Positions 1 to 64,000 of a stretch of DNA of 64,000 nt are shown here, piece after piece. The stretch comes from Klebsiella pneumoniae. Its GTDB lineage: Bacteria > Verrucomicrobiota > Verrucomicrobiia > Limisphaerales > SXTU01. Within the stretch, counting starts at the first letter, position 1. Each line of letters opens with the position of its first letter. The translations under genes and the position numbers were made by a program. The notes under the pieces are model-generated. The model ran no database searches, was not told where the DNA came from, and saw only the letters and a program-made list of their open reading frames with translations. The stretch spans positions 1-64,000 of the forward strand of contig CALQJI020000006.1 of assembly GCA_943330855.2 (NCBI GenBank), read 5' to 3'.

Positions 1-97
1 GGGGGCTCGCAGCTCGCCCTCCTGCTCGTTCTACCTCGCGGCGAACTTCTCGGACTTGACCTCGAAGGCCAGAAACCGTTCCCTTCGCGCCGGAAGG

Positions 98-364
98 TGT
101 CTCACTTTTCGAGCGCCACCCGCCGCACTTTTCAACCGGCGTTTACACCCTTCCCATCCCGTTGGTGCAGACCGCGAGCGCATGACCAACCACCAACAAT
201 TGACTCGGCTCGTCACCGAGTTCCAACGGGAAGGGAACCTGACTATGAGTGCAATGAAAGCGGGGATGGATCCAAAGACGGCGCGGAAATATGTGAAGGT
301 TGGGGCGGTGGTGTGCGCGGCCCGTGGGCCGCGCACGTGGCGCACGCGGACGGATCCGCTGGGC
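98..364 (+). mobile_element. Remnant of an IS21-family element (left end plus istA 5' part)
   Basis: Two CACTTTT motifs (103-109 and 126-132) lie just upstream of an istA-like start at 182. This spacing resembles the repeated terminal motifs of IS21-type left ends. The helper gene istB and the right end are absent. Homology to IstA appears to stop near 364, where palindromic repeat sequence begins. The family call rests on recognition of the N-terminal helix-turn-helix segment and the terminal motifs, not on a search. Confidence 0.55.
182..364 (+). pseudogene. Truncated IS21-type transposase IstA
   Basis: The ATG at 182 opens a segment beginning MTNHQQLTRLVTEFQREGNL and continuing through TARKYVKVG, the N-terminal DNA-binding helix-turn-helix of IS21-type IstA. 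A later TWRTRTDPL stretch also fits this family. An intact IstA is about 400-500 residues and carries an integrase DDE core; here only about 60 residues are recognisable. The frame stays open to 490, but its tail translates the repeat at 403-565 rather than transposase. The protein therefore cannot transpose DNA. Confidence in the family is fair; the exact end point is approximate. Confidence 0.6.
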
Positions 365-402
365 GCGGCGTCGGCACTGGCCGAGGGGTATTTAAACGGC
401 AG

Positions 403-565
403 TTACCGCAAAGGCGCAAAGACGCAAGGGCACAGAGAGGAAGGATTTGGGTTGGGCCGCCAACCTGAGTCAAGTTCACCTGCGCGGTGACTATGGAAAG
501 TCAAACCCACCATGTCGGTTCCCTTTGCGGCTCTGCGCCCTTGCGGCTTTGCGTTAAATTTCAAC
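403..565. repeat. Palindromic repeat with CGCAAAG-rich arms
   Basis: The left arm (about 403-443) reads ACCGCAAAGGCGCAAAGACG and onward. The right arm (about 519-565) is an imperfect reverse complement, including GGCTTTGCGTT. The arms flank a spacer of about 75 bp. No coding function is seen. The arm composition resembles the 101-bp repeats at 3028 and 41818, suggesting one broader family. Confidence 0.6.
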
Positions 566-585
566 TGCCGGAATGTGGTGCAACC

Positions 586-734
586 CGAACTCCGAATTGG
601 AATGGCCGCGAAAGCGCGCAAAGCCAAGTTTCCGGCAGGAGAACGGGGCGGGTAGACATAGTCCCACCCCAGCCAGCCGCGGCTCGACTCCTTTGTGTTC
701 TTTGCGCCCTTTCGGGCTCAACTTCGGAGTTCGA
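586..734. repeat. Second palindromic repeat next to the IS remnant
   Basis: The left arm (586-623) carries CGAACTCCGAATTGG and CGAAAGCGCGCAAAG. The right arm (700-734) carries the near reverse complement, CTTTGCGCCCTTTCGG followed by CTTCGGAGTTCG. Together with the repeat at 403-565 it fills most of the gene-free stretch before recG. I see no gene between 365 and 871. Confidence 0.5.
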
Positions 735-871
735 GTTCAATTCTTCCCAACGCTGCCCTGCCCCGTCCGTAGAAGCCGACATGAGGAGGCCGCCTCAACC
801 TTCTCGCGGCAACCAGATAGAGCCCCGGCCACTTCGGTTGGCATCTTCGCACCGTCACTACCCCGGCTGTT

Positions 872-2944
872 TCACGTCGCGCGTTGGACCAACTCCCGCG
901 CCAGCTTCGCCAGTTCCAAGTCCCGCGTGAGGTCGGCGAACTTGAACTGGGTGTCGCCGCTCTGGGTCTGGCCGAGCAACTCACCGGGGCCGCGCAGTTG
1001 CAGGTCCGCCTCGGCGATGGCAAAGCCGTCGGTGGTCTCTTCCAGCACCTTCAGCCGCGCGCGGGCGTCGTCGGTGAGCTTGGCGGCGACGAGGACGCAC
1101 CAAGAGTCGTGCGCGCCGCGCCCGATGCGGCCGCGCAACTGGTGGAGCTGCGCGAGACCGAAGTGCTCGGCGTTCTCGATGACCATGACCGTCGCGTTCG
1201 GCACGTCCACGCCGACCTCGATGACGCTGGTAGCGAGGAGGGCTTGCACGCGGTTCGCGCGGAAGTCGGCCATGACTTGCTCCTTCTCCTCCGTCGACAG
1301 CCGCCCGTGCAGCAGCGCGACGCCGTGGGGCGCGAGTTCCTTCGCCAACTTCTCGAACTCCGCCATCACGGCCTTCGTGCCGGTCTTCAGGTCGGTGTCC
1401 TCGACGCGCGGATAAACGATGTAGGCTTGGCGTCCCTCGGCGAGCCGCTCGCGGACGAAGGCCCAGACCTTGGGCAATTTCTCCGGCCCCCGGACGAAAG
1501 TCTTGATGGCCCCGCGTCCCGGCGGCAGATGCGCGATGACGGAGACATCGAGGTCGCCGTAAATCGTGAGGCCCAGCGTGCGCGGGATGGGCGTGGCGGT
1601 CATCACCAGCAGGTGCGGATAATGGCCCTTGCGCAGCAACCGCTCGCGTTGAGCGACGCCGAATTTGTGCTGCTCATCAATGATGACCAGGCCGAGTCGC
1701 TCGACGGTGAAGGCGTCTTCCACGAGCGCGTGGGTGCCGATGAAAAGTTGAGAGTTGGGAGTTGAGAGTTGGGAGTTGGAGGCGGTCTTTCGGGAGCCCG
1801 TGCGGAGCTCGACGTTCACTCCCAGCGGCTCCAACCACTTGGTGAAGTTGCGGAAGTGTTGCTCGGCCAGAATCTCCGTCGGGGCCATGAGGGCGACGCT
1901 GTGACCGCTCTCCAAGGCCATCAACGCGGTGCAGGCAGCGACGATGGTCTTGCCGGAGCCCACGTCGCCTTGCAGCAGGCGGCGCATGGGCGTGCCGCGC
2001 GCGAGGTCGGCGCGGATTTCGCGGAGGACGGTGGTCTGCGAGTCGGTGAGCGGGAAGCCGAGCTGGGCGAGGTAGGGGCGGATGAGGTGGTTGTCGCCTT
2101 TGCAAGGAAGGCTGTGGGCGTTGGCGCGGAGCTTGTCGCGCCGGGCGCGGACGGCGAGCTGGAGGTCGAGGAATTCGTCGAGGGCGAGACGTTGGCGGGC
2201 GATTTCGACGTCGGGGACTTCGGCGGGGAAGTGGAGGGAGCGGACGGCAGCGGCGCGGGTGAGGGAGAGAGCAGGATTAGGATCAAGATCAGGAGCAGGA
2301 GGGGCAGCGGCGGCGGTTTCTGCTCCTGCTCGTAATCCTGATCCTAATCCTGCTCCGCCCCTTCCCCGCGCCAACCACTCCCCGTGCCGCTCGGGAATCT
2401 GCCCGCCGTATTCCTCCAGCGTCCGCCACAGCAGCCCGCGCAGCCACCGCTGCGACAAACCCTCCGTCAGCGGATACACCGGCACGATGCGGTGCAGATG
2501 CGTGGACGCCTCCTCGCCGGACTCGACGATTTCCGTCTCGGGATGGTCCATCGTGCGCGGCTTGAGGGAGAGGAGTTTGCCGTGGACGAACACCTCGTCG
2601 CCGACGCGGAACTTCTCCGCCAGCCACGGCACATTCCACCAGCGGCAATGCAGTCGCCCGGTGCCATCGTCGAGGATGAACTCGAACGTGGACTTGGTCT
2701 TCTTGGCGTAAAAATTTGTGCCCTGCGCGATGATGCGGCCCAGCACGGTGGCGGGGACTTTCAGCAGCAACAGCCCGATGCTCCAACCCGTGCGTCGGTC
2801 TTCGTGGCGACGCGGTTGCAGCAGGAGCAAATCCTCGACGGTCGCAACCCCCAGCTTGGCAAAAAACTCAACGTGCTTCGGCCCCACGCCGCGCAAGGCG
2901 GTGATGGGCCGGGCGAGTGGAGTTGGCATGAGCGCCTCGGACAT
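872..2944 (-). CDS. recG: ATP-dependent DNA helicase RecG
   Basis: RecG is a superfamily 2 helicase that remodels stalled replication forks and Holliday junctions in the cytoplasm. The N-terminal wedge/OB region begins near ALRGVGPKHVEFF. The helicase core has a Walker A motif (LLQGDVGSGKT), the DEQH box (VIIDEQHKFG) and motifs V-VI (QLRGRIGRG). The start is chosen at the ATG at 2944; a second ATG at 2929 is possible, and an upstream GTG extension to 3043 has no family support. The length of about 690 residues is usual. Two insertions interrupt otherwise conserved sequence: a palindrome near residues 197-226 and a heptamer tract just before the FIGTHALV motif. Both keep frame and probably sit in surface loops. 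Confidence 0.95.
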   Translation of the reverse strand: MSEALMPTPLARPITALRGVGPKHVEFFAKLGVATVEDLLLLQPRRHEDRRTGWSIGLLLLKVPATVLGRIIAQGTNFYAKKTKSTFEFILDDGTGRLHCRWWNVPWLAEKFRVGDEVFVHGKLLSLKPRTMDHPETEIVESGEEASTHLHRIVPVYPLTEGLSQRWLRGLLWRTLEEYGGQIPERHGEWLARGRGGAGLGSGLRAGAETAAAAPPAPDLDPNPALSLTRAAAVRSLHFPAEVPDVEIARQRLALDEFLDLQLAVRARRDKLRANAHSLPCKGDNHLIRPYLAQLGFPLTDSQTTVLREIRADLARGTPMRRLLQGDVGSGKTIVAACTALMALESGHSVALMAPTEILAEQHFRNFTKWLEPLGVNVELRTGSRKTASNSQLSTPNSQLFIGTHALVEDAFTVERLGLVIIDEQHKFGVAQRERLLRKGHYPHLLVMTATPIPRTLGLTIYGDLDVSVIAHLPPGRGAIKTFVRGPEKLPKVWAFVRERLAEGRQAYIVYPRVEDTDLKTGTKAVMAEFEKLAKELAPHGVALLHGRLSTEEKEQVMADFRANRVQALLATSVIEVGVDVPNATVMVIENAEHFGLAQLHQLRGRIGRGAHDSWCVLVAAKLTDDARARLKVLEETTDGFAIAEADLQLRGPGELLGQTQSGDTQFKFADLTRDLELAKLARELVQRAT
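1746..1780. repeat. In-frame heptamer tract inside recG
   Basis: Five tandem copies of AGTTGAG/AGTTGGG on the plus strand. On the recG sense strand they encode the [11 protein letters not shown] segment, placed immediately before the conserved FIGTHAL motif. The same unit recurs at 4313-4340 and 25111-25138. Confidence 0.9.
2269..2355. repeat. In-frame palindromic insertion inside recG
   Basis: The left arm (2269-2300) and right arm (2321-2355) are inverted repeats around a 20-nt loop. The outer 17 bases (GAGCAGGATTAGGATCA) pair perfectly and the inner part imperfectly. The 87-bp unit equals 29 codons and adds a Gly/Ala/Pro-rich stretch between the wedge-domain region and the conserved segment leading to RSLHFP. 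Confidence 0.8.
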
Positions 2945-3027
2945 GACGAGAGGGTAAAGAGGAGGCAGCGCGTGTTGAAGCAGGAAGAACCGGCGGCGGC
3001 TGTCAATCGCTGGCAGCGGCTCATTCC

Positions 3028-3128
3028 GAACCACGAAGGACACGAAGGCGGTTCAACGCAGGTGCCGGTATCAAATGGCTTCCACTTTGTGTGCTTCGTG
3101 CCCTTCGTGGTTATTCCAAACTGAGCCA
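3028..3128. repeat. 101-bp dispersed repeat, copy A
   Basis: It lies between recG and the A2M gene. It starts GAACCACGAAGGACACGAAG and ends AACTGAGCCA. The outer arms are inverted (CACGAAGG versus CCTTCGTG), and the core contains GGTGCCGGTATCAAA. A second copy of identical length in the same orientation is at 41818-41918. Confidence 0.85.
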
Positions 3129-3166
3129 CTACCCAAACGCTCCGGGTATTGCCGCAACCGCAATGC

Positions 3167-6100
3167 TCATTTCCCATCCACCACCGTCACGCGCAGCTCC
3201 GCGCCGTTGCAGCGAATCTCCGGCACATACATGGCGTGGCCGAGGACGGGGAGGGCGTGGAAGGCCCCGGGGACTTCCGCGCGCATCTCGTATCGGAGTT
3301 GCCAGACGCCTTCGGGCAGCTTGTCGAGGAAGAGGGCGACTTTGCGGTCGCGCAGCTCTTGGTAAACCCAGCGCGTGCGGCCCGTGAAATCCGGCTCGCC
3401 GATGCCGATGGGCCGGGGCGCGGGGAAGCCGATGGGCGGCACAAGGCCAACCCGAGCCGGCGCAGCGGCGACGAGCACCGGTGCTGCTGCCTTCGCCGGA
3501 GCGGCAACGGCCGCCGCGACTTTGGACTTTGGACCCGCCTGCACGGCGGGCGCGGGCTTGCCGACTTCGCCAAACTTCCGCTCCACCGCGCCGCTCTTGA
3601 GTTCGCGCGCGTAGAGTTGCTCGCCGCTGCGCACCGCCACGGCCTCGAAGCCGGCGGGCTTCAAATCCTCGAAGAGCAGATACTCGTAGTTGTTCTTCGC
3701 CTCGATGGTCAGGACGGTCTCGATGCGCTCGCCGCTCTTCACGGTCTCGCCGTCGAGCAGCGGCACCTTGTCGTAGAGCAGGCCCTTGAGGAGCGTCGGG
3801 CGGCCCACCAGCTTGAAGTATTCGCGCTTCACGAAAATCTCGTTGCCGCTCGCGGGGATGGGTTCTTCGAGACTGAAGAACTTGGCTTCGACGGCGAAAT
3901 AGACCGGCCCCTCGCCATTGCGCTTGATGCGGATGTCGTTCGCGCCGTCCTTGATGAGCTTCGTGTCCACGGCGAAGCGGCTGGGCGCGGCGAAGACCTC
4001 CGCGCCGCTGATCTTGCGCTTGGCGATGCTCGTGCCGTTGACCGTCACTTCGTATTCCAGCTCGGGCGACAGCTCCTTGGTCACGCGCAGGTAATCGTTG
4101 AGCGCGAGGACGGTGATGGCGGTGTCGCGGGTGTTGCTCCATTGCGCGCCGCGCCGTCCCTTGAGCAGCCAGTTGGTGACCGGCTCGATGAGCTTGTTCT
4201 GCGGGTCAATCGCCAGCAACGCGCGGAGCGCAAAGGCCGTGGCCTCCACGCCGCCGTCGGACCAGCGCCAGTAAACGCCATCCTCGCCCCAATGCGCCGT
4301 GCCCATGACGGGAGTTGAGAGTTGAGGGTTGAGAGTTGAGGGGGCGACGAGCACGGACAGGTCCGGGCGGTCGTCGCGCTTCACGCCGTTCTCCAGGTTG
4401 GCGATGAGCGTCTTGGCTTCCGCGCCTTTGCCGAAGTGGTGCGCGGACAACGCGAGCAGCGCGCGGGTGTAGGCGTTGAGCGCCTCGCGGTTCTTCCACA
4501 GGTTGTCGAACGCCTTTGTCTGGAACGGCGACAAGCCAGCTTGCTTCGCGTCCGCACGTTGCACGGCGAGCGAGTGCAGCATGAAGGCCTGCATGTCGAA
4601 GTTGAGTTCTTCTTCGACCAGCGTCTTGTCGAGGTAAGCCGCGCCGCGCTCGATGGTATTGGCCTTGATGGCCACGCCGGATTGCTTCGCGAGCGTGAGG
4701 CCCCACACGACGTAGGCGGTCATCCAACGGTCGCTCGTGCCTTCCTTCCACCAACCCCAGCCGCCGTCGCCGTGCTGGAAGTCGTAGAGGCGTTTCAGGC
4801 CGGCGTCGGTCATTTCGGTCAGCTTGGCCAAGTCTTTCTTCGCACCGAGATTCGGCGGAGCAGCGCCACCGGCACGGGCTTCGATGCCTCCGAACACACG
4901 GCTCATCACGTCCTCCGGTTGCAGGCCGAGGTCCTTCAAGGTCTTCGCCGTGATGACCGCCGGGAGGAAGCGGCTCATGGTCTGCTCGGTGCAGCCGTAG
5001 GGGTAATCAATCAGGTAAGGCAGGGCGTCGAGCATCGTCACGGCGAGGCTGGGCGCGACCTGCACGACGAGCGTGGTGGTGTCCTTCTTGCGCGCGGCGG
5101 GGATGTCGAGCCGCACGGTGATGTCGGAGCCGCGCACCTTGCCGGCCTTGGTGAGGAAGCGCTCGATGCCGTGCTCGTGGACGGGATAAGTCTTCTCCAT
5201 CGCGTCCGAGTATTTGCCGCTGATGGCCGTGACCTTGAGCCGCGCGGTGCCGGGGTTCTTCACGTAGATGGCCCAGTCTTCGCGCACCTCGCCGTTGGCG
5301 GGCACGGTGACGGAGGCGGCGCGCTGGCCTTTCACCACCATGCCGTCCTTGATGCCGATGCCGCTGATGATAAGGCCGTCGGCCTCCAAGTTGTTCTTCA
5401 CCTCCAGCGGCTGGTCGGTGTTGTTGTTGAAGACCGCCGAGACCAGCACCAGGTCGCCCACGGAGAAGAAGCGCGGGGCTTGCAACCGCACGATGAGCGG
5501 TTGCTTCGTGCGCGTGGTCGCGTTGGCGATGCCGAACTGTGCGCCGCTGCCGACCGCGCGGGCCGTGGCCTTCCAGCCGGTGAGCGAGTCGGGATACTTC
5601 ACCGGCACGCGCGCGGTGCCGTCCGCGCCGGTCTTCACGTCCGGCAGCCAGAGGATGGTGGAACGGAAATCCGTGCGGACGATGACGTTTGGCTCGGCCT
5701 CGCCTTCGCCGGCCGCTTGCTTCTCGCGCTTGCCTTTCTCGTCGCTCTCGCCGCGCCGCGCATCGGCAGAGAACTTTGCGGCTCCCATCGGCGCGGACAT
5801 CGGAGCCATCGCCATTGCAGGTGAGGCGGCCAACGCTGCCCCACGCAGCATCCGGTTTGCATTCGCCCCGCCGCCAAAACCAGCGGCTTGGTCCAGCACG
5901 CCGTCTGAGTCAGAATCAAGAGCAATTGATTGGCCCGCCTTGCGCAGCTCTTGCAGCCCGCCCTTGTCGCTCTCGAACGCCCAGTTCCGCTTCTTCGCGT
6001 CGTCGCGCGCCAGCGCATCGCTCTGCTCCAGCACCATCTTCACGCCGTCCTCCTCCCACTCCACGAGCTTCGCGTAGCTCTTCTGGTTGAACGTGCTCTG

Positions 6101-9100
6101 CGTCTGCGTGCGTTGCTGGCGCTTCGTGCCGAAGTAGAACTTGCGCGGGTCGCCCGCGTAGTCGCTCTGGATGTAATAGACCGACTCGTCCACCAGCCCC
6201 ACGGCCACCTCAGCCGCGACGGGCTTGCCCTCGTGGTCGCGCGCGGTCACGAGCAACGTGCCTTCCTCGCGCGGCTGGTATTGGGTGCGGTCGGGCTTCA
6301 CGTCCACCGTGAGGAAATGCTTTGTGGGCGGCACGATGACCTGCTTCGTGTCCATGTGAACCTGCTTGTCCGCGACCATCGCGGCGCTGAGGAACACGTT
6401 GGGCACATGGGCATCGCTGAGTTGCAGTTCGACCAGCTTCACCGTGCCTGTGAGATGCACGACCTGATGGCTGATGAGTTCGTCCGCCTCGACGGTGAAG
6501 AGCACGTAACGGTCGTTGCTGTTCGCCACGAGCATGACGGGAGCCTTCTGTCCGCTGCGGAACGTGTCGCGGTCCACGATGATTTCCACGCCGCCGTGGC
6601 GGTAGCCGAGTTCAGCCGTGGCGTTGTTCGCGACCCACAGCGTCATCTCTGTGCGGATGGGCTGCGGCGGGCGATTGGGGAAGGCGTCTTCCGTCAGCCA
6701 CGTCACCTTGTAATAGCCCTCGCGCTCCGGCGTGAAGACCAAGTCCACCTTGCCCTCGGCGTCCGTCTTGAGCGTGCGCGTGAGGATTTCGTCGCTGTGA
6801 TAGCCACGGAATTTCAGCCGCCACGGACGCTGCCCCAACTGCGGCGCGGGCGGGAACTTCCCATCGCTTTGCAGCGCCTTCAGCTCCGGCCCCTTCACTT
6901 CCTTGCCAGCGGGGTTCACCCAGATTTCTTCCCAATACTCGCGCGTGACCTTGACGATGCCCTCGATGACGGCGGGCTGTTCGTTCGCGTCCTGCGCGCG
7001 GAAGTTCACCGTCGCCTTGTCGCCGGGCTTGTGGAGGTTGTGCTCCGGCTTGGCGTGGACGTAGTAGCGCTGGCGCGTAACGCGCACGGTGCCGCTGCCG
7101 GTGATTTCGCGTCGGCTCGCGTCCACCACGCGCGCCTCGATGCGGAACTCGAAGTCCTGCCCGTAATCCTTCGGCGACTCGAACTCCAGCATTGCCTTGC
7201 CCGTCGCGTCGGTCTTGAGCGTCTCGCGTTTAAGGATTTGCCCGCTGCCACCACCGCGAAAGCCGCGCCCGCGTCCGAAGCGCCCCTCGTTCTCCTCGTA
7301 GAACCAGCCGAACTCGCGCGGCTCCTTCCACGCGAAGTAATATGGGTCTTGATGCACGATGACCTCGACCGTCGCGTTCGCCACCGGCCCGCCAAAATAG
7401 TAGTCGGCCTGGATGTTGACCTCGACCTTGTCGCCAGTGCGGAAGGCTTTCTTGCGCCCGTCCAACTCCGGCGTCTGCACGGCGACCTTGAACTCCGGCA
7501 GCTTGTATTCCTCCAACCGGAAGAGCGTCGCGTTGCCGATGTGCGTGGCCTTCGCCTTGTCGCGGAACTGCACGTGGTATTCGCCGAGCCGCTGCTGTTC
7601 GGTGAGTTCGAGCGACGCCCATCCGGTGCCGAACTCGTTCAGCTTGAGGTCGCCCTCCTTCACCTTCGCGCCGTCCGGGCCGGTAATGGTGAAGGCAATC
7701 GTCTCGTTCGCCGGCGTGGCATACACCGAGCCGTTGTAGCGGCGAACCATCGCCTTCCACTGCACCGTCTCCTTCGGGCGATACGCCGGGCGGTCAGTGA
7801 AGGCGTAGATGCGCCACGACTCGTGCGGGTCGCGATAGGAGTAAGTGTTGCCGGGGCTGAAGGCTTGTTTGTCGCCGAGTGCGGCGGCAGCAAAGATTTC
7901 CACGTTATTGTTCGCCACTCGCATGACTTCAAACACCGCGAGGCCGTCCTTGTCCGTCACCTTGTCCTGCGAACGCGCCTCCCACTTGTTGTTGCCCACA
8001 TGCCACCGTTCCCAGAGGCGAGTCTTCGCGTTCGCCAGCGGCTTGCCCGAGAGCGCGTCGGTGACGAAGACGAGGGCGGTCTTGCCGCTGGTCTTGAGCA
8101 CCAGCGCCGCATCGGTCACGAGCACGAGGTCGCGCGCGGACTGCCCGCCGCCTTGCGCCTCGAGCACGTAAGCGCCGGGGCGCAGCTTGCCGTCCACGCG
8201 CAACGCCGCGTTGCCCGGGCGGTAGTCGCCCTTGTCCTTCGTGTCGTGCTCCCACGCCTTCGCCTTCTCGCGACCGGCTAGCTCGATGGTCTGGAGCCAC
8301 GAGGGACGCTTGTTGCCGTCCTGTGTCGCGAGGTTCACGTCCTTCGTGAGGTCCACGGGATAGAGCGCCAACTCGACGCGCTTCACGTTGCGCCAGTTGA
8401 GGTGATACTGAACCTCCGAGTCCGGCAGGAAGACGTGCGACACGCCGACGCCGAGGTTCACCTGCGTGATGTTGCGAATCTGCGCCTGCGCCTGCTCCCA
8501 GTAGCGGGTCTCGCCCTTCTGGAACTCCGCGACCAGCCGACGGAACAGCGCGAGCGCCTTCACGTAATCCTGCTCCTGCCTCCAGTTGCCGTCCTTGAGC
8601 GGGACGGCGCGGCCCTGGTTCATCATCCACTCGGCGTAGTGATACAGCGCGTCGTCATACCAGTCCGTCCCTTTGCCCGGCTTGAGCGCCGCCTCGAAAT
8701 GTTCCGGCACGCGGGCGCGGGCGTCCCAATCGCCGCCGTGGTATTGGAACGACACGGCGAGGAGATAATGCGCGTGGGCCTTGTCGTTGTCGGTCGCGGC
8801 AATCTTGAGGGTGTTCTCGAGGATGTTCAGCGGAAGCGCGTTGCCGTAGTTCCCATAGCGATAGTAAGGCTCCGCGCCCGGCGGCTTGGCCGAGCGCCGG
8901 ACGATGTCGAGGTAACGCGTCCGCGACTCCTCACCCGCGCGCTGGCCGGCCCACCAATCGAGCGCCTGCGAATAGTGCTGCCACGCGCCGCCCCAATTGC
9001 GCTGGTTGCGCGGCGTCCAGTGCGAGTCCCCGAGCGACTCCTGCACTTCGACCCACCCGCGGTCCTTCTCCTCCTCGCGCTGCACATCGCGCACGAGGAC

Positions 9101-9388
9101 GTTTAGCTCCTGCCGCGCCTGATTGAACTTCGTGTTGTCCGCCCGCTGCGTGCTCGCCTCCGCGCGCCACAACGTGTCCGCGCGCCGGAACAGCACCCAG
9201 CGCTGCTCGACCGGCGGGAGGTTCGTCACGTTCACCGCGCGGTAAATCTCATTCGCCTTGAGGAAGGATTTCTCCGCGATGAACTTCTCCGCCTCGGCCC
9301 GCTGGGCGGCGTAGCTCGGCGGCGGTTCAGCAGCGAAGAGCGAGGCGGCAAGGGAAAGGAAAGCGACAGCGGCGAGCAACGGTTTCAT
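3167..9388 (-). CDS. Large secreted alpha-2-macroglobulin family protein with thioester
   Basis: The 2073-residue protein begins with a Sec signal peptide (MKPLLAAVAFLSLAASLFAA). Macroglobulin-like domains follow, including an MG2-type PAYRPKETVQWK near the middle. An Ala/Met/Gly-rich segment (about residues 1170-1230) occupies the expected bait-region position, directly before the A2M domain (RTDFRSTILWLPDV). The internal thioester motif YGCTEQ is intact, with Cys1466 and Gln1469. Family members trap attacking proteases: cleavage of the bait exposes the thioester, which then couples covalently to the protease. A tetratricopeptide-like helical stretch precedes the MG domains. The C-terminal 600 residues include the alpha-alpha thioester domain and a receptor-like beta region. 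Bacterial homologues are often about 1500-1900 residues, so this is long. A heptamer tract interrupts it near residue 1685. It is divergent from the M14 peptidase gene. Confidence 0.9.
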   Translation of the reverse strand: MKPLLAAVAFLSLAASLFAAEPPPSYAAQRAEAEKFIAEKSFLKANEIYRAVNVTNLPPVEQRWVLFRRADTLWRAEASTQRADNTKFNQARQELNVLVRDVQREEEKDRGWVEVQESLGDSHWTPRNQRNWGGAWQHYSQALDWWAGQRAGEESRTRYLDIVRRSAKPPGAEPYYRYGNYGNALPLNILENTLKIAATDNDKAHAHYLLAVSFQYHGGDWDARARVPEHFEAALKPGKGTDWYDDALYHYAEWMMNQGRAVPLKDGNWRQEQDYVKALALFRRLVAEFQKGETRYWEQAQAQIRNITQVNLGVGVSHVFLPDSEVQYHLNWRNVKRVELALYPVDLTKDVNLATQDGNKRPSWLQTIELAGREKAKAWEHDTKDKGDYRPGNAALRVDGKLRPGAYVLEAQGGGQSARDLVLVTDAALVLKTSGKTALVFVTDALSGKPLANAKTRLWERWHVGNNKWEARSQDKVTDKDGLAVFEVMRVANNNVEIFAAAALGDKQAFSPGNTYSYRDPHESWRIYAFTDRPAYRPKETVQWKAMVRRYNGSVYATPANETIAFTITGPDGAKVKEGDLKLNEFGTGWASLELTEQQRLGEYHVQFRDKAKATHIGNATLFRLEEYKLPEFKVAVQTPELDGRKKAFRTGDKVEVNIQADYYFGGPVANATVEVIVHQDPYYFAWKEPREFGWFYEENEGRFGRGRGFRGGGSGQILKRETLKTDATGKAMLEFESPKDYGQDFEFRIEARVVDASRREITGSGTVRVTRQRYYVHAKPEHNLHKPGDKATVNFRAQDANEQPAVIEGIVKVTREYWEEIWVNPAGKEVKGPELKALQSDGKFPPAPQLGQRPWRLKFRGYHSDEILTRTLKTDAEGKVDLVFTPEREGYYKVTWLTEDAFPNRPPQPIRTEMTLWVANNATAELGYRHGGVEIIVDRDTFRSGQKAPVMLVANSNDRYVLFTVEADELISHQVVHLTGTVKLVELQLSDAHVPNVFLSAAMVADKQVHMDTKQVIVPPTKHFLTVDVKPDRTQYQPREEGTLLVTARDHEGKPVAAEVAVGLVDESVYYIQSDYAGDPRKFYFGTKRQQRTQTQSTFNQKSYAKLVEWEEDGVKMVLEQSDALARDDAKKRNWAFESDKGGLQELRKAGQSIALDSDSDGVLDQAAGFGGGANANRMLRGAALAASPAMAMAPMSAPMGAAKFSADARRGESDEKGKREKQAAGEGEAEPNVIVRTDFRSTILWLPDVKTGADGTARVPVKYPDSLTGWKATARAVGSGAQFGIANATTRTKQPLIVRLQAPRFFSVGDLVLVSAVFNNNTDQPLEVKNNLEADGLIISGIGIKDGMVVKGQRAASVTVPANGEVREDWAIYVKNPGTARLKVTAISGKYSDAMEKTYPVHEHGIERFLTKAGKVRGSDITVRLDIPAARKKDTTTLVVQVAPSLAVTMLDALPYLIDYPYGCTEQTMSRFLPAVITAKTLKDLGLQPEDVMSRVFGGIEARAGGAAPPNLGAKKDLAKLTEMTDAGLKRLYDFQHGDGGWGWWKEGTSDRWMTAYVVWGLTLAKQSGVAIKANTIERGAAYLDKTLVEEELNFDMQAFMLHSLAVQRADAKQAGLSPFQTKAFDNLWKNREALNAYTRALLALSAHHFGKGAEAKTLIANLENGVKRDDRPDLSVLVAPSTLNPQLSTPVMGTAHWGEDGVYWRWSDGGVEATAFALRALLAIDPQNKLIEPVTNWLLKGRRGAQWSNTRDTAITVLALNDYLRVTKELSPELEYEVTVNGTSIAKRKISGAEVFAAPSRFAVDTKLIKDGANDIRIKRNGEGPVYFAVEAKFFSLEEPIPASGNEIFVKREYFKLVGRPTLLKGLLYDKVPLLDGETVKSGERIETVLTIEAKNNYEYLLFEDLKPAGFEAVAVRSGEQLYARELKSGAVERKFGEVGKPAPAVQAGPKSKVAAAVAAPAKAAAPVLVAAAPARVGLVPPIGFPAPRPIGIGEPDFTGRTRWVYQELRDRKVALFLDKLPEGVWQLRYEMRAEVPGAFHALPVLGHAMYVPEIRCNGAELRVTVVDGK
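4313..4340. repeat. In-frame heptamer tract inside the A2M gene
   Basis: Four tandem copies of AGTTGAG, one of them GGTTGAG. On the sense strand they encode STLNPQLSTP in the thioester-domain region. Unit and orientation relative to the gene are the same as in recG and acnA. Confidence 0.85.
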
Positions 9389-9552
9389 GGCGGCAGGTTA
9401 GACGGCGTGTCCCGGAAAACACTCCTGAAATGGGCTAGTCTGCCATTGATCGTGCTACGGCAAAAGCAGCTTGGCCGCGCGCAGCCCGTCCGTTCCCGCT
9501 GAGAGAAATCTTTTCGGGCCGTGGTCGCGCGCTACGATGGCGCGGCGCACGT

Positions 9553-10314
9553 ATGGAACGACTCGGCAAAAATCACGGTGGCTATCACGGCGAACGGATT
9601 GACATCCATCACGTCTGCCGTGCCGCCGCGCACGCGGCCCGACAGCATGGCTGGCAGGTGGCGACGATCCCATTCGGTGCTGGTGGCGAGTTGCCCACGT
9701 TCCAACGGCATACTCCGGGTGCGTGCCGCAACGTGTATCTCTCCACGGGCATTCACGGGGATGAGCCTGCGGGTCCGCTCGCACTGCAACGCTTACTGGA
9801 TGAAAACCGCTGGCCGACGGATACGAATCTTTTCGTCTGCGCGTGTCTGAACCCGACGGGCTTCGCACTGAACCGGCGCGAGAACGCGGACGGCAAGGAC
9901 TTGAACCGCGACTACAAGCATTTCGAGACGGAGGAAGTTCGGGCGCACGTGGCGTGGCTGAAATTATTGCCGCAGTTCGACGTGGCGTTCTGCCTACACG
10001 AGGACTGGGAGGCGAATGGATTCTACCTCTACGAGCTCAATCCCGACGCGCTGCCGTCGCGGGCGCCGTGCATGGTGGACGCGGTGGCGCGGGAGTGTCC
10101 GATTGATTTGGCGGAGGTGATCGAGGGCCGTCCGGCAAGTGGCGGCATCATTCATCCCAGCCACGATCCGGAGGCGCGCCCACAGTGGCCGGAGGCGTTC
10201 TGGCTGCTGCAACACAGCACGCGATTGAGCTACACGCTGGAGGCACCATCGGATTTTCCGCTGAAGATGCGGGTGGCCGCGCTGGCGGCGGCGGTGCGGG
10301 CGGGACTGGATTGA
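9553..10314 (+). CDS. M14-type zinc carboxypeptidase / succinylglutamate desuccinylase-like
   Basis: The 253-residue protein shows the metallocarboxypeptidase fold signature. HGDE at residues 68-71 supplies the first zinc ligands (HxxE). It is followed by an LNRD motif and CLHEDW at about 147-152, whose His149 is the likely third ligand. A Glu in TLEAPS near the C-terminus is the likely catalytic base. It has no signal peptide, so it is probably cytoplasmic, acting on a small peptide or acylated amino acid. The ATG start at 9553 places a NHGGYHGERIDI segment at the N-terminus, typical of the family. The substrate cannot be told from sequence. It is divergent from the A2M gene with 164 bp between starts. 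Confidence 0.8.
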   Translation: MERLGKNHGGYHGERIDIHHVCRAAAHAARQHGWQVATIPFGAGGELPTFQRHTPGACRNVYLSTGIHGDEPAGPLALQRLLDENRWPTDTNLFVCACLNPTGFALNRRENADGKDLNRDYKHFETEEVRAHVAWLKLLPQFDVAFCLHEDWEANGFYLYELNPDALPSRAPCMVDAVARECPIDLAEVIEGRPASGGIIHPSHDPEARPQWPEAFWLLQHSTRLSYTLEAPSDFPLKMRVAALAAAVRAGLD

Positions 10315-10326
10315 ACTGAACTGCGT

Positions 10327-10356
10327 AGCACTCAGTGTTCAGTCACTGAGACTGCT
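10327..10356. terminator. Terminator-like hairpin between convergent genes
   Basis: A perfect 7-bp stem, CTCAGTG (10331-10337) and CACTGAG (10344-10350), encloses a 6-nt loop and is extended by partial AGC/GCT pairing. It lies between the convergent M14 and EIIA genes. There is no strong T-run. Confidence 0.4.
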
Positions 10357-10379
10357 CGCGTCGCCTCCTGCGGGACGGG

Positions 10380-10847
10380 CTACTTCTTCGGTGCCTGCTC
10401 CGTGATCGTCTTGAACATCGCGTCGGCGTCCGGAGCGGCCTCAAGGGCGGCGCGAAAATCTTTGCTGTGAAGCATCTTCGCGATGTTCGCGAGGGTGTGG
10501 AGATGCTTCTGGAATTGGCCCTGCGGCACGAGGAAGAGCATGACGAGCTTGACGGGTTGGTTGTCGAGCGCGTCGAAGTTGATGCCCGTGGTGCTGCGTC
10601 CGAACGCGCCGATGACTTCTGGGATGAGGTCGGTGCTGGCGTGCGGGATGCCGATGCCAAAGCCGATCCCGGTGCTCATGGAATTCTCGCGCTTGCGCAC
10701 AACGGCGGCGATGGCCTCGCGATTCTCGGGCTTGATCTTGCCGCAGTGGACGAGGAGGCCGAGGAGTTCGTCAATGGCCTCCCAGCGGTTGCCGGCCTTG
10801 AGGTCGGCGACGATTTGCTCTTTCCTAAGAATGTCAGCGAGCGTCAT
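10380..10847 (-). CDS. PTS EIIA type-2 domain protein (PtsN-like)
   Basis: The 155-residue protein matches the single-domain EIIA-Ntr/EIIA-fructose family. His69 in the GIPHAST motif is the phosphorylated histidine. Preceding residues (NSMSTGIGFGIGIPH) match the conserved EREXXXSTGIGxGxAIPH pattern. Proteins of this type usually act as regulatory phosphoacceptors in the nitrogen PTS rather than in sugar import. No EI, HPr or permease gene is nearby, which fits a regulatory role. The length is standard. It could instead be an orphan sugar EIIA. Confidence 0.85.
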   Translation of the reverse strand: MTLADILRKEQIVADLKAGNRWEAIDELLGLLVHCGKIKPENREAIAAVVRKRENSMSTGIGFGIGIPHASTDLIPEVIGAFGRSTTGINFDALDNQPVKLVMLFLVPQGQFQKHLHTLANIAKMLHSKDFRAALEAAPDADAMFKTITEQAPKK

Positions 10848-10984
10848 ACGAGAAAATCTGCGCTGCCATTTCGCCGCAAGGGGATGGGTGATTCAAGAAC
10901 GAATTCCGGCGGAGGTAAGATTTAAGTCGGAGAATCGTCCAGTCGGCGTCGAGGGAAAGGAGGTGGAGGATTGAATTCAGCAGA

Positions 10985-13291
10985 TCAGGGTCGCGCTTGA
11001 AACTCGGCGGGCAGGCTGCCTTTGGGAACGAGCACGCAGCGGAAGCCGGTGTTCCAGAAGGCTTGGTCGGGGCGCATCTGGTGATGGGTGGCGTCCGCAG
11101 TGGGCGCGGGGCGTTCGGTGCCCCAGCACTCACCTTTGAGCAGCCGGTAGTGCTTCGCGGCGTCGGCCCAGTCGAGACACCACTCCCACACGTTGCCGCG
11201 CAGGTCGTGGAGCTTTTGCGGGTTGGCCGGGAGAGTGCCGACAGGCGCGGTGTGCCAGCGTTGGTTGTCTCGGTTGAAAACGCCGGTGTCCACCGGTGTG
11301 CTGGCTGCGAGCGCGTTCCATTGGGCTTCGGTGGGGAGGGAGTAAATGTGCCCCGCTGGCAGGCGTCCGGCACGGGCTTCCGCCTCGGTGAGTCGGCGGC
11401 AGAACTCGCGCGCCTCGTGCCAACTCACGCACTCGGTCGGACGCAAGGGATCGCGAAAGCGGCTGGGGTTGGTGCCCATGACTTGCTCGTATTCGGCTTG
11501 GGTGACTTCGAATTGTCCCGCCCAACCGCCGGTGGTCAGGCGGATGAGTGGCATCCCCGTGCCGTTGACGAAATCGCCTTCCCCCGGTGCCGTGGGCGAG
11601 CGATGCGCACGCGGGGGAGCTGGGACGAGCGGCTCGTCCTCGCGAACGATTTGGCAGTCCACCTGCACGAGGCGAGCGCGAAGAGTTCGCCATTCTTCCG
11701 GTGCACCGCGCCAGTGTGTCGCGAGGTAACTCCACACAAGCTCCGCCGAAGTTCCGGCCCAACGCGGTATGGTGCAGGCCACATCCACTTGGCTGCCAGC
11801 CGGGTTGATGTGCAGAAACTCGCGCGGGAGCAGCACGCTGCGGCGCACTAAGGAGCGCTCGATTTGGTCAGGCGACACGATGCGCTTGCTAATGGGCGCT
11901 TGCGCAGTTGCGAACAGACTGAGCGGCAGCCCTCGGGACGCACCTAAGCCATAAGTCAGGTAGGCCACCTGCGTCGCGAGCAGCGAACCATCACCGGTGA
12001 CTCGCACGTAGGAACTGCCTCGGACCAGCGGATTCTCGGTGATCAATTCCGCCAGCGCGCGGCTTTGAATTCCCGCCACGCGCTCCGCCAGATACGCGGA
12101 CGTGAATTCCCTGCCCAAAGCCAGCACGCTCAATGCGATGACCGGCCAGAAGAGCACGGCGAGCCTCCCCGACAGGCCGGTCAACGCCTTGCGCACGAGG
12201 GCAAAAACGACTAGGCCCGCCGGGAGCGAGAGGAGCAACCCAGTGCGGCTCTCGACGCCTGATAACCCCAAGCTCTTTTCCGCCGCTACGTAGGGCAGGA
12301 TCCCCAAAACCAGCGCGAGCGCCCCCAAGACAAATAGCCAACGGGTGGATGCCGGGCCGGGCTGGAACCGCCAGTGCGCGGGGGCTCGCCACCAGCACAC
12401 GAAGAACAACAATCCCGCGACCAGCAGCAGCTCCGGTTCTCCGGCCAGCCAACGAAGCGCGATTCCCACATGAGAAAGGGTCGTGGAAAAAAACTGTTTG
12501 AAACCCAGTTCCCAGCCGATCCAGTCGAACTTGGGCTGGTTGTAATTTGCATAGGTTCCGAACGGAGGCGTGATTGTGTGCCGGAACCACCAGGTCACCA
12601 CCGGCAACAGCAGAAAGTCCAGATGCGCCACCGTGAACCGCACGGTGCCGGCCCCCCAAGCGCACGGGTGCCGCCGCCGCCAGCACGCGAAGAGGAAAGC
12701 TAACGAGGCACCTTGGAACACCAGCAACCCGGCGTTCACCCCGGCGACGAACAAACTCCCCAACGCCGCCACGCGCCAAGCCACGGCCCGCCCCCCGCAC
12801 GCGTTCATGGACCGCAGCGCGGCGAGCACGCCCACGAGGAACAGTGTGTGCGTGAAAATAAAGAAGGCCATGATGATGTCCTGCGCGGCGAGGAACACCG
12901 GGAACGCGGTGCCCAGCAGAGCCACCGCCAAGCATTCCTCCGCCGTCAGCCAAGCGGAACACACGCCGATTTCGTAGGTCAGCAAACTGGAAACCAGCAG
13001 ACAGGCCACCGTCACCGCCATCATGCACGGCACTGGGTCGGCCAGTCCGGCGAAGGCCCAGTTGAAGTAAGCGTAGAGCGGCATTCCCACGGAGCTGAAA
13101 AACTCGTGGGTCTGCGCCCAGTTTCCCGAGGTCAGCCAGACTCGCAGATACCAGCCGTCCCAATACACCAAGTCATTGGTGAGCAGCACGCCGTGGCAAT
13201 AAAGCCCACAGGCCAACAGCAGCAGCCAATGCCAGCGGCGCGTAGGCCCGCTGGCCGGCACGGGTTGAGCCTGTCGCTCGGCCGCTTCCAT
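10985..13291 (-). CDS. Multi-pass membrane protein fused to an FGE/sulfatase-modifying-like domain
   Basis: The 768-residue protein has two parts. Roughly residues 20-430 contain about ten hydrophobic segments, with WYLRVW and YFNWAFAG between early helices, resembling membrane glycosyltransferase-like or EpsG-type proteins. From about residue 575 the sequence is an FGE-sulfatase domain: FEVTQAEYEQVMG, PTECVSWHEAREFCRRL, YSLPTEAQW, LRGNVWEWCLDW and a final NTGFRC. The Cys pair that catalyses formylglycine formation in true FGE (within the conserved RYxCR-like segment) is absent here: KGECWGTERPAPTADATH replaces it. The domain is therefore probably a binding or scaffold version. The function of the fusion is unknown. 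Confidence 0.75.
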   Translation of the reverse strand: MEAAERQAQPVPASGPTRRWHWLLLLACGLYCHGVLLTNDLVYWDGWYLRVWLTSGNWAQTHEFFSSVGMPLYAYFNWAFAGLADPVPCMMAVTVACLLVSSLLTYEIGVCSAWLTAEECLAVALLGTAFPVFLAAQDIIMAFFIFTHTLFLVGVLAALRSMNACGGRAVAWRVAALGSLFVAGVNAGLLVFQGASLAFLFACWRRRHPCAWGAGTVRFTVAHLDFLLLPVVTWWFRHTITPPFGTYANYNQPKFDWIGWELGFKQFFSTTLSHVGIALRWLAGEPELLLVAGLLFFVCWWRAPAHWRFQPGPASTRWLFVLGALALVLGILPYVAAEKSLGLSGVESRTGLLLSLPAGLVVFALVRKALTGLSGRLAVLFWPVIALSVLALGREFTSAYLAERVAGIQSRALAELITENPLVRGSSYVRVTGDGSLLATQVAYLTYGLGASRGLPLSLFATAQAPISKRIVSPDQIERSLVRRSVLLPREFLHINPAGSQVDVACTIPRWAGTSAELVWSYLATHWRGAPEEWRTLRARLVQVDCQIVREDEPLVPAPPRAHRSPTAPGEGDFVNGTGMPLIRLTTGGWAGQFEVTQAEYEQVMGTNPSRFRDPLRPTECVSWHEAREFCRRLTEAEARAGRLPAGHIYSLPTEAQWNALAASTPVDTGVFNRDNQRWHTAPVGTLPANPQKLHDLRGNVWEWCLDWADAAKHYRLLKGECWGTERPAPTADATHHQMRPDQAFWNTGFRCVLVPKGSLPAEFQARP

Positions 13292-14053
13292 CAGGATGGG
13301 AGCCTCCGCACAAACGCGATGGGCAGGCTGGTGAAGGTCATATGCGAAGAGGGCGCGTGGCGGCAGTGCGGTCGGGTGGGTTTTTGGTAACTGCTTCGCC
13401 CCGGTTGGGCAACTCGGATTTTGGGTGAGCCGGTATTTGACACACAGAGAAAACGCTCTACCTGGGAGCGGTTCCGAGCGGCTGCGCCCTCTTGATTGCC
13501 TCTACCAGAGCCAGGGCCTCTTTAGGCGAAAAGGCTCCTTGTTATTAAGCTGCTTTGCCTTTGAGACTAGTAGAGGCGCTGCCTTCTCAAATCGGCCGAA
13601 ATTGTTGCCGGCTAGGCAAAGCGCGTCAGCCAGCCATAGTGGTTCCTTGATTCTCGTTGGTTGGCTTTCCGCCCTTCTGACAAGTCACCCCACCCTCCGC
13701 AAGGCATATTCTCCACTGCGCGACTTAAAAAACGGAAGGGTCTTCATAAGTGCTTGATAATCAGGACTCAAAACTTGGATGACCATGGGGAGAATGCCGG
13801 GAATTTCGCGAAATCCCCGGGGTTCTCCGGTTAATCGGTGGGATTCGGGTGACGCTACCCGGTGCGCTTGCGGGGATGCTCGGGAAGCATCAACCGGTGC
13901 TCGGCGGCCCCGAAAATCTACCGGGAGCCAAGCGGCGGTTCCCCGGAATCTTCCGACGGCGCGCGAGCAGCCCGGGGCGGTGACGGGGAGACTCTCCGCG
14001 ATGACGAGTGAACGTCGGGTGCGTCCCGGGCGTTTTGTCGCGAAGGAAGTGCC
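13292..14053. other. Gene-free, hairpin-rich interval
   Basis: I see no credible gene here. The left half (about 13440-13760) is visibly more AT-rich than its surroundings. The right half carries many short inverted repeats, including ATTTCGCGAAAT (around 13803), GATGC/GCATC (around 13875) and recurring ACCGG/CCGGT words. Short open frames in this interval have no family resemblance and atypical composition. Confidence 0.5.
13498..13577. ncRNA. Possible structured RNA or palindromic element
   Basis: GCCTCTAC (13498-13505) pairs perfectly with GTAGAGGC (13570-13577), closing an 80-nt region. Inside it GCCTCTTTAGGCGAAAAGGC can form a smaller hairpin. It has no TpsiC-like motif, so it is not a tRNA. 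It could equally be a remnant repeat. The call is speculative. Confidence 0.2.
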
Positions 14054-15466
14054 TTAGTTCTTCCGCGCGAAGACGTGGGTGGCGTGGCCGTAGAAGACTT
14101 CGGCGCTTTCCATCAACGTCTCGGAGAGGGTCGGGTGCGGGTGGACGCAGAGGGAAAGGTCCTTCGCGGTCGCGCCCATCTCGACGGCGAGCACGCCTTC
14201 GGCAATGAGTTCGCCCGCGCCGTGCCCGACGATGCCCACGCCCAGCACGCGCTCGGTGGCGGGGTCAATGATGAGCTTCGTGAGACCGTCAGTGCGGTCG
14301 AAGGTCAGCGCCCGGCCGCTCGCGCCCCACGGGAACTTCGCGACGGTGACTTCGATGCCTTTGGCCTTCGCCTCAGCTTCGGTCAGGCCGCACCACGCGA
14401 CCTCGGGGTCGGTGAAGACGACGGCGGGGATGATGGCTTTGTCCGCGCCACTCGATTCTCCGGTGATGATTTCCACGGCGGTGCGGGCCTCCCGCGAGGC
14501 CTTGTGCGCGAGCATCACGCCGCCCGCGATGTCGCCGATGGCGTAGATGGCTGGGTCGCTGGTCTGCTGCTGGTCGTTGACGATGAGAAAGCCTTTTTCG
14601 TCGAGCTTGGCCTTGGTGTTTTCGAGGCCGAGGTCTTCGCTGTTCGGCGCGCGGCCCACGGAGACGAGGACGCGGTCGTAGAGTTCTTCCTTCTGCTGGC
14701 CTTCGTGCTCGGAGATGACTTTGATTTGTTTCCCGGCGGTGGACATTTTCAGGACCTTCGCCTTCACGCGGACCTCGGAGAAATTCTTCTTCGCGTAAGC
14801 CATCACGGGCCGGGCGAGGTCGGCGTCGGCCCCGAGGAGAATGTTATCCAGCGCCTCGATGACGGTGATTTTGCTGCCGAGTGCGGCATAGACGGTGCCG
14901 AGTTCCATGCCGATGTAGCCGCCGCCGATGATGAGCAGCGTCTCGGGAATCTCCTCCATCTCCAGTGCCTCGGTGGAGGTCATGACGCGCGGGTTGCCGA
15001 GGTTAAAGGCCTTCGGCAGCGCGGGCTTGGAGCCGACGGCGACGATGGCGTGGTCGTAGGTGATGAACTGCTGGCCAGCGTCGGTCTCGACGCGCAGGGT
15101 GTTCGAACCCTCGAAGTAGCCGCGCCCGTGGATGACCGTGACGCCGCGCTTCGACGCGAGCTGGGTGATGCCGCCGGAGAGCTTGGCAATGATGGAGTCC
15201 TTCCACGCGCGGAGTTTGTCCAACTCGATTTGTGGTGCGCCGAACGTGATGCCGCGATGGGCGGACTCCTTCGCCGCGCTGATGGTGTGGGCCGCGTGGA
15301 GGAGCGCCTTCGAGGGGATGCAGCCGCGGTTGAGGCACACGCCACCGAGCTTGGGGTCGCGTTCGAGGAGAATCACTTTCTTGCCGAGGTCAGCGGCGTA
15401 AAAGGCGGCGGCGTATCCGCCGGGGCCGGCGCCTACTACAACGAGGTCTGTCTTGGTCGGTTCCAT
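14054..15466 (-). CDS. lpd: Dihydrolipoyl dehydrogenase (E3)
   Basis: E3 reoxidises the lipoyl groups of the pyruvate dehydrogenase complex using FAD and NAD+. The 470-residue protein begins with an FAD-binding GAGPGGYAA. Its redox-active disulfide is GGVCLNRGCIPSK (Cys44 and Cys49). It has a second dinucleotide fold (GGGYIGMELG) and the dimer-interface HPHPTLSE with catalytic His444 and Glu449. It is the last gene of the aceE-aceF-lpd operon, 20 bp downstream of aceF, so it most likely serves pyruvate dehydrogenase and probably other 2-oxo acid complexes. Confidence 0.96.
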   Translation of the reverse strand: MEPTKTDLVVVGAGPGGYAAAFYAADLGKKVILLERDPKLGGVCLNRGCIPSKALLHAAHTISAAKESAHRGITFGAPQIELDKLRAWKDSIIAKLSGGITQLASKRGVTVIHGRGYFEGSNTLRVETDAGQQFITYDHAIVAVGSKPALPKAFNLGNPRVMTSTEALEMEEIPETLLIIGGGYIGMELGTVYAALGSKITVIEALDNILLGADADLARPVMAYAKKNFSEVRVKAKVLKMSTAGKQIKVISEHEGQQKEELYDRVLVSVGRAPNSEDLGLENTKAKLDEKGFLIVNDQQQTSDPAIYAIGDIAGGVMLAHKASREARTAVEIITGESSGADKAIIPAVVFTDPEVAWCGLTEAEAKAKGIEVTVAKFPWGASGRALTFDRTDGLTKLIIDPATERVLGVGIVGHGAGELIAEGVLAVEMGATAKDLSLCVHPHPTLSETLMESAEVFYGHATHVFARKN

Positions 15467-15486
15467 GTTTGGGAGAGGGTGTTGGG

Positions 15487-16749
15487 TTAAAGGGTGACGT
15501 CGGCTTCCTTGAAGCTCTCGAAGGCCGCGAGCAGGTCCACCGTGAACCGCGCGGCGGCACCGCCGTCAATCACGCGGTGGTCGTAGCTGATGGCGAGGGG
15601 GAGCATCATGCGCTGGACGATTTGCTTCTCGCGCACGACGGCTTTGAGCGCGCCCTTGCCGAGGCCGAGGATAGCGACCTCGGGCTTGTTGACGATGGGC
15701 GTGAAGTGCGCGCCACCGATGCCACCCTGGTTCGAGATGGTGAACGTGCCGCCCTTCAGTTCGTCGGCGGAGACCTTGCGATCGCGGGCTTTCTTCGCCA
15801 TCTCCTCGATGTCTTTGGACAATTCCAGCAGGCTCTTTTTGTCCGCGTCGCGGAGGACGGGGACGATGAGTCCGGCGTCGGTGTCCACGGCGAGGCCGAG
15901 GTGGACGTATTCCTTGAGCACGATTTCGTTGGCCACCTCGTCGAGCGAGCTGTTGAAGATGGGATGCTTTTTGAGCGTGGCGGCGACGGCTTTGAGCGCG
16001 AAGGAAGTCAGCGTGAGCCGCGTGCCCTTGGCCTCGTAGGCGGGCGCGAACTTCTTCCGTAACTCCAAGAGCGCGGTGATGTCCGCCTCGTCGAACTGCG
16101 TGACGTGCGGGATGGCGTTCCAGTTCTCGGTCATGCGGCGCGCGATGACTTTGCGCAGCATGGACATGGGCTTCTTCGAGATTTCACCCCACTTGGAGAA
16201 GTCCACGCTCTCGACGGCGGGCTTCTCGGCCACGGCGGCGGAGGGCGCGGCTTTCGGAGCAGCGGCGAGACTCTGCAGCTGCGCGATGTAAGCGCGGACG
16301 TCGCTCATCACGATGCGACCGCCGCGCTCGCTCGCGCGGACTTGAGTGAGGTCAATACCCAGCTCACGCGCGATGCGGCGGATGGAGGGCGACGCGGTGG
16401 GCTCCACGCCGGGCTGCGCGGGCGGCAGGTCGGCGATGGGGACTTCGACGGCGGCGGGTTGCGCAGCCACGGGGGCCTTCGCAACGGGCGCGGCAGCAGG
16501 GGCCGGAGCCACACTGCCAGTTTCGCCAATGGCAAGCAGGCGCTGGCCCACGCTGACCTTGTCGCCGAGCTTCACGAAGACTTGGCCGACCACGCCGCCC
16601 GCCGGAGCGGGGATGGTGGCGACGGCTTTTTCGCTTTCGAGTTCGAGGAGGCCTTGGCCGGCAGTGACGGTGTCGCCTGCCTTGACGAGCAGGTTGACGA
16701 CGGTGCCGGAGTCGGCACCTTCGCCGAGGTTGGGGAGTTTAACGTCCAT
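15487..16749 (-). CDS. aceF: Dihydrolipoamide acetyltransferase, pyruvate dehydrogenase E2
   Basis: E2 forms the core of the pyruvate dehydrogenase complex and transfers acetyl groups to CoA. The 420-residue protein has one N-terminal lipoyl domain (lipoyl Lys41 in LESEKAVAT), an Ala/Pro-rich linker, a peripheral-subunit-binding domain (SIRRIARELGIDLTQVRASE) and a catalytic domain ending with SYDHRVIDGG, where His391 and Asp395 are catalytic. A single lipoyl domain contrasts with the three of Escherichia coli. It lies 33 bp downstream of aceE and 20 bp upstream of lpd. Confidence 0.95.
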   Translation of the reverse strand: MDVKLPNLGEGADSGTVVNLLVKAGDTVTAGQGLLELESEKAVATIPAPAGGVVGQVFVKLGDKVSVGQRLLAIGETGSVAPAPAAAPVAKAPVAAQPAAVEVPIADLPPAQPGVEPTASPSIRRIARELGIDLTQVRASERGGRIVMSDVRAYIAQLQSLAAAPKAAPSAAVAEKPAVESVDFSKWGEISKKPMSMLRKVIARRMTENWNAIPHVTQFDEADITALLELRKKFAPAYEAKGTRLTLTSFALKAVAATLKKHPIFNSSLDEVANEIVLKEYVHLGLAVDTDAGLIVPVLRDADKKSLLELSKDIEEMAKKARDRKVSADELKGGTFTISNQGGIGGAHFTPIVNKPEVAILGLGKGALKAVVREKQIVQRMMLPLAISYDHRVIDGGAAARFTVDLLAAFESFKEADVTL

Positions 16750-16782
16750 AAATTCAGGTGGGGGATTTGCGAACAGGATGGC

Positions 16783-19491
16783 TCAGAGAAGAACCGGCGC
16801 GAGTTTTTCGGGGTTCACGTTCAAGTCCTTGATGGCTTGGGCCACGACAGTGCGCTCGATGGCACCCTTCTTCGCCAGCGCGTGCAGCGTGGCGATGACG
16901 GTCAGCTCCGCGTCCACCTCGAAGAAGCGGCGGAGACGCTCGCGGGTGTCGCTGCGACCAAAGCCGTCGGTGCCGAGTGTGGTGAGGCCACCGGGGACCC
17001 ACGGGGCGATTTGGTCGGGCACAATCTTCATGTTGTCGGACACAGCGACGAACACGCCTTGTTCCTTCTCCAGCAACTCGGTGACGCGCGGCTTCTTCGC
17101 CGGTTCGGTCGGATGAAGCATGTTCCACCGCTCGCACCGGAGGGCGTCGTTGCGGAGCAGTTTGTAGTTCGTCGCGCTCCAGACATCGGCGGACACGTTG
17201 TAGCGTTCGAGGATTTCCTGCGCGCGCGTCGCGCTGTTGATGATGGGGCCGCTGCCGATGAGGTGGGCCTTGTGCGTCTTGTCAGTCGCGCCGGGGCGGA
17301 ACTTGTAGAGGCCGTCGAGGATGCCTTGCTCGACGCCGGCTGGCATCGCGGGCTGCGCGTAGTTGTCGTTGTAGAGACAGAGGTAGTAGAAGATTTCCTC
17401 GCCCTCCTGATACATCCGGCGCAGGCCTTCCGCGATGATGACAGCGACTTCGTAGGCGAAGGCGGCGTCGTAGGCCATCAACGTCGGGATGGTGCTCGCG
17501 AGCAATAGGCTGTGGCCGTCTTGATGTTGCAAGCCCTCGCCGTTGAGCGAGGTGCGGCCGCTCGTCGCGCCGAGGAGGAAGCCCTTCGCCTTGATGTCGC
17601 CAGCCAGCCAGACTTGGTCGCCGACGCGCTGAAAGCCGAACATCGAGTAGTAGGTGTAGAAGGGTATCATGTTCACCCCGTGCGTGGCGTAAGACGTGCC
17701 CGCCGCGATGAACGAGGCCATCGAGCCGGCCTCGGTGATGCCTTCTTCGAGAATCTGTCCGTCCTTGGTCTCGTGGTAGTAGAGCAGGGATTTCTTGTCC
17801 ACCGGCTCGTAGAGCTGGCCCTTGTGCGCGTAGATGCCGACCTCGCGGAAGAGCGCGTCCATGCCGAACGTGCGCGCCTCGTCGGGGATGATGGGAACGA
17901 TGTTGCGGCCGATGGCGGGGTGCTTCAGCAGGCCGCGGAGCAGGCCGACGAAGGCCATCGTGGTCGAGGCTACCGACTTGCCGGAGCCTTTGAAGGCGTC
18001 GGCGAAGAACTCGAGCTTCGGCACGGCCAGGGGCGGGGCGTTAACGATGCGCTTCGGGAGGAAGCCGCCGAGTTTCTTGCGACGCTCCAGCAGATACTTC
18101 GTCTCCGCGCTGTCGGGCGCGGGCCGGTAGAAGGGCATCTCGGCAATCTCGTCGTCGCCGATGGGAACCTTGAAGCGCTCGCGGAACTCGCGGAGCTCCT
18201 TCTCGTTCATCTTCTTCTGGTTGTGGGAAATGTTGCGGCCCTCGCCCGCCTCGCCGAGGCCGTAGCCCTTGATGGTCTTGGCGAGAATGACCGTGGGCGA
18301 ACCCTTGTGCTCCATCGCGGCCTGGTAGGCGGCGTAGACTTTGCGGGTGTCGTGGCCGCCGCGCATGAGCTTGCGAAGCTGCTCGTCGGTCAGGTTGTTC
18401 ACCAGCGACAGCAGCTCGGGATACTTGCCGAAGAAATGCTTCCGGATGTAGCTGCCGGGCTCGACGGTGTATTTCTGAAAGTCGCCGTCCACGGCTTCTT
18501 CCATGCGCTTGAGCAGGAGGCCGGTCGTGTCGCGGGCGAGCAGGTCGTCCCAGTCGCTGCCCCAGATGACTTTGATGACGTTCCAGCCCGCGCCACGGAA
18601 GAGCGCTTCGAGTTCTTGGATGATTTTGCCGTTGCCGCGCACCGGACCATCGAGACGCTGGAGGTTGCAGTTGATGACCCACACGAGGTTGTCGAGGTTC
18701 TCGCGCGAGCCGAGCGTGATGGAGCCGAGTGATTCCGGCTCGTCGCTCTCGCCGTCGCCGACGAAGCACCAGACCTTCGACTCCTCGCCCTTGATGAAGC
18801 CGCGAGCCTTCATGTAGCGGTTGAACCGCGCCTGATAGATGGAGCCGATGGGGCCTAGGCCCATCGAGACCGTCGGGAACTGCCAGAACTCCGGCATCAG
18901 ATACGGATGCGGATACGACGAGAGCCCGCCGCCCTCGGCGAGTTCCTGGCGGAAATTGCCCAAGTGAACTTCGTCCAGCCGCCGCTCCAGAAACGCCCGC
19001 GCGTAAATGCCCGGAGACGCGTGGCCTTGGAAGTAAACCAAGTCACCGTTGAAGTCCCCGTGACGGCCGCGGAAGAAGTGATTGAACGCCACGTCATACA
19101 GCGTCGCGCTCGAAGCGAACGAGGAGATGTGACCGCCGACGTTGGTGTGCGAATTGGCGCGCACGACCATTGCCATGGCGTTCCAGCGGATGAGGTTCTT
19201 GATTTTAACCTCCATCTGCCAGTCACCGGGATAAGCAGGCTGCTCCTCGACGGGGATGGTGTTGACGTAGGGCGTCTGAACCGTGTGCGGCACTTCGAGG
19301 CCGGCCTCGCGCAGGCGGGAGACAATCTTATCGAGGAAGAGCGCGGCGGACTCCGGCTCCTGACTCAACGTGGTGGCAAAGAAATCCTCCAGCGCGTCGA
19401 ACACGCGCCGCGTCTCCGAGCGGGCGAGCAGGCGGGCGTTGTCGTTGGCCGGGCGGTTCCCGGCGGGCACGGATGATTTATGACGTTGCAT
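16783..19491 (-). CDS. aceE: Pyruvate dehydrogenase E1, homodimeric type
   Basis: E1 decarboxylates pyruvate with thiamine diphosphate and passes the acetyl group to lipoyl-E2. The 902-residue chain is the long homodimeric form, not the alpha/beta type. The thiamine-diphosphate motif starts at GDG (residues 245-247) and ends near VWVINCN. Conserved segments include SHTNVGGHISSF, KTIKGYGLG and QHQDGHS. It is the first gene of the operon with aceF and lpd. The ATG at 19491 is the natural start. No PdhR-like site was recognised upstream. Confidence 0.95.
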   Translation of the reverse strand: MQRHKSSVPAGNRPANDNARLLARSETRRVFDALEDFFATTLSQEPESAALFLDKIVSRLREAGLEVPHTVQTPYVNTIPVEEQPAYPGDWQMEVKIKNLIRWNAMAMVVRANSHTNVGGHISSFASSATLYDVAFNHFFRGRHGDFNGDLVYFQGHASPGIYARAFLERRLDEVHLGNFRQELAEGGGLSSYPHPYLMPEFWQFPTVSMGLGPIGSIYQARFNRYMKARGFIKGEESKVWCFVGDGESDEPESLGSITLGSRENLDNLVWVINCNLQRLDGPVRGNGKIIQELEALFRGAGWNVIKVIWGSDWDDLLARDTTGLLLKRMEEAVDGDFQKYTVEPGSYIRKHFFGKYPELLSLVNNLTDEQLRKLMRGGHDTRKVYAAYQAAMEHKGSPTVILAKTIKGYGLGEAGEGRNISHNQKKMNEKELREFRERFKVPIGDDEIAEMPFYRPAPDSAETKYLLERRKKLGGFLPKRIVNAPPLAVPKLEFFADAFKGSGKSVASTTMAFVGLLRGLLKHPAIGRNIVPIIPDEARTFGMDALFREVGIYAHKGQLYEPVDKKSLLYYHETKDGQILEEGITEAGSMASFIAAGTSYATHGVNMIPFYTYYSMFGFQRVGDQVWLAGDIKAKGFLLGATSGRTSLNGEGLQHQDGHSLLLASTIPTLMAYDAAFAYEVAVIIAEGLRRMYQEGEEIFYYLCLYNDNYAQPAMPAGVEQGILDGLYKFRPGATDKTHKAHLIGSGPIINSATRAQEILERYNVSADVWSATNYKLLRNDALRCERWNMLHPTEPAKKPRVTELLEKEQGVFVAVSDNMKIVPDQIAPWVPGGLTTLGTDGFGRSDTRERLRRFFEVDAELTVIATLHALAKKGAIERTVVAQAIKDLNVNPEKLAPVLL

Positions 19492-19793
19492 GCTAAGTCA
19501 GTCGTAACCAGCCCACAGGCCTTGGCGCGGAAACATCGCGGGAGGTTCTGCTTCTAAAAAGCAAACAGGCGACCTTCTTCGGCCGCCCGTGCATCCAAGC
19601 CTGTGTCTGGAAAAGAGCGATGCGGTTTTGCTTCTCTCTTCCGGGAGGCATTCTACGGAGCCGAGCGGGTCGCACAATAAAATATCTTGGGCAGATTGGG
19701 GAAATTCCCCAGCGCTGGCAACCGGCGCTCCGAGCTCACTTTCCCCTCGCTTCGCTCCTACCTTCGGCAATCATTCCCCTGGTCCCGATTCCC
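19492..19793. other. Divergent intergenic region between aceE and the zinc-ribbon gene
   Basis: These 302 bp must hold the promoters for the PDH operon (leftward) and for the zinc-ribbon gene (rightward). I see no clear -35/-10 pair or operator. A weak GC-rich hairpin lies near 19570-19592. An open frame entering from 19620 continues into the zinc-ribbon gene, but its upstream part has no recognisable protein features. Confidence 0.4.
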
Positions 19794-20564
19794 ATGAGCG
19801 ACAGCGACTATCTTAAATGCTCCTGCTCCCACTGTCAGGGGCATCTGGAGTTCCCCGCACACGCGCTCGGTATCACCACCACCTGCCCGCATTGCGGCGT
19901 TGAGACCAAGCTCGTTGCACCAACTGGCACGTCCGCACCGCCCCCCCCTCCGCCTCCTAAGCCGGACGAACCCCCTTCGGCATCCGCTCCGGCTTTGGCG
20001 ACGATCACTCCGGTGGACGCATCGTCAGGCGGCTCGAAGTTTAAAAAGGCTCTCAGCATCGCCAGTAGTGTCGTGGCGAGTCTCGTGGTGCTCGGACTCG
20101 TTGGCCTCAAGGCTTGGAAATACTTTCGGCGTGCCGGGGATGCCGTCGAGGCGGTGAAAGTCGAACCGAAGTCGGAGCTATCCAAGCCAGCTTCCGAGCC
20201 GCCCAAGCTCGAGCCGATGCCCGCGCCCGTCGCCCCGGCCAGCTCGGTGGTCCTCGCGAATGGCACGCCGCCAACGCGCAAGCCGGGCCAGGATTTGCAG
20301 GTGTTGAGCTTCGAGGTGCAGAAGGCCAAGGACGGCAACCTGCAATACATCGTCGGCGTCGTGACCAATCACGCGGCGAAGCAATACTTCAACGTGAAGC
20401 TGGAGTTCGACCTCACGCGCAAGGATGGCAAGACCGGAGACCTCGCCACCGACACCATCCGCAACCTCGCCCCAAACGCCGGCGTGACTTTCAAGGCCAG
20501 CGTCATCGGCAACACCGCCGTCGCCACCGCGAAGCTCTCGAAACTAGAAGGAGAAAAGGAATGA
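19794..20564 (+). CDS. Zinc-ribbon, single-pass membrane protein with FxLYD-like C-terminal domain
   Basis: The 256-residue protein starts at the ATG at 19794 (MSDSDYLKCSCSHCQGHLEF). Two CxxC knuckles (Cys11/Cys14 and Cys31/Cys34) form an N-terminal zinc ribbon. A Pro-rich linker follows, then one transmembrane segment (ALSIASSVVASLVVLGLVGL, about residues 84-103). The extracytoplasmic C-terminal domain (LQVLSFEVQKAKDGNLQYIV, later LAPNAGVTFKASV) resembles FxLYD-type beta-sandwiches. The stop overlaps the next start by ATGA, implying co-translation. The role is unknown; the architecture suggests envelope sensing or assembly. Confidence 0.75.
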   Translation: MSDSDYLKCSCSHCQGHLEFPAHALGITTTCPHCGVETKLVAPTGTSAPPPPPPPKPDEPPSASAPALATITPVDASSGGSKFKKALSIASSVVASLVVLGLVGLKAWKYFRRAGDAVEAVKVEPKSELSKPASEPPKLEPMPAPVAPASSVVLANGTPPTRKPGQDLQVLSFEVQKAKDGNLQYIVGVVTNHAAKQYFNVKLEFDLTRKDGKTGDLATDTIRNLAPNAGVTFKASVIGNTAVATAKLSKLEGEKE

Positions 20565-21433
20565 ACCTAGACACCATCAATCGCCTTGGACGAGCTGCGC
20601 TGCGGTTTGTCGTCGTGCTCGCCCTGACTTTCACTTGGCTTGCCCGCGCCTCTGCCGCCGACACGGAATACAAACTGGTCCGCGTTGAGACTGCCGGACA
20701 GGCCGTCCGCGTCCGCCTCCCGCTCACCGATGTGTCTGGCAAAGTCCGCCCGAAAGAGCGCACGCCGGACGGCTACGGCGAACCGCTCGCGCCCACGAAG
20801 ACAGTCCTCGGCGAAAAACATTTTCTCGAATGGCAAATCGGCTACGACACCCGCGAAGCCGACGCGCCGAACGTGGTGAAGGAGATTCAGTTCGTCCGCA
20901 AGGGCGAGCCGAAGTTCGGCGCGGAGTTGAGCAAGATGCTCGTGGAGGCCCTGCGGCTCGGCGTCATCTCGACTAATGACCTGCTCCGCGAGCGCGACCG
21001 CCTCACCAAGTTGGCCGAAGCCACACTCGAAGAACGCGAGGGCATCACCACTGAAAAGACGCCACTGGAAACCAAGAGCAACGCGCTGCCCGACGGCTTC
21101 ACGCGCTGGACACAGAAGGTCCCGCAGTTCCTGCGCGAGACCGAGCACGGCTGGATTCAGATTCAACTCAAACCCCGCCAGCGTGCGGTGGGCAACCAGG
21201 CGATGGTCTACGTCTGCATCCCAATGACGCGCGTGCTCACCGCCGATGGCAAACCGCGCGCGCCCGGTCCCGCGAAGACAAAGGAGACCGTCCACTACGA
21301 GTTCAATCGTGCCAACGCCGGCTTCCTACTCGACATCGTCCGCGCCTTCGCCATCGCCTCGAAACAGCACAACGAGGACATGGGGCAAATCCTCGGCAAG
21401 ATTTTGGAGCACGCGCCCGCACGAAAGCCGTAA
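20561..21433 (+). CDS. Secreted hypothetical protein
   Basis: The 290-residue protein starts at 20561 within an ATGA overlap and has a purine-rich GAAGGAGAAAAGGA just upstream as ribosome-binding site. A signal peptide (about residues 14-33, FVVVLALTFTWLARASAA) is evident. The remainder is soluble and charged with no motif I recognise; EREGITTEKTPLETKSNALP lies in a predicted linker between a helical middle and a beta-rich C-terminal half. Translational coupling to the zinc-ribbon membrane protein suggests that the two act together in the envelope. Confidence 0.75.
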   Translation: MNLDTINRLGRAALRFVVVLALTFTWLARASAADTEYKLVRVETAGQAVRVRLPLTDVSGKVRPKERTPDGYGEPLAPTKTVLGEKHFLEWQIGYDTREADAPNVVKEIQFVRKGEPKFGAELSKMLVEALRLGVISTNDLLRERDRLTKLAEATLEEREGITTEKTPLETKSNALPDGFTRWTQKVPQFLRETEHGWIQIQLKPRQRAVGNQAMVYVCIPMTRVLTADGKPRAPGPAKTKETVHYEFNRANAGFLLDIVRAFAIASKQHNEDMGQILGKILEHAPARKP

Positions 21434-21588
21434 CCGACACCGGCGGATCCAGCGTGATCCCCGCCCACTGTCCAACCTGACTGGACAACTCGGCTTGGGC
21501 ACCGTCTCGGCGGGCTTCGCCGCTCAGTGGTTCCAGCGGGGAAATGAGGCGGGGAAGGACTGAAGACTCCGGTCCGCTTGCTTAAAAA

Positions 21589-22944
21589 CTAAGCCGCGAA
21601 CCATCCCTTAAACACTTCACTTGCGAAAGTATTCGCCATGACGAATTCGCTCTCTTCTTTGGATACCGTGAGGTGGCCACCGTCATTGCGAAGGCAATAA
21701 AACCTGCCTTGGTGATAAGCCATCTCACGAATTGAAGTCGGGAAGGAAAGGTCAGGTGTCATCCACTGTGGATACTCATGAGGGTTGTGTGCTGAAACCT
21801 TTATGGCAGGAATGACCTGTCCCGGATCCATCTTATTGTGAAGCTCGCGTGAGGCATACCCCATCCACAGCAAAAGGCTTCGAACCGTTCCTCCATGTCG
21901 AATGGAAACCTTTGCGATCCAACTGTTCGCTGCGGCGTCTCTGCGTTGGATGGCCCCGTAATCTTCCTCGCTTGGCAGGTCGTAATTCTTGAACACGACC
22001 TCGAATCCTGGAGCCTGCTCGCACCTAGCAAAAGCTTCCTGGATATTGCTCATGAGCAGGCGCAGTGCGTTCTGCCAAATCAGGAAACGCTGCCGCTCTG
22101 CTGCCTGGACTTGGAGGATGGCATTGTTGATCCCGGCGGCGGCCTTTCGAATCCGGTCAATCTGCAGCAAACTGTCGTGGGAACGCTGAACGAAGAGATC
22201 CAGGAGGGGCCCTAGGTCGCCATCATCCGCAGCGCGAAGCGTTTCGTAGTAGCGCTGACGGTCACTCTTACGAATCAACACAACTGGAAAACCTGCCCGC
22301 ATGAGGAGGAGGTTGGTGACTGCACGAGCAGTTCGTCCGTTTCCGTCAGCGAACGGGTGAATGTGAACAAGCCAAGCATGAGTGACAGCGGCAGCCAGTG
22401 GCACGGGGAGCTGCGAACTGCTGGTTCGCAGCCAATCAGCCAGCTTTTGCATTTCCCCCGGAACCGCGATCCCCAGCGACGGCTTGTGGGGTGAATTCGA
22501 GATGGCAACCTCGATTGTCCGATAGCGTCCAGCATCGCGGTCCTCTACGCCAAGGACGAGGTGATGGATGTTACACATCTCGTGTTCGGTGAGAGGCCCT
22601 TTGGTTTCGGCCAAGCTTTCAAGGAACTGAAGAGCGCTGTGGAGGTTTTGGACCTCAAGCGAATGTTTTGGTGGTTTTCCACTGATGGTAATGCTTCGCA
22701 AGATCGCCATCTGAGTTTCGTTGAGGCTTAACTCATTTCCCTCAATCGCGGCGCTTTCGTGAACTTGGAGGAATCCCCACTCCTTTCGCAGACGGTCCAA
22801 GGTCTCTTGTTCCAGTTGTCCTTTGCTTCTTAACACCTTTACTTGGTTTTCCAATTCGACAGCCGCCCCTAAAACTTTCGCACCATGTTCAGGGGCCATC
22901 AAAAACGGCGTCCCCTCCATGATCCTGTCGAGTGGATTTGGCAT
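21589..22944 (-). CDS. Fic family protein with internal inhibitory helix
   Basis: Fic enzymes usually transfer AMP to hydroxyl groups of target proteins. The 451-residue protein carries the catalytic loop HPFADGNGRTAR (His196). It also carries an N-terminal inhibitory motif SAAIEGN (residues 64-70) matching the (S/T)xxxE(G/N) signature, so it is a self-inhibited class II Fic. An N-terminal Fic_N-like domain and a C-terminal region of about 180 residues flank the Fic core. The start is placed at the ATG at 22944; the open frame runs further upstream, but there it only overlaps aconitase in another frame. The gene is visibly less GC-rich than its neighbours, which suggests acquisition. Confidence 0.9.
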   Translation of the reverse strand: MPNPLDRIMEGTPFLMAPEHGAKVLGAAVELENQVKVLRSKGQLEQETLDRLRKEWGFLQVHESAAIEGNELSLNETQMAILRSITISGKPPKHSLEVQNLHSALQFLESLAETKGPLTEHEMCNIHHLVLGVEDRDAGRYRTIEVAISNSPHKPSLGIAVPGEMQKLADWLRTSSSQLPVPLAAAVTHAWLVHIHPFADGNGRTARAVTNLLLMRAGFPVVLIRKSDRQRYYETLRAADDGDLGPLLDLFVQRSHDSLLQIDRIRKAAAGINNAILQVQAAERQRFLIWQNALRLLMSNIQEAFARCEQAPGFEVVFKNYDLPSEEDYGAIQRRDAAANSWIAKVSIRHGGTVRSLLLWMGYASRELHNKMDPGQVIPAIKVSAHNPHEYPQWMTPDLSFPTSIREMAYHQGRFYCLRNDGGHLTVSKEESEFVMANTFASEVFKGWFAA

Positions 22945-23006
22945 ATTGCGGTTTGGCTTGGTGCTCGTCTTCGCTTCGGGCCGAGTGATTCTCGGGGTGC
23001 CGCTGA

Positions 23007-25724
<2,718 letters not shown>

Positions 25725-25934
25725 AAAAAGTTGTCGCAGTTGCCGGGAGAACGTCCCGTTGCAGGCCAGCGAAAGTGAGGATTGGCGCCAGCAGTGTCAA
25801 GCGGGCGGCGTGTGCGATGCATCTCGGATTGCTGCGAGGAAGCGAACAAGTTGGGCCGTGCTTGCTCACCCCGGAGCGCTCCTGCCGGGAAAGAAATGAC
25901 CGCAGGTTGTGGCGCGGCAAAGCAAGATTTCAGC

Positions 25935-26579
25935 TCACCGTGCCAGCACCACGCGCAACACAGCGGCGAGGCGTTCGGCGGCGGACTTGGAACGAAGTCC
26001 CAGCGCGATCATGGCGGGGATCTTGTGCGGACGACAGAGGATTGCTCCCGCCAGCTTACCGATGTGAATCGCGCCGTTCGCCTGCATCAGCGTGTTGAAG
26101 TCCAGCGGCAACTCTTCGTGTGCGGCGTCGGAAACGATGCGAACAGTGGCGCTGGGGATCCCGCGCTCACGACACAGCCGAATGATGATACCGGACTCCA
26201 TCTCCACCGCGTCTGCGCGGGTGCGATCGCGGAGTGCGGTCTTTTCCGCTGCGGTCACGGCGACGCGCTCCGCGCAGTGGAAACTCACGGCCACCGCGCC
26301 TGCATCAAGCAATACCTGACGCAGGGGAAAGTCCGAGTCAGCCTCGAAGATAACGGTTTCAGGACGGAGGGCTGGGTGGAGCCCACCAGCGAAGCCGCAG
26401 GTAAGGACGAGGCTCCACGTGCGCTCGGCGAGCTCGGCTTTCACCGCGCGCTCGGCAGCGGCAGCACCCATGCCGGTGACGACGGTTTCCACGCCAACTG
26501 GCAGAGCCCGGAGGAAGGGCGCGGCTTCTTCCTTCACGGCGAAGCAGACGAGGATTGGATCGTTCGCCTTGCCATTCAT
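25935..26579 (-). CDS. hpnG: Hopanoid-associated nucleoside phosphorylase-like protein
   Basis: The 214-residue protein belongs to the purine nucleoside phosphorylase/MTA-SAH nucleosidase superfamily: a TGMG motif near residue 35, CGFAGGL, and the nucleoside-binding VEMES. HpnG proteins remove adenine from adenosylhopane on the way to C35 hopanoids. The gene starts 3 bp after the squalene-hopene cyclase stop, a typical hopanoid arrangement, which favours HpnG over a housekeeping MTA/SAH nucleosidase. No hpnH radical-SAM gene is in the window. Confidence 0.75.
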   Translation of the reverse strand: MNGKANDPILVCFAVKEEAAPFLRALPVGVETVVTGMGAAAAERAVKAELAERTWSLVLTCGFAGGLHPALRPETVIFEADSDFPLRQVLLDAGAVAVSFHCAERVAVTAAEKTALRDRTRADAVEMESGIIIRLCRERGIPSATVRIVSDAAHEELPLDFNTLMQANGAIHIGKLAGAILCRPHKIPAMIALGLRSKSAAERLAAVLRVVLAR

Positions 26580-26582
26580 GGG

Positions 26583-28619
26583 TTAGCGGGTGGCCGAGTG
26601 GCCGTGATTGGCTGGCTGACCGTTCATCGGCGCTTTCGCGCTGGCCTTCGCGTCGAGCAACTTCCGGTAAGTCGCCAGCGCGAGGAGCGGCCATGAGTTC
26701 CGATACATATCGTATTTCAGGTAGAAGACGCAGGGAAAACCGGTGCCGGTAATCTCGTCCTCGCTCCACGAGCCGTCGGCGTTCTGAGTGTCGCAGAGGT
26801 AGGCGATGCCGCGCTGGAGGGCGAGCATGTCCGGGTCGCCGAAGGTGCAGAGGCCCATGACGGCCCAGCCAGTTTGGGAGGCGGTGCTGGGGCCGAGGCC
26901 TTTGTGGACGGGGTCGTCGTAGGTGTTGCAACGCTCGCCCCAGCCGCCGTCGGCGTGCTGGACGCTGACGAGCCAATCGTGGGCGCGCAGGAGCCACGGC
27001 TCGGTCATGTTGTAGTTGAAAGTCTTGAGGCCGCGCAGGACTTGCCAGGTGCCGTAGATATAGTTCACGCCCCAGCGGCCGTAGAAGGAGCCGTCGGGGT
27101 CTTGGGACTTCTTGATGAAGGCCAGGCCGCGCTGGACCTGCGGGTTCGTCAACGGGACGCCTTCGAGACCCATGACTTCGAGAATGCGCGCGGTGATGTC
27201 CACGCACTCGGGGTCGAGCATGGCGTTGTGGTCGGCGAAGGGGACTTTCTCGAGGATGCTCTTGGTGCAGTCCTTGTCGAAGGCCGCCCAGCCGCCGTCC
27301 TTGCACTGGAAGGCGAGCATCCAATCGTAACCGCGCTTGAAGCACGCGGCGCTGCGCTTGGGGTCGTCGGTGGGGATTTGCCGCAAGGCGAGGAGCACCA
27401 TCGCGGTGTCGTCCACGTCGGGGTTCCACTTGTTGTTGAACTCGAAGACCCAGCCGCTGGGCTCCACGGCCACGGGGTTCTTGTGATACCAGTCGCCGCG
27501 AAAGCGAATCTCGCGGTCAATCAGCCAGCTCGCGGCGCGTTTCATGCGCGGGTCTTCCGCAGGCACGCCGGACTCACTCAAGGCGATGCTCACGATGGCG
27601 GTGTCCCACACGGGCGAGAAGCACGGCTCGATGCGAATGGAGTCGGCGGTGTGATGCTCAAGCTTCTTCAACTCCCGCAGCTCCCGCGCGAAGATGGGGT
27701 GGTCGCGCGGGTAGCCGAGGACTTCAAGGGCGATGACGCTGTTGAGCATCGCGGGGAAAATGGCGGCGAGGCCGTCGCTGCCTTCGTAGCGCTCCAGCAT
27801 CCACTGCTCGCACTTTTTGAGGGAGCGCTTGCGAAACGGGTGGATGCTTTTCCGGGCCACCCACTCGGCGAACTTATGCAACCGGTCGAGCCAGAGGAAG
27901 GCGTTGCGCAGACCGAAGTCGAAGTAGCGCGGGCGTAGGGCTTCATCCAACTCCCACTTCCCGTTGGGGTAAAGCTCGTCGAGGGTCACGCCGTTCTTCA
28001 GCGGGCGCGTGGGGCGGAAGTGGTTGATAATGGCCAGCGGCACGAGCATGGCGCGCGACCAGTTGCTCATGTCCCAGAAGTTGACGTGAAACCACTTGCC
28101 GATGAGCAGCACCTCACAGGGGATGGAGGGCACGTGGTTCCAGCCCACCAGGCCGAGCAGGGCGAGGTATAGCTTGGAGAAGGTGTTCATGCGCGGGACG
28201 CCGCCGAGATTGCGGGCCATCTCGCGGGCCTTGAGCATGCGCGGGTCGGTGACGGGGAGGCCGGCGAGCTTGAGCGCTAGGTAAGCCTTGATGGTGGCGT
28301 TCACCTCGGAGGGGCCGTGCGGGTAGATGTTCCAGCCGCCGTCCGGCAGTTGGCGGTCGAGGATGTGGTTGACAGCGCGGCGCTGCCACTCGGCGTCCAC
28401 GGTGTCGGACCAATGGTGATAGGCCACCATGTCGGCCACGAGCGTCACGTCCACGAGGAGTTCGCCAACCCAGTAGCCCTCCGCGTGCTGGACGCCGAGG
28501 AGGTAGTTCTGCGAACGCTGCGTGGCCGCCGCGAGGGCCCTTTCGGAAAACTGACCGAATGCCGGGCTGGGCTGCGTAGAAGGCGTCGTGCCGCGAGTCG
28601 GATGAATTGCAACTGGCAT
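26583..28619 (-). CDS. shc: Squalene-hopene cyclase
   Basis: This membrane-associated class II triterpene cyclase turns squalene into hopene and diplopterol, sterol-like membrane lipids. The 678-residue protein (start ATG at 28619, MPVAIHPTRG) has the catalytic acid motif DVDD (residues 401-404, matching DxDD) and several QW-type repeats, for example DGGWGERCNTYDDP. The open frame upstream of 28619 extends into repeat sequence and is not used. It is the first gene of the pair with the hpnG-like gene. Hairpins at 28681-28787 lie in the possible leader. Confidence 0.95.
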   Translation of the reverse strand: MPVAIHPTRGTTPSTQPSPAFGQFSERALAAATQRSQNYLLGVQHAEGYWVGELLVDVTLVADMVAYHHWSDTVDAEWQRRAVNHILDRQLPDGGWNIYPHGPSEVNATIKAYLALKLAGLPVTDPRMLKAREMARNLGGVPRMNTFSKLYLALLGLVGWNHVPSIPCEVLLIGKWFHVNFWDMSNWSRAMLVPLAIINHFRPTRPLKNGVTLDELYPNGKWELDEALRPRYFDFGLRNAFLWLDRLHKFAEWVARKSIHPFRKRSLKKCEQWMLERYEGSDGLAAIFPAMLNSVIALEVLGYPRDHPIFARELRELKKLEHHTADSIRIEPCFSPVWDTAIVSIALSESGVPAEDPRMKRAASWLIDREIRFRGDWYHKNPVAVEPSGWVFEFNNKWNPDVDDTAMVLLALRQIPTDDPKRSAACFKRGYDWMLAFQCKDGGWAAFDKDCTKSILEKVPFADHNAMLDPECVDITARILEVMGLEGVPLTNPQVQRGLAFIKKSQDPDGSFYGRWGVNYIYGTWQVLRGLKTFNYNMTEPWLLRAHDWLVSVQHADGGWGERCNTYDDPVHKGLGPSTASQTGWAVMGLCTFGDPDMLALQRGIAYLCDTQNADGSWSEDEITGTGFPCVFYLKYDMYRNSWPLLALATYRKLLDAKASAKAPMNGQPANHGHSATR

Positions 28620-29096
28620 GGGAAGGAAATCTGGAAAACAGCGTCGTGGGAGTAAAGGATTATTCCTGCAGCCGGTAACATTAGCCGAACCCATAAACGC
28701 CGCCGCTAATCGCGTTCGCCTTCGGGGGGGGCGCACAGCGCCCCCTTCGGGGTCGGCTAAGCTGCAGTTCCCTCGCGAAGGGGGCGCAGCAGGCAGGAAA
28801 AAGCGCTTTTACAGAAAGCCATTTATACCGGCGAGTATGGCTGGAGGCAGCTCAGGCTCTTCTTGAGCGGCGAGATTAAGCTCGGTGGTGCCGAGCATCT
28901 TGGTTTCCAGAGAGAACCAGCGGAGCTTGCCTCCCAATCGAAAACGGGCGTAGAATACGTCGGATGACGCGTTCCACAGCGGGTTTTTCCCGGCGCGGCG
29001 ACCTGCCTTGCTCGTAAAATAGTATAGAAAACGAGCATGATAGACAGTTCAATTGGCAACTCGTAAATCTACATAACACGTCATTTTAGGTTAAAT
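28620..29096. other. Gene-free region upstream of shc and the tRNA
   Basis: The region holds the palindromic repeat at 28681-28760, an additional inverted arm at 28776-28787 and a short palindrome AAAAGCGCTTTT (28799-28810). The part from about 28870 to the tRNA is more AT-rich and contains no credible gene. I do not see a convincing promoter pair for the tRNA. Confidence 0.45.
28681..28760. repeat. Palindromic element in the shc leader region
   Basis: The ends TTAGCCGAACCC (28681-28692) and GGGGTCGGCTAA (28749-28760) are reverse complements with one mismatch. Inside, GGGGGCGC (28727-28734) and GCGCCCCC (28738-28745) form a tight hairpin with a 3-nt loop. GCGCCCCCTTCG (28738-28749) can instead pair perfectly with CGAAGGGGGCGC (28776-28787). 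Confidence 0.65.
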
Positions 29097-29173
29097 GCGC
29101 TTGTAGCTCAGTTGGCTAGAGCATCCGCCTTCTAAGCGGACGGTCGTGGGTTCGAATCCCGCCAAGCGCACCA
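29097..29173 (+). tRNA. tRNA-Arg (anticodon UCU)
   Basis: A complete cloverleaf of 77 nt including encoded CCA. The acceptor stem GCGCTTG pairs perfectly with CAAGCGC. The anticodon stem TCCGC/GCGGA encloses the loop CTTCTAA, giving anticodon TCT (reads AGA, Arg). The T arm is GTGGG-TTCGAAT-CCCGC. A is the discriminator at 29170. Confidence 0.97.
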
Positions 29174-29299
29174 TTTCCTCGAGTCTGTCAGACTACCCAG
29201 CAGCGGCGTAAAATAGAGGATCCGGCGGCCGATTCGACCAATGTGGTTTTCCACCCATTATCCCGAACCTGACAGCCCTACTTACTGCGGTTGTTCGGA

Positions 29300-30634
29300 T
29301 CAGCCGAAGAGCTCCTTGATGGGCCGACCGCCATTGACCAGTTGCGCCGGACGTCCCGTATTCGTGTGGAGCACCTGATGCGCGTCGATGCCCAGCTTCG
29401 TGTAGAGCGTCGTAGCGAAGTCCTCGGGCGAATAGACATTGTCCGCCGCGTAGTAGCCCTTCGGGTCCGTTGCGCCAATCACAGCGCCGCGCGGCACGCC
29501 CGCGCCGGCGCAGAGCACACTCATGGCAAAAGGCCAGTGGTCGCGGCCGGAATCCTTGTTCACCTTCGGCGTGCGCCCGAACTCGCCGAGTGCCAGAACC
29601 AGCGTGTTTTCCAATGAGCCCCGGCGATCGAGGTCCGCAATCAAGGCCGCCACGCCCCGGTCGAAGTTCACTCCCTGCGCGCCCTTGAGTGTCTCGAAAA
29701 TCTTCGTGTGATGGTCCCATCCGCCGGAGTAGACCGTCACCCACGAGACGCCCGATTCAACCAGCCGGCGAGCGAGCAAGCAGCGCTGACCGAAATCGTT
29801 CATCCCATACAGGTCGCGCGTCTTCTGATCTTCCTTGCCGATGTCGAACGCCGCCTGTGCCTGCGGGCTCGTGATGAGGTCCACGCCCTGCTCGTAAAAT
29901 TTGTCGAAGCCCACCGTCGGGTCCTCCGCCGCCGCGTCCGTAATCCGCGCGAGCCGGTCGAGTGACTTGCGCAAGTCCTGCCGCGTCACGCCTCGGCCCT
30001 CGCTGATATCGGCGGGCAACACGACGTCGCGGACCTTGAAGCCCGCCGTTTGCGGCGAGCCACCCACGACGAACGGCGCATGCTCGGCCCCGAGGAAGTT
30101 CGGCCCGCCGGAGCGCGACATGCTCGGCATGGTCATGTAGGGCGGGATGCCGCTCTGCACGCCGCGTTTGAACGAGACGACCGAGCCGAAGGACGGGTGG
30201 AATGTGACGAACGCGCCGCAGCCGACAGGCACGGGCGTGGGCGCACCGGTCATGAGGTAATGATTCCCGCCGCCGTGGTTCGGGTCCTTGTGAGCGAGCG
30301 AGCGGAGGACGGTGAACTTGTCCGCAACCTTCGCCAACTCGGGGACACACTCGGAAAAGTGGATACCCGGCACGGCGGTCTTGATGGACTTGAACTCCCC
30401 GCGGATTTCCGACGGGGCATCAGGCTTCGGATCAAAGCTCTCGTAGTGGCTCGGCCCGCCGTCCTGCCAAATCATGATGACGTTCATGCGCTTGCCAGTG
30501 ACTTTCGCGGACTCGCCGGCGCTGGCTCGCAACCGGAGCAAGTCCGTGAAACTCAGCCCTGCGGCCGCACCCAGTCCGAGCTGGAGGAAGTCGCGACGTC
30601 CAAGACCCGCGCAGTTGTATCGAAGCTTACTCAT
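29300..30634 (-). CDS. Tat-exported DUF1501 protein (first of three)
   Basis: DUF1501 proteins belong to the alkaline-phosphatase/sulfatase-like superfamily and are abundant in Planctomycetes and Verrucomicrobia; their substrates are unknown. The 444-residue protein has a twin-arginine signal (GLGRRDFLQLGLGAAAG), then MIWQDGGPSHYESFDPKPDA, the family hallmark. Later conserved blocks are GGWDHHTKIFETLKG and LALGEFGRTPKVN with GRDHWP. It is downstream of a second DUF1501 gene and a DUF1549/DUF1553 gene on the same strand, probably one transcription unit. Confidence 0.88.
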   Translation of the reverse strand: MSKLRYNCAGLGRRDFLQLGLGAAAGLSFTDLLRLRASAGESAKVTGKRMNVIMIWQDGGPSHYESFDPKPDAPSEIRGEFKSIKTAVPGIHFSECVPELAKVADKFTVLRSLAHKDPNHGGGNHYLMTGAPTPVPVGCGAFVTFHPSFGSVVSFKRGVQSGIPPYMTMPSMSRSGGPNFLGAEHAPFVVGGSPQTAGFKVRDVVLPADISEGRGVTRQDLRKSLDRLARITDAAAEDPTVGFDKFYEQGVDLITSPQAQAAFDIGKEDQKTRDLYGMNDFGQRCLLARRLVESGVSWVTVYSGGWDHHTKIFETLKGAQGVNFDRGVAALIADLDRRGSLENTLVLALGEFGRTPKVNKDSGRDHWPFAMSVLCAGAGVPRGAVIGATDPKGYYAADNVYSPEDFATTLYTKLGIDAHQVLHTNTGRPAQLVNGGRPIKELFG

Positions 30635-30726
30635 GTAGTGAAAATGCTGCTCTGATGGACGGGGCTTGCAGAGGCGAATTCAGCGCCTGCGCGTGGGAGC
30701 CGACGTGGGGAGTCTTCAAGTGAAAA

Positions 30727-32124
30727 TCACGCAATGATGTCCCGCACGACCCTACCGTGAACATCCGTCAGCCGGAAATCCCGGCCCGAGTAGCGATAGG
30801 TCAGGCGCTCGTGGTCGAGGCCGAGCAGATGCAGAATCGTCGCGTGCAGGTCGTGAACGTGGACGGGGTTCTCCTGCGCGTGCATGCCGAACTCGTCCGA
30901 AGTGCCGTAAGTCATCCCGCCCTTCACGCCCCCGCCCGCGAGCAGATAAGAAAACGCCGTGTGATGATGATCGCGCCCATGCTTGGCCTTCTCCTGCACT
31001 TGCGCGTAAGGCGTGCGCCCGAACTCACCGCCGAAGAGGACCAAGGTATCGTCGAGCATTCCCCTGCTTTTCAGGTCGCGGATGAGCGCGGCGGCGGCCT
31101 TGTCCGCGTCGAGGCAGAGCTTCTTGTGGCCGTCGTCGTGGTTCGAGTGCGTGTCCCAAGGCTGGTTGCTCCCGGTTGTGTAATAAATCGAGACGAAGCG
31201 CACGCCATCCTCGACCAGCCGCCGCGCCAGCAGGCACGAACGCGCGAACGCTGTCTCGCCATACATCTCGCGCACGTAAGCCGGCTCGCTCGAAATGTCG
31301 AAGGTCTGCATCGCTCGCTTCTGCATCGCGAACGCCGTCTCCATGGCCTTGATTTGACCGTCGAGCTCGCCGTCGTTGCCGCGCGCTTTCATGTGCAGCT
31401 TGTTCAAGGTGCCGAGCAGGTCGAGCTGCTCGCGCTGTTCCGTCGGCGAGAGCTTTGAGTTCTTGATGTTGGCCACCAGCTTGTCCACCTGCATATCCGC
31501 CGTGACCACGCTGGTCGCCTGAAATTCGGCGGGCAGGAAGCTGTTGCTCCACAAAGCCGGGCCCACGACGATTTTGGTCGAGGGCCGCAAGACGACGTAG
31601 CCGGGCAAGTTCGCGTTCTCCGTGCCCAGCCCGTAGAGCGCCCACGAACCGAGCGACGGGCGGATGGGTTGAAGGTTGCCGGTGTTCATCATCAGCAAGC
31701 CCGGCTCGTGATTCGGCACGTCGGTCTTCATCGAGCGGATGACACAGCAGTCGTCAATCACGCTGGCCAGGTGCGGCAGCGACTCGCTCACCTCGATACC
31801 GCTGCGGCCATGCTTCGAGAAGTTCAGCGGCGACGGCACGAAGCCGGTGCCCTTGTAGTTCTTGTAGAGCGAGCCAGTCGGCTGCTTCCCCTCGTTCGTC
31901 TTGAGCGCCGGCTTCGGGTCGAACGTATCCACATGCGACGGCCCGCCGTTGAGGAAGAGGAAAATGACTCGCTTGGCCTTGGGCGCGAAATGCGTCTGCC
32001 GCGACGTGCCATCGGCGAAGGCGCGCGGGCCGAGCAAGCCCGACAAGCCCACCATGCCGAAGCCGGCAGCGGTGCGCTGAAGCATCTGGCGACGGGAAAT
32101 GATTGGCAGTCGATTGGAATTCAT
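30727..32124 (-). CDS. Tat-exported DUF1501 protein (second of three)
   Basis: The 465-residue protein starts at the ATG at 32124; a TTG two codons upstream is an alternative. The Tat signal is SRRQMLQRTAAGFG. The family motifs FLFLNGGPSHVDTFDPKPAL, a THSNHDDGHK histidine segment, FGGEFGRTPYAQ and GRDHHHTAFSYLLAGGG are all present. The last is the Planctomycetes-type block that pairs with DUF1553 proteins, whose gene lies just upstream (32589-34451). Only the small secreted gene at 32150 separates them. The extracytoplasmic function is unknown. Confidence 0.9.
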   Translation of the reverse strand: MNSNRLPIISRRQMLQRTAAGFGMVGLSGLLGPRAFADGTSRQTHFAPKAKRVIFLFLNGGPSHVDTFDPKPALKTNEGKQPTGSLYKNYKGTGFVPSPLNFSKHGRSGIEVSESLPHLASVIDDCCVIRSMKTDVPNHEPGLLMMNTGNLQPIRPSLGSWALYGLGTENANLPGYVVLRPSTKIVVGPALWSNSFLPAEFQATSVVTADMQVDKLVANIKNSKLSPTEQREQLDLLGTLNKLHMKARGNDGELDGQIKAMETAFAMQKRAMQTFDISSEPAYVREMYGETAFARSCLLARRLVEDGVRFVSIYYTTGSNQPWDTHSNHDDGHKKLCLDADKAAAALIRDLKSRGMLDDTLVLFGGEFGRTPYAQVQEKAKHGRDHHHTAFSYLLAGGGVKGGMTYGTSDEFGMHAQENPVHVHDLHATILHLLGLDHERLTYRYSGRDFRLTDVHGRVVRDIIA

Positions 32125-32149
32125 AAGCAATTCGGCTACGGCACCGTGA

Positions 32150-32599
32150 CTAAAACCCGACGCACTCGTAGTCGAATTTCACCCCGAGCCCTAGGCAGTA
32201 TTCTCGAAACTGCTGAATCGTCATGTCGGACTTCGGCAACGGGAGGTGGGTAAACAACAAACAAGCTGTTCGCCAGTAGACAACAGAACCTTTCGGAAGG
32301 GAACGAACGAATCCTTTGAAGGAATCCAAATCTTCATATTTCTGCTGCCCTACCTCGAAGAAGTAGGTTCGAGGCTCTCCTCGCACGAAAGGGATTTCCT
32401 TTGACCGGACGATGTATCGAACAACATTTGTAGTCTGCACGCTATTCGTCCCCTGGGAGTTAACAATTGCGCCACCCCTCGGCGTGCCGGACTGAGTGGC
32501 GTTGGGTTCCGCGCTCAGGCCCACTGCGACTGCACAGAAGGCCACCCAAAGTGATGAACGCACTCGGAGGGAAATTCGGCGCGAAAGGTCAATCCACAT
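32150..32599 (-). CDS. Small secreted hypothetical protein inserted between DUF1553 and DUF1501
   Basis: The 149-residue protein begins MWIDLSRRISLRVRSSLWVA and has a signal-peptide-like hydrophobic stretch ending near GLSAEP. The mature part contains SLPKGSVVYWRTACLLFTH and TIQQFREYCLGLG; I recognise no family. Its first 11 bp overlap the end of the DUF1553 gene. Base composition is more AT-rich than both neighbours, so it may be a late insertion into the DUF1553-DUF1501 unit. The clear signal and sensible codon use support a real gene. Confidence 0.6.
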   Translation of the reverse strand: MWIDLSRRISLRVRSSLWVAFCAVAVGLSAEPNATQSGTPRGGAIVNSQGTNSVQTTNVVRYIVRSKEIPFVRGEPRTYFFEVGQQKYEDLDSFKGFVRSLPKGSVVYWRTACLLFTHLPLPKSDMTIQQFREYCLGLGVKFDYECVGF

Positions 32600-34451
32600 A
32601 CAACATCTCGTTCGCCATCAACAGCGCCTGCGCGTATTGCTGCCAGCGCGGCACTTCACCAGACGCGGGCTTGCGCAGGAAGGCCAGGGCGGCGGAGGTC
32701 TCCGGGCCCTCGGCGTTGCGGCCGTAGAGGAGTTGATACGCGCGCTGGATGCTGGCGGCGTCGGACTCGCTCGCGTCCGTCGTCACGCGCTCGGCCAGCA
32801 CTTTCGCGCGCTCGAGCATGAACGGGCTGTTCAGCATGAAAAGCTTCTGCGTCGGCGTGGTGGTGGCGGAGCGTTTCTCGGCGTGGACGTTCGCGTCCGG
32901 GTAATCGAATTGCATCAGCAGGTCGTTCAGCTTCAGCCGGCTGATGCGCGCGTGGACGGTGCGGCGCAGGTTCTTCGCGTCGTCGAGTTCGAGCGACTTG
33001 CCGCCGGACAAGTCGAGTTCGCCCGTCACCGCCAGCACGCTGTCGCGCCATTGCTCGATGGAGAGGCGGCGGCGGTTCATGCGCCAGAGCGACTCGTTCG
33101 CCACGTCGGCGGCGGACTTCTTTACGTCGCCGCGCGAGCTTTGACGGTAGGTCGCGGAGAGCACCAACTCGCGCATGAGCGACTTCATCGACCAACCGCT
33201 CGCCATGAAGCGCACCGCGAGGTCGTCGAGCAACTCCGGGTGCGTGGGCGTCATGCCGGAGTGGCCGAAGTTGCTCGCCGTCGCGACCAGCGGCTTGCTG
33301 AAGAGCACGCCCCAGACGCGGTTGACCATCACGCGCGCGGTGAGCGGATTGTCGCGACTGGCGATGGCCTCGGCGAGTTCGCGGCGACCGCTGCCGTCGG
33401 CGAAGGGCTTCGGCTCGCCGGTCGAAAGCACTTTCAGAAAACTACGTTCGGCGACCGCGCCTTTCAGCTCCGGGTTGCCTCGCAGGAAGATGCTCAGGTT
33501 CTGCGCCGTCCCTTCCTCGACCATGTGGACGGCGTCGGCGGGCATCTTGTCGGCCGGCACCTTGCCCTCGACGATTTTGCCATCGGCGGTCTTGTTGACC
33601 ATCTTCACGCTCGCGAAGACGCCGGCCAGCGCGTAGTAGTCGCGCTGGGTGATAGGCTCGAACTTGTGGTCGTGGCAGCGCGCGCACGCGACCGTCAGCC
33701 CGAGCGTCGCGCGCGTCACGGTGTCCACGCGGTCTTCCCACTCGTCCGCCATCACCTCGATGCGGCCGCGATTGTAATACTTCGGCCCGAGACCTAGAAA
33801 GCCGAGCGCGGCTAAGTCGTCCGGCTTCGCGGTCGGGAACTTGTCCGCCGCCAACTGAAACTGGATGAACTGGTCGTAAGGCAGGTCGCGGTTGAACGCC
33901 CCCATCACCCACTCGCGATAGCGGAAGGCGTTCGCGTAAAACATCGTCGAATCCGCGCCGACCTGATGCGCCTGGTCCTCTGCGTAACGCGCCAGCGGCA
34001 ACCACACGCTCGCCATGCGCTCTCCGAAGCGCGGCGAGGCCAGCAATCTTTCCGCGAGTTGGTCGTAGGCATCCGCCCGCTTGTCCGCCACGAAGGTCGC
34101 GACCTCGTCCGGCGTCGGCGGCAGGCCGGTCAAGTCCAACGTCAGCCGGCGAATCAACGTCCGCCGCTCCGCCTCGGGCGACGGCGCAAGTTTCTTCTGC
34201 TCCAGCCGCGCGAGGATGAAATAATCCACTGGCTGGCGCGCCCACTTGACGTTCTTCACGACAGGCCGGGGCTGGGCTTGAGGTGCCTTGAACGACCAGA
34301 ATTGCCGTTCCTTGTTCCAGTCAATCGTCTTGCCGGGAGGGACTACCGCCTCCGGTTGGCCGGCCAGCACGGCACCAATCGCCGACAAACTAACAGCAGC
34401 GCCGAGGAGCGCCGTGCGGCGGAGCAAAATAAGTGGGTGGCCGAATGTCAT
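32589..34451 (-). CDS. Secreted DUF1549/DUF1553 protein
   Basis: The 620-residue protein starts at the ATG at 34451 (MTFGHPLILLRRTALLGAA signal). The DUF1549 domain shows [31 protein letters not shown] and a c-type-heme-like [11 protein letters not shown] (Cys256, Cys259, His260). DUF1553 follows with [32 protein letters not shown] and LSATYRQSS. There is no N-terminal cytochrome domain. Such proteins are nearly always encoded beside DUF1501 partners, as here, and are predicted extracytoplasmic; their activity is not established. Confidence 0.9.
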   Translation of the reverse strand: MTFGHPLILLRRTALLGAAVSLSAIGAVLAGQPEAVVPPGKTIDWNKERQFWSFKAPQAQPRPVVKNVKWARQPVDYFILARLEQKKLAPSPEAERRTLIRRLTLDLTGLPPTPDEVATFVADKRADAYDQLAERLLASPRFGERMASVWLPLARYAEDQAHQVGADSTMFYANAFRYREWVMGAFNRDLPYDQFIQFQLAADKFPTAKPDDLAALGFLGLGPKYYNRGRIEVMADEWEDRVDTVTRATLGLTVACARCHDHKFEPITQRDYYALAGVFASVKMVNKTADGKIVEGKVPADKMPADAVHMVEEGTAQNLSIFLRGNPELKGAVAERSFLKVLSTGEPKPFADGSGRRELAEAIASRDNPLTARVMVNRVWGVLFSKPLVATASNFGHSGMTPTHPELLDDLAVRFMASGWSMKSLMRELVLSATYRQSSRGDVKKSAADVANESLWRMNRRRLSIEQWRDSVLAVTGELDLSGGKSLELDDAKNLRRTVHARISRLKLNDLLMQFDYPDANVHAEKRSATTTPTQKLFMLNSPFMLERAKVLAERVTTDASESDAASIQRAYQLLYGRNAEGPETSAALAFLRKPASGEVPRWQQYAQALLMANEMLYVD

Positions 34452-34694
34452 GATGGTGCGAAAGCCTGAGCCGGTGGCATCCACGCGGCAACACCAAACA
34501 CTGACGGAGGTGTGTGGCGGCGTGTTCGCGGCGTGTTCGCGGAGCAACGGGTAGTTCGGGAAATTACAGCTCGTTAGAAACTGTTGCGGCTCTCTGTGAG
34601 CGCAGCCCCACGTCGGAAGCGACCCAAAACTCGTCGGTCACAGACGGCCGCTACAGCGGTTTCAGCCGTTGCTTATCGGGCTTCCGCTCGCACG

Positions 34695-35882
34695 CTACTT
34701 GGCTTTCTTCGCGTCGGGCTTCTCCGGCTGCGAGAGCTTCGAGCGGAGGGCTTGTTGGAATTCCTTGAAGTTCAGGTCCACCGCTGTGAATCCGTCTTTG
34801 CGCGGAGATTTCTCCAACAGCTTCTCCAGTCGCTCGGTGCGCTCGGTGGTGGCGGGGTGGGTGCTGAGGAAACTCAAGGCGTCCAGCGCCTCGCCGCCGG
34901 GGAGTTTATCGCGTAGCTTCTCTTCCTCACGCCGCATCTTCTCAAAGAATGAAATCATCCCACGCGGGTTGAGCTTCGCGGCTTCGAGGTAGCGGAAGCC
35001 CTGCTCATCTGCCTCGCGCTCGTGGTCACGGGAAAATTTCTGCGAGAGCAGGAAGGGCGCGTTGTTCACGAGGATGGCGGCGAGGCCGGACACGTCGCCG
35101 AAAAAGGTGCTGACGATGGCGTAGAGGCCCAGGCCCTGGACGATGCCTCTCATGCCGTGCTGCTCGGTGACGTGGGACAGCTCGTGCGCAAGGACACCGA
35201 GAACTTCCTCGGGGGAGTCGGCGGTGAGGAGGAGTCCGGTGTGCAGGGCGACGTTGCCGCCGGGTAGGGCGAAGGCGTTGAGCGAGGCGTCCTCGATGAT
35301 GTGGACTTTGAATTTGTAGCGGTCCTGCGGGACGACGGCGAGGAGCGGTGCGGCAAGCTGCTCAATCTGCTTCCTCACGTCAGCGTCGGTGACGAGTTTG
35401 CTGGTGAGGGTGGCTTGCGCGAAGGCGGTGTCGCCGAGTTTCTGCTCCCACTCGGCGGGCACCTGACTGGCGACGGCCTTGACCATCGGGTCTTTCGCGA
35501 GCCACACGCCGGCGATGGCCGCGAGGAAAAGTGCGAGGATACCAAGGGTGATGCAGCGCCCGACGAGTTTGCGGCGACGGATGCGGTCGCGTGCGCGGGT
35601 GAGGGTGGCGTTCTGCGCGAAGGCGGGGTGGCCGAGAACGGCTTGGTCGCTGGTGAAGATGGAGGCTTTGGGATAGTTGGCGTGAGCAAAGAAAACGAGC
35701 CGGTCGCTCGCGCCGCCCATGCTGACTTGGACGGTATCCAGGGGGAAGGCGAAGAAGCCCACGTCACCTTCGAAGCTCACCATGCCGCCGCCAATGCGCA
35801 GGATGCCGGCGGCACGGCGGTTGCCGTAGTCGGGGTGGAAGGCACCGGCCTCGAAGGTGTCTGCGGAGGGGGGGGCGGGCAT
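34695..35882 (-). CDS. M48-family membrane metallopeptidase
   Basis: The 395-residue protein has one transmembrane segment (ITLGILALFLAAIAGVWLA, about residues 111-129). It also has a zinc-protease core HELSH (His233, Glu234, His237), with Glu290 in HEREADEQG as third ligand. ALPGGNVALHTGLLL is typical of Oma1/BepA-like proteases. The N-terminal 100 residues form a separate domain with no recognised family. The gene follows the 145-residue membrane protein gene at 14 bp, suggesting an operon for envelope quality control. Confidence 0.88.
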   Translation of the reverse strand: MPAPPSADTFEAGAFHPDYGNRRAAGILRIGGGMVSFEGDVGFFAFPLDTVQVSMGGASDRLVFFAHANYPKASIFTSDQAVLGHPAFAQNATLTRARDRIRRRKLVGRCITLGILALFLAAIAGVWLAKDPMVKAVASQVPAEWEQKLGDTAFAQATLTSKLVTDADVRKQIEQLAAPLLAVVPQDRYKFKVHIIEDASLNAFALPGGNVALHTGLLLTADSPEEVLGVLAHELSHVTEQHGMRGIVQGLGLYAIVSTFFGDVSGLAAILVNNAPFLLSQKFSRDHEREADEQGFRYLEAAKLNPRGMISFFEKMRREEEKLRDKLPGGEALDALSFLSTHPATTERTERLEKLLEKSPRKDGFTAVDLNFKEFQQALRSKLSQPEKPDAKKAK

Positions 35883-35896
35883 GGCGACAAGGGGAC

Positions 35897-36334
35897 TCAG
35901 TCAGCAAAGGCGAGGTAACAAATCAGACCGAGGTTCGCCCCGGGCACAAGGATGAGGAGTCCGAGCGGGCCGGGCTTGCCGCGAGCGATGCAGAGTTTCA
36001 CCCAGAGATACACGAAGGCGAAGATGTTAACGAAAGGGATTAAGCACAGAATGATCATCCACACGGGCAGTTTCGCCGCCTGAAGTTGGGGAACGATCTG
36101 AAGGATGGGGAGCCAGATGAGAATGCCCGGCTCGTGTCCGGCCTTCTCGCAAATGCGTTTCATGCAAAAGCTAAAGAAGACAAAAACCGTAAGGCTGACG
36201 GCGAGGATAGCCATGACCGCAGCAATGCCGAAGCCGGCAGCTGCGGCGGTTTGCACGCCGGAAAGCCCGGTGCCTTGGGCTTGGGCGGCAAGATTCAGTA
36301 TGGCGCTCTCGATGAGTTGTTGCAGTGATGTCAT
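35897..36334 (-). CDS. Small multi-pass membrane protein (DUF5684-like)
   Basis: The 145-residue protein has three to four hydrophobic helices (about residues 33-55, 70-85, 91-112 and 122-143). It has a conserved-looking FSFCMKRICEKAGHEPGILI followed by WLPILQIVPQLQAAKLP, the pattern of small DUF5684-type proteins. It lies 14 bp upstream of the M48 protease gene on the same strand. The function is unknown; a role with the protease is inferred from spacing only. Confidence 0.65.
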   Translation of the reverse strand: MTSLQQLIESAILNLAAQAQGTGLSGVQTAAAAGFGIAAVMAILAVSLTVFVFFSFCMKRICEKAGHEPGILIWLPILQIVPQLQAAKLPVWMIILCLIPFVNIFAFVYLWVKLCIARGKPGPLGLLILVPGANLGLICYLAFAD

Positions 36335-36575
36335 GGAGGTAATTGCGTTGAATCTGCTAGACGGTTGAGATGCGGAACCGGCAGAGACTGGAGGAGTGCT
36401 GCATGGGTTTCAATTCCGAACTTGGAGTCGGATTCGTGCAGCGTGTGGACGACCACGCAGAAGCGAAAAACGACAGCTCACTTGATGTCCCCTGCCCCGG
36501 ACGGATGCGAATGACATCTGGCGTCAAACCCCTGACTTGATTCCTTCCCTGGGTGAATCCAACACTCTCTGAACC

Positions 36576-37556
36576 ATGAAGATCCTTGTCGTCGCCCTCT
36601 TGTTGCTGTGCACCCCGCCTGCCTTCGGAGCGGAACCAGGTGCGAAGGCCGGAACCCCGAACATCCCGCCCGCCTTGGCCCGCGCCGAGGACTTGCTGAC
36701 GGTGGACAACGGCACCGTGAAGATCGGCATTGACCGGGCGAAGGGCGCTTCCATCACGTGGCTTTCGTGGACTTCTTACCCGAAAAACATCGTCAACTCC
36801 GCCGACCCCGGCCGCCTCATCCAGCAATCCTACTACGCCGGCCATAGCCTCAACCGCACCGCCGACGGCCAGCACAAGGCTTGGAGTCCGTGGACTTGGA
36901 ATCCCATTCAAGGCGGTGGCGTCGGCTCGTGGGCGCGCGTCACGGAGTTCAAACGTGTCGGCGATCACACGCTCTTTGGCGAGACCGTGCCGAAGCTCTG
37001 GGACATGCCGAACGAAGAGGCCGCTGCGCTCATGCGCCAGTGGACCAGCTTCGAGCCGGCGATGCCCGATGTCCTCGTCGTGCGCTGCGAGTTCATCGCC
37101 CAACGCGCGCCCGATGACCGCTGGGGACCGGCGGCGTTGCGTCATCAGGAAGTCCCGGCCTGCTACTTCACGCGAAACTTCAACCGGTTCAAAAGCTACC
37201 TCGGCGAAGGCCGTTGGCGCGACGAGTCGCAACCGCCCGGCCCGCCGTGGGGCAAGGCGCGTCCGCCGCTCCAAGCGATGGCGTGCTTCGCCGCGAACGG
37301 CCAGGGCGTCGCCCTCTTCAGCCCGTCCGCCACGCAGCCGTGGAACTTCGGCCCGCACGCCGGTGGCAATAGCGACGACCCCGCCGCCGGCCCCTGCGTC
37401 CACATTGCGCCGATTGACCGCGTGAACCTTGGGCCGAAGTCCACCTACCGCTACCGCTACTGGATCGCCGTCGGCACCGAGACCCAGCTCGCGACGCGCC
37501 TCGACGCGCTCTGGACCAAGTATTCCGCCGAACGTGCGGAACTCACCGACCCTTGA
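36576..37556 (+). CDS. Secreted protein of unknown function, predicted beta-sandwich
   Basis: The 326-residue protein has a clear Sec signal (MKILVVALLLLCTPPAFGA). The mature sequence is aromatic-rich and without transmembrane segments: GASITWLSWTSYPKNIVNS, GRLIQQSYYAG and WSPWTWNPIQGGGVGSWARV. This looks like a carbohydrate-interacting beta-sandwich (galactose-mutarotase-like), but I cannot name the family. The neighbouring DUF1080/propeller gene and GHL10 glycosidase gene on the same strand make a polysaccharide-related role plausible. It is divergent from the DUF5684-like gene by 241 bp. Confidence 0.7.
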   Translation: MKILVVALLLLCTPPAFGAEPGAKAGTPNIPPALARAEDLLTVDNGTVKIGIDRAKGASITWLSWTSYPKNIVNSADPGRLIQQSYYAGHSLNRTADGQHKAWSPWTWNPIQGGGVGSWARVTEFKRVGDHTLFGETVPKLWDMPNEEAAALMRQWTSFEPAMPDVLVVRCEFIAQRAPDDRWGPAALRHQEVPACYFTRNFNRFKSYLGEGRWRDESQPPGPPWGKARPPLQAMACFAANGQGVALFSPSATQPWNFGPHAGGNSDDPAAGPCVHIAPIDRVNLGPKSTYRYRYWIAVGTETQLATRLDALWTKYSAERAELTDP

Positions 37557-37622
37557 GAAGCTGCCTGATACTAACTCGGAATGAGATTCGGTGGAGTGGC
37601 CGAGCAGCGACGCGTATCTGCT

Positions 37623-37710
37623 CCCTCTTCATCGGATGATGGGCGAGGGCCGGGGAGAGGGGTTAGGTGCGTCGGCGTTGGTGGCCCAACCCTCATCCGA
37701 GGAAGGGAAG
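37623..37710. repeat. Intergenic palindromic repeat
   Basis: The left arm around CCCTCTTCATCGGATGATGG (from 37623) is an imperfect reverse complement of AACCCTCATCCGAGGAAGGG (37688-37707). The spacer is GC-rich. It occupies most of the gap between the genes at 36576 and 37830. Confidence 0.55.
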
Positions 37711-37829
37711 AAGGCGCGCGTCGTGGCGTCCTGTTTGCAGCGCCGTGCGCGGAGGGCTGTAACCGGCTACTTGAACCACCCGTCCCTTGCCCCGCCATGC
37801 CGATGCCTTCGATAGCCATCACTGCCACT

Positions 37830-40800
37830 ATGAAATCTGTCCTACTGCTCGTTTCCATCGTCACGCTGCTCACCGTCCAAACCCACGCGGCGGAGCCGGA
37901 GTTCAAACCGCTGTTCAACGGCAAGGACCTCGCCGGCTGGGATGGCAATCCCGCGCTGTGGAAGGTCGAGGACGGCTGCATAGTCGGCACCACGACGGGG
38001 CCGGAGCAGTTGGCTTACAATCAGTTCCTCATCTGGCGTGGCGGCCCAGTGAAGAACTTCGAACTGCGCGCGAAGGTGAAGCAGAGCGGCAACAACACCG
38101 GCATCCAGTATCGCAGCAAGGAGCTTCCCGAGGTTGGTAAGTGGTCGGTCGGCGGCTACCAGTGCGACATCCATCCAGCGGCGGCGAACAACTCGATGCT
38201 CTACGGCGAAAAGGCCGGCGGCATCCTCGGGCAGAATGGTCAGAGCGTCGTCATCGACCCTGCGGGCAAGCGTTGGGTGGTCGCGCAGCGCGAGGCGGTG
38301 AAGGTGGATGTCGCCGAGTGGCACGAATACACGGTCATCGCGCAGGGGAACCGGCTTGTTCACAAGCTGGACGGACAGGTCACGATGGAGCTGGTAGACC
38401 ACGAGGCGGCGCGGCGTTCGCTCGCGGGCATCGTGGCGTTTCAAATCCATCGCGGCCCGGCGATGAAGGTGCAAATCAAGGACGTGCTGCTCAAGGAACT
38501 GCCCGACGGCGGCGCGGTGGCGTTCGACAAAGCCGCGTTGCCTGCGGGTGCCGCACCGGCGGAGAAGGCGAAGGGCGCACCGAAAGGCAAGGCGAAGCAG
38601 ACGCCCAAGGCGGAAGCTCCGAAGCCCGAAGCCCCCAAGCCGCCCGCGCCCAGCGCGCCCAAAGCCGAGGCTTCACCCAGCACTACCGCAGCCGCTGGAG
38701 CTTGGAAATGGCTGTGGCGCGATGCGCCATCTTCCGGTTCCGGCGCGCGGTTGAAGAAAGACGTCGAGCTGGGCGATGCCGTCGTGAAGGAGGCCGTCTT
38801 GCGCGTGACTTGTGACAACGGAGCGAAGGTCTTCCTCAACGGCGAACTCGTCCTGATCAATCCCGACTGGCAAGCGCCGACACAGGCCGACGTGCTCAAG
38901 CGCCTGCGCGCTGGACGCAATGAGTTGCTCGCCGAGGCCACTAACAAAGGCGCCGCAGCGGCGTTCATCGCGTCGCTCACGCTGCGCCTCGCGGACGGGA
39001 CGGAGCGCGTCATCTTGACCGACGCCTCGTGGTTGGCGGCGTCGCCGGGCGCGGAGGATTGGAAGCCGGCGAAGGTGGTGGCGGATTATGGGGCACGGCC
39101 GTGGGGCGAGGTGTTCGCCAAAGGCGGAACCGTGACCGCGCAGGGGAAAGCGAAGGGTAAGGCGCAGCCCAAGGCCGCGATCGCTCCGAGCGAGGTCACG
39201 CAGCCCGCAAACATTCGCGTGCCCATCGGGTTTCAAGTGGAGTTGATCCACAAGGTCGCCAAGGCCGACGAAGGCTCGTGGGTCGGCCTCACCGTGGACG
39301 ACTTGGGGCGGCTCCTCGCGTGCGACCAGTATGGCGGGCTTTACCGCCTCACGCCGCCGGCCATCGGCAGCAAGGACGCCGCGAAGGTCGAGAAACTCGC
39401 CGCCGACATCAACGGCGCGCACGGCCTGCTCTACGCCTTCGGCAGTCTCTACGTGATGGTCAACGAGCAGCCGCACACCGCCGGCCTCTGGCGTTTGCGC
39501 GACACGAAGGGCACGGGGCAGTTCGATGAGAAGACCTTGCTGCGCGAAATCAAGGGGCGCAGCGAGCACGGCAATCATTCCATCGCACTCTCGCCCGACG
39601 GGCAGAGCCTTTACCTCGCGAGTGGCAACAGCACCACCGCACCCGAACCGCTGGAGCACACGCGCCTGCCGCGACCCTTCGCCGATGACCAAGTCCTCCC
39701 GCGTCTCGGGCGCGGCGGTGCATTTTCCGACACGGAACCGCACGCCTACACGTGCAAGGTTTCGCCCGACGGCAAGCGCTTCGAGATGGTCGCCGCCGGT
39801 CTGCGCAATCACTTCGATATCGCCTTCAACGCGCTCGGCGACCTCTTCACTTTCGACAGCGATATGGAGTGGGACGCAGGCACGCCGTGGTATCGGCCCA
39901 CGCGCATCTACCACCTTGTGAGCGGCGGCGATTACGGCTTCCGCGAATCCTCCGGCAAGCTCATGGAATACTGCCCGGACATTGTGCCGCCGGTCATCAA
40001 CGTCGGCCCCGGCTCGCCCACAGGCGTCGTCTCCGGCAAGGGCGCGAAGTTTCCCGCAAAGTATCAGCACGCCATCTTCGCCTGCGACTGGACCTACGGC
40101 ACACTCTACGCCGTGCATCTCACGCCTGAGGGCGCGGGCTACACCGGCAAGCTGGAGGAGTTCGTCACCGGCAAACCGCTGCCGCTCACCGACGCCGTCA
40201 TCGGCAAGGACGGCGCGATGTATTTCGCCATCGGCGGACGCCGCACGCAGTCCGCCGTCTATCGCGTGACCTACGTCGGCAACGACAGCACCGCCCCCGC
40301 CGCGCCGCCCGTCGAGACGCCCGAGCACAAGCTGCGCGTCGAACTTGAACGCTTGCACGACCAAGGCACCGGCCCCGAGGCCATCGAGAAAGCCTGGCCC
40401 CACCTCGGCCACCCCGACCGCCTCGTGCGCTACGCCGCGCGCGTCGCCATTGAGCGGCAACCCGCGAAGCTGTGGGCTGACCGCGCCTTGAAACAGAAGG
40501 AGCCTTGGGCCGCGCTGGAATCCGCCGTCGCGCTCGCCCGCATGGGCGGCAAGGAGCGGCAGAACGAATTGCTCGCGCTGCTCAACGCCTTCGACTTCGC
40601 CAAGCTCACCGCACCGCAACAGCTCGCCCTCGTGCGCGCCTACGAAATCACCCTCGCCCGCAGCGGCGCGCCCACGCGCGACAGCCTCGCCCAAACCACC
40701 GCGCGCCTCGACGCGCTCTTTCCGGCGAAGTCCAACGACCTCAACCGCGAGTTGTCCCACACGCTCGTGGCCCTCGGCGCGCCGAGCGCGGTGGCGAAGA

Positions 40801-41678
40801 CGCTGCGGCTGATGACCTACGCGCGCGACGAGCCGGTCTCGTGGTTGTCCGAGGAGCGCATGACCCGCAACGACCGTTACGGCCCCAAGTTCCTGCGCAC
40901 CGGCGAGAGCCACCCCCACGTCCAGCAAATCGCCTACGCCTATGGGTTGCGCGCCGCGCAGACCGGCTGGACGCCCGAGCTGCGGCGGACGTTCTTTAGT
41001 TGGTTCGCCAGCACCGCGCCGTGGCAGGGCGGCAACCAGTTCCGCGGCTTCCTCGACCAAATGCGCGCCGAAGCGCTCACCCACGTGCCCGACGCCGCCG
41101 AGCGGAAAACGCTGGAGGCGCTGTCGAAGTTCGCGCCACCCGCCGTGGCGGAGAACGTGAAGCCGCCCGTCGGCCCGGGCCGCAACTACACCACGGACGA
41201 CATCTTCGCCTTCGCCAAGGACGGACTACGTCAGCGCAATTTCGCGCGCGGCCGCGAACTGTTCAGCGCCGCCGCGTGCCTGAACTGCCACCGCTTCGGC
41301 AACGAAGGCGGAGGCGTCGGCCCCGACCTCACCGGCAGCGGCAGCCGCTACACCTTGCGCGACCTCATCGAGAACCTCATCGAGCCGAGCAAAGTCATCT
41401 CCGACCAATACGAGAGCAGCATCCTCACGCTGAAAGACGGCACCACCGTCACCGGCCGCGTGACCGCCGAGGAGGCCGGCAAGCTCCTCGTCGCCGCAAA
41501 CGCCTTCGCGCCCGGCGACCACACCGAGCTCAAACTCACCGAGCTCAAGAGCCGCAAACCTTCTCCCATTTCCCTAATGCCCGAGGGCCTGCTCAACGGC
41601 ATGAACCAGAGCGAAATCCTCGACCTCCTCGCCTTCCTCCTCTCCGCCGGCGACCCGAGGAGCGCGGTGTTTCGCTGA
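37830..41678 (+). CDS. Secreted DUF1080 / heme-propeller / HEAT / cytochrome c fusion (PVC-type)
   Basis: The 1282-residue protein starts at the ATG at 37830 (MKSVLLLVSIVTLLTVQTHA signal). The order is: DUF1080 lectin-like domain (FKPLFNGKDLAGWDG, about residues 27-230); a Lys/Pro/Ala-rich linker; a second beta-sandwich (about 285-430); a dehydrogenase-type beta-propeller opening IRVPIGFQVELIHKVA; HEAT-like helices (about 830-1060); and a C-terminal c-type cytochrome with CLNCH (Cys1150, Cys1153, His1154) followed by GVGPDLTGSG. PVC genomes encode many such proteins, thought to oxidise sugars outside the cytoplasm and pass electrons to the attached heme. DUF1080 suggests polysaccharide binding or cleavage. 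The open frame upstream of 37830 is repeat sequence. Confidence 0.85.
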   Translation: MKSVLLLVSIVTLLTVQTHAAEPEFKPLFNGKDLAGWDGNPALWKVEDGCIVGTTTGPEQLAYNQFLIWRGGPVKNFELRAKVKQSGNNTGIQYRSKELPEVGKWSVGGYQCDIHPAAANNSMLYGEKAGGILGQNGQSVVIDPAGKRWVVAQREAVKVDVAEWHEYTVIAQGNRLVHKLDGQVTMELVDHEAARRSLAGIVAFQIHRGPAMKVQIKDVLLKELPDGGAVAFDKAALPAGAAPAEKAKGAPKGKAKQTPKAEAPKPEAPKPPAPSAPKAEASPSTTAAAGAWKWLWRDAPSSGSGARLKKDVELGDAVVKEAVLRVTCDNGAKVFLNGELVLINPDWQAPTQADVLKRLRAGRNELLAEATNKGAAAAFIASLTLRLADGTERVILTDASWLAASPGAEDWKPAKVVADYGARPWGEVFAKGGTVTAQGKAKGKAQPKAAIAPSEVTQPANIRVPIGFQVELIHKVAKADEGSWVGLTVDDLGRLLACDQYGGLYRLTPPAIGSKDAAKVEKLAADINGAHGLLYAFGSLYVMVNEQPHTAGLWRLRDTKGTGQFDEKTLLREIKGRSEHGNHSIALSPDGQSLYLASGNSTTAPEPLEHTRLPRPFADDQVLPRLGRGGAFSDTEPHAYTCKVSPDGKRFEMVAAGLRNHFDIAFNALGDLFTFDSDMEWDAGTPWYRPTRIYHLVSGGDYGFRESSGKLMEYCPDIVPPVINVGPGSPTGVVSGKGAKFPAKYQHAIFACDWTYGTLYAVHLTPEGAGYTGKLEEFVTGKPLPLTDAVIGKDGAMYFAIGGRRTQSAVYRVTYVGNDSTAPAAPPVETPEHKLRVELERLHDQGTGPEAIEKAWPHLGHPDRLVRYAARVAIERQPAKLWADRALKQKEPWAALESAVALARMGGKERQNELLALLNAFDFAKLTAPQQLALVRAYEITLARSGAPTRDSLAQTTARLDALFPAKSNDLNRELSHTLVALGAPSAVAKTLRLMTYARDEPVSWLSEERMTRNDRYGPKFLRTGESHPHVQQIAYAYGLRAAQTGWTPELRRTFFSWFASTAPWQGGNQFRGFLDQMRAEALTHVPDAAERKTLEALSKFAPPAVAENVKPPVGPGRNYTTDDIFAFAKDGLRQRNFARGRELFSAAACLNCHRFGNEGGGVGPDLTGSGSRYTLRDLIENLIEPSKVISDQYESSILTLKDGTTVTGRVTAEEAGKLLVAANAFAPGDHTELKLTELKSRKPSPISLMPEGLLNGMNQSEILDLLAFLLSAGDPRSAVFR

Positions 41679-41817
41679 AGCCCGGCAGATACCAGCCCAG
41701 CAAAGCGAGTGCGCGAGCGACGAGCAGCGCAAATGGCAGAGTCTGCCAGCAGGAACGCAGAGGAAGTCGTGTGCTGTGAAGAATCAGCCTGAGCCGAGGC
41801 TGCCGCAGAAGCGATTT

Positions 41818-41918
41818 GAACCGCGAAGGACTCAAAGGCGAATCAAGCAAGGTGCCCGTATCAAACAGCTTCCGCTTGGTGACCTTTGCGCCTTCGTGGT
41901 GATTTCCGAACTGAGCCA
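41818..41918. repeat. 101-bp dispersed repeat, copy B
   Basis: It starts GAACCGCGAAGGACTCAAAG, has the core GGTGCCCGTATCAAA, and ends AACTGAGCCA. It has the same length and orientation as copy A (3028-3128), with roughly four in five bases identical. It lies between the heme-propeller gene and the GHL10 gene. The rest of 41679-42046 holds no gene. Confidence 0.85.
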
Positions 41919-42046
41919 ATTCCTGATTTTGTGCGGAACGTGTCCGAGGACGGTTTTCCATGCGGCAGCGCGCTGATGCGGCGTTGGCGAAGTGTCAAAA
42001 AACGCGTCCTTGGAGCTTGGAGCTTCGACCGCTAATCTCCGCCGTC

Positions 42047-43552
42047 ATGAACCGCCGCGCGATGCTCACTCTGTTGGTCGCGACTCCGGCGTTGTCCGCC
42101 CGAGCGGCGAGCGTGAGTTACGTGGCATCGAGAGAAATCCCCCCCGCCTTGCTGCGCGAGTTTCGCGGCGCGTGGGTGGCATCCGTCGGCAATATTGACT
42201 GGCCCTCGAAGCCGGGGTTGACCTCCCAGCAGCAGCAGACCGAACTCCTCGCGTTGCTCGATAAAGCCGTCGCGCTCCGACTGAACGCCATTATTCTCCA
42301 AGTCCGCCCGAGCTGCGACGCGTTCTACGCCTCAAAGCTCGAACCGTGGTCGGAGTATCTCACGGGCACGATGGGCCTCGCGCCGGAGCCATTCTATGAC
42401 CCGCTCACGTTCGCCGTCACCGAGGCGCATCGGCGCGGGTTGGAATTACACGCTTGGTTCAACCCGTTTCGGGTCCGGCACACCTCGGCGAAAGGCCCCG
42501 TGGCCGCGAGTCACATCAGCAAGACGCGCCCCGAGTTGGTTCGGAAATACGGCTCGCTCCAGTGGCTGGACCCTGGCGAAGCGGCGGTTCATGAGCACGC
42601 GCTCCGCGTCATTTTGGATGTCGTCCGCCGTTACGACGTCGATGGCGTTCATCTAGACGATTACTTCTATCCCTATCGCGAGAAGGACGCGGCGAAGCAG
42701 GTCATTGATTTCCCGGACGAGCCGAGTTGGCGCAAATACCAAAAGGCCGGCGGCAAGCTCGCGCGTGCCGATTGGCGGCGTGACAACGTGAACCGCTTCG
42801 TGCAGCGCTTCCACCAAAGCGTGAAGGCGGAGAAGCCGTGGGTGAAAGTCGGCATCAGCCCCTTTGGCATTTGGAAGCCCGGTCATCCGCCCGGCATTCG
42901 CGGCATGGACGCGACGCAGGAAATTTACGCCGATGCGCTGCGATGGTTCCAGGCGGGCTGGCTGGATTACCTCGCGCCCCAGCTCTACTGGAGCATTGAC
43001 GCGCCGGAGCAAAGTTTCCCCGTGTTGCTGAAATGGTGGGCCAGCCAAAATTCTGCGGGGCGACACCTTTGGCCCGGGATTGCTGCCTCGCGGATTGGCC
43101 CCGGCCGCACGGCCGAGGAAATCCTCAAACAACTCCAACTCATCCGCGCACAGCCCGGTGCCACCGGCAGCCTTCAGTGGAGTATCAAACCCTTGATGCA
43201 AAACCGCGACGGCTTGGCGGACAAGCTCGTGAAGCACGTCAACCAAGCTCCGGCGCTCGTCCCCGCGTCCCCGTGGCTGGACAAAGCCGTGCCGGAGCGG
43301 CCGCAAGTCGCCTTCGGCCAAGACGCCGCGCAGACCGTCTCCGTTTTTCAATGGGCCACTCCCAGCGGCTCAACCCCCGGCTGGTGGCTGGTGCAAATGC
43401 GCATCAGCGGCGTGTGGCGAACGGAATTGCTCCCGGGTGCCCAACGCAACCGAGTGTTCCGCGTCCCCACGAAGGAGTTGCCGGAAGTCATCGCCGTCAG
43501 CGGGGTGAGCCGCTTCGGGCAAGTCGGCCCCAACTTCGTCGCGCAACGGTGA
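42047..43552 (+). CDS. Secreted GHL10-type putative glycoside hydrolase
   Basis: The 501-residue protein starts at the ATG at 42047 (MNRRAMLTLLVATPALSA signal, possibly Tat-type). Its TIM-barrel carries the hallmark GHL10 (DUF187/YngK-like) sequences: FRGAWVASVGNIDWPS, NAIILQVRPSCDAFYAS, LELHAWFNPFRVRH, YDVDGVHLDDYFYPY with the likely catalytic Asp pair, and WLDYLAPQLYWS. Family members are lipoprotein or secreted glycosidases of unsettled specificity. A C-terminal beta domain of about 110 residues follows. A glycan-degrading role fits the upstream DUF1080 fusion gene. Confidence 0.88.
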   Translation: MNRRAMLTLLVATPALSARAASVSYVASREIPPALLREFRGAWVASVGNIDWPSKPGLTSQQQQTELLALLDKAVALRLNAIILQVRPSCDAFYASKLEPWSEYLTGTMGLAPEPFYDPLTFAVTEAHRRGLELHAWFNPFRVRHTSAKGPVAASHISKTRPELVRKYGSLQWLDPGEAAVHEHALRVILDVVRRYDVDGVHLDDYFYPYREKDAAKQVIDFPDEPSWRKYQKAGGKLARADWRRDNVNRFVQRFHQSVKAEKPWVKVGISPFGIWKPGHPPGIRGMDATQEIYADALRWFQAGWLDYLAPQLYWSIDAPEQSFPVLLKWWASQNSAGRHLWPGIAASRIGPGRTAEEILKQLQLIRAQPGATGSLQWSIKPLMQNRDGLADKLVKHVNQAPALVPASPWLDKAVPERPQVAFGQDAAQTVSVFQWATPSGSTPGWWLVQMRISGVWRTELLPGAQRNRVFRVPTKELPEVIAVSGVSRFGQVGPNFVAQR

Positions 43553-43677
43553 AGCAAAGACGGGGCGCCGGAAGCGTGGGCTATTCACCCATGCCAGTTT
43601 CGTCGGAGGGGATTGCAACAGCTCGGCGGCAAGCGGGAGTTGCCCACCTCCTTTTCCCTCAGGCATAGTCCGCCCAC

Positions 43678-44472
43678 ATGCAGCCATATCTCGATCTGCT
43701 CCAGCACGTCCTCGACAAAGGCAAGTTCAAGTCCGACCGCACCGGCACCGGCACTTACTCCGTCTTCGGCGCGCAAACGCGCTTCGACCTGCGCACCAGC
43801 TTTCCTGTCCTCACCACGAAGAAGGTCCACCTCAAGTCCATCCTCTACGAGTTGCTCTGGTTCCTGCGCGGCGAGACGAACGTGAAGTGGCTGCAAGAGC
43901 GCGGCGTGACTATCTGGAACGAATGGGCCGACGCCGACGGCAACCTCGGCCGCGTCTATGGCGCGCAATGGTGCGACTGGCGCACCACCGACGGCCGCAG
44001 CGTGAACCAGATTGACCAGGTCATCGCGCAGATTCAGAAGAACCCCGACTCGCGCCGGCACATCGTCAGCGCGTGGAACGTCGGAGAGATTGACCAGATG
44101 AAACTCCCGCCCTGCCACGCGCTCTTTCAGTTCTACGTGGCCGACGGCGAACTCTCCTGCCAGCTCTACCAGCGCAGCGCGGACCTCTTCCTGGGCGTGC
44201 CGTTCAACATCGCCAGCTACGCGCTGCTCACGCTGATGGTCGCGCAAGTCACCGGCCTGAAACCCGGCGAGTTCGTCCACACCTTCGGCGACCTGCACCT
44301 TTACGCGAACCATCTCGAACAGGCGAAGCTCCAGCTCACCCGCGCCCCGCGCCCGCTGCCGGTGATGAAGCTCAATCCGGCCGTGAACAACATCCACGAC
44401 TTCCAGTTCGAGGATTTTACTCTCGAAGGCTACGACCCGCACCCGGGCATCAAGGCGCCGATTGCGGTTTAG
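43678..44472 (+). CDS. thyA: Thymidylate synthase
   Basis: ThyA methylates dUMP to dTMP using methylene-tetrahydrofolate. The 264-residue protein matches the classical family in length. It has catalytic Cys146 ([10 protein letters not shown]), phosphate-binding [16 protein letters not shown], and [11 protein letters not shown] near the C-terminus. The N-terminal substrate loop [12 protein letters not shown] is intact. The antitoxin gene starts 39 bp downstream on the same strand. No folA lies nearby. Confidence 0.97.
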
Positions 44473-44510
44473 CCTTTGCAAACCAGCACACACGGACTCA
44501 ATTTCAGGCC

Positions 44511-44735
44511 ATGAGCACCGCAGAACTCATCTTCGAACGAGCGCGCGCATTGCCCAGCGACAAGCAAGCTGAGGCGCTGCGCTTCGTGGACTTTCTACTC
44601 GCCCACCGCTCGCCCGAGGCCGAGGCGGTTGAGTGGCGGAAACTCCTGCGGCAGACTCAAGACCTACCCTCTGTCCGCGCCCTGACCGATGACGACATCG
44701 CGGCTGAAGTCGCCGCCGTCCGCGCCCGCCGATGA
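44511..44735 (+). CDS. Putative antitoxin (DUF2281-like)
   Basis: The 74-residue protein begins MSTAELIFERARALPSDKQA, followed by LRFVDFLLAHR. This helical start is typical of DUF2281-type antitoxins that precede PIN toxins. Its stop overlaps the PIN start by ATGA (44732-44735). It should bind and neutralise the toxin. There is no obvious DNA-binding ribbon, so self-regulation is uncertain. Confidence 0.7.
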   Translation: MSTAELIFERARALPSDKQAEALRFVDFLLAHRSPEAEAVEWRKLLRQTQDLPSVRALTDDDIAAEVAAVRARR

Positions 44736-45136
44736 GAGTGGTCGTGGACACGAACGTGGTGGTGTCCGCCATCCTCCGCGACCGCAATCCCGAGCGGGCC
44801 ATCATGCATCTGGTTGAAAGCATTGATTGGGAATGGGTGGCCTCCGCAGACATCCTCGCTGAATACCGGGCTGTGCTGCGCCGCCCCAAGTTTGCTTTGC
44901 CTGCCGCCGTGCTAGAGCAGTGGGACAAACGCTTCAGCGTGGCCATCGCGCTCTGGCCGGTGCCACTGCCCCCGGAATTCCAACGTGACCCTGAGGATGC
45001 CAAGTTCATCGCCTGCGTCCTGGCCTCGGAGGCGGACTATCTGCTCACCGGAGACCGCGACTTCGAAGCGGCCACTGACTTTCCTGGAGTCCGAACCATC
45101 GGCGTCAGCCAGTTTGTTTCCCAGTTCTGCCGATGA
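44732..45136 (+). CDS. PIN-domain toxin
   Basis: The 134-residue protein is a putative ribonuclease toxin of the PIN family. Acidic metal-binding residues are at Asp6 (VVVDTNVVVSAIL), Glu44 (ADILAEY), Asp89 (DPEDAKFIACVL) and Asp108 (LTGDRDF). It overlaps the antitoxin gene upstream and the aminotransferase gene downstream, each by four bases (ATGA), so all three are probably translationally coupled. The target RNA is unknown. Confidence 0.85.
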   Translation: MRVVVDTNVVVSAILRDRNPERAIMHLVESIDWEWVASADILAEYRAVLRRPKFALPAAVLEQWDKRFSVAIALWPVPLPPEFQRDPEDAKFIACVLASEADYLLTGDRDFEAATDFPGVRTIGVSQFVSQFCR

Positions 45137-46317
45137 CGAAGTCCCTTGCCAAGGTCTGGCCCCTCGACCCCGCTGTCACCTTCCTGAACCACGGCTCGTT
45201 CGGCAGTTGTCCGCTGCCGGTGTTGGAGTTTCAGCGCGAGCTGCGCGACCGGATGGAGCGGCAGCCGGTGACGTTCTTTGTGCGGGACTTGGAAGGCTTG
45301 CTGGATGAGGCGCGGGGGAGGCTGGCGGCGTTCGTGGGCAGCGCGGCGGAGGATTTGGTCTTCGTGCCGAATGCGACCTCGGGGGTGAACGCGGTGCTGC
45401 GTTCGCTGGAATTTCAGCCGGGGGATGAACTGCTGGTCACCGACCACGAATACAACGCCTGCCGCAACGCGCTGGACTATGTGGCCCAGCGTAGCGGTGT
45501 GCGCGTGGTGGTGGTGAAGATTCCGTTCCCGCTCACGAGCGCGGCGGAAATCACGACCCGCGTGCTAAGCGCGGCGACCTCCCGCACGCGGCTGGCCTTG
45601 CTGGACCACGTGACCAGTCAGACGGGGATGGTGCTGCCCATCGAAGTCTTAGTGCGCGAGCTGAACGCGCGCGGCGTGGACACGCTGGTGGACGGCGCGC
45701 ACGCGCCGGGGATGGTGCCGCTGAACCTCCAGCAGCTCGGCGCGGCTTACTACACGGGCAACTGCCACAAGTGGATTTGCGCGCCGAAAGGTGCGGCCTT
45801 GCTCCATGTGCGCCGCGACCGGCAGGAGCGCATCCGCCCGCTGGTCATCAGCCACGGTGGGAACTCCCAGCGCACGGACCGCTCGCGCTTCCTCATCGAG
45901 TTCGGCTGGATGGGCACGAGCGATCCGAGCGCGGCGCTGTCGGTGCCCAAGGCGATTGAGTTCATCGGCTCGCTGCGACCCGGCGGCTGGCCGGAGGTGA
46001 TGCGGAGCAACCGCGACCTTGCGCTCGCCGCTCGCCGCGTGCTGTGCGATGCGCTGGGAACTCCCCTGCCCTGTCCTGACGAACTCATCGGCTCACTGGC
46101 ATCCGTGCCCATTCCCGACGCCACGGACGCCACGCCTTCCAAGAACCCGCTCTACCTCGACGCGTTGCAGGACCGGTTGCTGGCGGAGTTCGGCATCGAA
46201 GTGCCCATCGTCCCGTGGCCCGCGCCACCGAAGCGGTTGCTGCGCATCTCCGCGCAGCTCTACAACTCATTGCCGCAATACGAGCGGCTGGCGGGGGCGT
46301 TGAAGCGACTGCTTTGA
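45133..46317 (+). CDS. Class V aminotransferase, isopenicillin-N-epimerase-like
   Basis: The 394-residue protein is a PLP enzyme of the class V fold. LNHGSFGSCP starts the domain. Asp187 in VDGAHAPG contacts the cofactor pyridine, and Lys213 in GNCHKWICAPKG is the Schiff-base lysine. The subgroup resembles isopenicillin N epimerase (CefD-like) and cysteine-desulfurase-related proteins. No beta-lactam genes are nearby, so the substrate is open. It starts within the PIN gene stop. The convergent secreted-protein gene overlaps its 3' end by 51 bp. Confidence 0.85.
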   Translation: MTKSLAKVWPLDPAVTFLNHGSFGSCPLPVLEFQRELRDRMERQPVTFFVRDLEGLLDEARGRLAAFVGSAAEDLVFVPNATSGVNAVLRSLEFQPGDELLVTDHEYNACRNALDYVAQRSGVRVVVVKIPFPLTSAAEITTRVLSAATSRTRLALLDHVTSQTGMVLPIEVLVRELNARGVDTLVDGAHAPGMVPLNLQQLGAAYYTGNCHKWICAPKGAALLHVRRDRQERIRPLVISHGGNSQRTDRSRFLIEFGWMGTSDPSAALSVPKAIEFIGSLRPGGWPEVMRSNRDLALAARRVLCDALGTPLPCPDELIGSLASVPIPDATDATPSKNPLYLDALQDRLLAEFGIEVPIVPWPAPPKRLLRISAQLYNSLPQYERLAGALKRLL

Positions 46318-47040
46318 GGACGCCGCGTCTGCCGCGGGGCCGCAGCACGCAGTGCCGGCAGCGATGACCGTGGGCTTGCCCGCATCCGCCGCCTTACGCG
46401 GCAGGTTGGGCACGAGGCTCGGGTCATACTTCGCCCCGGCGGACACTTGGACCACCGTCAGGCGGACCTTGGTCGGGAAGAACTTCTCCGAATCGGCGCG
46501 CTTGTGAGCGTGGCCACCACCGCCGCTGCCGTCCTTGATGACCAAGTCCATTTGCTTGATGCCTTCGGACCAGATGATGCCGTCGTTCTGCCAGAAGGCT
46601 TTCATGGAGACGTCTTTCTCATACACGCCCTTCTCGCGGTAGAGATCCGTGCCGGTGCAGCCGTAGCCGTTGCCTTGCCCCTTGTTCGGGATGTAGCAAA
46701 TGCTCCAGGTCGTCGGCTCGCCACCGGCGGGTTTCTCAAGAACTTCCATGCGGATGTGGACGGTGCCGGTGCGGTAGTCCACCGGGGCGGTCCAGTCGCG
46801 CGGTCGCTCGGGGTTGATAGCCGCGCCCTTGACGTAGTAGTGCGATTTGCTCGGCTTGGAATTGTCCGCGTCGTCCTTCGTGAAGGTGAAGGTAGCATCG
46901 AACAGCACGAACTGCGCGGCGGACAGCGTCGTGCCAGTCACCAGCAACGCGACCAGCCAAACGAAAAGCCAGGCGGTTCGGAGGAAGGGGGCAAAAATCG
47001 CGATGCACGGCGTGGGGAGGCAAGTGTCGTCAGCTTTCAT
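46267..47040 (-). CDS. Secreted protein of unknown function
   Basis: The 257-residue protein starts at the ATG at 47040 (MKADDTCLPTPC, then a signal helix TAWLFVWLVALLVTGTTLSA). The mature part is beta-rich with FDATFTFTKDDADNS, TSICY-like Cys residues and KGQGNGYGCTGTDLY. A His/Gly stretch (GSGGGGHAHK) and paired C-terminal Cys (TACCGPAADAA) are notable. I recognise no family. Its 3' end overlaps the aminotransferase gene on the opposite strand by 51 bp. The overlap does not disturb either protein's recognisable core. Confidence 0.65.
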   Translation of the reverse strand: MKADDTCLPTPCIAIFAPFLRTAWLFVWLVALLVTGTTLSAAQFVLFDATFTFTKDDADNSKPSKSHYYVKGAAINPERPRDWTAPVDYRTGTVHIRMEVLEKPAGGEPTTWSICYIPNKGQGNGYGCTGTDLYREKGVYEKDVSMKAFWQNDGIIWSEGIKQMDLVIKDGSGGGGHAHKRADSEKFFPTKVRLTVVQVSAGAKYDPSLVPNLPRKAADAGKPTVIAAGTACCGPAADAASSKQSLQRPRQPLVLRQ

Positions 47041-47096
47041 GGCGAGACGGTGAGCCGGGGCGAATTTACCGTCGAGCAAGTTTCACGAAGGCTCGG

Positions 47097-47789
47097 TCAC
47101 TTGGTGGCCACCACGCGGACCTCGGCGGCAGGAATGAGCAGATGAGCGAGCGAGCGCGAGCAGCGGAAGCCGACTTCTCCGAGCCTCAGCTTCATCGCCC
47201 ACACGGCGGCCGCGCGGTCGTAGCCGAACTGGCCGAGGGCGGCGGACTCCAGCTTGAAGCCGCATTCGGTCACGAGATTGCCCAGTGTCTGCACGTTCCA
47301 CGAGAAGAGGTGATGGTTCGGCTCGGCGGGGTCGTGGTGGCGGTAGCGGGCTTCTTTCTCGAAGGGCACGTGGAGCAGGAGCTTGCCACCAGGCTTGAGG
47401 ACGCGGCGGATTTCAGCGAGTGAGGCGGCGGGGTTCAGCGCGTGCTCCAGCATGTGGTGGCAAATCACCACATCGGCGGTGGCATCGGTGAGGGCGGCGG
47501 AAGCGGAGAAGAACTCGATGCCCAACTCGCACACGGCTACCTCCACGAAGTCCGACACGTCGAAGCCGAGACGGCGGGCGCACTTGAGTTCCGCCAAGTT
47601 CCAGCCCGCGCCGACGCCGAACTCGACGACGGTGTCGGTGGCGCGGACGTGTGGGGCGAACTTCTCTGCGCGCAGGCGGGCGACCCACGGGAAGGCGGCG
47701 GGCGGGAGGCCGCGTTTGCCTTCGTGGTAGGCGCGTCCGGCGTCGCCTTGGTAGTGGCGAGCGGCGGAGTTTTCCTGCGGGTCTGGCAT
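47097..47789 (-). CDS. SAM-dependent methyltransferase (type 11)
   Basis: The 230-residue protein starts at the ATG at 47789 (MPDPQENSAARHYQ). The Rossmann SAM site is VVEFGVGAGWNLAEL (motif I), followed by DVVICHHMLEHALNPAASL and VLKPGGKLLLHVPFE. Such enzymes methylate sugars or other small molecules in surface-polysaccharide clusters, and here one lies divergent from a second methyltransferase and two glycosyltransferases. The substrate is unknown. The upstream open frame adds 38 residues of low quality. Confidence 0.85.
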   Translation of the reverse strand: MPDPQENSAARHYQGDAGRAYHEGKRGLPPAAFPWVARLRAEKFAPHVRATDTVVEFGVGAGWNLAELKCARRLGFDVSDFVEVAVCELGIEFFSASAALTDATADVVICHHMLEHALNPAASLAEIRRVLKPGGKLLLHVPFEKEARYRHHDPAEPNHHLFSWNVQTLGNLVTECGFKLESAALGQFGYDRAAAVWAMKLRLGEVGFRCSRSLAHLLIPAAEVRVVATK

Positions 47790-47991
47790 GGCCAAATCGT
47801 AGCGGAAGGCATCCAACATTGTCGAACGTGCAAGCGACCGTTTTGGCCGGCCATTCAGCACCTCGAAGCTCGGTTTTGAGTTGGGTAGGGGGCAGCATTT
47901 CACCGCGCTCCGTGGTCAATTTGAGAAGGTTCGACGACGCATCAGTTTTACGCGGGCTTGAATTCGCGCTGCGAAAACGAATTATCTGCTT

Positions 47992-48669
47992 ATGTCGAAC
48001 ACGCAGAAAGAAGAGGTGGCCGCGTTTTACGAAGCACACCACAGCCACGGTAAATACGATTATCTCTACGGCGGCGAGGACCGGAAGGCGATGTTCGTCC
48101 AGCTCGTCGGCACAGGGAAGAGCGTCCTCGAAGTAGGCTGCCGCGCGGGAAATCTCACGCAGCACTTTGCGAAGGGGAACACGGTGGTGGGCGTGGATAT
48201 TGATCGCGCCGCGTTAAAACTCTTTCAGGAACGTCTCGGCTGCCAGGGCCATTGGGTGGACGTGGATGTCGAGCCACTGCCCTTCCCCGACAAGTCCTTC
48301 GACACGGTCGTCTTCTCCGAGGTGATGGAGCACGTGCGGTTCCCACAAAGGGCATTAGGCGAAATCCGCCGCGTGCTCAAGCCCGAGGGTCGCCTCATCG
48401 GATCGGTGCCCAACTCCTTCCGCTTCCGCAATCGCCTGCGCTTCCTCGTGGGGCGGCAATACGAGAGCGACCCGTCGCATTTGCGGCAGTATTCGCACTC
48501 AATTTTGCAGCGCGAACTGGAGCCGCACTTCCATGCAATCGAGATTCATCCCGTGTCCGGGCATTTGCTCGGTGGCGGCAGCACGGGCATTCCCGTATTT
48601 CCGTGGCTGCCCTTCCGCGTGCGGGCGCTGTTCGCGCTGGACCTCGTCTTCGTAGGCACGCCGAAATGA
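47992..48669 (+). CDS. SAM-dependent methyltransferase
   Basis: The 225-residue protein has motif I in VLEVGCRAGNLTQHFA, VVGVDIDR (motif II), FDTVVFSEVMEHVRFPQ and VLKPEGRLIGSVPN. It opens the glycosyltransferase operon: its stop overlaps the next start by ATGA (48666-48669). Likely substrates are nucleotide-sugar or lipid-linked glycan intermediates, by context only. It is divergent from the methyltransferase at 47097 by 202 bp. Confidence 0.87.
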   Translation: MSNTQKEEVAAFYEAHHSHGKYDYLYGGEDRKAMFVQLVGTGKSVLEVGCRAGNLTQHFAKGNTVVGVDIDRAALKLFQERLGCQGHWVDVDVEPLPFPDKSFDTVVFSEVMEHVRFPQRALGEIRRVLKPEGRLIGSVPNSFRFRNRLRFLVGRQYESDPSHLRQYSHSILQRELEPHFHAIEIHPVSGHLLGGGSTGIPVFPWLPFRVRALFALDLVFVGTPK

Positions 48670-49751
48670 AGCTCGCCCTCATCCGCCGCCAATTCTCCGC
48701 CACGGGCGGCGCGGAGCTGTATCTCCAGCGCCTCCTGCAAGCGCTCGTGCGCGGCGGGCATGAGCCGCACCTCTTCGCGGAATCGTGGGACGGCCAGCCC
48801 GAGGGCGTCCACCTCCACGCGGTTCCCGTCAGTGGCAAACGCACGGTGCGCGCCACCCGCTTCGCCGACACCGTGGCCGCCGAGCTGTCGAAGCATTCCT
48901 TCGACGTGACCTTCAGTCTCGAGCGCACGCACCAGCAGGACGTGTATCGCGCGGGCGACGGCGTGCATCGCGTCTGGCTTCAGCGGAGGCAGCAGTTTGC
49001 GCAGTGGTGGCGGCGACCCTTCGCCTGCGCCGGTGCTTTCCACCGGAACATGATGAAGCTGGAGGCGCGCACCTTCGACCCCGCCAACACACGCTACATC
49101 ATCGTCAACTCCAACATGGTGAAGCGCGAGATTCTGGAGAACTTCCCCTTCCCCGCGAACCGCCTCCACCTCGTCCGCAACGGCATTGACCTAGAGCGTT
49201 ACCGGCGCGGCCAGCGCAACGCGACGCGTGAGCGCTTCGGCATCAAGCCCGATGACACGCTGCTGCTCTTTGTCGGCTCCGGCTGGGAACGCAAGGGGCT
49301 GCGATTCGTCCTGCGCGCCTTCCACCGGCTCAAAGCCCCGCGCGTGAAGCTCCTCGTCGTCGGCAAAGGCAAACCGCCCTTCGCCGTGCCGGACGGAGCC
49401 ATCTTCGCGGGGCCGATGGCCGATGTGGAGAACGCCTATGCCGCAGCCGATCTCCTTCTCTTCCTGCCCATCTACGAGCCGTCCTCCAACGTCGTCGCCG
49501 AGGCGCTCGTCTCCGACCTCCCTGTCATCACCAGCTCGCTCAACGGCGCGAGCGAAATCATCACTCCCCGCAAAAACGGAACCGTCATCGCCGACCCACG
49601 TGACACCGAGGCCGTCGCCGATGCTATCCGCTTTTGGATTCTCCAGCGCGGCCGCGCCGAGATGCCACCCAAAGACGAGCTGAGTCTGGAGCGCAACGTG
49701 GAGGAGACCCTCGCCGTGCTGGAGCTGGCGGCACGGGAGAAACAGCGCTGA
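48666..49751 (+). CDS. Glycosyltransferase family 4 protein
   Basis: The 361-residue protein starts at 48666 in an ATGA overlap (MKLALIRRQFSATGGAELYL). The GT-B fold signs are GGAE in the acceptor half, RNGIDLERY, LLLFVGSGWERKGLRF, and the nucleotide-sugar segment YEPSSNVVAEALVSDLPVI. It resembles LPS core heptosyl/glucosyltransferases of the WaaG type. It acts at the cytoplasmic face of the inner membrane. A GT2 gene follows at 10 bp. The sugar specificity is unknown. Confidence 0.9.
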   Translation: MKLALIRRQFSATGGAELYLQRLLQALVRGGHEPHLFAESWDGQPEGVHLHAVPVSGKRTVRATRFADTVAAELSKHSFDVTFSLERTHQQDVYRAGDGVHRVWLQRRQQFAQWWRRPFACAGAFHRNMMKLEARTFDPANTRYIIVNSNMVKREILENFPFPANRLHLVRNGIDLERYRRGQRNATRERFGIKPDDTLLLFVGSGWERKGLRFVLRAFHRLKAPRVKLLVVGKGKPPFAVPDGAIFAGPMADVENAYAAADLLLFLPIYEPSSNVVAEALVSDLPVITSSLNGASEIITPRKNGTVIADPRDTEAVADAIRFWILQRGRAEMPPKDELSLERNVEETLAVLELAAREKQR

Positions 49752-49761
49752 CCTTCGCGCG

Positions 49762-50538
49762 ATGAAGATTTCTTTCTGTCTCATCACGCTGAACGAGGAA
49801 GCCAACCTCCCACGCTGCCTCCGCAGTTGTGCGGACCTCGCTGACGAAATCATCGTCCTCGACTCCGGCAGCACCGATGGCACCGAGCGCATCGCGAAGG
49901 AATTCGGCGCGCGCTTCGAACGGCAGGACTGGCTCGGCTACGTTGGGCAGAAGAACAAGGTGCTCTCCCTCGCCTCCCACGAGTGGGTCTTCAGTATTGA
50001 TGCCGACGAAGAGCTGTCTCCCGAACTCCGCGAGGACCTCCGTCGCCTGAAACTTACCGAGCCGGCCAGCGAACTCAGCGGCTGGTCGCTGCCCCGCTGC
50101 GTCCTTTATGACGGCCGCTGGATTCGCCACGGCGACTGGTATCCCGACCGCCTCGTGCGCCTCTTCCGCCGCGACCGAGCGCACTTCGCCGGCGGCAAGG
50201 TCCACGAGCGGCTCGAACTCACCGGCCCCATCGCGCGCCTCACCAGCGACCTTTACCACCATAGCTTCCGCGACGCCGCCGACCACTGGGCGCGCTGTCA
50301 AAAATACGCCCGCCTCTGGGCCGAGACGCAACACGAGCTGGGCAGGACCGCCAGCCCGCTCGCGCCCCTCTTGCGCTCCGCCTTCCGTTGGTTCCGCGGC
50401 TACGTGCTCAAGCGCGGCTTCCTGGACGGCTCGCACGGCTGGCGCATCGCCGGCTTCTGCGCCCGCGAAGTCGCGTTGAAATACCGTCTACTCCGCGAGC
50501 TACACGCCGCGGCGCCCAAGCCCACCGCCAAACACTAA
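49762..50538 (+). CDS. Glycosyltransferase family 2 protein (WaaE/KdtX-like)
   Basis: The 258-residue protein starts ISFCLITLNEEANLPRCLRS. It has DEIIVLDSGSTDGTERIAK and the DxD-type motif FSIDADEELS, then DRLVRLFRRDRAHFAGGKVH, matching LPS-core beta-1,4-glucosyltransferases of the WaaE type. It lies 10 bp downstream of the GT4 gene. The cluster probably builds the core of a lipopolysaccharide or related surface glycan. The open reading covers the family's usual length. Confidence 0.88.
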   Translation: MKISFCLITLNEEANLPRCLRSCADLADEIIVLDSGSTDGTERIAKEFGARFERQDWLGYVGQKNKVLSLASHEWVFSIDADEELSPELREDLRRLKLTEPASELSGWSLPRCVLYDGRWIRHGDWYPDRLVRLFRRDRAHFAGGKVHERLELTGPIARLTSDLYHHSFRDAADHWARCQKYARLWAETQHELGRTASPLAPLLRSAFRWFRGYVLKRGFLDGSHGWRIAGFCAREVALKYRLLRELHAAAPKPTAKH

Positions 50539-50547
50539 TCCGCCCCC

Positions 50548-51081
50548 ATGCTCCCCTACCTCCTCGTCACGCTCGCGGTCGTCGTCATCATCCTCATCGT
50601 CGCGGCGATGCAACCTGCGGAATTCCAACTCAGCCGCTCCATCCACATCACAGCCGCCCCCGCCGCAGTCTTTGCGCAAGTGAATGACCTTCACCGCTGG
50701 GCCGCGTGGTCGCCGTGGGCGAAGCTCGATCCCACGATGCAGACCACTCACACCGGGGCCGCCGCTGGCCCCGGAGCCATCTATCAGTGGACGGGGAATT
50801 CCAAGGTTGGCGCGGGCCGCATGACCGTTCTCGATAGTCGGGCACCCGAGCTCGTCCGCATCAAACTCGAGTTCCTCAAACCCTTCGCCGCCACCAACAC
50901 CACCGAGTTCACCTTCGCATCGGAAGGCAACCGCACCGCCGTGATGTGGCGCATGAGCGGCACAAACAATTTCATGGCCAAAGCCTTCGGCCTCTTCGTG
51001 AGCATCGAGAAGCTGGTCGGCCGCGACTTCGAGAAAGGCTTGGCGCAACTGAAGTCCGTGGTGGAAACCTCGAAGTCGTGA
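50548..51081 (+). CDS. SRPBCC-family membrane-anchored protein
   Basis: The 177-residue protein has an N-terminal membrane anchor (LLVTLAVVVIILIVAAMQP). A START/polyketide-cyclase-like domain follows: FQLSRSIHITAAPAAVFAQV, LHRWAAWSPWAKLDP and a helix near FEKGLAQLKSVVE. The fold binds hydrophobic ligands; the ligand is unknown. It is 9 bp downstream of the GT2 gene, so it may be co-transcribed, but functional linkage to glycan synthesis is not shown. Confidence 0.8.
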   Translation: MLPYLLVTLAVVVIILIVAAMQPAEFQLSRSIHITAAPAAVFAQVNDLHRWAAWSPWAKLDPTMQTTHTGAAAGPGAIYQWTGNSKVGAGRMTVLDSRAPELVRIKLEFLKPFAATNTTEFTFASEGNRTAVMWRMSGTNNFMAKAFGLFVSIEKLVGRDFEKGLAQLKSVVETSKS

Positions 51082-51194
51082 ACCGACTTTGTTGCGCATT
51101 GGGGCGACTCCCCTCCCAGCCTAAATTCCCGTTGCAACGCCCCCTGCCCCGCTCATTCTGAATCGGTCCGCCGTCAAACGCCCCACGCCAGCAA

Positions 51195-52040
51195 ATGGAT
51201 TTAGTCGGACAGATTAAACAGCTCGCCGAAAAATGCCTCGCCCGCCTCACGGGCGACGCTGCGCAAGCGATGTCCCCCGAGGAGCGAGCCCTACGTGACA
51301 CCATCACACAAAGCGAGGGCACACTCGGCCCCGCGCACCCCGAAACCCTCGCGCTGCTCAGTCAACTGGCCTCCGGCCTCCGCCAGCTTGGCAGCCTCGC
51401 CGAGGCCGCCACCCTACTCAATCGCGTCCTCGAAGCCCACGAGCGCACCCTCGGCCCCGACCACCCCGACACGCTCACAAGCCAGCACGAACTCGGCAGC
51501 CTGCTCGCCGACCAAGGCTACGCCGTGGATGCCGAGGTCCTCCTGCGCAGCGCCGCCGACGGCCGTGAACGGGCCCTCGGCCCAAACCATCCCGACACCC
51601 TCACCAGCCTCAGCCGCATCGTCACCCTGCTGGCAGCACGCGGCGACATCGAGAATGCGCTCCTTCTCTGCAAACACGTCGTGGCCATCCGCCAGCGCGT
51701 GCTGGAGCCGGATGATCCCGACACCCTCACCAGCTTCGACCAACTCGCGAGCCTGCTCTACGACCAAGGCGATTTCGCCGCCGCCGAGCCGCACTGCCGC
51801 CGCACCTTGAGCTTGCGCGACCGCATCCTCGGCCCCGAGCACCCCGACTCCGGCATCGCCGCACACCGCCTCTCCCTCGTCCTCCGCGCCAGCGGACGCG
51901 GCACAAAAGCCCTGCCCTTGGCCGAGCGCGCCGAGCGCGTCCTGCGCGCCACCCTCGGCGACGACAACACCTGGACCCAAGCCGCCGCCGCGAACCTCAA
52001 CGAAATCCGCGCCCAGTTCGGCATCAAGCTGAAAGAGTAG
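51195..52040 (+). CDS. Kinesin-light-chain-type TPR protein
   Basis: The 281-residue protein consists of five to six 42-residue tetratricopeptide units with the signature LGPDHPDTLTS, plus variants LGPNHPDTLTS, LEPDDPDTLTS and LGPEHPDSG. There is no signal peptide, so it is a cytoplasmic protein-protein interaction scaffold. The partner is not indicated by neighbours. It ends just before a terminator-like hairpin shared with the convergent DUF1501 gene. Confidence 0.85.
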   Translation: MDLVGQIKQLAEKCLARLTGDAAQAMSPEERALRDTITQSEGTLGPAHPETLALLSQLASGLRQLGSLAEAATLLNRVLEAHERTLGPDHPDTLTSQHELGSLLADQGYAVDAEVLLRSAADGRERALGPNHPDTLTSLSRIVTLLAARGDIENALLLCKHVVAIRQRVLEPDDPDTLTSFDQLASLLYDQGDFAAAEPHCRRTLSLRDRILGPEHPDSGIAAHRLSLVLRASGRGTKALPLAERAERVLRATLGDDNTWTQAAAANLNEIRAQFGIKLKE

Positions 52041-52044
52041 CCGC

Positions 52045-52098
52045 CGAGGTAAGGAGGCGGAGAGATTGAAACGCGAACCGGTCCGCCTCCGCACCTCG
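52045..52098. terminator. Bidirectional terminator-like stem between convergent genes
   Basis: CGAGGTAAGGAGGCGGA (52045-52061) pairs with TCCGCCTCCGCACCTCG (52082-52098): 17 bp with two mismatches and a 20-nt loop. It fits exactly between the TPR stop (52040) and the DUF1501 stop (52103). It lacks a T-run. Confidence 0.5.
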
Positions 52099-52102
52099 AC
52101 GC

Positions 52103-53548
52103 CTACGTGGGTTTGCCAATCAGCCCGCTAACAACTCGAGCCCCGCTGACTTCGGCATCGGTCAGCGTCTCGTTGCGACCGTGGTGGCGGAAGGTGACTC
52201 GCTCGTGGTCCAAGCCGAGTTGGTGCAACAACGTCGCGTGCAGGTCCGGGATGCTCACGCGGTCACGCACAGCGCGGTAGCCGAAGTCATCCGTCGCGCC
52301 GTGAATGTGGCCGCGCTTGAAGCCGCCGCCCGCCAGCAGCAGCGAGAACGCGTGGCGGTTGTGGTCGCGGCCCATGCCGTTCTGCGAGACGGGTTGTCGG
52401 CCGAACTCGCCGGCCCAGATGACGATGGTGTTCTCCAGCAGCCCGCGCGCTTTCAGGTCGCGGATGAGTGCGGCGGACGGCAGGTCGGTCATCGCGGCGA
52501 TGTCGGCGATTTCCGTGTCCACATTGCGGTGCGAATCCCACGGTTGGATAAAGGGCTTGATGGGCGTGAAGACCTGCACGAAACGCACGCCCGCCTCGAC
52601 GAGCCGTCGCGCGGCGAGGCAGCGCTGGCCGTAGCTGCGTGTGACCGGGTCGTCGAGGCCGTAGAGCTGGCGCGTGGCCTGGCTCTCCGTATCAAGTTTG
52701 AAGGCGTCGGTCGCCGCGAGCTGCATCCGGGCGGCCAGTTCGTAGTTCTGGAGGCGCGCTTCCAACTCAGGTTCGCCGGGGAAGGCTTGTTGATGGCGGC
52801 GGTTCAGTTTGGCGAGCAGTTCAAGCTGGGCGCGGCGTGACTCCGCCGCGACGGGCTGAGCGGGATGCAAGTTGAGCACCGGCGCACCGCGTGTGCTGAA
52901 CTCCGTGCCGCGATGCACGGCGGGGAGCCAGCCATTCTGCCACAGCAGTTGCCCGTGCGTGCTGTAACCCTCCGGGTCGCGGAGCACGACGTAGGCGGGG
53001 AGGTTTTGATTCTCCGTGCCCAGCGCGTAGCTCACCCACGAGCCGAGCGAGGGGCGGCCCATGAAGATTTTCCCGGTGCTCAAAAGGATGAGCGCTTCCC
53101 CGTGGTTGTTGTGCTCGCTGTGCATCGAGCGCACGAGGGTCATTTCGTCAGCGAGGGCGGCGAGGTTCGGGAGCGCGTCGCTGATTTCCATGCCGCATTG
53201 ACCGCGGGCTCGAAAGCGCCACGGGCTGCCGAGGATGCGATTGGCCTCGCTGCCTTTCTGAAACATCTCGACGCGCTCGGCGTGCGGATGGCCATCGAAT
53301 TTTCCCAACGCGGGCTTGGGGTCAAAGAGGTCCATCTGGCTCGGCCCGCCGACTTGAGTGAGGAAGATAACGGACTTTGCAGGCGGGGTGAGCGCGGAGG
53401 GCTTCGGTGTGAAGGGCGAAACGGCGGCACCAGCAGCGCCGGCGAGCAGTGCGGCCATCGCCAGCGCGCCGAATCCCAACGCGCCCGCGCGGAGGACCGC
53501 ACGGCGGGAGAACTCCGTCGCACTGGTAGGGTTGAGTGCGCGCTTCAC
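52103..53548 (-). CDS. Tat-exported DUF1501 protein (third of three)
   Basis: The 481-residue protein has a twin-arginine signal (FSRRAVLRAGALGFGALAMA). Family blocks are FLTQVGGPSQMDLFDPKPAL, SEHNNHGEALILLSTG, VIWAGEFGRQPVSQNGMGRD and HAFSLLLAGGGFKRGHIHGA. Its start overlaps the DUF1553 gene's stop by four bases (53545-53548), so the pair is translationally coupled, stronger evidence of joint function than at the first cluster. The extracytoplasmic activity is unknown. Confidence 0.9.
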   Translation of the reverse strand: MKRALNPTSATEFSRRAVLRAGALGFGALAMAALLAGAAGAAVSPFTPKPSALTPPAKSVIFLTQVGGPSQMDLFDPKPALGKFDGHPHAERVEMFQKGSEANRILGSPWRFRARGQCGMEISDALPNLAALADEMTLVRSMHSEHNNHGEALILLSTGKIFMGRPSLGSWVSYALGTENQNLPAYVVLRDPEGYSTHGQLLWQNGWLPAVHRGTEFSTRGAPVLNLHPAQPVAAESRRAQLELLAKLNRRHQQAFPGEPELEARLQNYELAARMQLAATDAFKLDTESQATRQLYGLDDPVTRSYGQRCLAARRLVEAGVRFVQVFTPIKPFIQPWDSHRNVDTEIADIAAMTDLPSAALIRDLKARGLLENTIVIWAGEFGRQPVSQNGMGRDHNRHAFSLLLAGGGFKRGHIHGATDDFGYRAVRDRVSIPDLHATLLHQLGLDHERVTFRHHGRNETLTDAEVSGARVVSGLIGKPT

Positions 53549-55998
53549 GGGATAGAGAGGAACTCGCTCGTATTAAGCAGCGTGTGGCAGACGTGCGCGA
53601 GCGCGGCTTCGCGGGCGGCTGGAAGGTTCGCTCCGCTCGTGAGCTGGCGCACACCTTCGCGCTCGGCGAGGGCGTGGCACCAGCGGGTTTCCTCGCCGGT
53701 GGGTGCCCGACCGAGGGCCAGGGCGAAGGCGAGTTCAATTCGCGCGACCGTGTCGGGCTGCGCCACACAGACCCGAGCGGCGAGGCCTTGGGCGCGCTCG
53801 ATGACGAACGGGTCGTTCAACAAGGTGAGCGACTGTGACACGCTCGCGGCAGCGGGCCGGCGGAGACAGTTCGCGTTGAGGACTGGCTGGTCAAAGGCGG
53901 ACAACAGCGAGGGGTGGTATGTGCGGCGTTGCAGCAGGTAAAGGCTGCGGCGGAAGGCGTCCTCGGGGCGGACGAGCTTCTGGCTGGAAATGCCAACAGT
54001 GCCGTCGGAGCGGACCTCCGTGATGACAGGCGGGCCACCCGCACGGAGGTCTAGCTGGCCGCTGACGGCGAGAAGGGAGTCACGGACCATCTCGGATTCG
54101 AGGCGGCGGAGGCGCTGGTGCCAGAGGCGGTCGTTGGCAGGGTCCGCCCGCTGGGCGCGCGCGGCGAGGGGCGGGTCGGCGACGGTCGAGCTGCTTTGTT
54201 GATAGGTGGACGAATAAACGAGGAGGCGAATCATCGGCTTCAGCTGCCAGCCGTTGCGGATGAACTCTGCGGCCAGCCAGTCGAGCAGCTCGGGGTGCGT
54301 GGGGCGCGCGCCGGAGACGCCGAGGTTCGCGCTGGTCTCGACGAGGCCGCGCCCGAAGAGCTGTTGCCAGACGCGGTTCATGAGCACGCGGGCGACGAGC
54401 GCGGCAGCGGGGCTGTCGGGGGCCGTGAGTTGTTGCGCGAGCGCGAGGCGGCGACCGCTGGTGGGCCCGGTAGGGTGAGACTCCGTCGAACCCTTTTTGC
54501 CGACGGAGGAGGCGCGCGCAGAGCGTGTTTCTGGGCTGGGCGTGACCCGGCCCGATATGCTCGCTGCACTCGGCTCGCTGCGCTCGAGTTGGGGCTCGAC
54601 GGAGTCTCGCCCTACCGGTCGGTGGGGAGCGCGGAGCAGCACGGGGAGCGCGGGCTGAACTTCCTCGGCGGGCTTGGCGAACTCGCCGCGGCGGAGGACA
54701 TGGACGGGCGTGGGCTTGGCGGTGTCGAAGACGGCGTGGATTTGCGGCGGAATGGGGCGGCGGGCGTTGACGGCGGCGATGGCCTGGTCGAGCCGCTCCC
54801 ACTCGGCTTTGTCCGGCGCGGTGAGCGTGGCGCGGACTTCGTCGGTCGTCACGCGGAGCAGTCGCTCGAAGCGGCCCACGAGGCGGCGGTGGTCCTCGTT
54901 GCGCTTCTCGAAAGGTGTGCGCGCGGCGAGCTTGGCCTCAGCTCGGAGTTCCGCCGGGATGCGAGGCAGCCGGGTTTCGAGCAACTGGTCGCGATAGCGG
55001 TCGCGGAGGGTCTGTTGCTGTTGCTTGAGGGCCTTGAGCTCGGTGTCCAGCGCGGCGAGCTGCTGGGCGTGAGCGGGTTGCGCGGCCTTCGGCAGGTCGG
55101 TGAGCACGCGGTCCTTGGGGCGCAGCCAGGCTTGCGGGTTGAAGGCGGGCGCAAAGTGGGCGACGAAGCTGAAGTAGTCGCGCTGGGTGAGCGGTTCGTA
55201 TTTGTGGTCGTGGCAGCGGGCGCAATTGAGCGTGATGCCGAGGAGGTTGGCGGCGACGGTTTCGGTGGTTTCCTGAAGAATGAGGTGGTGGATGTCGGGC
55301 GTGTTCGTCTCGTCGGCATCAGTCGTGTCTGGGGCGACTCGCAGGAAACCGGTGGCGGTAAGGAGCGTGCGCATCTCGGCGTTGAAAGCGTCGGCTCCAC
55401 GCCAGTCCACAATCTCGTCGCCGGCGAGTTGTTCGAGAAGGAAGCGGTCGAATGGTTTGTCCGCGTTGAAGGCAGCAATGACGTAGTCACGATAGCGCCA
55501 CTTGTCAGCGGCGACGGGGACGTTGATGGGATCGTTGTCATGGTCCAACACATCCACGTAACTGACGGCATCCAACCACCAACGGCCCCATCGCTCGCCG
55601 AACTCAGGTGAGTTGAGGAGCCGCTCGACGGCGCGGTTCACACTTTCCCGCTTTCCCGCATTCCCACTTTCTCCCCGGGCAGGTGGGAGGGGGAGAGCAA
55701 CTACCTCCTCCGCTGTGGGTGGTAGGCCGGTGAGGTCGAAGGTGAGGCGGCGGAGCAGCGTGTTGACAGGCGCGGCGGGGGAGAGGTGGAGGCCGGCGGT
55801 TTCGAGTCGGGCGACTATGAATGCGTCCACGGGGTTGTGGACGCGGGAGGCGTCTTTGACGGCGGGGATGGTTTGCGGGGCAAGCGGCTGGAAGGCCCAA
55901 TGGGTTGAAGTGGCTGAGGCTGTCACGCCTTCGCTGCGACCCGTAAGCCAAAGCAGCCCGCACAAGGCGAAGCGCGCGAGATGTTGCCGAGGTCGCAT
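53545..55998 (-). CDS. Secreted DUF1549/DUF1553 protein with in-frame repeat insertions
   Basis: The 817-residue protein starts at the ATG at 55998 ([20 protein letters not shown]); a GTG at 56061 is less likely. DUF1549 carries [35 protein letters not shown] and a heme-like [11 protein letters not shown] (Cys259, Cys262, His263). DUF1553 carries [16 protein letters not shown] and [17 protein letters not shown]. It is much longer than its paralogue (620 residues) because of a coiled, Gln/Leu-rich middle and two repeat-derived segments: the palindrome at 54468-54617 and a tandem tract at 55641-55676. It is coupled to the third DUF1501 gene. Confidence 0.9.
54468..54617. repeat. 150-bp in-frame palindromic insertion in the DUF1553 gene
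   Basis: The left arm CGGTAGGGTGAGACTCCGTC (from 54468) and the right arm ending GACGGAGTCTCGCCCTACCG (to 54617) are reverse complements over about 27 bp with three mismatches. The unit spans exactly 50 codons and adds a Ser/Arg/Glu-rich stretch (about residues 461-511) absent from the paralogue at 32589-34451. Confidence 0.85.
55641..55676. repeat. Short degenerate tandem tract inside the DUF1549 domain
   Basis: Units of eight to nine bases around CTTTCCCGC, ATTCCCAC and TTTCTCCCC repeat about four times. They encode a [13 protein letters not shown] segment between the usual TAEEV helix and [13 protein letters not shown], longer than in the paralogue. Confidence 0.55.
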
Positions 55999-56151
55999 GG
56001 TGGCTTGAGTCGCGGGAAGTTTCGCGACCGCGACGGCGAAAGCAACGGAGAGTTTTCCCACGGCTCGCAGCAGGCGGCTGCAAGCACGACGGGAGTTAGG
56101 CTGCTCCCCTCGTGGCGAAGCGGCTGCGGACGTGGGCGTCCGCGCTTCATC

Positions 56152-56655
56152 TCACTTGCCGCGCTTCGGAGATTTCTCAGCGGCCTCGCGGCAGGCGTCG
56201 GCGACAGCGGCGAGCTGGGTGAGGAAGCCTTCGCGTTCGCCTTCGGGCACCACGGTGAGGACGCTGGCTTGCAGGCCGATGGCGAGTTCGCGCAGTTGTT
56301 TGTAGAGGCGTTTGCCCTCGGGCTTCACGCGGATGCGATAGGCGCGGCGGTCCTTCTCGTGCGGCAGGCGCTCAATCCAGCCGGCGGCTTCCATGCGCTC
56401 GACGAGGGACGCGATGGTGTTCGGGTCGCTGCTCATCAGCTTGGTCAACTCGCCTTGCGTGATGCCCTTCGCGTCGGCCTCGGTGAGGCAGCGGAGCGCG
56501 GTGAACTGGTCGGGCGTCGCGCCCGTGCCCGCGATGCGGCGGCGGAAGGCCTGGTTCAAGCCATACCACGCGCGGCGCAACAGCGGAGGCAGCCGACGAC
56601 GGTCGGGCGAGTCAATGGGCTGGGCTGGGGGCGTTGAATTTGGGCGGGTGGCCAT
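56152..56655 (-). CDS. MarR-family transcriptional regulator
   Basis: The 167-residue protein starts at the ATG at 56655 (MATRPNSTPP). The winged helix-turn-helix shows TPDQFTALRCLTEADAKG, ITQGELTKLMSSDPNTIASL (recognition helix) and WIERLPHEKDRRAYRIRV, the classical wing. MarR proteins usually repress a divergent operon and lift off on ligand binding. The divergent genes are two PQQ-type propellers and an ANL enzyme, so these are the likely targets. A candidate operator is at 56679-56697. Confidence 0.88.
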   Translation of the reverse strand: MATRPNSTPPAQPIDSPDRRRLPPLLRRAWYGLNQAFRRRIAGTGATPDQFTALRCLTEADAKGITQGELTKLMSSDPNTIASLVERMEAAGWIERLPHEKDRRAYRIRVKPEGKRLYKQLRELAIGLQASVLTVVPEGEREGFLTQLAAVADACREAAEKSPKRGK

Positions 56656-56678
56656 AGGTCGGAAACCAGTGTGCAGAT

Positions 56679-56697
56679 AATACGTGTCCGTAGTATT
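56679..56697. promoter_or_regulatory. Candidate MarR operator
   Basis: AATAC and GTATT are 5-bp inverted arms around GTGTCCGTA, 24 bp upstream of the marR start and about 120 bp upstream of the propeller gene. Size and position fit a MarR-dimer site. The site is more AT-rich than its surroundings. Confidence 0.4.
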
Positions 56698-56817
56698 TGG
56701 TTGCGCAGTGCCGCGCACTGTGGAAAATCACCGCAACGCTGGGAAGAGAATTTGTTGCCGCCCAACGTGTGTTTGCCAACGTAGCCGCCACTTGCCACGA
56801 CTTTGAACGCTCAGGCC

Positions 56818-59148
56818 ATGAAACTACTGACTCCCGCTCTCCTTACATTGCTGTGCGCGTGTTCGCTCACGCAGCACGCCGCCAGCGCCGCTCCCGCCGC
56901 CGCTCCCGTGAAGGGCTGGCTCGCTTGGCGTGGGCCGAACCAGAACGGCACGTCCGCTGAAAAGGGTTTGCCCAGCGCGATTGACCCGAAAAAGCCGCTG
57001 TGGACCGCCGAGTTCCCTGGCCAGTCCGCGCCGGTCATCGCCAACGGCAAGCTCTACATCATGGGCTACCTCGGCGAGGGCGCGGAGTTGCAGGAGGGCG
57101 TGCGGTGCTTCGACGCGGAAACGGGGAAGATGCTTTGGGAGAAGCGCTACACGGACTTCCTGTCTGACACGATTTACCTGCGCTACGCGACGAGCAGTCC
57201 GACGGTGGACCCGGAGACGGGCAACGTCTATACGCTCGGCACGCAGGGGATGCTCAACGCGTTCACGGCGGACGGCAAGGAGCTGTGGAGCTACTCGATG
57301 ATGGAGCAGTTCGGTCGGCTCACGTTCCCGAACTCGCGCACGGCCACGCCGCTGATTGATGGCGACCTCGTCATCGTGCGTGGCGTCACCTCCAACTGGG
57401 GCAATCAAGGCGCGGCGGGCGACCGCATGTATGCCTTCGACAAAAAGACAGGCGAACTCGTGTGGGCCTGCTGGTCCGGCGAACGCCCGCGCGACAACTC
57501 CTTCTCGCACCCGGTGCTCACGTGGTTCAAGGGCAAGCGCGTGCTCATCACCGCGACCGGCGACGGCAACGTGTTCTGCGCGAATGCTCGCACGGGCGAG
57601 GCCATCTGGCGCGTGCCGCTGTTCAAGGCGGGCATCAACTCCACGGCCGTCGTCCACAACAACGACAAGGTCATCGCCATCTTCGGCACGCCCTACGAGC
57701 CCGGCCAGATGGTGTGCATGAAGATTCCGCAAGTGGAGCCGACCAACCCGACGAACGCGCCGGTGGTGGTCGAACGGCAGGCGGTTGAGCTATGGCACAC
57801 GCCGGAGATTTCAACTTCCACGAGCCATCCGATTCTGGTGGGCGACCGCGTTTACGTCGTCGCGGAGAAGGGCGACCTCTGCTGTGTGGACGTGAACAAC
57901 GGGAAGATTCTCTGGCGCGTGAAGCTGGGCATCGAGCAGCGCAACGCCGGCCTCGTCCACGCCGACGGCAAGCTCTACGTCCCGATGCTCGACGACCCCG
58001 CGAGCAAAGGCTCGGGCGAGGGCGACGCGGGCACGACCGGCGCATTCTACATCATTGAGCCGAGCGACAAGGAAGGGAAGATTCTCAGCCACGTCCCGCT
58101 CGAAGGCCGCTGCTTCGGCACACCGGCGGTCTATAACGGGAAGATCTATATGCAGACCACGAAGAAACTTTATTGCTTCGGCAAGGCGGGTAACAACCCC
58201 GGGCTCCCGCCCGAGCCGGTTGCCGAGAAGTGGCCCGCGCCCGGCAAGGCGACCCAGCTCCAGATCATTCCGAGCGAAGTGCTGTTGAAGCCGAATCAAG
58301 CAGCGTCCTTCCACATCCGCTCGCTCGACGCGAACGGCTTTGTCGTGCAGGAGAACCTTGACCCGAAGACTTTGAAATGGGTTGGCTACATCCCACCGAC
58401 GGCCAAGGTCCGTGCCAGCATGAAGGGCGCGTTCAACGCGAACGGCCAACTCGTCGCCGGGCCCGATGTGGTGCCCAGCGCAGGCGCGTTCGAGGGGACG
58501 CTCGGTGACATGCACGGCTACATTCGCGGCCGCGTGCTGCCGGGCTTGCCGATCAAGGAGAACTTCGAGGGCTTTGACATTTCAGTAGTTCACGAGACGG
58601 AAGAGGGCGTGAAGTTCGCCTACCCGCCACTGCCGTGGATTGGGCCGCGCTTCAAGTTCGAGGTGCGCGAGGCTGGCGACACGAAGGCACTGGTGAAGGC
58701 GATTGATAACAAATTCTTCCAGCGCGCGACGGTCTTCATGGGCGAGCCGAGCCTGAAGAACTACACCGTGCAGACCGACGTGATGAGCGAGGGCAAGCCG
58801 CGCAAGATGTCGGAGGTCGGCCAAATCAATCAGCGCTACCTGATCGTGCTCCGGGGCAACGCGCAGGAAATCGAAGTGAACTCGAACCAGGAGCGGCTGA
58901 AGGTCTCCGTGCCGTTCAAGTGGAAGGCGAACGAGTGGATGACCCTCAAGTCCCGCGTGGACATTAAGCCCGACGGCTCCGGCGTGGTGCGCGCGAAGGC
59001 GTGGAAGCGCGGCGAGCCGGAGCCCGCCGAATGGACCATCGAGGTGCCGCACAAGATTGCCCACCAGAACGGCTGCCCGGGCCTCTACGGCTTCGCGCCG
59101 CAGGAGATGCGGGTGTTCATTGATAACGTGAGCGTGACCGCCAACTAA
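56818..59148 (+). CDS. Secreted PQQ-type beta-propeller protein (first)
   Basis: The 776-residue protein starts at the ATG at 56818 (MKLLTPALLTLLCACSLTQH). The signal may be a lipobox-type LLCAC, so lipoprotein anchoring is possible. Repeated propeller blades show DAETGKMLWEKRY, DKKTGELVWACWSGE, CVDVNNGKILWRVKLG and NGKIYMQTTKKLYCFG. A C-terminal beta-sandwich domain (about residues 570-776) follows. It is first in a likely operon with a second propeller gene and an ANL enzyme gene. It lacks evident PQQ-ligating residues, so it may bind glycans or assemble complexes instead of oxidising. Confidence 0.85.
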   Translation: MKLLTPALLTLLCACSLTQHAASAAPAAAPVKGWLAWRGPNQNGTSAEKGLPSAIDPKKPLWTAEFPGQSAPVIANGKLYIMGYLGEGAELQEGVRCFDAETGKMLWEKRYTDFLSDTIYLRYATSSPTVDPETGNVYTLGTQGMLNAFTADGKELWSYSMMEQFGRLTFPNSRTATPLIDGDLVIVRGVTSNWGNQGAAGDRMYAFDKKTGELVWACWSGERPRDNSFSHPVLTWFKGKRVLITATGDGNVFCANARTGEAIWRVPLFKAGINSTAVVHNNDKVIAIFGTPYEPGQMVCMKIPQVEPTNPTNAPVVVERQAVELWHTPEISTSTSHPILVGDRVYVVAEKGDLCCVDVNNGKILWRVKLGIEQRNAGLVHADGKLYVPMLDDPASKGSGEGDAGTTGAFYIIEPSDKEGKILSHVPLEGRCFGTPAVYNGKIYMQTTKKLYCFGKAGNNPGLPPEPVAEKWPAPGKATQLQIIPSEVLLKPNQAASFHIRSLDANGFVVQENLDPKTLKWVGYIPPTAKVRASMKGAFNANGQLVAGPDVVPSAGAFEGTLGDMHGYIRGRVLPGLPIKENFEGFDISVVHETEEGVKFAYPPLPWIGPRFKFEVREAGDTKALVKAIDNKFFQRATVFMGEPSLKNYTVQTDVMSEGKPRKMSEVGQINQRYLIVLRGNAQEIEVNSNQERLKVSVPFKWKANEWMTLKSRVDIKPDGSGVVRAKAWKRGEPEPAEWTIEVPHKIAHQNGCPGLYGFAPQEMRVFIDNVSVTAN

Positions 59149-59185
59149 ACCCTCCAGCCAACAACTCTCTTAATCCGAAACCAAT

Positions 59186-60772
59186 ATGAAACATCTCTCC
59201 CTCCTCACCGCCGCACTGCTCGCTGCCGGCCTCGTCTCCCACGCCCAAGACTGGTCCCAATGGGGCGGCTCGCAATACCGCAACATGTATTCCCCTGCCA
59301 AGGGCCTGCCCGACCGCTTCGAGCCGGGCAAGCTCTTGAAGGGCAGCGAGAACCACGACCCCGCCACGCAGAAGAACGTGAAGTTCACAGTGAAGCTCGG
59401 CTCGCAGAGCTACGGCAACCCCACCATCGCCAATGGCCGCATCTACGTCGGCACCAACAACGACGTGCCCCGCGACAAGCGCCACCTTGGCGACCGCTCC
59501 ATCCTGCTCTGCCTCGATGAGAAAACGGGCGCACTCAACTGGCAACTCGTCGTCTCGAAGCTCAAGTCCGGCAAGGTCAACGACTGGGAAAGCCTCGGCC
59601 TCTTCTCGTCCGCAGTCATCGAGGGCAACCGCCTCTACGTCGTCACCACCCGTTGCGAAATCCTCTGCCTCGATGTCGAAGGCATGGCCAACGGCAACGA
59701 CGGCCCCTACAAGGACGAGGCCAAATACGTCGTGCAGGACGTGCTCGGCGCGGACGGCAAACAGGCCCCGCCCATCCCCCCCACCCCGAAGGACGCCGAC
59801 ATCATCTGGCGCTACGACATGATGGATGAGTTGGGCGTCTTCCCGCACAACGCCTCGAACTGCTCCATCCTCATCATCGGCGACGTGCTCTACGTCTCGA
59901 CTTCCAACGGCCAGGACTGGACGCACGTCAACGTCCCCTCGCCGCTCTCGCCCAGCCTCGTCGCGGTGAACAAGAAGACCGGCGAACTCCTCGGCGAGGA
60001 CGACGCGAAGATTGGCTCCCGTCTCTTCCACGGCCAGTGGAGCTCGCCCTCGACCGGCAAGGTCAACGGCAAAGACCTCATCTTCTTCGGCGGCGGCGAG
60101 GGCTTCTGCTACGCCTTCGACGCCACTCCCAAGAAGGAACCCGACGGTTCCTTCCTCAAGACAGTCTGGAAATACGACGCCAACCCGCCCGAATACAAAG
60201 CCAAGGACGGCAAGCCCATCAAATATCCCGCCGCTGAAGGCCCGAGCGAAATCATCGCCACGCCGGTCTTCTGGAAGAATCGGATTTACGTTGCCACCGG
60301 CCAGGACCCCGAGCACGGCGAAGGCGTCGGCCACCTCGTTTGCCTCGACGCCACCAAGACCGGCGACATTACCAAGACTGGCGTCATCTGGAGCTTCAAA
60401 GGCATCAACCGCAGCATCTCGACGGTCTCGATTGACCCTGCCACCGGCCTCCTCTTCATCGGCGACTTCTCCGGCTTTGTGTATTGCCTCGATTCCGAGA
60501 CGGGCAAGCTGCACTGGAAGCACGACATGAAGGCGCACATGTGGGGCAGCACGATGGTCGCCGACGGCAAGGTTTATGTCGGCGACGAGGACGGCGACTT
60601 CGTGGTGCTCGCCGCGAAAGGTGGCCCGAAGGCCGAAGTCCTGAGCGAGTGCAACCTCGGCGCGCCGGTTTACTCCACGCCGGTCATCGCGAACGGCGTC
60701 ATCTACATCGCCAGCAACTCACACCTCTTCGGCCTGCACGACTCCGTGAAGGCGAAGGCCGTGAAGCCGTAA
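59186..60772 (+). CDS. Secreted PQQ-type beta-propeller protein (second)
   Basis: The 528-residue protein has a signal peptide (MKHLSLLTAALLAAGLVSHA) and begins QDWSQWGGSQYRNMYSPAKG, the typical opening of PQQ-like propellers in PVC bacteria. Blades show LCLDEKTGALNWQLVVSKL, VAVNKKTGELLGEDD, LVCLDATKTGDITKTGVIWS and YCLDSETGKLHWKHDMKA. It lies 37 bp downstream of the first propeller gene. It has no cytochrome domain. The role is unproven; the pair may act together outside the cytoplasm. Confidence 0.87.
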   Translation: MKHLSLLTAALLAAGLVSHAQDWSQWGGSQYRNMYSPAKGLPDRFEPGKLLKGSENHDPATQKNVKFTVKLGSQSYGNPTIANGRIYVGTNNDVPRDKRHLGDRSILLCLDEKTGALNWQLVVSKLKSGKVNDWESLGLFSSAVIEGNRLYVVTTRCEILCLDVEGMANGNDGPYKDEAKYVVQDVLGADGKQAPPIPPTPKDADIIWRYDMMDELGVFPHNASNCSILIIGDVLYVSTSNGQDWTHVNVPSPLSPSLVAVNKKTGELLGEDDAKIGSRLFHGQWSSPSTGKVNGKDLIFFGGGEGFCYAFDATPKKEPDGSFLKTVWKYDANPPEYKAKDGKPIKYPAAEGPSEIIATPVFWKNRIYVATGQDPEHGEGVGHLVCLDATKTGDITKTGVIWSFKGINRSISTVSIDPATGLLFIGDFSGFVYCLDSETGKLHWKHDMKAHMWGSTMVADGKVYVGDEDGDFVVLAAKGGPKAEVLSECNLGAPVYSTPVIANGVIYIASNSHLFGLHDSVKAKAVKP

Positions 60773-60805
60773 GCCTTCATCACAACTCATTCCTGAACTG
60801 ACACC

Positions 60806-61888
60806 ATGCCCATCCCCACCGTTGCCCCCGAACTCGTCGCCCAGGCCAAAGCCCAACTCGACGCCCACCTCCGCGACATCGTCGCGTGGCACTTCAGCCC
60901 CGAGACCGGCTGCCCTTACTGGCTCGACTGGGCCGCGAAGAACTTCGACCCGCGCAAGGAAGTCACCCAGACCGAAGACCTCCTGAAGTTCGGCCACTTC
61001 GCCGACGAATCCCTGCGCGACCTCCAACCCGAGGTCTGGGTGCCCGCCGCGTTCAAGGGCAAGCCGTATAACATCTTCGAGACCGGCGGCACCACCGGCA
61101 TGCCCAAGCAGCGCATCGGCTGGAACGACTACAAGGTGGATTACTCCGAGTTCAGCGAGAAGATTTCCGACGCGCACTTCCCGCGCGGCGGGGCGTGGCT
61201 GATGATGGGCCCCACCGGTCCCCGCCGTCTCCGCCTCGCCATTGAGCACCTCGCCAACGTGCGCGGCAGCTCCTGCTACTTCATCGACCTCGACCCGCGC
61301 TTCGTGAAGAAGCTCATCACCAACAAGCAATACGACGTCGCCAAGCAATACATGACCCACGTCGTGGACCAGGCCACGCTCATCCTGAAAAACCGCAAGG
61401 TCACCGGCCTCTTCACCACGCCCAAGCTCCTCGAAGCCATCGCCGAGAAGGTGAATCTCTGGGACGCCGGCATCCGCGGCGTCTTCTGCGGCGGCACCTC
61501 CATGAAGCCGCAGGAAGTGCGCTTCATAGTCGAGGAGTTACTGGAGAACCGCATCGGCTTCTACCCGACTTACGGCAACACGCTCATGGGCCTCGCCGCC
61601 AGCGTCCCGCTTCAGCCCGAGGACAACTTCAGCGTCACCTACTACGCCCCGCAGCCCCGCGCCGTCCTCCGCGTCGTGAACCCGGACGCGACCGACGCGA
61701 CCGTCGCCTACGACACCTGGGGCCGTGCGGAACTCACCACGCTCACGAAGGAATTCTTCATGCCGCGCTTCCTCGAGCGCGACGAAGTCATCCGCCGCGC
61801 CCCGCGCCCGCCCTACGCCTGGGACGGCGTCGGCGACGTGCGCCCCTTCGGTGCGATGACCAAGACCATCGTCGAAGGCGTTTACTGA
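60806..61888 (+). CDS. ANL-superfamily adenylate-forming enzyme (PaaK-like)
   Basis: The 360-residue protein carries the AMP-binding loop FETGGTTGMPKQRIGWNDY (a variant of the SGTTGxPK signature) and the later GFYPTYGNTLMGLA block, as in phenylacetate-CoA ligase and F390-synthetase-like proteins. It is shorter than usual (about 430) and may lack much of the mobile C-terminal lid. It has no signal peptide. It lies 33 bp after the propeller pair, an odd partner for a cytoplasmic ligase. The acid substrate is unknown. Confidence 0.75.
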   Translation: MPIPTVAPELVAQAKAQLDAHLRDIVAWHFSPETGCPYWLDWAAKNFDPRKEVTQTEDLLKFGHFADESLRDLQPEVWVPAAFKGKPYNIFETGGTTGMPKQRIGWNDYKVDYSEFSEKISDAHFPRGGAWLMMGPTGPRRLRLAIEHLANVRGSSCYFIDLDPRFVKKLITNKQYDVAKQYMTHVVDQATLILKNRKVTGLFTTPKLLEAIAEKVNLWDAGIRGVFCGGTSMKPQEVRFIVEELLENRIGFYPTYGNTLMGLAASVPLQPEDNFSVTYYAPQPRAVLRVVNPDATDATVAYDTWGRAELTTLTKEFFMPRFLERDEVIRRAPRPPYAWDGVGDVRPFGAMTKTIVEGVY

Positions 61889-61894
61889 CGCGGC

Positions 61895-61960
61895 GTAGGC
61901 GCAGGCTTCAGCCTGCGCTTGGTTTACGTCTTCGATTCGCAACCTAAAGGCTGCGACTAC
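61895..61960. repeat. Nested-hairpin repeat between ANL gene and thiH
   Basis: The left half (61895-61918) contains a perfect 8-bp hairpin GCGCAGGC-TTCA-GCCTGCGC. The right half (61938-61960, CGCAACCTAAAGGCTGCGAC and on) is an imperfect reverse complement of the left half. It could serve as terminator for the propeller/ANL operon, and also looks like a dispersed repeat. Confidence 0.6.
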
Positions 61961-62013
61961 GGGAGCTTGCCTCACCGCTTGCCCCAATCCACTGCCCTGT
62001 TACGGTTTCCGCA

Positions 62014-63216
62014 ATGAGTTTCGTCGCCGAGTTCAACGCGCTGCCGGTGGCTGCTTTGGAGCAGTCCGCCATGACGACTTCACTGGCGGAGGCGTCGGTT
62101 GGCTTGGGCAAGACGCACTTGTCGCTGGAGGATTTTGCCAAACTGATTTCACCCGCTGCCGGGCAACTGCTGGAGCCGCTCTGCCATCGCTCCCAAGCCA
62201 TCACCCAACAGCGGTTCGGCAAGGTAATCCGACTCTTCGCGCCGCTCTACTTGTCCAACGAGTGCATCAACAACTGCGCCTACTGCGGCTTCTCACGCGA
62301 TAACCCGATTCTGCGCGTGACGCTCGCGGTCGAGGAGGTCCGGCGTGAGGCGAGGGCGTTGCACGCGCAGGGTTTCCGCAACCTGCTACTCGTCGCGGGC
62401 GAGCATCCGAAGTTTGTGGGCACCGATTACATGGCCGCGTGCGTCCGCGCGCTGCATGAGGAGTGGCCGAGCCTCTCCCTCGAAGTCGGGCCGATGGAGA
62501 CGGAGGAATACCGGCCCCTCGTGGCAGCGGGCGCGGAGGGGTTGGTGGTGTATCAGGAGACTTATGACCGAGCCATCTACGAGCGGATGCACACGGCAGG
62601 GCCGAAGCGGAACTTCGATTGGCGACTCGAAACGCCGGAGCGCGCTTACACGGCGGGCTTCCGTCGCCTCGGCATCGGCGCGCTGTTTGGTTTGGCGGAT
62701 TGGCGTCGCGAGGCGTTGAGCGTTGCGGCCCATGCTCAATACCTGCTGCGCCATTGCTGGAAGGCGCAAGTCACCATATCGCTCCCGCGCCTGCGTCCGT
62801 GCGCCGGCGAGTTCCAGCCGCTGACGACCATGTCCGATCGCGAACTGGTGCAACTCGTCGCCGCGTTCCGACTGCTGCTGCCGGATGTCGGACTCGTGCT
62901 CTCGACGCGTGAGCCGGCGTCGTTGCGCGATGGGTTATTGCCGCTGGGCATCACACTCGCGAGCGCGGGCAGCCACACGGAGCCGGGCGGATACACGGGC
63001 GCGGGGCGCGAGAACATCCATCGCACCGAGCGCGGACGCATCGTGGAACTGGCGGCGGGCGCGAGCGAGTGGGCCGCGACAGCGGGGCGCGAGACGAATG
63101 CGACGGGGCAGTTTGAAATTGCTGACGAGCGTTCGCCGGAAGAGATTGCCAACCTCATCCGCCGCCTCGGTTACGAACCGGTCTGGAAAGATTGGGATGC
63201 GGCGTTGAGCGCGTGA
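62014..63216 (+). CDS. thiH: 2-iminoacetate synthase ThiH
   Basis: ThiH is a radical SAM enzyme cleaving tyrosine to dehydroglycine for the thiazole of thiamine. The 400-residue protein has the cluster motif CINNCAYCGF (Cys84, Cys88, Cys91) and family blocks LYLSNECINNCAYCGF, MHTAGPKRNFDWRL, RRLGIGALFGL and SAGSHTEPGGY. Between GGY (ending at residue 327) and QFEIADERS (from 366) lie 38 residues, about 30 more than in E. coli ThiH. That segment contains a 13-bp direct repeat 81 bp apart. No other thi genes are in the window. Confidence 0.93.
   Translation: MSFVAEFNALPVAALEQSAMTTSLAEASVGLGKTHLSLEDFAKLISPAAGQLLEPLCHRSQAITQQRFGKVIRLFAPLYLSNECINNCAYCGFSRDNPILRVTLAVEEVRREARALHAQGFRNLLLVAGEHPKFVGTDYMAACVRALHEEWPSLSLEVGPMETEEYRPLVAAGAEGLVVYQETYDRAIYERMHTAGPKRNFDWRLETPERAYTAGFRRLGIGALFGLADWRREALSVAAHAQYLLRHCWKAQVTISLPRLRPCAGEFQPLTTMSDRELVQLVAAFRLLLPDVGLVLSTREPASLRDGLLPLGITLASAGSHTEPGGYTGAGRENIHRTERGRIVELAAGASEWAATAGRETNATGQFEIADERSPEEIANLIRRLGYEPVWKDWDAALSA
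62995..63108 (+). repeat. 81-bp segment bounded by 13-bp direct repeats inside thiH
   Basis: GCGGGGCGCGAGA occurs at 63001-63013 and 63082-63094, exactly 81 bp (27 codons) apart. Removing one unit would leave a linker of normal ThiH length between GGY and QFE. Confidence 0.7.
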
Positions 63217-63218
63217 CT

Positions 63219-64000
63219 ATGAAACTGCCGCTGCTCCTCGCCTTGCTGCTCGCCGGCACTGGGGTTTCGGCGTCCGCTCAACCCTACGGCTCCCCTGCCC
63301 CGCCCACCGGGGCGCTCACCTGCCTGGTCTGCGCAAAGTCACCGCTCGTCGGAAAATACTTTGTCCACAACCAGACGAACCACATCTGCGCCGAGTGCGA
63401 ACAGTTGCCGACGCGTTGCGCGCTGTGCCGACTGCCGGTGAAGGACCCCACCACCAAGACTACCGATGGACGCATTTTCTGCCGCGCGGACGCGGCCAAT
63501 GTCGTCGTGGCCCAAGACGAGGCGACCAAGCTCTTTGCCCAGGCACGCAGTGAGTTGAGCACGCTCTCCGATGGCTCAATCTCGCTGCGCAGCGCGGAGG
63601 TGGCCGTGCAATTGGTGGACGTGGACTACTGGAACGCCAAGGCCGGCGGCGACGCTACGAACACAATGCACCGGCTTGGCTTCTCCATCAGCCGGCTCAT
63701 CGGCGGCGGCTTCGCGCACAACGTAATCCTGATGAGTGGGCAACTCCGCACCACGACTCTCTCCACCTGCGCACACGAGTTCGCCCATCTTTGGCTGAAC
63801 GAAAACCTAAAGCCCGAGCGCAAGCTCGACCCCGACACCCGCGAAGCACTCTGTGAACTCTTCGCCTTCAAGCTCGCCGCCCGCCGGGGCGACACCAACG
63901 AAATCGCGCGCATCAAGGTGAACCCTTACACAAAGGGTGTCGTCCTCAGCGCCCTCGAGTTCGAGTCGCGCGAGGGGTTGCCCGGCGTGGTGTCGTGGGT
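63219..64000 (+). CDS. DA1-like LIM/zinc peptidase, secreted (cut by window edge)
   Basis: The frame starts at the ATG at 63219, 2 bp after thiH, and is open to the window end (260 residues visible). After a signal peptide (MKLPLLLALLLAGTGVSASA) come paired cysteines in a LIM-like zinc domain: CLVCAKSP, HICAECEQ, TRCALCRLP and FCRAD (about residues 35-90). A metallopeptidase motif HEFAH (His186, Glu187, His190) follows in a block with a downstream REALCELFAFKLA, matching the DA1 C-terminal peptidase pattern. In plants DA1 is a ubiquitin-activated peptidase; bacterial versions are little studied. The export signal implies an extracytoplasmic protease here. Confidence 0.75.
   Translation, partial: MKLPLLLALLLAGTGVSASAQPYGSPAPPTGALTCLVCAKSPLVGKYFVHNQTNHICAECEQLPTRCALCRLPVKDPTTKTTDGRIFCRADAANVVVAQDEATKLFAQARSELSTLSDGSISLRSAEVAVQLVDVDYWNAKAGGDATNTMHRLGFSISRLIGGGFAHNVILMSGQLRTTTLSTCAHEFAHLWLNENLKPERKLDPDTREALCELFAFKLAARRGDTNEIARIKVNPYTKGVVLSALEFESREGLPGVVSW

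Follow-up and report, generated by a model that had tools for sequence, protein, structure and literature searches.

Heptanucleotide tandem arrays in recG and other housekeeping genes: recurrent sites, changing units and open orientation

The recG gene in the 64,000-nt stretch of DNA analysed here (the window) is an intact open reading frame that carries a tandem repeat of seven bases, which raises the question how such a sequence came to reside in a conserved gene and how it is tolerated there. The gene (875-2944, minus strand) specifies an ATP-dependent DNA helicase with the Pfam domains RecG_wedge, DEAD, Helicase_C, and RecG_dom3_C, and matches 1gm5 with E=1.7e-138. The array (1746-1779, minus strand, which is the sense strand of recG) consists of about five units (4.9 copies) of CTCAACT or CCCAACT and was also called by TRF as the 14-mer AGTTGAG+AGTTGGG. 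It is translated into 11 residues between TGSRK and IGTHAL, at about residues 389-400, and AlphaFold models residues 386-396 with low confidence (pLDDT <50), as a disordered loop. Nine near-matches to (CTCAACT)2 were detected in the window and none in 100 shuffles, by which a chance origin of the tract is ruled out. The repeat reported in the first-pass annotation of this DNA is thus real, and the cyclic peptide LNSQLST deduced there is correct for pure CTCAACT.

A second repeat element is located in recG at 2262-2362 (minus strand), a near-perfect hairpin of the hexamer type with AGGATT and AGGATC units (MFE about -68 kcal/mol, z -9.9). It encodes a disordered linker (about residues 195-228; pLDDT <50 at residues 194-221). 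In the same linker of RecG from the genomes designated G002 and G012, other peptides resembling palindromic repeats were noticed, PPHPNPLSQWGRG and PSPRPSPPSDGGEG, so that a landing site is suggested for this linker as well. Inverted repeats of a different kind, recognized by eye, adjoin recG in intergenic DNA at 400-590 and 3030-3115 (CCGCAAAGGCGCAAAGACGCAAGG...CCTTGCGGCTTTGCG; CACGAAGGACACGAAGG...CTTCGTGCCCTTCGTGG), and a possible truncated transposase start, MTNHQQLTRLVTEFQREGNLTMSAMKAGMDPKTARKY, which we take to be IS21-like, lies at the contig edge (181-370).

Sister tracts of CTCAACT are present on the minus strand in two further genes, at 4310-4342 in a gene for a bacterial alpha-2-macroglobulin-like protein (A2M; 3167-9388, minus strand; Pfam MG2, A2M_BRD, A2M, bMG10) and at 25108-25145 in acnA, encoding aconitate hydratase (23007-25724, minus strand; Pfam Aconitase, 2.4e-163). 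All three arrays are free of stops on the sense strand, as had been stated in the first-pass annotation. The accompanying claim, that the opposite strand is stopped in all three frames, applies to A2M only; in recG and acnA, stops occur in two of three frames, in recG because some units are CCCAACT, the complement of which contains no stop.

For array statistics, 1.06 Mb were sampled from five congeners, and pattern and DNA searches were performed in addition. In this sample, which apparently consists mostly of fragmented assemblies and for which gene calls are crude, 67 strict lag-7 arrays were found with about one expected. Controls yielded 0-2 arrays at lags 4, 5, 10, and 13, and two in 2.3 Mb of fifth-order Markov sequence. 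Array lengths have a single peak, at 30-32 nt, outside genes too, and a typical array comprises four to five heptamers. Hairpins are frequent among the arrays. The 57 arrays with a length of 27 nt or more comprise 31 heptamer families, which form near-neighbour series; the main ones, AACTCTC, AATCGGC, AAAAGGC, AAGTCAG, and AATGCGG, are without GGG runs. Predicted genes harbor 45 of the 67 arrays, and density is higher outside genes or at their edges (about 179 versus 48 per Mb). Period-7 arrays are also enriched in other taxonomic families of the order, 21 being present in 346 kb, a sample in which some loci overlap and which was fetched around RecG, AcnA, and A2M and is hence enriched for known sites. 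Non-Verrucomicrobial loci contained fewer, five arrays in 361 kb. Judging from the nearest named RecG records, the order belongs to Verrucomicrobiota.

Two unusual arrays were noted along the way. In a sulfatase, five units of TTTCAGC encode part of an N-terminal segment that resembles a signal peptide, LSAFSFQLSAFSFSAAG (L078:16645-16681). In G005, long heptamer arrays are clustered at L099:3229-6084, and the unit shifts along the array from GTTGATA to GCTGACG to GCTGATG, possibly a snapshot of unit turnover.

A genome-wide orientation bias had been predicted from the tracts in the window, and it was found. Stops on one strand only are present in 20 of the 45 genic arrays, and in all 20 the open strand is the sense strand (p=1.9e-6). 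Since a stop would end the open reading frame, this test is partly circular, and a stop-blind test was therefore added, in which the coding potential of the flanks was scored without use of stops. Here, 20 of 22 arrays were sense-open, both exceptions being located at gene edges. At sites with coding status taken from orthologues, all 26 one-strand-open heptamer arrays were sense-open and single-armed. Two inverted arms were found in none of these 26 arrays of asymmetric families and in 13 of 42 arrays open on both strands (Fisher p=0.001; the arrays in both groups are partly non-independent, as some species share occupants). In genes, both arms are kept only by families that are open on both strands. 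In a membrane-protein gene of G008, a heptamer with stops on both strands is present, the variant units of which avoid stops in the frame used. From these data we infer that in-frame stop codons act as a filter leaving only open arms in genes.

It had also been proposed that the repeat entered recG, and a recent entry, unlike the orientation rule, was not supported when the RecG site was inspected in relatives. Within the genus, CTCAACT is found in G000, G001, and G008, CCCATCT/CCAATCT in G002, a degenerate CCTATTC-type array in G003, which is weak and below the strict cutoff, a GTCGAGA...CTCGACC hairpin in G004 and G005 (and in G012 of another family), and CGTGTTG...CAACACG in G006; G007 has no clear array at this site. 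The eight congeners with a RecG loop thus comprise two with CTCAACT, five with a different heptamer array, and one without a clear array. More distant relatives contain further arrays, ACGCATC/ACGCTTC or GGAGGAT...ATCCTCC for example, and the loop is hypervariable all through the order. Its length is equal in six of nine congeneric sequences, one group of RecGs has 51-nt arrays in the same register, and internal stops are absent from the RecG reading frames of all congeners with a full-length match. Among the outgroup matches listed, the interval is of one fixed length in 66 of 77 RecGs (three of them Verrucomicrobiota), and a heptamer array was detected in none of these one-length RecGs; in 1gm5 and 9wm0, a charged segment is present at the corresponding interval. 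The RecG loop of G043 contains a different palindromic repeat, GAGCAGGCTGGAAGCCTGCTC, in place of a heptamer array (L135).

Different heptamers at the same position in congeners were also found in the genes for MetRS, MiaA, GlnRS, and a flavin oxidoreductase (identified by Pfam), in those for DnaK and a RimO-like protein (identified by sequence), and in a gene without Pfam match designated hydrolase-like for convenience. The sites scored in this one genus showed two to six families each. Array-free versions of the flavin oxidoreductase and DnaK genes are present in G003. In GlnRS, three CTCAACG units of G000 stand against CTCAACT in G010 at equal length. The A2M site is occupied by CTCAACT in G010, by a CCAAACC-like array in G005, or by a non-repeat segment of the GGxLPANAG type; between G000 and G005, register and length are kept and the units changed together. 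Heptamers within a site are closer to each other than random, with 28 of 140 pairs at distance 0-1 versus 13.6 expected.

The strongest case of a fixed site with changing occupants is the membrane-protein gene mentioned above, which contains two arms about 140 nt apart. Four heptamer types occur in six two-armed species, GATTGCC in G000, the GTGATTA type in G008, GATGCTG in G004, and GGAATGC in G003, G005, and G007; the second arm was detected by the array caller in G000, G008, G003, and G007, by direct reading in G004, and partially in G005. The heptamers are complementary wherever two arms were found, the intervening sequence is homologous, and the reading frame is open in seven of seven species. 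Only one arm is present in G006. That heptamers are switched is concluded from such comparisons between species.

Aconitase arrays are composed of AAATCCG in G035 and of AAATCTC in G020, and four congeners (G001, G004, G005, and G006) are array-free, with a loop of the SAGGVYYPD/EAGGVYYPD type. About 15 nt of host sequence in the array-free genes correspond to 33 nt of array, which indicates replacement rather than clean insertion at this site. AcnA of G017, a member of another family, is 91% identical to AcnA of the window and carries, in the same position, an array of the CTCAACT type (L143). RecG of G017, unlike its AcnA, is only 65% identical to that of the window in the matched part, and transfer of acnA is a possibility. 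Near acnA in G023, a heptamer array of CTCAGGC/CTCAGGT extends over 376 nt (L152:1034-1409), far above the usual 31 nt.

Abundance of individual heptamer families was determined with exact 17-base probes in 12 genomes, nearby matches being merged into sites. The CTCAACT probe matched in all 12 genomes; the reversed-pattern control is uninformative for this heptamer, which is mirror-symmetric under rotation. CCCTCGA was detected at 17 sites in G005, five in G004, two in G012, one in G001, and none in the other eight genomes, GCAACAC at 30 sites in G006, 16 in G002, three in G008, and none in the other nine, and AAATCCG in G002 and G009 only. GCAACAC occupies the sites in RecG and MiaA of G006 and in the hydrolase-like gene of G002, and CCCTCGA those in RecG and the flavin oxidoreductase of G005. 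Most GCAACAC sites fetched from G006 form hairpins, in which arm length is about 25-30 nt and loop length about 13-31 nt. For several intergenic ones, the corresponding place is array-free in G000 or G003; at two genic sites examined, relatives have other heptamers. Array-free sites were thus found in relatives, but the junctions are too diverged to define a target-site duplication. The hairpin loops are mostly unrelated in sequence, a common tag, such as GTAG or CGTC of REP/BIME, was not apparent in the hairpins by eye, and an Rfam search of the hairpin loci gave no match. A candidate for a shared loop motif, GACGCGCTCG, was found in three hairpins and discarded, since it is absent from most loops. 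One G006 hairpin (L383) pairs a GCAACAC arm with a GCATCAC arm and could be an intermediate between families.

Period 7, the length mode, the families, the recurrent sites and their differing occupants, lineage-specific abundance, arm matching, and orientation are direct observations. With them in hand, we consider it rather probable that STRR-like heptamer elements spread to permissive loops of proteins and displace one another there, subject to filtering by stop codons. The RecG tract would then be a one-armed version of a heptanucleotide tandem-repeat element that is dispersed in the genome and the fuller form of which would be two inverted arrays with matching heptamers that enclose a loop and form a hairpin. 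Many heptamer families coexist per genome, and single ones are amplified in single lineages; certain permissive positions, for the most part loops of proteins, are occupied by arrays again and again, with one heptamer exchanged for another between species, and any arm placing a stop in frame would be lost. Dispersal within lineages and the matching of arms argue for copying of array sequence, and arrays probably spread in this way and not only in situ. Same-register, same-length changes, as in GlnRS of G000 and G010 and in the group of 51-nt RecG arrays, also argue for homogenisation of units in place. The most likely and most economical process would be template switching among and within arrays during replication or repair, assisted by hairpins, plus slippage. 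A dedicated process that draws arrays from a pool spanning the genome and copies them to fixed sites, where they replace the resident and, in hairpins, both arms jointly, is a more tentative proposal; if it were true, it would amount to cassette exchange for repeats with nothing in common but the 7-base period and a length of about 31 nt. Against copying stand the gradual-looking changes in situ at GlnRS and in the 51-nt RecG arrays, the closeness of heptamers within sites, the mostly unrelated hairpin loops, and the negative Rfam search; neither a conserved tag nor a target-site duplication or mobility gene was recognized.

The changes at GlnRS and in the 51-nt RecG arrays would fit local slippage only, by which heptamer microsatellites arise, drift, and are homogenised array by array in weakly constrained loops without copying between sites. 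The A2M arrays of G000 and G005 likewise keep register and length while their units change together, families form near-neighbour series, and heptamer over-representation has been attributed to polymerase slippage (PMC4692102). Slippage alone is nevertheless doubtful: it does not account for one heptamer at 30 sites in one species and at none in most relatives, for lengths that peak at 30-32 nt rather than decaying, in genes as well as outside, or for arms that match over a distance of about 140 nt. A selective advantage of the encoded peptide, or of a functional RNA hairpin in each host gene, could explain why both arms remain complementary in the membrane-protein gene and why one array lies in a leader-like segment of a sulfatase, but it is improbable, as peptides at one site vary between species, many sites are one-armed or array-free, and AlphaFold predicts a disordered loop for the RecG tract. 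Even less probable is a single repeat inserted recently into recG of this species and tolerated through its orientation; the orientation bias is real, but the tract is common to G001 and G008, and the site is occupied by other arrays in most of the remaining congeners. Seven-base units shift the frame when their number changes, and phase variation toggling recG and other genes might be considered. This is the least credible explanation, given open RecG frames in congeners with a full-length match, equal loop lengths in six of nine, conservation of frames across species, and housekeeping genes as hosts.

An old and unexplained observation, the over-representation of 7-base repeats in bacteria, can be approached here in one genus, in which many homologous sites with different heptamers per species make origin, spread, and replacement traceable. 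Housekeeping proteins, RecG, MetRS, GlnRS, MiaA, DnaK, and aconitase among them, take up repetitive DNA in loops, and stop codons apparently decide which arm survives and in which orientation.

Rickettsia palindromic elements are short hairpin-forming repeats that are tolerated in frame in unrelated genes, and a consensus sequence is shared within a family. The arrays described here resemble them in being in frame inside protein-coding genes, but share only the 7-base period and arm pairing and have no conserved element sequence. A literature search for the exact repeat sequence gave no match, and a multi-family, intragenic, switching form of heptamer repeats was not found described in open-licence papers. 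Heptameric repeats of Xanthomonas (GGGAATC) and Nostoc (GGGGAYT) form dispersed arrays of mostly four units, many of them as inverted pairs in Xanthomonas, and closely related species differ in repeat sequence at shared intergenic sites; there is one G-rich, G-quadruplex forming motif per lineage, about 90% intergenic (PMC4692102). Common to both systems are 7-base tandem units far above expectation that are dispersed in many copies. The arrays studied here differ in their many families, mostly without G-runs, in the replacement of heptamers between species, and in their location, which is often intragenic and, unlike in Xanthomonas, not mainly intergenic. In Beggiatoaceae, one strand of the TAACTGA direct repeats is stopped in every frame and the other encodes an open cyclic heptapeptide, copies within genes are open-oriented or at gene ends, and mobility has been suggested (PMC4679880). 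The one-strand stop principle, already noted there, is common to both, but TAACTGA is a single motif, located largely upstream of start codons and with related heptamers being rare (PMC4679880), whereas many heptamer families are present here. Degenerate heptanucleotide repeats of different classes pair into a hairpin in the P6b stem of cyanobacterial tRNA-Leu introns (PMC3488679), and STRR of Calothrix are heptanucleotide repeats according to a report as cited in PMC4692102. These are intronic or intergenic, with two classes at one site, in contrast to dozens of families and many protein-coding sites here. Heptamer repeats as such are already known, and, judged by the open-licence literature, it is the multi-family, switching, and intragenic form that appears to be new.
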